Below are positions 1 through 22,738 of a stretch of 22,738 bases of DNA, one piece after another. The stretch comes from a virus, in IMG/VR virus record IMGVR_UViG_3300038660_000082, positions 1 to 22,738 of that record; one strand, given 5' to 3'. Each line of letters opens with the position of its first letter. The first letter of the stretch is position 1. The notes beneath the pieces are model-generated. The model was not told the origin of the DNA and ran no database searches. It was given only the letters and a program-made list of their open reading frames with translations. Both the position numbers and the translations under genes were made by a program.

Positions 1-239
1 CTTATATTCCTATTAAGATCTTTAATCTGTGAGATAGAAGTCGTCGCCCCTCTTTGCCTGTTAAGCACCTCCAAACGCTGTTGCAAGCTATTAATAGAGG
101 TTGTTGTCTCGTTAAATTTCCGTTTAGAGGCATTATTGGCTTGCTCAACTTTTCTCTGCATACTATTAAGCGAGCCCACAACCTTATTAAGCTTGGAGCT
201 TGCAAAATCCTTCATAAATATGTCGAAGCTGTATGCCAT
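1..239 (-). CDS. Tail tape-measure protein, N-terminal part (cut by window edge)
   Basis: An open frame of 79 codons starts at the ATG at 239 and runs off the left edge without a stop. The visible part begins MAYSFDIFMKDFASSKLNKV and is rich in Ser, Asn, Gln, Lys and Arg, with heptad-like spacing (SLNSMQRKVEQANN, then INSLQQRLEVLNRQ) that suggests a coiled coil. This is how tape-measure proteins usually begin. The gene directly follows the frameshifted chaperone: the TAA of the -1 frame (240-242) abuts this ATG. In tailed phages the tape measure almost always follows the G/GT chaperone pair, so position is the main argument. It would set tail length and line the tube lumen. Family assignment is by context and composition; its length cannot be judged here. 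Confidence 0.82.
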   Translation of the reverse strand, partial: MAYSFDIFMKDFASSKLNKVVGSLNSMQRKVEQANNASKRKFNETTTSINSLQQRLEVLNRQRGATTSISQIKDLNRNI

Positions 240-410
240 TTATTCTGAAGCTTTTTTCTCTTTTTGTCTTATGTCGTTTAGTATGGCGATTTTCTCGCCC
301 CATTCTTCATCGGTGAGATCCTGTGGATCTATCCCGAGGTAATACTGTAGTAGTGTGTCGTGGTAAGCAATATAGTTGGACTCAAAGTCGCCTTTAGAGT
401 CCTCTATAAC
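240..410 (-). CDS. Tail assembly chaperone, -1 frame extension (GT-like product, T part)
   Basis: After a -1 shift at 410-416 the frame continues GTT ATA GAG for 56 codons to the TAA at 240-242. It encodes VIEDSKGDFESNYIAYHDTL, then LQYYLGIDPQDLTDEEWGEK and a charged tail ending KEKKASE. There is no start codon near its beginning, so it is expected only as a fusion of the first 97 zero-frame residues plus these 56 (153 in all). In lambda the T part binds the tail tube protein while the G part coats the tape measure; the same division is inferred here. The stop abuts the tape-measure ATG. The acidic aromatic segment is typical of such extensions, though I cannot name a family. Confidence 0.85.
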   Translation of the reverse strand, partial: VIEDSKGDFESNYIAYHDTLLQYYLGIDPQDLTDEEWGEKIAILNDIRQKEKKASE

Positions 411-416
411 TTTTTT
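378..416 (-). promoter_or_regulatory. Programmed -1 ribosomal frameshift signal
   Basis: On the minus strand the heptamer A AAA AAG (416 to 410) is correctly phased with the zero frame (ATA AAA AAG TTA TAG). Seven nucleotides later a stem begins: GGACUC (402-397) pairs with GAGUCC (383-378), and after one bulged U (396) AAAG (395-392) pairs with CUUU (387-384), capped by a GCGA tetraloop (391-388). The zero-frame UAG (406-404) lies in the spacer. Heptamer, spacer and stem all match the canonical -1 signal. Confidence 0.9.
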
Positions 417-700
417 ATTTCCGCGCTTTTCACCTCCATCACTTTCTCGAGCTGTGCAGATGCGCCCAAGAAGTAGTCATCGTCTGTCTTCACATCGGCG
501 TCACCGCCTAGAAAGCAGTTATTGAGTATAACTTCAGCAAAGCCCAGAGGATTAGTCTGTGCTTTAGTCATCGCCAGAGACAACACTTTACGGTCTGGTT
601 TCTTCAGGAAGACTTCTTTACCATCTTCAAAATCTATCTTAAAGATGTCGCCGTGTTTTTTCTTCCAGGCATCGATTTGTTTTTGATTTACTTTAGCCAT
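404..700 (-). CDS. Tail assembly chaperone, zero-frame product (gpG-like)
   Basis: A 98-residue protein starting MAKVNQKQIDAWKKKHGDIF and ending in KSAEIKKL. It is the short zero-frame member of the tail assembly chaperone pair that keeps the tape measure soluble and recruits tail tube subunits (lambda G; Mu gp41). The call comes from size, charge and position between tail tube and tape measure, and from a -1 slippery heptamer a few codons before its stop, which joins it to the next frame. Its leader carries an exact 11-bp tandem duplication (700-721) just before the ATG. A hairpin (743-766) separates it from the tail tube gene. Confidence 0.85.
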   Translation of the reverse strand: MAKVNQKQIDAWKKKHGDIFKIDFEDGKEVFLKKPDRKVLSLAMTKAQTNPLGFAEVILNNCFLGGDADVKTDDDYFLGASAQLEKVMEVKSAEIKKL

Positions 701-721
701 TGTATTTGGGTTGTATTTGGG
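700..721. repeat. 11-bp tandem duplication in the chaperone leader
   Basis: Two exact head-to-tail copies of TTGTATTTGGG (plus strand). Read on the minus strand they are CCCAAATACAA twice, ending at the ATG of the chaperone gene, so the A/C-rich leader that serves as the initiation region has been duplicated. Confidence 0.8.
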
Positions 722-742
722 TTATAGGTTATAATAAGTTCC

Positions 743-766
743 CTGGAGAGCTTGGAAGCCCTCCAG
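743..766 (-). other. Intergenic RNA hairpin between tail tube and chaperone genes
   Basis: A 10-bp stem (743-752 with 757-766, one G-U pair on the minus-strand RNA) closes a 4-base loop. No U-tract follows on either strand, so it is not a standard terminator. It may protect the tube mRNA 3' end or lower expression of the downstream chaperone and tape-measure genes relative to the abundant tube protein; that role is inference. Confidence 0.55.
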
Positions 767-774
767 AGAAATAC

Positions 775-1194
775 TTAGTCTTGTCTCTTAACGTCCAGGA
801 ACATAATAGGAAGTTCTACCTCCATATTGGTTGCTCCCTGAGCCATTGTCTTGGTGACTTCGGTGAACTCTACATTCTTAAGAATGTCCGTCACAATCTG
901 CCCGTCGTTGTCTCTTGGCGTGTAAGCCACAACAATGTCGAAGGATAGATTGGTGATGTCCTTGTCTTTAGCATCTTTGGTCATGGCCTCGAGTTCAGAC
1001 TGCCACACCTTAATCTTGCCCTCGTAATTCTTATTGCCGTGGACGATAGCGTGAGGTTTTGCCCCTCTGCCGTACAAGTATTCCTTTTCTTTGGTTTCCT
1101 TGTATTCCACCTCCATAACGCCCTCCAGTATTCTACCACCGTAAGAGATCGTCATGTCGGCCCAGCCGTATTGTTTGCTTGAAAATGTTGCCAT
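775..1194 (-). CDS. Tail tube protein
   Basis: A 139-residue protein, MATFSSKQYGWADMTISYGG onwards, with alternating beta-type segments and the phrase EYLYGRGAKPHAIVHGNKNY followed by EGKIKVWQSELEAM. A glycine-rich turn leading to a strand reading "x-G-x-I-x-V" in the middle is typical of tail tube proteins of contractile phages. It would polymerise into the inner tube around the tape measure. It lies two bases downstream of the sheath gene, the usual sheath-tube order, and upstream of the chaperones. Its length matches common tube proteins. The assignment is by order and overall character; sequence resemblance to the Mu or P2 tube proteins is not obvious by eye. Confidence 0.82.
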   Translation of the reverse strand: MATFSSKQYGWADMTISYGGRILEGVMEVEYKETKEKEYLYGRGAKPHAIVHGNKNYEGKIKVWQSELEAMTKDAKDKDITNLSFDIVVAYTPRDNDGQIVTDILKNVEFTEVTKTMAQGATNMEVELPIMFLDVKRQD

Positions 1195-1196
1195 GA

Positions 1197-2363
1197 TTAG
1201 TTGATGTTTGTTGTGAATCCAATGTTAACCTGTATCATTTTCGCATAGCCAACAGGTTGTAGGCTAAGTTGCACGATGATCTGGTCGCTCTGCAACACGT
1301 TTTGATTAACGTCGATAAATGCTCTTACAGCACTTAGTTTACCCTCTGCAACCATTCTCTGGTTAATGTCGTTCTCGATCTTACCCTGCATGGATTTGAT
1401 GATCGCAGGATGGATCTGTCCAGCTTCATTCACTGGCACTTCATCGCTCAGCTCTTCGGTCAATGTGTTGTTGGCCAATATCACCGCCTCGTCCATCACC
1501 ATGCCTCTGGCAAGTGATGAGAAATCGTTGGTAGGAATTACCAAGGTTGGATCATCTGTAAAGAAATAACCCGCACGACCAGGGAAGGATCTTAAAAAGA
1601 TATAGCCTTTGTCGTGGATAGCATCCCAGGCATCTGTATAAGATTCGATGGTCTTACCATCTGTGAGGTAAGCCTCTAGCACTTCTATAGGTCCGTCTTT
1701 TACTCTGGCGATACTTCGCTGAGTAGGAATAGCTGCTATTCTACCCAAAGCCAAACCTATGCTTGCTTCTGGAGCTCCGTCGTTGTTTGCCAGGAACATG
1801 GACACTCTATCGAATGATCCTTCGGTGTAGTCGTTAAGATCTGCAACCGTTCCATTAAAGGAATTACCCGAAATGATCGTTCTAAAGGGCATGTATTTAC
1901 TGGCAAAATTCTCAGCCAGCTCTTGAAGTTTAACCACGCCAAGGTTGACGTCTTCATCAATACCATCAACAATTGTTGGTGCTGCCGGCTCTTCTTTTAA
2001 GAGTCCAAGAATTCGTATTCTACCTCCTGCGTCTTCCACCAATTTCTTGGCATAAGGCATGGTATAATCTGCCATGTCCTGGTAGGTTGTGGCATCCGAT
2101 ACCAGCATAAACCAAAGCTCTGCACCTTCCTCAGCTTCTCGGTAGAAGTCAGAAATATGCTTATAAGCCAGTGGATTGTCTGCCTGGGTGATCCCTAAAG
2201 CTTCTGCTGCTGTAAGGGAAAATACTTGTTTGGATTCGCCTAGTTGAATATTATCAACCACACTAGATCCTGTAATGACAAGACCAGGTACTTTTTGAAC
2301 ACCAGCTCCAGCAAGAGCAAGACCATTCTCGGCAACGTTAAAGGTGATTTTTGGAAGTCCCAT
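1197..2363 (-). CDS. Contractile tail sheath protein (possibly DUF2586-like)
   Basis: A 388-residue protein beginning MGLPKITFNVAENGLALAGA. Its N-terminal part carries strand-rich sequence and GLVITGSSVVDNIQLGES. A central alpha/beta region contains ELWFMLVSDATTYQDMADY and GGRIRILGLLKEE, and the C-terminal part ends GYAKMIQVNIGFTTNIN. A C-terminal half with ARGMVMDEAVILANNTLTEE, then a helical and strand tail, fits the conserved sheath core that wraps the tube and contracts at infection. I believe it resembles the Bacteroidota phage family DUF2586, a sheath-type family, but this is from memory. It is much shorter than T4 gp18 and somewhat shorter than Mu L. The gene lies directly upstream of the tube gene, and its ATG lies immediately before the lipoprotein stop. 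Confidence 0.82.
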   Translation of the reverse strand: MGLPKITFNVAENGLALAGAGVQKVPGLVITGSSVVDNIQLGESKQVFSLTAAEALGITQADNPLAYKHISDFYREAEEGAELWFMLVSDATTYQDMADYTMPYAKKLVEDAGGRIRILGLLKEEPAAPTIVDGIDEDVNLGVVKLQELAENFASKYMPFRTIISGNSFNGTVADLNDYTEGSFDRVSMFLANNDGAPEASIGLALGRIAAIPTQRSIARVKDGPIEVLEAYLTDGKTIESYTDAWDAIHDKGYIFLRSFPGRAGYFFTDDPTLVIPTNDFSSLARGMVMDEAVILANNTLTEELSDEVPVNEAGQIHPAIIKSMQGKIENDINQRMVAEGKLSAVRAFIDVNQNVLQSDQIIVQLSLQPVGYAKMIQVNIGFTTNIN

Positions 2364-2882
2364 CTATATGATTTTAAATTTTGTTAGTATAATACCAGCG
2401 ATTAAGCCAATCGCCAACGCTCCTGCGCTGGTGTATATCAGTCTAAAAGTGCTTACGCCTCTTTTAATGTTTTGTGAGTTTGAGGTATCGGTCTCGTCCG
2501 TTTCCTTAATGAGTGTCTCTTTTATTTTGGCAGCAATGGCCAAAGAGTCGCATCCCGCATTTATACGCAAGAAATCACCCAAAATATTAGCCTTTACAAA
2601 GGCATCTCCATTGTTTGCACTATAGTCTGGTGTAGGAGTTTTTGAAGTTGTTTTGGGCTTGGATTTCTTAGCGCCTTCATAATCTGCACACAATTGCCGT
2701 ACATTAATACTGAGCTCTGTTTGCTGTCTTGGTACCTTAAGTATGGTATCTCGAAAAGTTTCTACAACAGATCGAGTAACAGTCCTATTTGATGAACTCT
2801 CCACAGTCTTTTGGCGTGAACCACAACTAAGGAGAGCAATCAAAATACAACCAGTCCAAAAAAGTTTAACTAAGCTATGCAT
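2364..2882 (-). CDS. Lipoprotein with C-terminal membrane anchor, candidate unimolecular spanin
   Basis: A 172-residue protein. The N-terminus has a lipoprotein signal: Lys6, hydrophobic FWTGCILIAL, then lipobox LLSC with Cys20. The middle is polar and charged with a Pro/Thr/Lys-rich stretch near residues 74-90. The C-terminus (about 149-168, SAGALAIGLIAGIILTKFK) is one membrane-spanning helix. A lipid anchor at one end and a transmembrane helix at the other is the layout of unimolecular spanins such as T1 gp11, which bridge outer and inner membranes and fuse them in the last step of lysis. It overlaps the DUF5675 gene by 8 bases and precedes the sheath gene. An alternative is a membrane-bound structural or exclusion lipoprotein. 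Function is inferred from topology only. Confidence 0.7.
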   Translation of the reverse strand: MHSLVKLFWTGCILIALLSCGSRQKTVESSSNRTVTRSVVETFRDTILKVPRQQTELSINVRQLCADYEGAKKSKPKTTSKTPTPDYSANNGDAFVKANILGDFLRINAGCDSLAIAAKIKETLIKETDETDTSNSQNIKRGVSTFRLIYTSAGALAIGLIAGIILTKFKII

Positions 2883-3303
2883 GTGTGCTTTTTATGATGT
2901 TGAGATCAAAAGCTTTTGGCATAATATCCAAGAGCTTTTGCATTGTATTTACAGAATCGGTTACATCTAGTAGTCCGTCTCTATTGATATCTGTGAGATC
3001 GGCTCCAACCAGTATGCAACCTTCTATATCTGTATAATAATTTCCTTTATGGATGAGGATCCAAGTCCTGCCTTCTACGTCTGTAATGTGAAAGTGGTGC
3101 TTGAACCTTTTGCTGTAACGCTTCACGACGGTGTACTTTCCTTCTGGAATACAAGAGATAGAATTGGAATTGTTAAGCCATGGCAACTCCAAGGTATGAC
3201 AGTCAAAAACTGAAGACTTATTGCTACTAAGAGCAAAGAGTCTCCCTATGGTCTGTTTATCGCCATAAGTCTGTCTTTCTATTAAGAGTTCCTCTGCCTT
3301 CAT
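2875..3303 (-). CDS. DUF5675-family phage protein with EF-hand-like loop, possibly lysis-related
   Basis: A 142-residue protein, MKAEELLIERQTYGDKQTIG onwards. It contains CHTLELPWLNN, CIPEGKYTVVKRYSKRFKHH, HKGNYYTDIEGCILVG and a calcium-loop-like segment DINRDGLLDVTD (residues 105-116: Asp105, Asn107, Asp109, Gly110, Asp116 at positions 1, 3, 5, 6 and 12). The order "E-GKY ... H-GN ... GCILVG ... DxNxDG" is what I recall of DUF5675, a family frequent in Bacteroidota phages whose activity I do not know. The conserved His and Cys could be catalytic. Immediate overlap with the spanin-like lipoprotein suggests a lysis role, as inference. No signal peptide is visible. Confidence 0.72.
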   Translation of the reverse strand: MKAEELLIERQTYGDKQTIGRLFALSSNKSSVFDCHTLELPWLNNSNSISCIPEGKYTVVKRYSKRFKHHFHITDVEGRTWILIHKGNYYTDIEGCILVGADLTDINRDGLLDVTDSVNTMQKLLDIMPKAFDLNIIKSTHA

Positions 3304-3648
3304 CTACTTAGTTTCCTCTTCTTTTGTAAGTTCTTCGACTCTCTCGTCGTAAGCTTTTTTGACGGTCTTGCGATCGTCTTCAGCAAAGACCTCGATGTCG
3401 GCCACCTCAGTTGCTTCTTTGATAAGTGCAATAGAGTCGGCAGCGTTGAGCTCACTGAGCTCTTCTGCTTTCGTCTTCTCTGCGCTGGTCGCAAACTTGG
3501 TTATCTTCTTATCCTCAAGACCTTTGGCGTGCACTTTTGCAAATGCATCACTCACGAATAGGAAGCCGTCGCTGGTAGCGAACACCTCTTTTGCTTCATT
3601 GCGCTCAAGGTAGTCTTGAGCGCGTTCTTTGATTGTTTTCTTTGCCAT
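3304..3648 (-). CDS. Small phage protein next to the capsid gene, function unknown
   Basis: A 114-residue, strongly charged protein beginning MAKKTIKERAQDYLERNEAK and ending ERVEELTKEEETK. It has a central segment EVFATSDGFLFVSDAFAKVH and a Lys/Glu/Ala-rich helical remainder. It follows the capsid gene by two bases and is followed directly by the DUF5675 gene. Proteins of this type and position occur in other Bacteroidota Mu-like prophages as far as I recall. A head decoration or head-completion role is possible from position but nothing in the sequence proves it. No signal peptide, membrane segment or metal motif is seen. Confidence 0.75.
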   Translation of the reverse strand: MAKKTIKERAQDYLERNEAKEVFATSDGFLFVSDAFAKVHAKGLEDKKITKFATSAEKTKAEELSELNAADSIALIKEATEVADIEVFAEDDRKTVKKAYDERVEELTKEEETK

Positions 3649-3650
3649 GA

Positions 3651-4664
3651 TTATCTGATTGCTCCTAAGAATTTAGGACTGTTAGCTCTAATGACGCCTA
3701 ATAAGGCTCTTTGTGCATACGATAAGATATCGGCTTGTAGACCCGCATCTCTTAAGGTTGCATATAGCTCTACATCTCCAAAACATCTGAAGACTTCATC
3801 TGAGTTCCAAAAGAAAGAAGATCTAGTGTCTCCAGCTTCCTGGACTGCTCCAAAAGGCTTTTTAACACCTGCACTAGTAAACAATGGAGCTTGTGAATAC
3901 TCAAAGACATTAAATCCGTACATGTTACGATCGTTCATAATATCCTTAAACAACTGCTTATCTTCTTTACGGATTCTAGCCATGTGATCTGGAGTTAAAC
4001 AGATATTCATGTTTTCAGTCTTATCTTTTTCTCCGTAAAACTTTCTCATGTCGATGATGGCATCTAGAATACTATCTGTTCCGAGTTCTAAAACATTGTT
4101 GTCTGTTCCAGAAGTTCCAGGTGTCCAGGCGTGAGCTGCTCTTTTACCTAAGTTCTTTGTTAGTGAGTTTCTGTGCCTGTTGATAACCGACTGTCTACGA
4201 TTGTAAGCCAGCTCGATCTCTTGCAGATCTCTGTGTCTGGTCTGGTCTGTAGAATAAGTCCTAAGCACGACCTCATTTGGAATGTCTGGAGTTGTAGCGA
4301 TTGGTAGTGGATCTTCATTGCCAGCGAAGTAATCCTCATTTACGCCTGGATCTACGCCCGCCTCTGCAAGATGCAATTTGTTGTTTTCCACATATTCACT
4401 CATATCGGTGGATGCAGCAACAAAGGAGGTATTGGGCACGGGATTCTCTTTAATGCCTGCGACCCAGACTTCTTTTTGTAGGCCAGCCATAAGCTTGCCC
4501 GAAAAGATGCCAGGGGAAAAATATTCGATTGATGCAGATACGGCCGTGATGGCTACTGCGGTCATCACAGGATTGATCTCTATGAAGGTAGAGAAGGCAA
4601 AACTGATCATTAAAGCCAAAATAAAGTTGATGGCTAAACTTGCGATTGAAAGATGTCGTTTCAT
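3651..4664 (-). CDS. Major capsid protein with hydrophobic N-terminal leader
   Basis: A 337-residue protein. Residues about 5-28 (LSIASLAINFILALMISFAF) are a membrane-like helix, and 33-47 (VMTAVAITAVSASIE) a second, weaker one. After Met59 the sequence becomes soluble: MAGLQKEVWVAGIKENPVPN, TDMSEYVENNKLHLAEAGVD, then FDM-free helical and strand sequence with DDEVF-like SDEVFRCFGDVELYATLRDA and a C-terminal VIRANSPKFLGAIR. Size, order (after protease/scaffold) and content fit an HK97-fold capsid protein of Bacteroidota phages. The leader could be a delta-type scaffold removed by the upstream protease, or could place the procapsid at the membrane. Met59 could also be an internal start. The gene lies 25 bases after the protease gene, with an A/C-rich leader. 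Confidence 0.8.
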   Translation of the reverse strand: MKRHLSIASLAINFILALMISFAFSTFIEINPVMTAVAITAVSASIEYFSPGIFSGKLMAGLQKEVWVAGIKENPVPNTSFVAASTDMSEYVENNKLHLAEAGVDPGVNEDYFAGNEDPLPIATTPDIPNEVVLRTYSTDQTRHRDLQEIELAYNRRQSVINRHRNSLTKNLGKRAAHAWTPGTSGTDNNVLELGTDSILDAIIDMRKFYGEKDKTENMNICLTPDHMARIRKEDKQLFKDIMNDRNMYGFNVFEYSQAPLFTSAGVKKPFGAVQEAGDTRSSFFWNSDEVFRCFGDVELYATLRDAGLQADILSYAQRALLGVIRANSPKFLGAIR

Positions 4665-4689
4665 TGTTCTTGTTTTCTGGGGTTTGGGT

Positions 4690-5196
4690 TTAGTTTTTGG
4701 CTGGTGTCCAGCGTTTGCCTTTAGCGTACTCTTGGGCGAGTCTCACGTATTCAGCATTGTTATTGTCCTTTAGCTCACGAAGCTTTTCAGGATCGTTTTG
4801 CTGGAGGTAGTCAAACGATAGTTCGACGCCACCTTCAGCACCTTGGCCACCGCCTACGATCTTACCGATAGCAGTTTGGGTGTGGTCTTTTTTGACTGTC
4901 TTTTCAGCTTCAGTGATCAATCCTGAAAGCAATACTTTCTGGTTGTCAAAATCAGCTTCCAAAGCTTTTAATTGAGATTCTTTAAGACCTTCAGGGATCA
5001 ACTTCAACTCAACAGCTTTAGTCACCAATTGATTTGCCTCTGCATCTCTTATGGCTTTTAGTTGTGACCGTAAAGCCTCTTTTTCGGTGTCAGCATTCTC
5101 AGCAGATAGCTTGATCTCTGATACTTTCTGAAGCACCACTTCAGGTTTTGTTTCTGCATCTAAGCCTAAGGCTAATGCGATTTGCTTAATATTCAT
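4690..5196 (-). CDS. Possible separate scaffold from an internal start in the protease gene
   Basis: Codon 157 of the protease gene is an ATG at 5196 with the A/C-rich leader AAAACCCAGAAACA directly before it, similar to leaders of other genes in this phage. A protein from here has 168 residues beginning MNIKQIALALGLDAETKPEV, exactly the scaffold domain boundary. Mu makes its scaffold gpZ from gene I in the same way. The DNA shows the start codon and boundary; use of the start is inference. Confidence 0.4.
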   Translation of the reverse strand: MNIKQIALALGLDAETKPEVVLQKVSEIKLSAENADTEKEALRSQLKAIRDAEANQLVTKAVELKLIPEGLKESQLKALEADFDNQKVLLSGLITEAEKTVKKDHTQTAIGKIVGGGQGAEGGVELSFDYLQQNDPEKLRELKDNNNAEYVRLAQEYAKGKRWTPAKN

Positions 5197-5664
5197 TGTT
5201 TCTGGGTTTTCGGTGTTAAGTGGCTGTAGATTTAGCTTTAAGGGACTCGCTGCACTTAGCTTAAGTGCATTATCATTCCCGCCAAGATCCACAATGGAGA
5301 TCTCCCTAAGCTTACACTTGGTGACCGTCTCAAATAGTTGTCCTGGGAGGATGTCCTCCTCTGCATTGGAAGTGGCTTCTGGAGTGGCGAATATGGAAGC
5401 CATACGGATAAAGCCTCTTTCGACTTTTCCAGCTAGATCTGCTGCGTCTTCGTCTTCCATATCAAACTCGATGTCTGCCATGAGTTTGCCGTTTTCCTTA
5501 TAAAGCTTCATTGCTTTGCCAACAACGTCTTTGGCTTTGCCTCTGGTGTGTAGAAATAATACCAGCGGATTGCGCTCATATTGAGTGATATTGATTCCAT
5601 CAGTCATGACACGGTAGCCGTATTCGTTGATGATGGATTCGTCTGAAACTACAAAAGTGTGCAT
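4690..5664 (-). CDS. Prohead protease fused to scaffold (Mu I/Z-like arrangement)
   Basis: A 324-residue protein. Residues 1-150 look like a prohead serine protease: DGINITQYERNPLVLFLHTR with His39 before RGK, ERGFIRMASIFATP with Ser90, and KCKLREISIVDLGGNDNAL, corresponding to the "L-x-E-I-S-x-V" signature downstream of the active site. Residues about 157-324 are a scaffold: IKQIALALGLDAETKPEVVL, a long charged coiled-coil region, a Gly-rich linker (GGGQGAEGG) and a C-terminus ending AKGKRWTPAKN. The enzyme would cut itself, the scaffold and perhaps the capsid leader during head maturation. In Mu the scaffold Z is made from an internal start within I; an internal ATG at the same place exists here. 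The gene heads the minus structural operon. Confidence 0.85.
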   Translation of the reverse strand: MHTFVVSDESIINEYGYRVMTDGINITQYERNPLVLFLHTRGKAKDVVGKAMKLYKENGKLMADIEFDMEDEDAADLAGKVERGFIRMASIFATPEATSNAEEDILPGQLFETVTKCKLREISIVDLGGNDNALKLSAASPLKLNLQPLNTENPETMNIKQIALALGLDAETKPEVVLQKVSEIKLSAENADTEKEALRSQLKAIRDAEANQLVTKAVELKLIPEGLKESQLKALEADFDNQKVLLSGLITEAEKTVKKDHTQTAIGKIVGGGQGAEGGVELSFDYLQQNDPEKLRELKDNNNAEYVRLAQEYAKGKRWTPAKN

Positions 5665-5836
5665 AAGCTATAAGTGTGCGTTGTCAATAATGTTGGGTAC
5701 AAAATTGGACGACTTTACACTCACTGCAAAATCCCGTATCTGCCACTATAACTGAAATGTTGAAGCCTTAAACATTTTTGTTGAAGCTGTGATTTGCGAT
5801 TCTTATTAGGTCATGTGAGTTGCGAAATTTGTACAC
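5665..5836. promoter_or_regulatory. Divergent late control region between the two structural operons
   Basis: About 170 bp without genes separates the protease gene (minus) from the gp25-like gene (plus), so promoters for both late operons should lie here. I see no clear TTG-N19-TAnnTTTG promoter in either direction, as expected if a phage activator is needed. TGTTGAAGC occurs twice in the same orientation at 5758-5766 and 5779-5787, exactly 21 bp (two helical turns) apart. TTGCGA also occurs twice (5794-5799, 5820-5825). Confidence 0.6.
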
Positions 5837-6130
5837 ATGAAAGACATCTTGCTAGACGAAAACAACGACTTGTTGATAACTAATGGCGACTTGACCATAG
5901 GCGACTCAGACAAGCAAAACCAGAAGCTTATCCTGAACACCTACAAAGGGGAATGGAAAGCCAATCCAGAACTTGGTGCAGCAGTCCAGGACATGCTGAG
6001 CGATGACAATTTCTCCAGGTACATCATTGAAGCCAAAAAGCAACTCGAGTACGACGGGATGAAAGTAGATGATATTCGCCTGGAACGGGACCAACTAATT
6101 ATTGACGGTAAATACAAACAAAATGGCTAA
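5837..6130 (+). CDS. gp25-like baseplate wedge protein
   Basis: A 97-residue protein, MKDILLDENNDLLITNGDLT onwards, containing GDSDKQNQKLILNTYKGEWK and ANPELGAAVQDMLSDDNFSR, and ending DQLIIDGKYKQNG. The pattern "D-x-x-L-D-x-N-x-D-L, nucleation of a D/GD loop, Q-N-x-x-L-I-L-x-T-x-x-G-E-x, PxxG" is typical of the short gp25/W/Mu gp46-type proteins that start sheath polymerisation in the baseplate. It is the first gene of the plus operon and overlaps the terminase small subunit gene by 8 bases. A baseplate gene leading a packaging operon, away from the other tail genes, is unlike Mu. The family call is by motif and length. Confidence 0.75.
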   Translation: MKDILLDENNDLLITNGDLTIGDSDKQNQKLILNTYKGEWKANPELGAAVQDMLSDDNFSRYIIEAKKQLEYDGMKVDDIRLERDQLIIDGKYKQNG

Positions 6131-6596
6131 AGGTAGAATGACATCGACCGAGCGGGATTATCTCATCTCGCAAGGCACAGACTTATACAGCAAAGGCTTC
6201 TCCATCCAGAACATTTCTGAATTGATTGGCGTAGGACTTAAGACCCTTTACAAGTGGAAAGAAGACTACAAGTGGGAAGAGGCAAAGGAGCTGAACATGA
6301 TCCGCCCTTCTGAAATCAAGAAGATGATCCTCCAATATGTGGTAGCCATTAAGAATGGTGAAGTGCCACTCTACAAAGCCGATGACCTAGCAAAGATCTC
6401 CGCAGCCTTTGATCGGTTAAATGACAGCCGTAAAAAAGCCGTCCACACAATGGAGAGCTTCGATGCTTTCTCCAGCTTCATGATGACCAAGGCAGGCCAA
6501 AGCAAAGGCAAGAAGAGAGACGAACTTTTGAAACTGACTAAAGACATCCGGGTCCATTTTGATGGCTACGTTACAGAACTATTGAGCAATGAATAA
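6123..6596 (+). CDS. Terminase small subunit (DUF1804/Mu gp27-like)
   Basis: From the ATG at 6123 the product has 157 residues: MAKGRMTSTERDYLISQGTD, a helix-turn-helix GFSIQNISELIGVGLKTLYK with the following WKEDYKWEEAKEL, then a helical middle and a C-terminus ending FDGYVTELLSNE. An N-terminal HTH ending in "T-L-Y-K-W" followed by "Y-K-W-E-x-A" is the usual start of this family, which recognises phage DNA and regulates the large subunit. An in-frame TTG at 6102 extends the frame, but the ATG has an AAATACAAACAAA leader and matches the family start. It overlaps the next gene by 8 bases and the previous gene by 8. Confidence 0.85.
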   Translation: MAKGRMTSTERDYLISQGTDLYSKGFSIQNISELIGVGLKTLYKWKEDYKWEEAKELNMIRPSEIKKMILQYVVAIKNGEVPLYKADDLAKISAAFDRLNDSRKKAVHTMESFDAFSSFMMTKAGQSKGKKRDELLKLTKDIRVHFDGYVTELLSNE

Positions 6597-8139
6597 AACA
6601 GAACTCAAAGAAGCCAGGGAGCGCTATTTTGCGTTATCCAAGATGATCAAGTCCGCCTCTGCCGACAAGTTGATCAAGGAGACCACGACCCAACAAGAGG
6701 AGCGAATCAAACGCCTGCTACAACCTAAGAACTACTTAGATTTCTTTGAGTTTTATTTTGGGGTGAAGTCTGGTTTACCACTGGCAGATGCGCCCTCGGC
6801 TCAGTTTCATCTGGACTCTTATCTAAGCCTATACGGTGACGTGTATTGCAAGCAGTTTCGGCGGTGGTTTCGTGGTGCTGCGAAATCCATCCATACCAAT
6901 GTTGGCAATTTGCTTGCCCTCAAGCAGTGCGACGAGGTCAACTTTGCGCTCATCATCGGCCGAAATCAAAACGCTGGTAAGATCTTAATTCAAGATATAC
7001 AGGCTCACCTGGAGAGTAACGAGATCTTTAGAAAAGACTTTGGATCACAAATGAGTTATGGCTCATGGGCAGACGGTGAGTTTGAAACCAACGACGGAAA
7101 ACACTTTAAGGCTTTAGGGCTTAATCAACCTTTCAGGGGTTTACGTTTTGGAGCTGCACGTCCAGACTTTGCCAGTGTGGATGATGTGGAAGACAGAGAC
7201 GCAGCCAAGAACAAAGACCAGGTGCGCAAATACGGTGACAAGATCGTAGGTGACCTGGGGAAAGCTTTCCACCTGAGAAGAGCCAGAATGGTATTTGCCA
7301 ATAATTACATTGTGAAAAACGGGATTAACGACTACGTCCTGAAGAAATACAAAGACAACAAACACCTCGATGTAAGCACCATCAATTTGACTGATGAGAA
7401 GGGCAACCCTATGTGGCCAGAACGCTACAGCAAAGCAGATACAGACGCCATCATCGAGAATGACGACTATTACACCAGCCAAAGAGAAGATTTCAACAAC
7501 CCCATAGAAGAGGGAAAACTCTTTAAGGCGGAGAAGATCATCAAGCGATCGGTACACGGCAATGAGATCTTTGACGGCTTTCTGTCGCATTGGGATTTAT
7601 CCTATACCAGCGCAGGCGATTACAAAGCAGGCGTATTGCTAGGCATAAAGGATCTGGAACTTACAGTTCTGGAAGTGTTCTGCCAGCGTTGCGACATCAA
7701 CTCCGCTATGGAGGTTCACTTCCAATGGCAGGAGAAGTACAGAAATAAGAGTGCATTGCCTTTGTCCTTCTACGATGCAACGGCAGCACAACAAGCCGTT
7801 TATGCTCCAATTATTCAACAGTGTGCAGAAGATAGCAGGTCGCCTTATGTGCCTATGCCTATTCACCAGGGCGGAGACAAACACAACAAAATAGAAGCTA
7901 CCATCCTGAGTGTGTTACACCGTGGTATTTTGTTTTGGGATGATGCTCTGGAGGGCAAAGACTTCGACGAGTTTATGAACCAGATCCTGTCTTTTGAAAA
8001 GGGTACCTCTGGCAATGACGATGCCCCAGATACACTCACGCATGCCATTATCTATGCTCAACTGTATTATGGCTACAGCAAGGAGAAAGACAGTAGAAAG
8101 CCAACCATAGGCAAACGCAAGAAAAACCGTAGAGTATGA
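6589..8139 (+). CDS. Terminase large subunit (packaging ATPase and nuclease)
   Basis: A 516-residue protein, the usual length of the family. The ATPase half has a degenerate P-loop, RRWFRGAAKS (residues 91-100), an adenine/coupling region FALIIGRNQNAGK (119-131) and a Walker B-like FASVDDVED (194-202). The nuclease half has SHWDLSYTSAGDYKAGVLLG (Asp336 as first metal ligand), SFYDATAAQQAV (Asp396) and GNDDAPDTLTHAI (Asp477/478/481), matching the RNase H-fold signature of large terminases. It drives headful packaging of the replicated Mu-like DNA into the procapsid through the portal. Its ATG lies 8 bases inside the small-subunit gene, and its TGA overlaps the next ATG. The basic tail KRKKNRRV may bind DNA. 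Confidence 0.93.
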   Translation: MNKTELKEARERYFALSKMIKSASADKLIKETTTQQEERIKRLLQPKNYLDFFEFYFGVKSGLPLADAPSAQFHLDSYLSLYGDVYCKQFRRWFRGAAKSIHTNVGNLLALKQCDEVNFALIIGRNQNAGKILIQDIQAHLESNEIFRKDFGSQMSYGSWADGEFETNDGKHFKALGLNQPFRGLRFGAARPDFASVDDVEDRDAAKNKDQVRKYGDKIVGDLGKAFHLRRARMVFANNYIVKNGINDYVLKKYKDNKHLDVSTINLTDEKGNPMWPERYSKADTDAIIENDDYYTSQREDFNNPIEEGKLFKAEKIIKRSVHGNEIFDGFLSHWDLSYTSAGDYKAGVLLGIKDLELTVLEVFCQRCDINSAMEVHFQWQEKYRNKSALPLSFYDATAAQQAVYAPIIQQCAEDSRSPYVPMPIHQGGDKHNKIEATILSVLHRGILFWDDALEGKDFDEFMNQILSFEKGTSGNDDAPDTLTHAIIYAQLYYGYSKEKDSRKPTIGKRKKNRRV

Positions 8140-8618
8140 CCAGTAGAAAACGTTTATTTCTGGACGTCCAGAACCAACTGAAGACCGTCACAGAGCTAGA
8201 AGTGATCGACTACCATCGCAACCAGTTTGCTGAGGGTGTTAACCAATATCCGAACCAGTACACCGCTGCATTGATCAAAATAGATGTGACCGATTATGCC
8301 TCGATGACTGAAGGGATCAAAGAAGGATCTAATGCTATCGTGGAAATTCACCTGTACATCAAAGACGGCTGGATGGATCAACACCAGAACACTTCAGATC
8401 CTGAAGGGGGTTTGATAGAAATTGACTTGATCGATAAGATCGAGGAAGCCCTGGAGAACCTAACAGGAAATGACTACAGACCGCTAAAGGTCATTCAGGA
8501 AGACGAGATCCCCAACGAGGGTGAGCCTATTATGGGCTTTATCATCAAGTTTGGTACTAAGATATTTAAGCGTATTAATTACGGCTACACGAAGACAGCC
8601 ATACAAATAACAACCTAA
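8136..8618 (+). CDS. Possible tail terminator/head-tail protein
   Basis: A 160-residue protein beginning MTSRKRLFLDVQNQLKTVTE. It has alternating strands in the middle (AALIKIDVTDYASMTEGIKE, AIVEIHLYIKDGWMDQHQN), an acidic helix IDLIDKIEEALENLTG, and ends YTKTAIQITT. An N-terminal helix, a paired-strand "P-A-x-L-I-x-I" region and a helix before a final sheet fit the tail terminator fold seen in other phages, which caps the tail at the neck. It overlaps both neighbours by a stop/start (ATGA at 8136 and TAATG at 8616) and sits between terminase and gp36-like genes. I recognise no exact family, so this is a fold-level guess. Confidence 0.55.
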   Translation: MTSRKRLFLDVQNQLKTVTELEVIDYHRNQFAEGVNQYPNQYTAALIKIDVTDYASMTEGIKEGSNAIVEIHLYIKDGWMDQHQNTSDPEGGLIEIDLIDKIEEALENLTGNDYRPLKVIQEDEIPNEGEPIMGFIIKFGTKIFKRINYGYTKTAIQITT

Positions 8619-9049
8619 TGTTTCTAACTCAAGCAGAACTTAAGACCGTTTCCACTGTGGAAAACATCAATCTAATCGTTAATAACGATGAAGAGATTGT
8701 TAATACCATCATCCAGGAGTGCATAGATGTTATGCATACCTACCTTTTTAAGTATTATGATGCAGATGCCATCTTTGCAAAAGAAGGTGAACAACGCTCT
8801 AGAATTATAATAAAGTACCTTAAGGATCTATCCATCTACGAGATCTATATGAGGCGAAGTAAGCAAGCCAATGCGGTGGTAGAGAAAAGACAAGAAGAGG
8901 CTATGATCTGGCTAGAGAAAGTGGCCAAAGGCGAGATTGTTCCAGATTTACCAAAAAAGATGATCGATACAGATGGGGATGGCGAAGTAGATGCCGCCAC
9001 ACCCTTTATGAAGTTTGGCTCACGGAAGAGCTATAAAAATCACTTTTAA
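8618..9049 (+). CDS. DUF1320, Mu gp36-like head-tail connector protein
   Basis: A 143-residue protein beginning MFLTQAELKTVSTVENINLI, followed by the mostly helical EEIVNTIIQECIDVMHTYLF and SRIIIKYLKDLSIYEIYMRR. The order "F-L-T-x-x-E-L ... I-x-x-C-I-D-x-x-x-x-Y-L ... I-x-x-Y-L-K-D-L-x-I-Y-x-I-x-x-R" is the DUF1320 pattern, that is, Mu gp36. These helical proteins are thought to join the portal to the tail (gp6/gp15-type connectors). The C-terminal IDTDGDGEVDAATPF contains an Asp-rich loop that resembles a calcium site. Start and stop overlap neighbours by TAATG and the following ATG. Confidence 0.85.
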   Translation: MFLTQAELKTVSTVENINLIVNNDEEIVNTIIQECIDVMHTYLFKYYDADAIFAKEGEQRSRIIIKYLKDLSIYEIYMRRSKQANAVVEKRQEEAMIWLEKVAKGEIVPDLPKKMIDTDGDGEVDAATPFMKFGSRKSYKNHF

Positions 9050-9537
9050 TGGCCAAGCTCGGTGACTTAGAACGAAAACTGAGGATGGCAGTTAGAAAGC
9101 TTCCAGAGCAAACCTTAAGAATTATAGAGGTGGAAGGTCTTGCCTCTATCAACAAAAACTTTAGGGATGAAGGTTTTAACGATGGAGGACTGCAGAAGTG
9201 GAAACCAAGAAAAACCACCGATAAGCGAGGCCGAGACATTACACGCTATAAGACCAATCGAGTTGGCAGAGCTGGAAATCTGACTCGCTACGGACGCAAG
9301 AACCAGGGGAGAGCCATTCTTACAGGTCATGCGACGGGAGGAAACAAACTAAGGAACTCATTTACCAGTAGCAGAAGCAAAGTAAAGGTGAGATTTAGAA
9401 CACATAAAGACTATGCCCAGGTGCATAATGAAGGTGAGGGCAATATGCCACAACGCCAGTTTATAGGAAGATCGCGAACACTAGAGAACAACATCAAAAA
9501 GAAATTAACCAAAGAGCTGGATAAGCTCTTGAAATAG
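9049..9537 (+). CDS. Virion morphogenesis protein (Mu G / P2 S-like)
   Basis: A 162-residue, very basic protein. It opens MAKLGDLERKLRMAVRKLPE, continues GLASINKNFRDEGFNDGGLQ, KWKPRKTTDKRGRD, GRAILTGHATGGNKLRNSFT, and ends MPQRQFIGRSRTLENNIKKK followed by a Leu/Lys helix. The sequence "F-x-D-x-G-F-x-x-G-G ... W-x-P-R ... I-L-x-x-T-G-x-L-x-x-S ... Y-A-x-x-H-x-E-G ... M-P-x-R-x-F-I-G" is the signature of phage virion morphogenesis/tail completion proteins (Mu gpG, P2 gpS). It would cap or complete the tail at the head-tail joint. It abuts the gp36-like gene with TAATG and is followed six bases later by the portal. Confidence 0.9.
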   Translation: MAKLGDLERKLRMAVRKLPEQTLRIIEVEGLASINKNFRDEGFNDGGLQKWKPRKTTDKRGRDITRYKTNRVGRAGNLTRYGRKNQGRAILTGHATGGNKLRNSFTSSRSKVKVRFRTHKDYAQVHNEGEGNMPQRQFIGRSRTLENNIKKKLTKELDKLLK

Positions 9538-9543
9538 TATACA

Positions 9544-10776
9544 ATGGCAGATAAAAAAACACCTGGTAAAATCATAGAAAGCGAAGTTAAGCTAAGCGGT
9601 AATGCTATGAAAAACGTCCAACTCAGTGGATCGAACACCAAAGACATCAAGAAGATCACCAACCTTATGGTGGATGTCATTAGACGCCAGCGACGACTCT
9701 GGAAAAAAGAAATAAGCGACTGGCAACACGCCAGATTTGCCCTCTACAGATCGGACCAGCCAAGAACTTATCCCATGCAGGAGTTGTATGAGGATGTAAT
9801 GATGGACGGCCACCTTACGGGTATTACAGGCAATAGAACCTTAAGAACAACAAACAAAGACTTTTGTATTGCCGTGGACGGAGTCAAGGATGAAGAGCTC
9901 ACCAAGTACATTGACGGCAAGCAATGGTTTGAACACGTCATTGAGGAGGCTCACAAATCCACTTATTATGGGTATTCTCTGGTGTGGATCAAAGACTACC
10001 AGGAAGGTGAAATCAAAGAAGTGGAGTTAATCCCTCGAGGTCTGGTGATTCCTACTGAAAAGATTCTGCTCTATCAACTGGACGGGATCAAAGGTCTGGA
10101 CTATTCAGAAATTAAAGACATATTGCTGTATGCTCAGTTTTACGATCATGTAGGACTGTTGGAAAAGGCTGCGGTGTATACGATCTTAAAACGACACTCC
10201 TGGGGCTCATGGGATGAGTTTGAGGAACTCTTTGGCGTACCGATGCGTATTGCCAAGGTGGCCAGCCAAAGCGAAACCGTAAAGAATGAAGTCGCAGGCT
10301 GGCTTGAGGAGATGGGCTCCGCTGCTTATGGGGTGTTTCCTATTGGTACCGAAGTCGAGATCAAAGAGAACTCCAAGACCGACGCCTTCAATGTCTTCCA
10401 CCAGAAAATACAGGCACTAGATCGTGAGCTGTCCAAATTGGTACTGCACCAAACCATGACCACCGACAACGGCTCCAGCAAAGCCCAAGGAAGTGTCCAC
10501 GAGCACACCTTGCAGGAGTTGATCTATGCCGACGAAAAGAAGATGATGGCGTTTCTCAACGACACGCTCTTGCCAGCCATGAAGAGCCTGGGGTATAACT
10601 TGCCAGACGATGCTCGATTTATGGTAGAGAAGACGGTAGACGTTCAAGACCAGATCAAGATCGATGGTGTTTTTATGCAAAATGGGTACACCTTGAAGCA
10701 AGACTACCTGGAGCGCACCTATGGTGTGGAGATTGAGTCCATGCCCGCCAAAGGCTTTGAAGCGGGAAAGCCTTAA
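9544..10776 (+). CDS. Portal protein (DUF935, Mu gp29-like)
   Basis: A 410-residue protein. Key stretches are DVMMDGHLTGITGNRTLRTT near residue 90, EEAHKSTYYGYSLVWIKDYQ, LIPRGLVIPTEKILLYQLDG, and LKRHSWGSWDEFEELFGVPM near residue 220, followed by a helix-rich C-terminus with VLHQTMTTDNGSSKAQGSVH. "W-x-x-F-x-E-x-F-G-x-P" and "Q-T-x-T-T-x-x-G-x-S" are the hallmarks of the Mu gp29/DUF935 portals. It forms the dodecameric ring through which DNA is pumped by the terminase. It is slightly shorter than Mu gp29. The start MADKKTPGKIIES is 6 bases after the G-like gene. The F-like gene follows after 11 bases. Confidence 0.93.
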   Translation: MADKKTPGKIIESEVKLSGNAMKNVQLSGSNTKDIKKITNLMVDVIRRQRRLWKKEISDWQHARFALYRSDQPRTYPMQELYEDVMMDGHLTGITGNRTLRTTNKDFCIAVDGVKDEELTKYIDGKQWFEHVIEEAHKSTYYGYSLVWIKDYQEGEIKEVELIPRGLVIPTEKILLYQLDGIKGLDYSEIKDILLYAQFYDHVGLLEKAAVYTILKRHSWGSWDEFEELFGVPMRIAKVASQSETVKNEVAGWLEEMGSAAYGVFPIGTEVEIKENSKTDAFNVFHQKIQALDRELSKLVLHQTMTTDNGSSKAQGSVHEHTLQELIYADEKKMMAFLNDTLLPAMKSLGYNLPDDARFMVEKTVDVQDQIKIDGVFMQNGYTLKQDYLERTYGVEIESMPAKGFEAGKP

Positions 10777-10787
10777 GCCTGCTTAAG

Positions 10788-11579
10788 TTGCATTACCGCA
10801 CACAGTGTTGCGGTACAGATCCCATCAAGCTGGATCTGGAAGACTACAACTTAAGCGGGCTGATCTCGCAATACATACGTGAGCTGTTTGAAGACCGAGT
10901 CATCGACGAGGCCAAACGCTTACAACTGATTGAGAAGTACTCGCAGATCCTTACTGAAGCGATCACAAAAGGCTACCCGATCACCAGTGAGTTTTATGAT
11001 GCAGATCTGGCCAAACAACTGAAGGAAAATATCACACGCTTTTCTGCCTTTAAAGAGACGAGCTTTAAGAACAGCATTGAAGGGATGCTGACGGAAAACG
11101 GGAAGCTCTTAAGCTTTAAGGAATTTAAAAAACAAGCCCTGGAGGTTTCTGAAGACTACAATAAACGCTGGCTTAGGACTGAATATGACCAGACGGTGAG
11201 CTCGGCCAACATGGCCAATAAATGGAAGTCTTTTGAAGCCAATACAGATCTTTATCCAAACATCCGCTACCAGACGGTAGGCGATGGGAGAGTGCGAGAA
11301 AAGCACCAGCAATGGGACGGCACGGTATTACCGTTTGATCATTCGTTTTGGAACACACATTTACCACCTAACGACTGGGGGTGTAGATGCACCATAATGC
11401 AAACCGATGCACCTGTAAGCAAAGGGGTAGCCTCTGGACGTGTGAAAAAAGGATTCAATACCAACTCAGGGAAAAAAGGAGAGATCTTCAAGGAGTCGCC
11501 CTATGAGGAAACCTTGAGCAATGCCGAGCGACGCAAAGCTGAAGCTATGGCCGATAAACTAAAAAAGCAGACTAAGTAA
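10788..11579 (+). CDS. Head morphogenesis protein (Mu F / SPP1 gp7-like)
   Basis: A 263-residue protein. The C-terminal motif is clear: RVREKHQQWDGTVLPFDHSF followed by WNTHLPPNDWGCRCTIMQTD, matching the "R-x-x-H-x-x-x-D-G ... P-P-x-x-x-G-C-R-C" signature of the Mu F/SPP1 gp7 minor head protein family; these proteins enter the head with the portal. The Cys pair and His suggest metal binding. The frame has no ATG before the conserved region: the best start is TTG at 10788 (product starts M-H-Y-R-T-Q-C-C-G), with CTG at 10779 a less likely option. The stop TAA lies within the terminator stem. It closes the plus structural operon. Confidence 0.9.
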   Translation: MHYRTQCCGTDPIKLDLEDYNLSGLISQYIRELFEDRVIDEAKRLQLIEKYSQILTEAITKGYPITSEFYDADLAKQLKENITRFSAFKETSFKNSIEGMLTENGKLLSFKEFKKQALEVSEDYNKRWLRTEYDQTVSSANMANKWKSFEANTDLYPNIRYQTVGDGRVREKHQQWDGTVLPFDHSFWNTHLPPNDWGCRCTIMQTDAPVSKGVASGRVKKGFNTNSGKKGEIFKESPYEETLSNAERRKAEAMADKLKKQTK

Positions 11580-11590
11580 GTCTGCTTTTT
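11562..11590 (+). terminator. Bidirectional intrinsic terminator between converging operons
   Basis: A perfect 12-bp stem (11562-11573 with 11579-11590), 5-base loop AAGTA, flanked by A and T runs on both sides, so it can end transcription from the plus late operon and from the minus early operon. The F-like stop codon (11577-11579) lies inside it. Genes converge here (stop at 11579 plus; last minus gene ends at 11622). Confidence 0.93.
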
Positions 11591-11598
11591 AAATGCTT

Positions 11599-11614
11599 GT
11601 TAATTGGTACTTAA
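11599..11614. repeat. 16-bp repeat copy A (GTTAATTGGTACTTAA)
   Basis: The sequence GTTAATTGGTACTTAA occurs here, immediately past the terminator, and again at 22512-22527 near the phage left end, same orientation. It is almost symmetric (TTAA-N7-TTAA). It is followed here by a further TTAAT-rich stretch up to about 11627. Role unknown. Confidence 0.55.
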
Positions 11615-11621
11615 TTAGTGG

Positions 11622-11813
11622 TTAATGTATTGAATAGACACCGTCGCCTCTTAGTATATGTTCTATGGTTTTGGGAGCCAGAAAGAACTCCTCTGCTACT
11701 TCCTTGATCCACTCGCTGTGTCTCCACCGCGGTTGCTTTTTCTGTATGTCTGCAAAAGCTTTACGGATGGCTGTGTTACGCCGTTGGATTCTGTCTGAGC
11801 GGTGAATAGGCAT
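11622..11813 (-). CDS. Small HTH protein, candidate late-gene activator
   Basis: A 63-residue basic protein: MPIHRSDRIQRRNTAIRKAF, ADIQKKQPRWRHSEWIKEVA, EEFFLAPKTIEHILRGDGVY. Residues about 34-56 form a helix-turn-helix (W-I-K-E-V-A-E-E-F-F-L-A-P-K-T-I-E-H-I-L). It is the last gene of the minus-strand early operon, ending just before the terminator. In Mu the middle and late activators Mor and C also lie between the early genes and the late genes, and their C-terminal domains are HTH; at 63 residues this protein is about half their length. Activation of the divergent late region at 5665-5836 is an inference from position and HTH only. It could instead be a small accessory DNA-binding protein. 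Confidence 0.7.
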   Translation of the reverse strand: MPIHRSDRIQRRNTAIRKAFADIQKKQPRWRHSEWIKEVAEEFFLAPKTIEHILRGDGVYSIH

Positions 11814-11844
11814 AGAGGGTTTTATACAAATTTAGTTATATTTT

Positions 11845-12096
11845 TCAGTTACAAACAATTAATTTTAAAAATTCGTCAAACTCATAAACTTCACGTTCTT
11901 CATCCGAAGTTCCTTTTCTGTCGGTATAAAAAGTACAATTTTTTAGTGTCCTAAAATGTATGTATTTAAAATCTGCGTCTTCCAGTCTGTACTTATTATC
12001 ACACTTCTCGAATTGAGCAAATGCATATCCTTTTTGCCATTCATGCGAGCAAATGACGCAGATAGGCTTGGTAATTAATTCAGTGAGAGTCATCAT
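11845..12096 (-). CDS. Hypothetical protein with CxxC-His motif
   Basis: An 83-residue protein beginning MMTLTELITKPICVICSHEW, then KGYAFAQFEKCDNKYRLEDA and a C-terminus ending EFDEFLKLIVCN. The start CxxC followed by His and a further Cys (residues 13-32) might bind a metal. It is separated from neighbours by small gaps (31 and about 120 bases) and is more AT-rich than the structural genes. The first or second ATG could be used; the leader CTTTTAATTTTAAA is typical. I know no family. With the lipoprotein it forms a short AT-rich segment late in the early operon, perhaps an accessory (moron) cassette. Confidence 0.65.
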   Translation of the reverse strand: MMTLTELITKPICVICSHEWQKGYAFAQFEKCDNKYRLEDADFKYIHFRTLKNCTFYTDRKGTSDEEREVYEFDEFLKLIVCN

Positions 12097-12216
12097 TTTA
12101 AAATTAAAAGTTTATAAAAACGTATAAAAACAAAAGCGGGTTATTGCTTTATTGGTATTCTGTGATTATTTAGTTTCAGTTGTAAAGTAATCCTTTATAA
12201 CTGCTTTTTATCCGCT

Positions 12217-12606
12217 TCAATTTTTATACAACTCCGATATAGCCATTTCTATAATTATAGTTCCATCTGTATAAATTTTGTTATCATAAGGCATGATATA
12301 TAAGCCATGTTGTGGTTTATCCTTAAGTATTTGTTTATAATATCCCTTTTTGGAATATTTGAAATCTGTGTATTTTTTGGCATCAACACTATCCTCGTGA
12401 AAGAAGAAATAAAAAGTTGTGTAATCATCTCTTTTCCAATCTCTGGCGTATTGCTTTAAATCCTTCATCTCACTTTCAGAAGTGTATTGAACGACGTAGT
12501 ACTCTGCACCATCAAAGTTTTGTTGAGTTAAGCTATTTACACCATTTGTGCAAGAGCTGAAAGTTAAAATTGCGGCTAACGCTAGTAATAAAGTAATTGT
12601 TTTCAT
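12217..12606 (-). CDS. Small lipoprotein, function unknown
   Basis: From the ATG at 12606 the product has 129 residues starting MKTITLLLALAAILTFSSCT, a clean lipoprotein signal: Lys2, a 13-residue hydrophobic core and lipobox FSSC with Cys19. The mature part has GAEYYVVQYTSESEMKDLKQ, FYFFFHEDSVDAKKYTDFKY and a C-terminus HGLYIMPYDNKIYTDGTIII, probably a small sheet-rich domain. The frame extends to 12654, but the signal peptide sets the start. About 110 bases without genes lie upstream (12607-12714), with TATATTTA (minus) as a near match to the -7 box. A surface or periplasmic lipoprotein expressed from a prophage could alter host receptors or exclude other phages; this is speculation. Confidence 0.75.
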   Translation of the reverse strand: MKTITLLLALAAILTFSSCTNGVNSLTQQNFDGAEYYVVQYTSESEMKDLKQYARDWKRDDYTTFYFFFHEDSVDAKKYTDFKYSKKGYYKQILKDKPQHGLYIMPYDNKIYTDGTIIIEMAISELYKN

Positions 12607-12714
12607 AAGGTTGTATTTTAGGGTTAAAGTTAAGATAACTGTAAATATAAGCAATAATGCAAAGGCATTACCTGCCTATATTTTATCGTTCTGTTTAATT
12701 GTATGGACTTATGG

Positions 12715-12888
12715 CTACAAATTTAGAACCCATTGTAATTGCTCAATAAGAGGATCTAATTCTATATGCTTTTCAGCAATTAAGTCTTGTTCTTCTTTTA
12801 CATCTGTAGCTTGGTAATCTTTAAGCAATAAAAACTTTTGAGTTTGTAACTCAATAAGCTGCATCATTATTTCTTCATAGCTTTTCAT
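12715..12888 (-). CDS. Small acidic helical protein (57 residues)
   Basis: ATG at 12888 and TAG at 12715 give a 57-residue protein starting MKSYEEIMMQLIELQTQKFL and ending DPLIEQLQWVLNL. It is rich in Leu, Glu and Gln with heptad-like spacing, so likely a helix or short coiled coil. Its start overlaps the stop of the next upstream gene by 4 bases, as do several pairs in this operon; this supports that it is translated. No known family is recognised. Confidence 0.7.
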   Translation of the reverse strand: MKSYEEIMMQLIELQTQKFLLLKDYQATDVKEEQDLIAEKHIELDPLIEQLQWVLNL

Positions 12889-13067
12889 ATAATGTGAATA
12901 CTTAACTCAATTAAATCTCTGGGTGTGGCTTCTTTCCAAAAGAAGCCTTCTGGATCTGGATCACCTGTGTATGGACATGTGCCGTGACCTTGAGCTTCGA
13001 CCATGATTTTAAAACCAAACCATCGCTTTTTTATGACCCAATGTCCTGTAAGCTTAGAAACAATCAT
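12885..13067 (-). CDS. Small Trp/Gly-rich hypothetical protein (60 residues)
   Basis: MIVSKLTGHWVIKKRWFGFK begins a 60-residue protein, followed by IMVEAQGHGTCPYTGDPDPE and GFFWKEATPRDLIELSIHII. Several Trp, Phe and Gly residues in a short beta-rich chain plus a final helix suggest a small folded domain. It overlaps the upstream gene as ATGA (13064-13067) and the downstream gene by 4 bases (12885-12888), so translation is probably coupled. I cannot assign a family. Confidence 0.72.
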   Translation of the reverse strand: MIVSKLTGHWVIKKRWFGFKIMVEAQGHGTCPYTGDPDPEGFFWKEATPRDLIELSIHII

Positions 13068-13201
13068 TTCTTTCTCTTTTTTAGTAAGCGTTCTAGTTTA
13101 CGGCGTTGCGCTCTGGTGAGTTTGGGGGTTATTTTTAGCTCTTCGGGCTTGTTGATTTCAAGGCCTCTTTCGTTATCTTCAAATGGGTTTCTTGTTTTCA
13201 T
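13064..13201 (-). CDS. Small basic protein (45 residues)
   Basis: An ORF of 45 codons from the ATG at 13201 to the TGA at 13064: MKTRNPFEDNERGLEINKPE, then a strongly basic end LTRAQRRKLERLLKKRKK. It overlaps the YopX stop by 4 bases at its start and the next ATG by 4 bases at its end (ATGA), a chain of coupled genes that makes translation likely. The Lys/Arg-rich tail suggests nucleic-acid binding, perhaps to RNA or DNA; no known family. Confidence 0.68.
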   Translation of the reverse strand: MKTRNPFEDNERGLEINKPEELKITPKLTRAQRRKLERLLKKRKK

Positions 13202-13626
13202 AGGTTTTGGTTGAGAGTTTTCGGTTGTCGGTTTTTAGTCGTGTTCTTAAGTCTGTAGTCAAAATCATTAAGCTCAAGCCATAGTTCTGAACTGAATGTC
13301 TGGTCTTGGTCATGGCTTTGATCAAGATGCCAGGAGCCTGTGGGTTGGTTCCAGAAGACGGTGAGCTCAGATCTAGTCCATAGGCCATCGACCAAAACTT
13401 CATCGCCTATCACATCACCGTCGTATATTTCTTTGTCGTCAGCATCTGTAAAGCCTGTAAATTCAGCTAAAGAATCTGGCTCAATTTCAAAGTAGGTGTT
13501 TTGAGTTGCATCCTCGAAAGGCTTATAATATATGCGAAAATCGCCTTTAGGTGTTTTTACAAAATAGCCATATATCAGCTCATTTGAAGTTTTTCGTTTC
13601 CCTCTAAATTTTATTGTTTTATCCAT
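13198..13626 (-). CDS. YopX-family phage protein
   Basis: A 142-residue protein beginning MDKTIKFRGKRKTSNELIYG and containing FVKTPKGDFRIYYKP, EIEPDSLAEFTGFTDADDKE, and IYDGDVIGDEVLVDG. The "I-K-F-R-G-K ... Y-G-x ... V-x-P-x-S-L-x-x-F-T-G-x-x-D-x-x-x-x-x-I-Y-x-G-D-V" sequence is the standard YopX pattern (Pfam YopX), very common in Bacteroidota and Firmicutes phages but without known activity. It opens the run of tiny overlapping genes downstream. The final stretch NTTKNRQPKTLNQNL is poorly ordered and may be a recent extension. Confidence 0.9.
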   Translation of the reverse strand: MDKTIKFRGKRKTSNELIYGYFVKTPKGDFRIYYKPFEDATQNTYFEIEPDSLAEFTGFTDADDKEIYDGDVIGDEVLVDGLWTRSELTVFWNQPTGSWHLDQSHDQDQTFSSELWLELNDFDYRLKNTTKNRQPKTLNQNL

Positions 13627-13663
13627 AGTCTTAAAATCTTTGTTATATTATCTGTGTTCTATC

Positions 13664-14113
13664 TTAGTGTATAGAGTCAAAATCATCCTCCCAGCGCTTC
13701 TGGTTGATGTAGGCTTCGGGGTTGGCCTGGGCAACGCTTTTGCGTTTTAGGTAGCCTTTGTAAGCTTTGATCTTTTGCAGGGCAAGGATCTTATTGGCTT
13801 TGTTGAGTTTGTTCCAGGCGGTCTCTGCTTTGGTCTTCTTGATCTTGTTGCCATAGACATTGTAAAAGTTCTCGAAGCTAAGATCTGGCTCGCCAACGGT
13901 GACCTCAAAGTTTTTCTTGAGCTTCTGCATCCAGACGTTTTTCATCACATTTTCGTTGGCGGGAAAGTTGCCTCTAGAGAAGAGCCACTCCATCTGTGTG
14001 CCTGTAAGTTTACCCTCCAGGATCTTGTAGGACTTGAGGCTTCCGTCCAGATCATACTTAAACTCCCAGACGTACTTGTCTTTTCGACTCTTGACGGTGT
14101 AGGTAGTGTTCAT
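13664..14113 (-). CDS. Protein with DnaT-like/replisome-organiser C-terminal motif
   Basis: A 149-residue protein. The first 75 residues contain DKYVWEFKYDLDGSLKSYKI and GTQMEWLFSRGNFPANENVM and are not recognised. Residues 83-144 read FYNVYGNKIKKTKAETAW, a linker NKLNKANKILALQKIKAYKG, and PEAYINQKRWEDDF. This "F-x-x-x-Y-x-K-x-x-K-K-x-A-x-x-A-W-x-K-L ... P-x-x-Y-I-N-x-x-R-W-E-D" pattern is seen at the C-terminus of phage replication initiators and of DnaT, where it contacts the host helicase loader or single-stranded DNA. Mu transposition products are replicated by the PriA-DnaT route, so a helper for host replisome loading is a reasonable guess. It overlaps the upstream gene as ATGA. Confidence 0.7.
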   Translation of the reverse strand: MNTTYTVKSRKDKYVWEFKYDLDGSLKSYKILEGKLTGTQMEWLFSRGNFPANENVMKNVWMQKLKKNFEVTVGEPDLSFENFYNVYGNKIKKTKAETAWNKLNKANKILALQKIKAYKGYLKRKSVAQANPEAYINQKRWEDDFDSIH

Positions 14114-14448
14114 GTGAGTTTTTGGTTTAAGTCTGAAACAAATGTTCTCATAAGGCTTCTTTCGTAATCGCCTGAAAATTGATCCATATCGGTATTGTCT
14201 GTTAAGATTTTATGTAAGACATAAGCTTCATGGTATTTCAGTGTAAGTGTGTCTTTTATGTTTGTTCCGGTTTTACCTGAAATTATACTAGCTCTTACCT
14301 TCTTACGAATCTTCTCCTGTACTTCCAGCCAGATCGATAAGTAAAGTTTTTGATCGGCAAGTAAGCTTTGTATCGGCTCGAAGTGATCTCCAAAAAAGGA
14401 ACTGATTAGCCAAAGTGTATCAGTTTTGGTGATTAATTTTACTTTCAT
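14110..14448 (-). CDS. Hypothetical early protein (112 residues)
   Basis: From the ATG at 14448 the product begins MKVKLITKTDTLWLISSFFG and continues LYLSIWLEVQEKIRKKVRAS and GTNIKDTLTLKYHEAYVLHK, ending VSDLNQKLT. An in-frame start at 14481 would overlap the upstream gene by 62 bases; 14448 overlaps by 29 and has better N-terminal character. It is mixed helix and strand, has no membrane segment or metal motif, and its TGA overlaps the next gene's ATG. Not a family I recognise, though similar proteins of this length sit near DUF4406 genes in other Bacteroidota phages, as far as I recall. Confidence 0.65.
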   Translation of the reverse strand: MKVKLITKTDTLWLISSFFGDHFEPIQSLLADQKLYLSIWLEVQEKIRKKVRASIISGKTGTNIKDTLTLKYHEAYVLHKILTDNTDMDQFSGDYERSLMRTFVSDLNQKLT

Positions 14449-14719
14449 ACATGTAGTATTTGCGGATGTGATCGTACTCACCCTGTGTTAGTTTTATGCT
14501 CGAGGTAATGCTAAGGCCATCAATATGGAAGCTAACTTCTACACCGTTGTCACGGTAGATGAAGAAGGTGTTTTCCTGCATGATGGCTTTTGCTATTAGG
14601 CACATTCGGTCTTTGGTGTATCTAGCCATAAACCGCACCCAGAACACACCGAAACGGTGGTCTCGCAATTCACTTTGGCGCTTATCACCAGAGTTTGTGG
14701 TCTTAGGTTGCAGTGGCAA
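14420..14719 (-). CDS. Hypothetical early protein (up to 99 residues)
   Basis: The frame runs from 14719 and encodes MPLQPKTTNSGDKRQSELRD, then HRFGVFWVRFMARYTKDRMC and ENTFFIYRDNGVEVSFHIDG, ending YMYESKINHQN. A compact Trp/Phe/Arg-rich N-terminal half is followed by a strand-rich C-terminal half. Internal starts at Met31 (MARYTKDR) are possible and would shorten it to 69 residues. Function unknown. It follows the DUF4406 gene after 24 bases. Confidence 0.6.
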   Translation of the reverse strand: MPLQPKTTNSGDKRQSELRDHRFGVFWVRFMARYTKDRMCLIAKAIMQENTFFIYRDNGVEVSFHIDGLSITSSIKLTQGEYDHIRKYYMYESKINHQN

Positions 14720-14743
14720 GGGTTGGGGGCTGGGGTCATATAG

Positions 14744-15076
14744 CTAGTGGTTTTCATTGGCATAGGCTTTCACCTGGTCCATAGAGTTAAAAACTCTTAT
14801 ACCCAGGTCTTTTGCTAGCTGGTATTCTATCATTGCCCCTTTACTCTTCCTGGCGTCTGGAAGCAGTAGAATAGCTTCGCAATGCAAAAGAGCTATAAGG
14901 CACTTACGCATAGCGTCTGTCCAGCTGGTGGCTGGGTTTTCTATAAGTTGCATTGGATTTACTGTTTCATAACCTAGATTCTGTATCTCTTGCGAAGCTT
15001 TGCCAAATTTGGCTTTAGCTTCTTTTATATCTAGTCCTGTAACCTTGCCTGCGACGTATATAAGTTTATTTCTCAT
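14744..15076 (-). CDS. DUF4406 (nucleoside deoxyribosyltransferase-like) protein
   Basis: A 110-residue protein beginning MRNKLIYVAGKVTGLDIKEA, with GYETVNPMQLIENPATSWTD, AMRKCLIALLHCEAILLLPD and RKSKGAMIEYQLAKDLGIRV. The pattern "Y-V-A-G-x-x-x-G-L ... V-N-P ... W-x-x-x-M-R-x-x-L-x-x-L-x-x-C-x-A-I-x-x-L-P-x-x-x-x-S-x-G-A-x-x-E-x-x-x-A" is the DUF4406 family, a shortened relative of nucleoside 2-deoxyribosyltransferases. Asp and Glu residues of the "LP-D ... GA-x-x-E" part correspond to the base/sugar site. A role in nucleotide salvage or modified-nucleotide sensing is inferred from the fold. It overlaps the GemA-like gene as ATGA (15073-15076). Confidence 0.9.
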   Translation of the reverse strand: MRNKLIYVAGKVTGLDIKEAKAKFGKASQEIQNLGYETVNPMQLIENPATSWTDAMRKCLIALLHCEAILLLPDARKSKGAMIEYQLAKDLGIRVFNSMDQVKAYANENH

Positions 15077-15483
15077 TTGGATAGTATTTGCTCCATGGCA
15101 AAAATCACTTTGGACGTTTCTTCTTTACTCATAGCCATTAAAGGCTTTTTAACCGGTGATCTAACGGACCTTAACCACTGGTTAAGTCTGGGCATATCTG
15201 GAACTTTACCATGTATGTTGGTAGAGTTTGAGCATGTCCATTGCAACTGGTACATCAAGGATAAAATGTACCTGTGTTGTGAGTTTGATTTATCGAACTT
15301 TGCCCAGTTTGTCTGCAGATGGCGTATAAGCTTATCAGCTTCTCTTTGGGACAGCTCGAGGCTTGTAGTTGTCCTAAAGTCACTTGCTTGCTGTACAAGC
15401 AGCTTTTTTACATCTGCATCAAAGTGACAGAGCTGGTGTATAAGTTGACGCTGTTTTGGGGTGGACTGTGTTGTAGCGACCAT
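15073..15483 (-). CDS. GemA-like regulatory protein (DUF1018)
   Basis: A 136-residue protein. N-terminal TPKQRQLIHQLCHFDADVKK is a helical start; the C-terminal half QHRYILSLMYQLQWTC, MPRLNQWLRSVRSPVKKPLM, and SKEETSKVIFAMEQILSK carries the "Q-x-x-I-x-x-M-Y-x-L-x-W ... R-L-x-x-W-L ... K-P-L-x-x-x-S-x-E-E-x-x-K-V-I" features of DUF1018, the family of Mu gp16/GemA. In Mu, GemA modulates host gene expression and DNA relaxation. The position, late in the early operon, agrees with Mu, where gemA precedes mor. It is followed by DUF4406 and preceded after one base by a 63-residue protein. Confidence 0.75.
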   Translation of the reverse strand: MVATTQSTPKQRQLIHQLCHFDADVKKLLVQQASDFRTTTSLELSQREADKLIRHLQTNWAKFDKSNSQHRYILSLMYQLQWTCSNSTNIHGKVPDMPRLNQWLRSVRSPVKKPLMAMSKEETSKVIFAMEQILSK

Positions 15484-15484
15484 G

Positions 15485-15676
15485 TTATAATGTTTTGCGG
15501 GTTACGGGGTGTTGGTGGTATTCTTTGGAAGCCATTTCGGCTGCGATATGCTGTTGAAATTTGCTTACTTCCTGGGTCGTCATGGTGGGATCTCCTATCC
15601 AGTTCCCTTCCATGTCTTTACGGACTAGCTTACCGTTTATCTGGTACTCTCTTTCTCCTGTTTTTTTAATATCCAT
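15485..15676 (-). CDS. Small hypothetical protein (63 residues)
   Basis: From the ATG at 15676 the product is MDIKKTGEREYQINGKLVRK, then DMEGNWIGDPTMTTQEVSKF and QQHIAAEMASKEYHQHPVTR. The frame stays open further upstream, but that stretch encodes the 49-residue membrane peptide in another frame, so 15676 is the sensible start. It has a strand-like "REYQINGKLV" followed by a helix. Its first 40 bases overlap the 3' end of the membrane-peptide gene (15637). One base separates its stop from the GemA-like start. Family unknown. Confidence 0.7.
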   Translation of the reverse strand: MDIKKTGEREYQINGKLVRKDMEGNWIGDPTMTTQEVSKFQQHIAAEMASKEYHQHPVTRKTL

Positions 15677-15786
15677 TTTTGTATATTTATAATTAGTAAA
15701 TTGATAATTGCGTAGATGAAGCCAAGTATTAAAAATATTCCTATAGCTAAGGCTATCCAGTAAGCTGTTGTTTCTAAAAAAGTCAT
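15637..15786 (-). CDS. 49-residue single-span membrane peptide overlapping two genes
   Basis: ATG at 15786, TAA at 15637. Product: MTFLETTAYWIALAIGIFLI followed by LGFIYAIINLLIINIQKWIL and the basic tail KKQEKESTR. Residues about 8-35 form one strongly hydrophobic helix with the positive end after it (N-out, C-in expected). It is translated in a different frame from the following 63-residue protein, which it overlaps by 40 bases, and its ATG overlaps the TGA of the upstream gene as ATGA (15783-15786). That stop/start coupling is the best evidence that it is real. Function unknown; small early membrane peptides can disturb host or exclude phages. Confidence 0.68.
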   Translation of the reverse strand: MTFLETTAYWIALAIGIFLILGFIYAIINLLIINIQKWILKKQEKESTR

Positions 15787-15986
15787 TGTTCTGTTTTTGT
15801 GGTTTGTAATTCCTTGAGGTAAGCTGAGACGCTTCCAAAGAAGTTGATCAGTTTCTGGTGCTGTCTTTTGCTTTTGGAGGTCTTCTTGTACTTCAAGCTT
15901 TCCTGGCAGTCTTCAAAATTGACCTCGCAATCTGCGATGAGATCCTCGAGGTCTAGTTTTTTGAAGTTGGCTTTATCCTTTCCCAT
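15783..15986 (-). CDS. Small charged hypothetical protein (67 residues)
   Basis: Start chosen at the ATG at 15986, which overlaps the DUF3164 stop as TAATG. Product: MGKDKANFKKLDLEDLIADC, then EVNFEDCQESLKYKKTSKSK and RQHQKLINFFGSVSAYLKEL. A longer frame to 16022 lies inside the DUF3164 gene and is unlikely. It is Lys- and Glu-rich with two Cys near the middle and an amphipathic end. Unknown function; coupled to both neighbours. Confidence 0.68.
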   Translation of the reverse strand: MGKDKANFKKLDLEDLIADCEVNFEDCQESLKYKKTSKSKRQHQKLINFFGSVSAYLKELQTTKTEQ

Positions 15987-16648
15987 TATAAGCTTGAAAA
16001 TTGAAGTGAGACATCTTTCCATTTGCCTTTGGCATCACGTACGTGCAAACGGCAATAGAGTGAAGAGCCTGAAACTTGCTGGCATTCGTCCAGCTTGTCA
16101 AACTCGTTGATCAAGTTATCGTCGCCCAGCTCTCGGACTTGTCGGCGAGCCTTAGCCAGTAACTTAGGATCGTACTCCATCTTGGTGTTTTTGATCAGCA
16201 AACCGTCAAGGATGTTGTACAGGCCTTTGTTGCGGGCTTCAAACTTCTCCTTGAAGATTTCACGTATAGCGGTGATATGAACCATTGCCTCGTCGGTGAA
16301 TTCAAACTTCTCCTGGCGATCTACTGTCACCTTGATCGTGTCGGCTCTATTCTTAAGTGAAAAGCTGTTGACCTCTTTTGGCGTTTTGCCTTCTATCGAG
16401 TACATACGCTCATACAGCTTATTGGCTTCTGCGATGCTGTATTCCTTCAGCTCCTTCATTTCGTTGTGGATCTGGGTGAACTTGGAAGCGGTGTGATCCA
16501 GGAACGACTCCTTGTCGTTGAAATACAGCTTTTCGGCTTTCTCCTGGGCTTCTTTTTTGGCTTGCTTGCGTCTTGCGATTTCCGCTTCAAGCTCCTTCTC
16601 GCTTAATGTAGCGAGGTCTAGTGTTGGGGTTTCAGTTTGTGTGCTCAT
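15986..16648 (-). CDS. DUF3164-like early phage protein
   Basis: A 220-residue protein. After an acidic, coiled N-terminus (EKELEAEIARRKQAKKEAQE) it has KEYSIAEANKLYERMYSIEG, IKVTVDRQEKFEFTDEAMVH, EKFEARNKGLYNILDGLLI, and a C-terminus SSLYCRLHVRDAKGKWKDVS. The "F-D-E-x-A ... G-x-Y-x-x-L-D-G-L-L ... K-x-x-x-A-x-x-Q-V-x-x-L ... Y-x-R-x-x-x-R-D-A-x-G-K-W" pattern matches DUF3164, found in the early regions of Mu-like phages but with no known activity. It is flanked by stop/start overlaps (TAATG at 15986 and ATGA at 16645). Some databases label relatives as sulfate transporters, which this sequence does not support. Confidence 0.8.
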   Translation of the reverse strand: MSTQTETPTLDLATLSEKELEAEIARRKQAKKEAQEKAEKLYFNDKESFLDHTASKFTQIHNEMKELKEYSIAEANKLYERMYSIEGKTPKEVNSFSLKNRADTIKVTVDRQEKFEFTDEAMVHITAIREIFKEKFEARNKGLYNILDGLLIKNTKMEYDPKLLAKARRQVRELGDDNLINEFDKLDECQQVSGSSLYCRLHVRDAKGKWKDVSLQFSSL

Positions 16649-16860
16649 TGTACTCTTATTTTTGTGTTGTGGGTTAAATGAATGGTTAAGGCTACTCCCG
16701 ATCGTTTGACTTCAAACTCGAATTGTAAAAAGGCGAGTCGAATCGCATCGTCTGTCGTAAATTTCTCTACACCTGTGATGTAGCCTGTTGATTGGTTGGT
16801 CTTGTCGTAATGGACTGGCTTGCCGAAATAGTTTGCTAGTCTTTCAAATTTTTCTTTCAT
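16645..16860 (-). CDS. Small hypothetical protein (71 residues)
   Basis: From the ATG at 16860: MKEKFERLANYFGKPVHYDK, then TNQSTGYITGVEKFTTDDAI and RLAFLQFEFEVKRSGVALTI. A first ATG at 16893 is possible, but it would overlap the upstream gene, whereas 16860 follows it by 13 bases with a leader of the phage's usual A/C-rich type. The product appears to be a small alpha/beta domain. Function unknown. Confidence 0.62.
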   Translation of the reverse strand: MKEKFERLANYFGKPVHYDKTNQSTGYITGVEKFTTDDAIRLAFLQFEFEVKRSGVALTIHLTHNTKIRVQ

Positions 16861-16873
16861 GGTATTTTTGATT

Positions 16874-17062
16874 TTAAGTGTGTAATATTTCATTTGCCTG
16901 TTCTATAAGCTCCTCGTAAGCCATAAAGATGTTGTCGTGAACATCCTCCCACTCAACTAATTCTGCACGACCATAAATGTTGAGTATTTCCTGTTCTTTG
17001 CCGTTAATGACTGCTAGTCTTAAGTCTTTTACTATCTGTCGAGCTTGGTCTGTATTATTCAT
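16874..17062 (-). CDS. Small acidic helical protein (62 residues)
   Basis: MNNTDQARQIVKDLRLAVIN, then GKEQEILNIYGRAELVEWED and VHDNIFMAYEELIEQANEIL. It is mostly helical with Glu/Asp and a central Trp-Glu-Asp. It overlaps the upstream gene by 8 bases (17055-17062). No family recognised. Confidence 0.65.
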   Translation of the reverse strand: MNNTDQARQIVKDLRLAVINGKEQEILNIYGRAELVEWEDVHDNIFMAYEELIEQANEILHT

Positions 17063-17321
17063 CGTCCGCTTTCATTTGTTCAATTAGATTATTTACTTTT
17101 TTTTGCAAACTCTTATGGAGTATGTATCTGGGCTCTCTTTGGATACCTATTGTTAGGTTATTTTTATACTCAATCCATGCAGAGTGTTCTAGGTGTATCA
17201 ATGCTCTCTGAAACCACGTGAGCTCGTTTGGAAAGTTTATTCTTTGATACTTCAATACGCCAATCAAGTCGGTAAGTCTTTGAGTGGCCCTGGCATGTTC
17301 GTTAATTTGATCTGTATTCAT
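17055..17321 (-). CDS. Hypothetical helical protein (88 residues)
   Basis: MNTDQINEHARATQRLTDLI, then GVLKYQRINFPNELTWFQRA, LIHLEHSAWIEYKNNLTIGI and a Lys-rich end with KVNNLIEQMKADDE. Mostly helical, with several aromatic residues in the middle. It overlaps the upstream gene by 20 bases. No family recognised; its neighbours are similar unknown early proteins. Confidence 0.65.
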   Translation of the reverse strand: MNTDQINEHARATQRLTDLIGVLKYQRINFPNELTWFQRALIHLEHSAWIEYKNNLTIGIQREPRYILHKSLQKKVNNLIEQMKADDE

Positions 17322-17634
17322 AGTCTTTAGTTTTTAGAGCTTTTTTAATAAGTGGTTTTGAATAGTATTGGGTAATTTTGGTAGTGATATTGTTATAAAA
17401 GTCCCAGATCGTATCTTTGCCTAGATCTTCATAATCTCTCACCTTCCATATAAAGTCGTCCTCTAGTGCTCGATATACGCTTATCCAGTATTGAAAAAGC
17501 TTAGTGTTGGCCATAAGCTTTTGCAAGTCCGCATCATTGTTCGAATATGCTTCGCACCAAACCATGTAAGTGTCTAGTACAAACATGCTATGCTCGTGGT
17601 CTGTTATTTTTAGTAATTGCGCTATTGTTTTCAT
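17302..17634 (-). CDS. Hypothetical early protein (110 residues)
   Basis: MKTIAQLLKITDHEHSMFVL begins a 110-residue protein with DTYMVWCEAYSNNDADLQKL, MANTKLFQYWISVYRALEDD, and YNNITTKITQYYSKPLIKKA. Aromatic-rich and helical. Four bases separate its start from the end of the ATPase gene. No family recognised. Confidence 0.65.
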   Translation of the reverse strand: MKTIAQLLKITDHEHSMFVLDTYMVWCEAYSNNDADLQKLMANTKLFQYWISVYRALEDDFIWKVRDYEDLGKDTIWDFYNNITTKITQYYSKPLIKKALKTKDYEYRSN

Positions 17635-17638
17635 GGGT

Positions 17639-18265
17639 TTATGTTATTTCATTCCAGTATTCGGCAGCACCTTCGCCCCAAATAGTGTAAAGTTCACCGC
17701 CTCCAAATCTTGAGAGGGTGGATGCTCTAAATCCCTCAATATGTATCTTCACGTCAGCATCATATCTCACGTGCTTAGCTGCTCTGCCTTCCGGCTCTCT
17801 GCCTTCGGCATGGCTAGTGAAAATGACCAGCTTTTTATGTTTAATCACATAGGCTTTAAATGCTTTGTACTCTGGTTTGCTCATTGCTGCGTATTGGTAG
17901 CTATCAAAAAAATAGAAGTCTGGGCTTTTAGGCTTTGCCATTCTTATTTTGAGATCTTCCACACTTTCAGAAAGGATCACAAACCGCTTTTTGACCAAAT
18001 GCATCTGGTTGCGCTGTAAGGCTTGGCGAAAGGACTTTCTTGCACCTTCCTCCAGCGTGTTGTAGGCTACTTTTTGAAACTTGCATAATTCTCTAGCTAA
18101 TTGCATTGAAAAACTTGTTTTACCATTTCCAGACTTACCCCAAATGATCCAGATCCCTGTTGCTTCTGGTATGCCTATTGAATCTTTCCAAAGCCCCTCA
18201 AGTTTAATTTCCTTGAAGTTCATTTTATAGATCTGATCTATGCTTATAGCTCGTTTAAGGCTCAT
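17639..18265 (-). CDS. RecA/RadA-fold P-loop ATPase of phage origin
   Basis: A 208-residue protein. N-terminal AISIDQIYKMNFKEIKLEGL leads into a P-loop GKSGNGKT (residues 43-50) in the context WIIWGKSGNGKTSFSMQLAR. Next come YNTLEEGARKS with Glu72/73, the expected catalytic carboxylate, a Walker B strand PDFYFFDSYQY (Asp121), and LVIFTSHAEGREPEGRAAK near residue 150 with the sensor Ser-His. The C-terminus has DADVKIHIEGFRAST and GGGELYTIWGE. The layout matches RecA/RadA/DnaB-core ATPases rather than AAA+, so it is distinct from the MuB protein just upstream. Possible roles are recombination, replication loading or DNA-pairing help; the sequence does not decide. It follows MuB after 24 bases in the early operon. 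Confidence 0.78.
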   Translation of the reverse strand: MSLKRAISIDQIYKMNFKEIKLEGLWKDSIGIPEATGIWIIWGKSGNGKTSFSMQLARELCKFQKVAYNTLEEGARKSFRQALQRNQMHLVKKRFVILSESVEDLKIRMAKPKSPDFYFFDSYQYAAMSKPEYKAFKAYVIKHKKLVIFTSHAEGREPEGRAAKHVRYDADVKIHIEGFRASTLSRFGGGELYTIWGEGAAEYWNEIT

Positions 18266-18289
18266 TAACTGGTGTTTACTGGTTGTTAT

Positions 18290-19147
18290 TTATTGTTGTT
18301 TTGATTTCTTGATCTTCATAGCGTGGATCATACGCTTAACCCGTCTCAGGTCGTTCTCGGAGTCTGTAATGATCTTCTTGATGTCGTTGCGGTCTTCGAT
18401 ACCGTTGGCCACACATACCTGAGTGATGTCGGTAGTGCCAACGCCCTTAAGTTCAATACACTTGCGACCTATACGGCTGTAGATTTCCTTATAGCCTTTC
18501 TTGTTGAGGCGAAGGCCTTTTTTAAGGCGTTTCTCCAGGTGATCTGTTGCTGCTAAGACAATCCCGCAGTGGTCCTCCAGTTGGTTGAAAATGGTAATGA
18601 AGAAATACAGTACCTGGTCGCTCAGCTTGTCGGCTTCGTCCATGATGATGAGTGGACTGTCTTGCTTCTTAAGTTGCCTGGTCACTTCCATCATCATTTC
18701 GGCAACGGTGAGGCCAGAGTAATCTCTTCCCATTGCTTGCAGGAGTTCTGCGAGAAAGTATTTCCTGTTCCAGTACTCGTTGCATTGCAGCAGGTGGGCT
18801 CTTTTGTTGTTTTGTGTATAGTGACGGATCGCCAGAGACTTACCGCTTCCTGCTTCGCCTACAATAGCAAATACATTGTGAAACTGCTGAGCGTCTGAAA
18901 GGAGGCTGGACATGATCTTGTAGTCTCGAGTCTCCACGACTTGCCATTGGTCTTTTGTAAATCCAGTTTGTGAAGCGATGTTTCTCCACATGTCGTCCGA
19001 GATCTTCTCCCAGTTGTCATTGATCACTTGAGAGATCAATGCGCCAGATACACCCTTAAGTGTTCTTGATGCCTGGTTCTGCGAGTCGTAGCGAGCGCAG
19101 TAGTCTTGCAGTTGATTTTTAATTTTTGTTTTGTCTTGAATAGTCAT
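18290..19147 (-). CDS. MuB-like AAA+ transposition target ATPase
   Basis: From the ATG at 19147 the product has 285 residues. Residues about 24-59 are a phage-repressor-like HTH (NQASRTLKGVSGALISQVIN), as in Mu B. The AAA+ core has Walker A GEAGSGKS (97-104), Walker B LIIMDEAD (166-173), and a sensor 1 segment GIVLAATDHLEKRLKKG. The C-terminus ends DLRRVKRMIHAMKIKKSKQQ, basic and DNA-binding. MuB polymerises on DNA, chooses target sites and stimulates MuA. An upstream GTG at 19195 would extend the frame, but its codons lie in a hairpin, and the ATG has the leader AAAACCCAAAAGTT. It follows the transposase gene by 57 bases. Confidence 0.9.
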   Translation of the reverse strand: MTIQDKTKIKNQLQDYCARYDSQNQASRTLKGVSGALISQVINDNWEKISDDMWRNIASQTGFTKDQWQVVETRDYKIMSSLLSDAQQFHNVFAIVGEAGSGKSLAIRHYTQNNKRAHLLQCNEYWNRKYFLAELLQAMGRDYSGLTVAEMMMEVTRQLKKQDSPLIIMDEADKLSDQVLYFFITIFNQLEDHCGIVLAATDHLEKRLKKGLRLNKKGYKEIYSRIGRKCIELKGVGTTDITQVCVANGIEDRNDIKKIITDSENDLRRVKRMIHAMKIKKSKQQ

Positions 19148-19176
19148 AACTTTGGGTTTTGGATTATTAATAGATT

Positions 19177-19206
19177 GCCCGTGCTTAAGCTCCACGGGCT
19201 TTTTTT
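19177..19206 (+). terminator. Plus-strand intrinsic terminator between transposase and MuB genes
   Basis: GCCCGTG (19177-19183) pairs with CACGGGC (19193-19199), 9-base loop, followed by seven T (19200-19206) on the plus strand. Both flanking genes read minus, so on their transcript the hairpin is preceded by A's and lacks a U-tract. It should stop plus-strand (antisense) transcription, or act as an RNA stem separating the two cistrons. Confidence 0.7.
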
Positions 19207-21214
19207 ACATCATATCGTAAGGATCGCACTCATCGCTGTTGCTAACTTCCTTCTGAAATTGTGCGAGTTCCAATTCTTTCTTTTTAACTGGCTTAGGCTT
19301 ATTTAGTTTGCTTTTTTGGCGTCTGGAAGACTCTACTCCCTTAATGTTTGGAGATCTTAAGCCTTGTTGGTGTGCTGCACCTCCGTGAGCTTCGAGAATG
19401 TCTTCAGTAGCGTTTCTCATGTCTACACGCAGATCTTTGTTGCGTTGGATGATATCACGGACAAAGTCCTCTTCGAACTCTGTGATCTCTTGACGAGCTC
19501 TGGAGACTTCTACCTTAGTTTCTGCGGCAGTTATAAATCGAAGTCCTAGAGGTGTGTCTTCATACAGATAAATCAGTGTCATGTCTTCAGGATCAAACTT
19601 TATGTGAAATTTCTTATCGATAGACTTTCTGTGGAAGTTCATATCGGCTCTGCGATCTTCATCGTAAACCAGATATTCGTACTTAGCGCCTTTCTCTGTG
19701 AATGAAAGTCCAGAAGCATTATAAGTCACAGGCTTATCCCTAAGAATCCAAAAGAGATCCACCATGTCAAACATGCTTAGCTCTGGAGCTTCAGCATTTG
19801 TACTTTCCAAATACATGGATATGCGTGGCTTTCCTGTCTTGTGGTGAGTCGCTTCGTTCCATTCCTTACGTCGCTTAGCGTATGTGGCTTTGATTTCGTC
19901 CAGACTTGGCAGATCGCGTTGATTTGCCAGGATAAACTCCATATTTGCCTTAGATTCTTGTTTTTTGGTGGTGATGTTCTGGCCTGTAAAGAACCAATCA
20001 CGCTTCAAAAACTGCTGTTGAAACCTTCCAAATATGCTTTCAATGGTCTTAGATTTACCATTGTAAGGCTGTGTTTTGATGCTGAGACGTGCCAGCTTGG
20101 TCAAAAACTCGCCCGATTGTAGCTTCTTATGTCCTCCCTGGCCATCAAACCCAATTTGATAGGGTCTATGTCCAGAAGTTTTAGCAGCCATCTTATAAGC
20201 GAAGTATTGCGCCTCATAGTCTTCAGATTTTGAGATATGGTACCCAAGTAGAACTTCGGAGTACGTGTCGATGACTTCATACACCTGGCAAGTCTGCATT
20301 TTTCCATTTTCGTCCTGGTAGTAGTAGTTAAGTTTGGTACCATCACTATACCATAGGCTATCACGCTGTGAAGGCATTTTGGTCTTAAGGTGCATGGTGT
20401 ATTTTTCTTTGGCGGTGACCTCTCCAAATCTGTGACCGTACCAAAGTGGCTTGATGTCCTCCTGGTGTAGATAGTTATAAATGGTCTGCTCAGATTTCAG
20501 TTTCTTCCAGCCTTCGTCTTTAGCCAGTTTATTATATTCGGCAAAAAGCTGCATAGTATTGGCAATCTTGTTGACTTGATCTGCCCAACGAGATACGAGC
20601 CACATTTTGGCATTGTCGTTGATTTTCTCGGAGTTCTTGTTACAGAAATTACCATGTACCAGGCTGTCAAAACCTTCGGTCTTAAATTGGTTGTATTTCT
20701 GCTTAAGTCTGCGGTGGTTGGACGGTAAGGAGTGAGGCCATTGATTGAAGGTTAGTTCACTTACTACTTTAGCCATCTTTTGCCAAACTTGCGTTTTTGC
20801 AACTCCAAGAGCTCTACGCTTAGCAAGCTTATTATTCATCATTACATCGATAGTGGTAAGGATGGAAGCATTTGCGGTGTATTCGTTGATGTTTTTCTCT
20901 GGAAGGGCTTTATCGTCATTGGTGACGTAGTTCTGGAAGTATTTTTGCGCCTCGAGGTTGGTGTTTAGATAATCGGTAAAAACGATGTGCTTGGTTTTCT
21001 TGTAAGGATCACCAGCAATTTGAACAATTTTAGATTTTATCCTACCCGGAATAGATTCAAACTCAATAAGTGCTTTAACTGATCTGCATCCTCTTCGTAT
21101 GACGTTGATGTTTCCAGCAGAAGCGTGGTAATGATAGTTATTTCGATTAAATATCTTTCTATCAATTAGCCAGCTGGACTCAACACAAAGGGTATCGTTG
21201 TAAAATTCAAACAT
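19205..21214 (-). CDS. MuA-like DDE transposase
   Basis: A 669-residue protein. Residues 1-75 form an N-terminal DNA-binding domain with NYHYHASAGNINVIRRGCRS and ALIEFESIPGRIKSKIVQIA. The catalytic core has WYSDGTKLNYYY (Asp291), QIGFDGQGGHKK (Asp357) and SKTIESIFGRFQ (Glu392), the DDE triad of the Mu/retroviral integrase family. A C-terminal domain follows (SGLSFTEKGAKYEYL, then RARQEITEFEEDF) with a Lys/Arg-rich tail ending DECDPYDMM. It joins phage ends to target DNA with MuB and gives replicative transposition. Length and layout agree with Mu A (663 residues). One base separates its ATG from the stop of the small gene that duplicates its N-terminal domain. Confidence 0.93.
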   Translation of the reverse strand: MFEFYNDTLCVESSWLIDRKIFNRNNYHYHASAGNINVIRRGCRSVKALIEFESIPGRIKSKIVQIAGDPYKKTKHIVFTDYLNTNLEAQKYFQNYVTNDDKALPEKNINEYTANASILTTIDVMMNNKLAKRRALGVAKTQVWQKMAKVVSELTFNQWPHSLPSNHRRLKQKYNQFKTEGFDSLVHGNFCNKNSEKINDNAKMWLVSRWADQVNKIANTMQLFAEYNKLAKDEGWKKLKSEQTIYNYLHQEDIKPLWYGHRFGEVTAKEKYTMHLKTKMPSQRDSLWYSDGTKLNYYYQDENGKMQTCQVYEVIDTYSEVLLGYHISKSEDYEAQYFAYKMAAKTSGHRPYQIGFDGQGGHKKLQSGEFLTKLARLSIKTQPYNGKSKTIESIFGRFQQQFLKRDWFFTGQNITTKKQESKANMEFILANQRDLPSLDEIKATYAKRRKEWNEATHHKTGKPRISMYLESTNAEAPELSMFDMVDLFWILRDKPVTYNASGLSFTEKGAKYEYLVYDEDRRADMNFHRKSIDKKFHIKFDPEDMTLIYLYEDTPLGLRFITAAETKVEVSRARQEITEFEEDFVRDIIQRNKDLRVDMRNATEDILEAHGGAAHQQGLRSPNIKGVESSRRQKSKLNKPKPVKKKELELAQFQKEVSNSDECDPYDMM

Positions 21215-21215
21215 C

Positions 21216-21455
21216 TTAAGTATTTTTAATATTAGTCATCTTGTAAGGATCACCAGTGATCTCTACAATCTTAGATTTTAGCCTATCTGGAATAGACTCA
21301 AATTCGATAAGAGCCTTCACATTTCTGCAACCTCTTCTTATCACATTGATATTACCAGCTGAAGCGTGGTAGTGGTAGTTTTTACGTTTTAGTATATTTT
21401 GGTTGATTACCCAAATAGATTGAATGCACAATGTGTTTTTATATAATTCGTACAT
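21216..21455 (-). CDS. Free-standing duplicate of the transposase N-terminal domain
   Basis: A 79-residue protein. Over residues 1-74 it matches the N-terminus of the adjacent transposase at 54 positions by hand alignment, and at 43 of 49 from residue 26 on (for example the shared NYHYHASAGNINVIRRGCR). It ends with the unrelated tail MTNIKNT and then stops, one base before the transposase ATG. The two DNA copies differ by silent changes: seven in the 45 bases encoding HASAGNINVIRRGCR, which is identical in protein. So this copy is old and kept under protein-level selection. In Mu the matching region (MuA domain I-alpha) binds the enhancer/operators shared with the repressor. This protein may therefore compete with transposase or repressor; that is inference. 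Confidence 0.85.
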   Translation of the reverse strand: MYELYKNTLCIQSIWVINQNILKRKNYHYHASAGNINVIRRGCRNVKALIEFESIPDRLKSKIVEITGDPYKMTNIKNT

Positions 21456-21456
21456 G

Positions 21457-21666
21457 CTACACGTTTATAATGTTATTAATGCGAGCACTTATCTGTTTGT
21501 ACTCTTCAGAAATCTTTTGAGCGGTTTCAGACGTTCTTTCACCATTTATGCTATAAATGACCATTCTTTCTGAAACTTGATATTTACCAGCAAGCCTTGA
21601 AATAACCTGCTTTATATATGTATTCCTATTTTTAGTAGATTTGTTCACTTTAAAGATTTTGTTCAT
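21457..21666 (-). CDS. Small HTH protein, Ner-like, first gene of the early operon
   Basis: From the ATG at 21666 the product has 69 residues: MNKIFKVNKSTKNRNTYIKQ, then VISRLAGKYQVSERMVIYSI and NGERTSETAQKISEEYKQIS. Residues about 19-45 make a helix-turn-helix (ISRLAGKYQVSERMVIYSING). It occupies the place of Mu Ner, the small regulator at the head of the early operon, and one base separates it from the duplicated domain gene. An in-frame start at 21693 would put the codon upstream of the proposed -7 box, so 21666 is preferred. It presumably binds operators in the divergent control region. Related small HTH proteins are common in Bacteroidota phages. Confidence 0.75.
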   Translation of the reverse strand: MNKIFKVNKSTKNRNTYIKQVISRLAGKYQVSERMVIYSINGERTSETAQKISEEYKQISARINNIINV

Positions 21667-21675
21667 GTGATTGAA

Positions 21676-21683
21676 CAAATATA
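21676..21683 (-). promoter_or_regulatory. Early promoter -7 element (TATATTTG)
   Basis: TATATTTG on the minus strand matches the Bacteroidota -7 consensus TAnnTTTG exactly. No good TTG -33 box is seen at 19-21 bases. It would give a very short leader before the ATG at 21666. Operator-like dyad O1 abuts its upstream side, fitting repression. Confidence 0.6.
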
Positions 21684-21697
21684 TAGTATACAAACTA
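21684..21697. promoter_or_regulatory. Operator-like dyad O1 (TAGTATACAAACTA)
   Basis: 14-bp dyad of the form TAGTA-N4-TACTA with one arm mismatch, next to the early -7 element. Its centre is 31 bp from that of O2, so both face the same side of the helix. Confidence 0.6.
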
Positions 21698-21714
21698 AAT
21701 TAGACTAATAAAAA

Positions 21715-21728
21715 TAGTAAAAATACTA
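21715..21728. promoter_or_regulatory. Operator-like dyad O2 (TAGTAAAAATACTA)
   Basis: Perfect 5-bp arms with a 4-base centre, 13 bp upstream of the repressor ATG at 21741. Same form as O1 and O3. Confidence 0.65.
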
Positions 21729-21740
21729 AACTTTAACACT

Positions 21741-22073
21741 ATGATTATCGATAGACTTTTACAATTCATTGAATACAAAAGCATTAATAAATCTCAATTT
21801 TACAAAGAGGTTGGATTAAGCAATGGGTTTCTTGACAAAAGGAAGGACATGGGAGTATCTAAACTAAAAAAGGTTATGGAGGCTTACCCGGATCTTTCTG
21901 AAAAATGGCTTATTAAAGGAGAAGGTCCAATATTAAAATCTGTTGTCGAAAAGCCACCAGACAAGGAACTTGACAAGTATTTAATTGATGTTCAAAGGAA
22001 ACTCATATATAAGCTTGAAGAGGACAACGAACGGCTAAAAAAGCAAATCAAACGCGGAAACGGTCATAAATAA
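21741..22073 (+). CDS. Phage repressor-like HTH protein
   Basis: A 110-residue protein beginning MIIDRLLQFIEYKSINKSQF. Residues about 14-45 carry an XRE-type HTH (SQFYKEVGLSNGFLDKRKDM), followed by GVSKLKKVMEAYPDLSEKWL and IKGEGPIL, the form typical of Bacteroidota phage repressors. The C-terminal third (ELDKYLIDVQRKLIYKLEED, then NERLKKQIKRG) is a probable coiled coil for oligomerisation. No peptidase domain is present, so control is unlikely to go through RecA-stimulated self-cleavage. It diverges from the early operon with the dyads between, the same arrangement as Mu c and ner. Confidence 0.78.
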   Translation: MIIDRLLQFIEYKSINKSQFYKEVGLSNGFLDKRKDMGVSKLKKVMEAYPDLSEKWLIKGEGPILKSVVEKPPDKELDKYLIDVQRKLIYKLEEDNERLKKQIKRGNGHK

Positions 22074-22212
22074 GTTGCTTAACCTGAAAGCTAACTAGCA
22101 ACCACCACACACTTTTAAACTTCTCATTTCACAAAGCTTTATATTACAGGCTTTTACCTTTTTTTTGTTAATAAATTTAAGGAATTAACTACCCTTCTAT
22201 CGTGGTTAAAAA

Positions 22213-22226
22213 TAGTATTTATACTA
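22213..22226. promoter_or_regulatory. Operator-like dyad O3 (TAGTATTTATACTA)
   Basis: Perfect 5-bp arms and 4-base centre, the same form as O2 and nearly O1, located 140 bp past the repressor stop toward the phage end. A remote operator could allow looping or also be read by the transposase N-terminal domain. Confidence 0.6.
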
Positions 22227-22276
22227 ATTAATAAGTATTTAGCCTATATGTATGGTGTGTGTATTTTTGTTAAAAA

Positions 22277-22312
22277 CTACACCCAATACTACACCCAATA
22301 CTATACCCATTC
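22277..22312. repeat. 12-bp tandem repeat (CTACACCCAATA x2, then an imperfect copy)
   Basis: CTACACCCAATA occurs at 22277-22288 and 22289-22300 exactly, and CTATACCCATTC at 22301-22312 as a third copy with three changes. Regular 12-bp spacing in a region expected to hold transposase sites suggests protein binding, but a simple tandem duplication is also possible. Confidence 0.7.
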
Positions 22313-22481
22313 CATTTTTGAGTGATTCGCGCAGCATCCAAATCAAATTGTACAATTCTGCCTTATTTAGTTTAAATACGACCAATAGAACTAACTCAAA
22401 TAAAGGCTTTAGAGCCTGTTTACATTGATATTCTGGTATATAACTGTATATTTGATTGCTCAGTAGAACCTGAGGGAAAGC

Positions 22482-22502
22482 AAACGGTATTTAACCGTTT
22501 TT
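22482..22502 (+). terminator. Weak plus-strand hairpin with T run
   Basis: AAACGGT (22482-22488) pairs with ACCGTTT (22494-22500), 5-base loop ATTTA, T's to 22502. It could end transcription from the repressor gene about 400 bp upstream. The stem is short and AT at its base, so the call is tentative. Confidence 0.4.
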
Positions 22503-22511
22503 AAAGCGGTG

Positions 22512-22527
22512 GTTAATTGGTACTTAA
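22512..22527. repeat. 16-bp repeat copy B (GTTAATTGGTACTTAA)
   Basis: Exact second copy of the sequence at 11599-11614, same orientation, in the left-end region. Confidence 0.55.
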
Positions 22528-22558
22528 AAGTAGAAAATGTACAATTTGAAAAACGCAC

Positions 22559-22585
22559 AAAAAAAGCGCCTACAAGTGTAAGCGC
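22559..22585 (-). terminator. Minus-strand intrinsic terminator
   Basis: On the minus strand GCGCUUACA (22585-22577) pairs with UGUAGGCGC (22574-22566), one G-U pair, and is followed by seven U (22565-22559). It lies 41 bases after the stop codon of the gene entering from the right, so it should end that transcript. Confidence 0.8.
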
Positions 22586-22625
22586 CTTATTTTATTGACC
22601 TTTTGACCTTTTTACTATTATTACT

Positions 22626-22738
22626 CTATTGTACAATTCGTTTCATACCCCTTAGATAATTGTCTGTACTGCTTATTCTTCCTATCCCTTTATAATATGT
22701 ATTACCCACTCTTAAGTGAAGTTCACCAATTTTTTTTT
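22626..22738 (-). CDS. C-terminal end of a gene entering from the right edge
   Basis: A frame open at the right edge encodes 36 visible residues, KKIGELHLRVGNTYYKGIGR followed by ISSTDNYLRGMKRIVQ, and ends with TAG at 22626. A terminator follows 41 bases later, as expected for a real gene 3' end. I do not recognise it. It lies outside the repressor, where Mu has no genes, so it may be host DNA interrupted near by the prophage, or an accessory gene at the phage end. Confidence 0.55.
   Translation of the reverse strand, partial: KKIGELHLRVGNTYYKGIGRISSTDNYLRGMKRIVQ

Follow-up and report, generated by a model that had tools for sequence, protein, structure and literature searches.

A probable programmed −1 frameshift in a putative tail assembly chaperone gene of a Mu-like Bacteroidota phage, and the varied slip sites of its relatives

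A putative tail assembly chaperone gene on the minus strand of the window (the whole 22,738-nucleotide stretch of viral DNA analysed here) very probably directs a programmed −1 ribosomal frameshift yielding G and G-T forms of the chaperone in a Mu-like Bacteroidota phage; we put the probability of this reading at roughly 0.93. The features that agree with it are the position of the gene, the phased slippery heptamer, the 7-nt spacer, a hairpin in which one pair has changed at synonymous sites, purifying selection on an extension that has no start codon, and a predicted fold resembling that of chaperones. Most ribosomes would translate the 98-aa G protein up to its TAG codon. At A_AAA_AAG a minority would move back by one base as tRNA-Lys re-pairs with AAA AAA; the hairpin 7 nt downstream would aid this slip, and the product would be a G-T fusion of 153 aa. 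If lambda is a guide, G may coat the tape measure and G-T may recruit the tube protein, the two forms being made in a fixed ratio. That the shift occurs, with what efficiency, and that the hairpin helps it are points that we infer from the DNA.

The zero-frame gene (ORF at 404..700, minus strand), which has a match to phrog_19076 and a predicted fold described below, encodes the G part and ends in GAA ATA AAA AAG TTA TAG. The earlier note had proposed a correctly phased A AAA AAG heptamer, a 7-nt spacer containing the zero-frame stop, and a stem of 10 pairs with one bulge and a GCGA tetraloop, and every coordinate holds. The heptamer lies in frame at 410..416 (−), an assignment drawn from the sequence, the A-ending P-site codon in relatives and the tree; the spacer TTATAGA at 403..409 (−) includes the TAG at 406..404; and the 3′ hairpin at 378..402 (−), seen in folding and in covariation within the window's clade, bulges one T (402..378: GGACTC-T-AAAG, the GCGA loop and CTTTGAGTCC, with 3′ arm CTTT-GAGTCC). 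The proposed joining of the 98-residue protein to a startless 56-codon extension also stands: this T part occupies 243..410 (−), and its 56 codons, counted after the slip pair, give a fusion of 97+56 = 153 aa. The −1 ORF of the window contains no ATG, GTG or TTG (positions −73 to +60 relative to the stop were scanned, and the remainder was read off the sequence), and no ORF of at least 20 aa with its own ATG, GTG or TTG was found in the extension. As had been claimed, the extension ends exactly at the tape-measure start, its TAA (242..240) adjoining the ATG at 239 of a gene cut by the window edge (3..239, minus strand). The counterpart of that gene in L007, a 99%-identical relative, starts directly after the extension stop and encodes a 636-aa tape measure (phrog_9959 tape measure, 5.6e-41).

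Upstream of the chaperone gene, the same strand carries tube-like, tail sheath, capsid and protease genes. The sheath gene (1197..2363, minus strand) matches phrog_907 (2.6e-34) and Pfam DUF2586 (4.1e-40), and the likely tail tube gene (775..1194, minus strand) was assigned from phrog_4579 tail protein (3.1e-14) and from its position between sheath and chaperone. The best match of this tube-like gene, ahead of phrog_4579, was phrog_9206 'major head protein', a label that may have its origin in a fusion or in misannotation. The resulting order, sheath – tube – G – T – tape measure, puts the chaperone gene after the major tail protein gene and ahead of the tape measure. Among the 106 distinct regions described below, a long ORF starts no more than 20 bases from the end of the extension in 57, elsewhere within 150 bases in 12 and farther away in 35, while 2 regions showed none; these distances are rough because the first ATG of the frame was taken as the start.

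Pfam returned no family for either the G part or the extension of the window, and the PHROG matched by the G part is annotated 'unknown function' (phrog_19076, 2.5e-31). The predicted structure of the G part (pLDDT 92.5) lies nearest to RBSTP2171 (3fgx; Z 8.4, rmsd 4.2, 90 aligned residues). The second aligned chain, the HK97 tail assembly chaperone gp13 (2ob9), gave a moderate Z of 5.2 (rmsd 3.2, 76 aligned), and values below 8 may reflect a common arrangement. Both proteins resemble the G part in predicted fold but share only 9–14% identity with it, and no sequence-profile match was better than E 0.27. A chaperone function for the G part is suggested by the predicted fold.

Relatives were drawn from two viral-contig scans, one genome scan and three phage records. 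At least 136 loci were gathered, the second viral scan contributing the best 80 of 97; with the window these made 137 entries, from which removal of 31 duplicates left 106 distinct regions, reduced further to 88 non-redundant sequences. Tree counts use 87 rows (L029 was omitted), alignments A5–A8 contain 75 and 72 rows chosen by hand from the 88, and isolates L137–L140 were inspected separately and stand outside all counts. Most of the relatives sit in Bacteroidota genomes, including Capnocytophaga, Tenacibaculum, Prevotella, Parabacteroides and Apibacter among others, with one of the 39 genome relatives (L040) labelled Oscillospiraceae; further relatives are isolates classed as Winoviridae.

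An AAN codon stands one sense codon ahead of the stop in 86 of the 88 sequences. The base preceding AAN is A in 85 of 88 (44.6 expected from codon usage), and in 73 of the 87 sequences that could be tested (29.8 expected) the P-site codon is preceded by a base identical to its own first base. Because codon-usage probabilities treat related sequences as independent, two controls were applied, column bias and tree counts. Among 30 columns, the P-site codon had the strongest third-base bias (z 8.7), followed by the AAN codon (7.3); the other 28 reached at most 5.9 (codon −7), the next value being 4.5. On the tree of 87, the P-site codon (codon −3, ending at −10) changed at least 21 times and its amino acid 21 times, an excess of 0, whereas codon changes exceeded amino-acid changes by 4–43 in the other 39 gene columns; third-base changes numbered 3 at the P-site codon, 18 at the AAN codon and 14–47 over those 39 columns, all of these counts being approximate because the tree was built quickly and support is poor for 40 of its 84 inner branches. 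On this comparative evidence the slip site is under selection at the nucleotide level, with the A at −10 frozen.

The window hairpin folds at −13 kcal/mol, against a mean of −5.38 for shuffled sequences (z −3.61; none of 200 equally stable). Its conservation was followed in alignment A3, which comprises eight members of the window's clade and omits the Tenacibaculum group L019–L022 and L066, whose hairpins have other geometry. The outer six pairs are paired in 95.8% of cells. One of them, col18–col36, is C-G in four members and U-A in the other four, with both bases at third positions of the −1 frame; its covariation score was reached by 5 of 500 shuffles, and the pair changed twice on the tree (7 of the 8 sequences). 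The comparison of covarying stem bases suggested in the earlier note therefore yields one coordinated pair swap at two synonymous sites, which is modest support, since only one of the six pairs varies on both sides. Across the family, mean fold z for the 45 bases from the stop onward was −1.15 in the 32 A_AAA_AAR sequences, compared with −0.13 (12 G_GAA), −0.28 (13 GTA_AAR), −0.35 (10 GTA_AAC) and −0.15 (21 others), although single group means are noisy, as stretches elsewhere reach z −1.18 (GTA_AAC at −140).

The hairpin might be incidental, kept by the protein code, while the frameshift itself is real; this reading, which is compatible with the core explanation, is unlikely but deserves some weight. 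The hairpin is weak or missing in many heptamer carriers, L065, L088, L125 and L128 having no clear one, and the double change affects just one of the six outer pairs. Against this stand the stability of the window hairpin (z −3.6), the placement of the double change on two synonymous sites, and the concentration of folding in the heptamer group at this stretch, six other places giving group means of −0.38 to +0.18. The stem that had been described as stimulatory is present in the window's clade and in some other heptamer carriers, but it is not general, and no sign of a common one was seen at degenerate sites. In the degenerate-site group, RNAalifold on 40 sequences returned no consensus pair, and the best candidate helices (34 ungapped) were matched by 24–56 of 60 permuted-half controls, so a shared hairpin was rejected there. 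A search of Rfam found no match at E 1 within 200..760.

The −1 extension is kept in 105 of the 106 distinct sequences, the window included, and runs 155–251 bases past the zero-frame stop. In the exception, L029, a one-base break around 2780–2820 leaves the rest of the extension in the third frame, and none of the relatives examined has the G and T parts in one frame. The extension domain is homologous across 75 aligned relatives (consensus ...NAxLRYYLHIDPDxLTDEEWAxxxxELxxIRxxE), and dN/dS in close pairs was 0–0.59, below 1 for every computable pair, indicating purifying selection. AlphaFold predicts two long helices and one short one (pLDDT 88.6); against the PDB (three chains aligned) the best Z was only 2.2, and BFVD gave weak matches to unnamed phage proteins of 42–47 aa, one of them from lotta8-1. 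Pfam searches of the 75 relatives produced just scattered, weak, chance-like matches, and a PHROG match was obtained for one of the 75 members. Protein family libraries thus contain almost no trace of the domain, in all likelihood because gene callers leave the frames unjoined, so that a widespread group of phages has a conserved tail protein domain that escapes notice.

That the extension is instead a separate small gene with a start of its own, translated by re-initiation after the G stop, is very improbable. It is annotated in this way in lotta8-1 and fF4, with internal starts at +53 and +47, but these annotated starts omit the first third of the conserved extension. The window's −1 ORF offers no start codon of the three kinds sought, the possible starts of relatives are scattered and not conserved, and an independent start leaves the frozen A at −10 unexplained.

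The slip sites vary widely. Among the 88 sequences we counted A_AAA_AAG in 22, A_AAA_AAA in 10 and other AAA sites in 4, together with G_GAA_AAG in 12, G_GTA_AAC in 10, G_GTA_AAG in 9, other GTA sites in 9, ACA sites in 4 and 8 single cases. All six GTA_AAT or ATA_AAT sites precede TTT or TTA, which creates an A_AAT_TTN heptamer one codon on. Counting either place, canonical X_XXY_YYZ heptamers occur in 42 of the 88 and relaxed sites in the remaining 46, most of which keep just A_AAN with relaxed P-site codons (G_GTA, G_GAA); A_AAN is missing in three of the 46 (L045, L056 and L136). The earlier note had held that relatives lacking the heptamer would count against a frameshift. Such relatives do exist, but they refute nothing, since the −1 extension is kept (broken in L029) and A_AAN is present in all but three.

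Transcriptional rather than ribosomal slippage on the A run could in principle produce the fusion, and five relatives (L014, L055, L131, L132 and L133) do have nine- or ten-A runs at the slip site, where it could add to or replace ribosomal slippage. As the general explanation it is nevertheless highly unlikely: the window has six A, and G_GTA_AAC and similar sites have three or four, which is not known to suffice for transcriptional slippage. A sequencing error or the decay of a once-single gene, of which the one-base break in L029 might seem an instance, can be dismissed almost entirely, since isolates, genomes and metagenomes alike show the identical frame offset (105 of 106 sequences) and the extension is under purifying selection.

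The relaxed sites have precedents. According to one review, A_AAG is a minimal site, G_GU and G_GA are known intermediates of X_XX, A_AAA_AAG shifts far more readily in E. coli than either A_AAA_AAC or A_AAA_AAA, and E. coli tRNA-Asn is able only to double-slip (PMC5009743); judged by these motifs, G_GTA_AAC is the least expected of the sites found here. The PRFect report (PMC10885494) draws on annotated SEA-PHAGES genomes to list additional slip motifs other than the heptamer.

Downstream of the stop, synonymous bias was seen chiefly in sequences without an AAA P-site codon. In the 51 such sequences, the third positions of the first four −1 codons favour G (z 8.1), T (4.5), C (5.2) and G (4.8), after which the bias falls, with later single peaks at +20 (3.5), +29 (4.3) and +44 (4.1); in the 36 AAA sequences it appears only at the first position (4.0) and at +23 (3.4), all of these values being column statistics with no tree control for kinship. 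No simple stem there accounts for the motif of the non-AAA sequences, which may stand in for a hairpin at relaxed sites.

A Shine-Dalgarno-like stimulator was also considered. GAGG, GGAG and AGGA tetramers peak at −24 (35 of 87), but just 15 of 87 sequences carry the full AGGAGG, and the ribosomes of Bacteroidia reportedly do not recognise such pairing (PMC9976891); this candidate was rejected. Codon −7 (−24..−21 from the stop end) favours GAG over GAA (z 5.9), giving GAGG upstream of the slip site, and its Lys-Glu pairs end in GAG in 34 of 46 cases; across the long ORFs of these loci, 108 of 332 do so.

We tentatively suggest, at somewhat less than even odds, that across the family the shift rests on the near-invariant A_AAN, with a P-site codon that varies (AAA, GTA, GAA, ACA and others) while keeping first-base re-pairing and the final A. 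About half the group, including G_GTA_AAC sites read by tRNA-Asn, might then shift without a canonical heptamer or a common hairpin, in hosts whose ribosomes reportedly disregard Shine-Dalgarno pairing, aided by an undescribed element in the first ten post-stop bases. The relaxed sites and the biased post-stop motif merit follow-up, and these natural variants of one slip site, in the same gene and place, form a test set for codon-pair slipping in Bacteroidota.

The kind of signal is itself already known, and its family-wide relaxation is the more interesting part. Xu, Hendrix and Duda reportedly described in 2004 the chaperone frameshift of the lambda gpG/gpGT type and its counterparts in other dsDNA phages. 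The window resembles lambda in having the site ahead of the tape measure, a −1 shift near the end of G and a short T extension, but differs in its A_AAA_AAG, where lambda uses G_GGA_AAG, and in its obvious 3′ hairpin; Pfam and PHROGs scans gave no lambda G/T similarity for the window proteins. The frameshift in E. coli dnaX, where gene and purpose differ, uses a 3′ hairpin and an upstream Shine-Dalgarno-like stimulator. The review PMC5009743 gives the identical heptamer, A_AAA_AAG, for dnaX and describes lambda G-T frameshifting as widely conserved. In the literature searched, no title or abstract reported a tail-gene frameshift in Bacteroidota phages; the word 'frameshift' is absent from the main text of the Peternella paper (PMC8776804) and occurs once, concerning spanins, in that of a Porphyromonas phage paper (PMC10367356).

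The same gene, with A_AAA_AAG and a −1 extension, is present in the Winoviridae phages Peternella_1 (gp46), FPSV-S1 and lotta8-1 (gp038/gp039), where the counterparts are annotated as hypothetical proteins with no frameshift given. As the earlier note expected, annotation overlooks the extension in three of the five isolates inspected: for Peternella_1 and FPSV-S1 the records show the gene and the tape measure with the extension blank between them, and it is likewise blank in BS-TP1, which was found by a weak extension match alone (E 0.02). In lotta8-1 and fF4, by contrast, a separate small gene is called. By eye, the likely site is A_AAT_TTA in BS-TP1, and fF4 has G_GGA_AAG in phase. A slip signal thus recurs across a phage group in whose annotations the latter half of the protein is either absent or treated as a gene of its own.

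Assignment of the window to a Mu-like (transposable) phage follows from Portal_Mu (Pfam, 2.4e-66), a Mu-type transposition ATPase (phrog_296 DNA transposition protein, 3.4e-59) and a weakly matched transposase-like integrase core (rve, 0.0013, which falls short of the curated cut-off). The virion genes form two opposed blocks, with terminase, head-tail adaptor, portal and head morphogenesis genes at 6102–11579 (+) and capsid, protease, sheath and tail genes at 1–5664 (−), a layout that differs from that of phage Mu. A presumed early region on the minus strand encodes YopX-like (13198–13626), DUF4406 (14744–15076) and DUF3164 (15986–16648; match just under its cut-off) proteins.

Follow-up and report, generated by a model that had tools for sequence, protein, structure and literature searches.

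One point at which Mu transposition is controlled is the binding of the enhancer by domain I-alpha of the transposase. From its position on this internal enhancer, I-alpha promotes assembly of the transpososome (PMC3362531). Two papers cited in PMC3820752, Harshey 1985 and Mizuuchi 1986, name in their titles a homology of the Mu and D108 c repressor with I-alpha, and the N-terminal domain of that repressor (1QPM) is an I-alpha paralogue used apart from the transposase, within a larger, divergently transcribed lysogeny protein. In IS1, InsA is produced from the transposase message, shares the DNA-binding domain of the transposase InsAB', represses transcription and competes with the transposase for the ends; transposition falls about 600-1000-fold as a result (PMC12428005). 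Mu-like phages also carry Ner, a small DNA-binding protein whose gene immediately precedes A in the early operon.

The DNA analysed here (the window, meaning the whole stretch of 22,738 nt, an IMG/VR virus record) belongs to a Mu-like virus whose host is probably a member of the Bacteroidota. Its early operon follows the Mu-like order and comprises a small helix-turn-helix (HTH) protein in the Ner position (21457-21666, minus strand; HTH-family profile E 8e-16), a small gene (21216-21455, minus strand), a 669-aa MuA-type transposase corresponding to A (19205-21214, minus strand; phrog_310, E 6e-71) and, as the next gene, a MuB-type ATPase corresponding to B (18290-19195, minus strand; phrog_296); further ATPase and DUF3164-type genes are also present. 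One base separates the stop codon of the Ner-position gene from the ATG of the small gene, and one base separates the stop codon of the small gene from the transposase ATG. A repressor-type HTH gene with a weak phrog_8 match (21741-22073, plus strand) is transcribed divergently. The first-pass annotation had correctly placed the small gene in the early operon; of the range that it gave for the feature, 20993-21455, the part at 21216-21455 is the small gene and position 20993 is the end of the transposase's own I-alpha.

This locus shares with Mu the predicted winged-helix topology of I-alpha (1TNS), its N-terminal place in the paralogous transposase and the operon context of repressor, Ner position, A and B. 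In Mu, however, I-alpha is only part of MuA, whereas the window phage also has it as a separate gene. The small gene differs from the Mu c repressor in encoding a bare 79-aa domain, without a C-terminal regulatory part, on the same strand and in the same early operon as A, and the phage's own repressor has another fold. Like InsA, the product is a separate protein holding only the DNA-binding domain of the transposase (intact ORF and dN/dS 0.028, see below); unlike InsA, which comes from the same ORF without frameshifting and has a zinc-finger/HTH domain, it is a winged helix encoded by a duplicated gene. It resembles Ner in size and in lying just before A, but the HTH protein in the Ner position is a separate gene, to which the small gene is additional, and the HTH-family profile of that position finds 21457-21666 and not the small gene.

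The small gene and the transposase start

The small ORF begins with ATG, and its product (predicted pI 9.7) aligns without gaps to residues 1-74 of the transposase, the I-alpha domain (20993-21214, minus strand), with 54 of 74 residues identical (BLOSUM62 score 303) and 43 of 49 identical from residue 26 on. The alignment stops at residue 74, and the two copies are 73% identical in DNA. Chance similarity is excluded by the I-alpha domain profile, which finds the small ORF at E 3e-37. All figures on which the first-pass annotation had based its view of the gene as a duplicate of the transposase start, including the stop one base before the transposase ATG, were reproduced. The end-binding, catalytic and MuB-contacting parts of the transposase are absent from the small protein.

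Searches of Pfam, PHROGs and PDB sequences with the small protein returned no credible family, and its sequence comparison with MuA gave no significant match. Its structure was modelled with AlphaFold using an alignment of 51 relatives, and the model (pLDDT 91) is a winged helix with the predicted secondary-structure order E-E-H-H-E-E-H. When the model was compared with solved structures using VIA-align, the top match was MuA I-alpha (1TNS; Z 5.5, rmsd 4.3, 68 residues) and the second was the DNA-binding domain of the Mu repressor (1QPM; Z 5.3), the row after that having Z 4.3; Foldseek alone gave weak matches (E 0.8-1.0; 1TNS, E 1.0). Because the fold, the position in the transposase and the ranking of 1TNS and 1QPM above other structures agree, the small protein is identified, at the level of a model, as a MuA I-alpha-type winged helix, and its alignment makes it a homologue of the N-terminal part of a Mu-type DDE transposase. 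The proposal that a free I-alpha-type domain is encoded here is thereby strengthened.

An orthologue of the small gene is found at the same position in L016, a phage about 75% identical in DNA. Between the window and L016, 43 nucleotides but 7 amino acids differ in 72 codons. A purpose-written codon-model script gave a dN/dS of 0.028 for this pair (p versus 1 of 7e-18), compared with 0.024 for I-alpha and 0.038 for the remainder of the transposase. As this value is low and similar to that of the transposase, the small gene is translated and constrained as tightly as the transposase is. Its ORF is intact in the window, L010, L011 and L016 and in the covered part of L012, and every contig of the window clade with the small gene keeps it so. 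An assembly artefact was ruled out by the presence of the gene in independent contigs and by its 27% DNA divergence from the transposase copy. Within residues 1-73, 26 of the 53 codons for residues identical in the small gene and the transposase differ silently. The earlier claim that the copy is old and selected as protein is thus upheld, and the observations that had been named as speaking against it (dN/dS near 1, absence in all relatives, lack of translation) were not made.

Identity between the two copies is concentrated in residues 26-56, which cover most of the recognition helix (24-33), the wing and the flanking strands. In this core (21288-21380 in the small gene and 21047-21139 in the transposase, both minus strand) 30 of 31 residues are identical, versus 24 of 43 outside it (p 5e-5). 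The contrast is present in the window and in L016, two lineages that share history. Silent differences are about equally frequent in the core (16/30) and outside it (10/23), which rules out gene conversion as the reason for the conserved core and indicates that the core was kept by selection on the protein. Across different phages, residues 26-56 are conserved no more than the remainder of the domain. Since the core is nearly identical despite ordinary silent divergence, the comparison points to recognition by the small protein of the same DNA sites as transposase I-alpha. Separately, residue 57 of the transposase (21044-21046) is Gly in the window and Asp or Glu in the aligned close relatives L010, L011, L013 and L016, and may be either a unique variant or a sequence error.

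Gain, loss and exchange near the left end

The small gene is absent from L013 and L014, whose transposases are 98-99% identical and in which the HTH gene is followed directly by the transposase. L011 is a recombinant: its repressor, its HTH gene and the first ~25 codons are of the L013 type, and a window-type small gene and transposase follow. The small gene arose by tandem duplication of the transposase start and has been gained and lost among relatives. In L016, the tail of the small gene and the stretch leading up to the transposase ATG clearly match the last part of the HTH gene, the leader of the small gene's own ATG (none of 762 comparable genomic windows reaches that score); in the window itself the match is not clear. 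This resemblance suggests a tandem duplication of ~240 bp that carried its own stop, with the 3' tail of the small gene (codons 73-79 and stop, 21216-21239, minus strand) as the probable, still suggestive, junction.

The window and L010 differ from L011, L013 and L014 in repressors, control regions and operator palindromes, which lie over nearly identical transposases. The control region of the window (21667-21740) contains two TAGTAN4(T/A)ACTA palindromes (21684-21697 and 21715-21728), found in the window type only, with a third copy at 22213-22226. We interpret the differences in repressor and control region (21667-22226) as natural immunity-type exchange, and, because of these differences and the L011 recombinant, the I-alpha region is also a place where immunity modules are exchanged. 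L014 is mosaic near the left end. Across both immunity types the I-alpha core is unchanged while the palindromes differ, which makes the immunity operator an unlikely I-alpha binding site. No I-alpha similarity was found in the repressor gene (21741-22073); the repressor has a fold different from that of the small protein, which is not part of it. The earlier suggestion that the free domain might replace part of the repressor's role through a shared operator finds no support in these results.

The left end of the phage was placed with its outermost base at about 22654, and 22655-22738 is flanking DNA outside the phage. The window, L010 and L013 diverge outside 5'-TAAGGGG(C/T)AT, where the L016 contig begins exactly; as the sequences differ beyond this point, the phages were inserted at different places. 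The motif AATTGTACA occurs four times, always at most about 310 bp from the left end, with 0.24 occurrences expected in the window. Its repeats at 22630-22638, 22538-22546 and 22346-22357 are likely transposase end sites of the L1/L2/L3 type, within 22346-22654. A 12-bp direct repeat, GGGTGTAGTATT (2.8 copies, 22276-22309), is kept in all clade phages covering these positions and is a candidate binding array; it was not accepted as the I-alpha site because the pattern occurs in many other viral contigs, and it is listed as a candidate only.

Extra I-alpha copies in other phages

For a survey of recurrence, loci were fetched with the transposase, giving 143 distinct 5' ends, 135 of them with at least 320 bp upstream. 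Among these, the window clade, L109 (with a 79-aa gene) and L125/L126 carry extra I-alpha copies. Only in L125/L126 does the copy form an in-frame fusion with the Ner-position HTH protein (L125 1-474); the transposase ATG overlaps the stop of the fusion, and a model of the L125 fusion has two folded domains with a low-confidence linker between them. A fourth case is a Segatella hominis prophage (NZ_CP137560.1), with an annotated 85-aa hypothetical protein (KUA50_RS15970); because the DNA that follows still corresponds to residues ~77-195 of the transposase, but in another reading frame, this free domain comes from a longer duplication that a frameshift has interrupted. Searches of Flavobacteriaceae, Bacteroidaceae and phylum-wide genomes yielded transposases, some cut or broken; none of the matches inspected was another free domain.

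In a domain tree the window-clade copies group with their own transposases (99% support), the L125/L126 copy falls in another group (100%) and the L109 copy is a long, unplaced branch. Extra I-alpha copies arose at this location at least two times and probably four. The core of the extra domain in L125/L126 is identical to that of the L018 transposase at 23 of 31 residues and to that of its own transposase at 14 of 31, and the L109 core matches its own transposase at 12 of 31. Some extra copies would accordingly not read the site of their own transposase and, given how far the L109 and L125 cores differ from it, same-site competition cannot be a general rule for all copies.

Other candidates were set aside. 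Short open frames in L067, L103/L184, L389, L392, L401 and L408 are broken or cut transposases, and the gaps of 70-270 nt in L026, L028, L043, L073, L077, L078, L091, L168 and L172 hold unrelated small ORFs, some of them membrane-like. In Prevotella-group Mu-like prophages a small membrane-like ORF lies between the Ner-position gene and the transposase (L077 2518-2733, L078 3772-3987, L073 3748-3954). In L358 (603-2507), transposase similarity continues in frame past an in-frame stop after residue ~209, consistent with either a broken gene or readthrough.

No paper describing such a small gene was found in a search of mostly open-access literature. This kind of regulator is known in principle from other mobile elements, and the present arrangement is new as far as the searched literature goes. 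The statement in the first-pass annotation that no such Mu-like phage had been described therefore holds for that literature; relatives with the arrangement do exist, undescribed, among them the annotated prophage of a cultured strain.

Possible roles of the free domain

Competition for the I-alpha sites of the transposase is the most economical idea, because a selected, free I-alpha-type domain is encoded in the early operon with its DNA-reading face almost unchanged. Tandem duplication of the transposase gene start inside the early operon produced a free-standing I-alpha copy, translated from the transposase's own message just ahead of the transposase. According to this proposal, the small protein, with its recognition helix and wing kept, would occupy I-alpha sites needed for transpososome assembly, and as it has none of the parts that bind the ends, catalyse or contact MuB, it would act there as a competitor, exerting a competitive, dominant-negative damping or timing of transposition in step with transposase production. 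We regard a role as early-operon competitor at enhancer-type sites, damping or timing transposition, as a real possibility that falls a little short of an even chance. Counting against it, L013 and L014 manage without the small gene, and an equally built protein could assist rather than inhibit.

The small gene lies between the Ner-position gene and A, and a role next in likelihood is that the free domain, in partnership with the Ner-position HTH protein, acts on the control region to switch off the early promoter or set its timing, affecting transposition only indirectly. The two-domain fusion in L125/L126 accords with such transcriptional regulation, as does the situation in Mu, where one stretch of DNA serves as both enhancer and operator (PMC3820752, PMC3362531). 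We consider it unlikely, however, with control-region palindromes that differ between immunity types over the same I-alpha core and with the fusion confined to one lineage. The small protein might instead help assembly, additional free I-alpha units aiding the formation or release of the transpososome by occupying the enhancer region or bending it. Its predicted sites, which are those of the transposase, and its co-expression with the transposase speak for this; the lack of every part contacting ends, catalytic core or MuB, and of the gene itself beside nearly the same transposase in L013 and L014, makes this role quite improbable.

The I-alpha core is common to phages with different repressors, and the natural recombinant L011 shows that immunity types meet, so that the free domain might act on superinfecting relatives of another immunity type with the same I-alpha sites. 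There is a slim chance of such interference at best, given that the gene is part of the early operon instead of accompanying the lysogeny gene and that the phage itself would be inhibited too. A functionless relic of unequal crossing-over near the 5' end of the transposase gene, for which the clear origin by partial duplication, the longer copy broken by a frameshift in S. hominis, the absence of the gene from L013/L014 and the L011 recombinant can be cited, is strongly disfavoured and very improbable in view of a dN/dS of 0.028 across a divergence with many silent changes and of an ORF intact in all clade contigs carrying it.

More broadly, and tentatively, with rather more doubt than confidence, we suggest that in transposable phages of Bacteroidota duplicated transposase starts have more than once become new early regulators, in the window clade and L109 as a free domain that binds the enhancer, in L125/L126 as a two-headed repressor joining the Ner-position HTH to I-alpha; some copies would keep the site of the transposase, and others would retain an earlier specificity that the transposase's domain has since lost through change. 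Natural phages matched except for a selected free I-alpha gene (L011 versus L013/L014) would provide a test, beyond the Mu model, of enhancer competition as a setting of transposition rate, and the repeated, partly broken cases show how transposase fragments turn into regulators.
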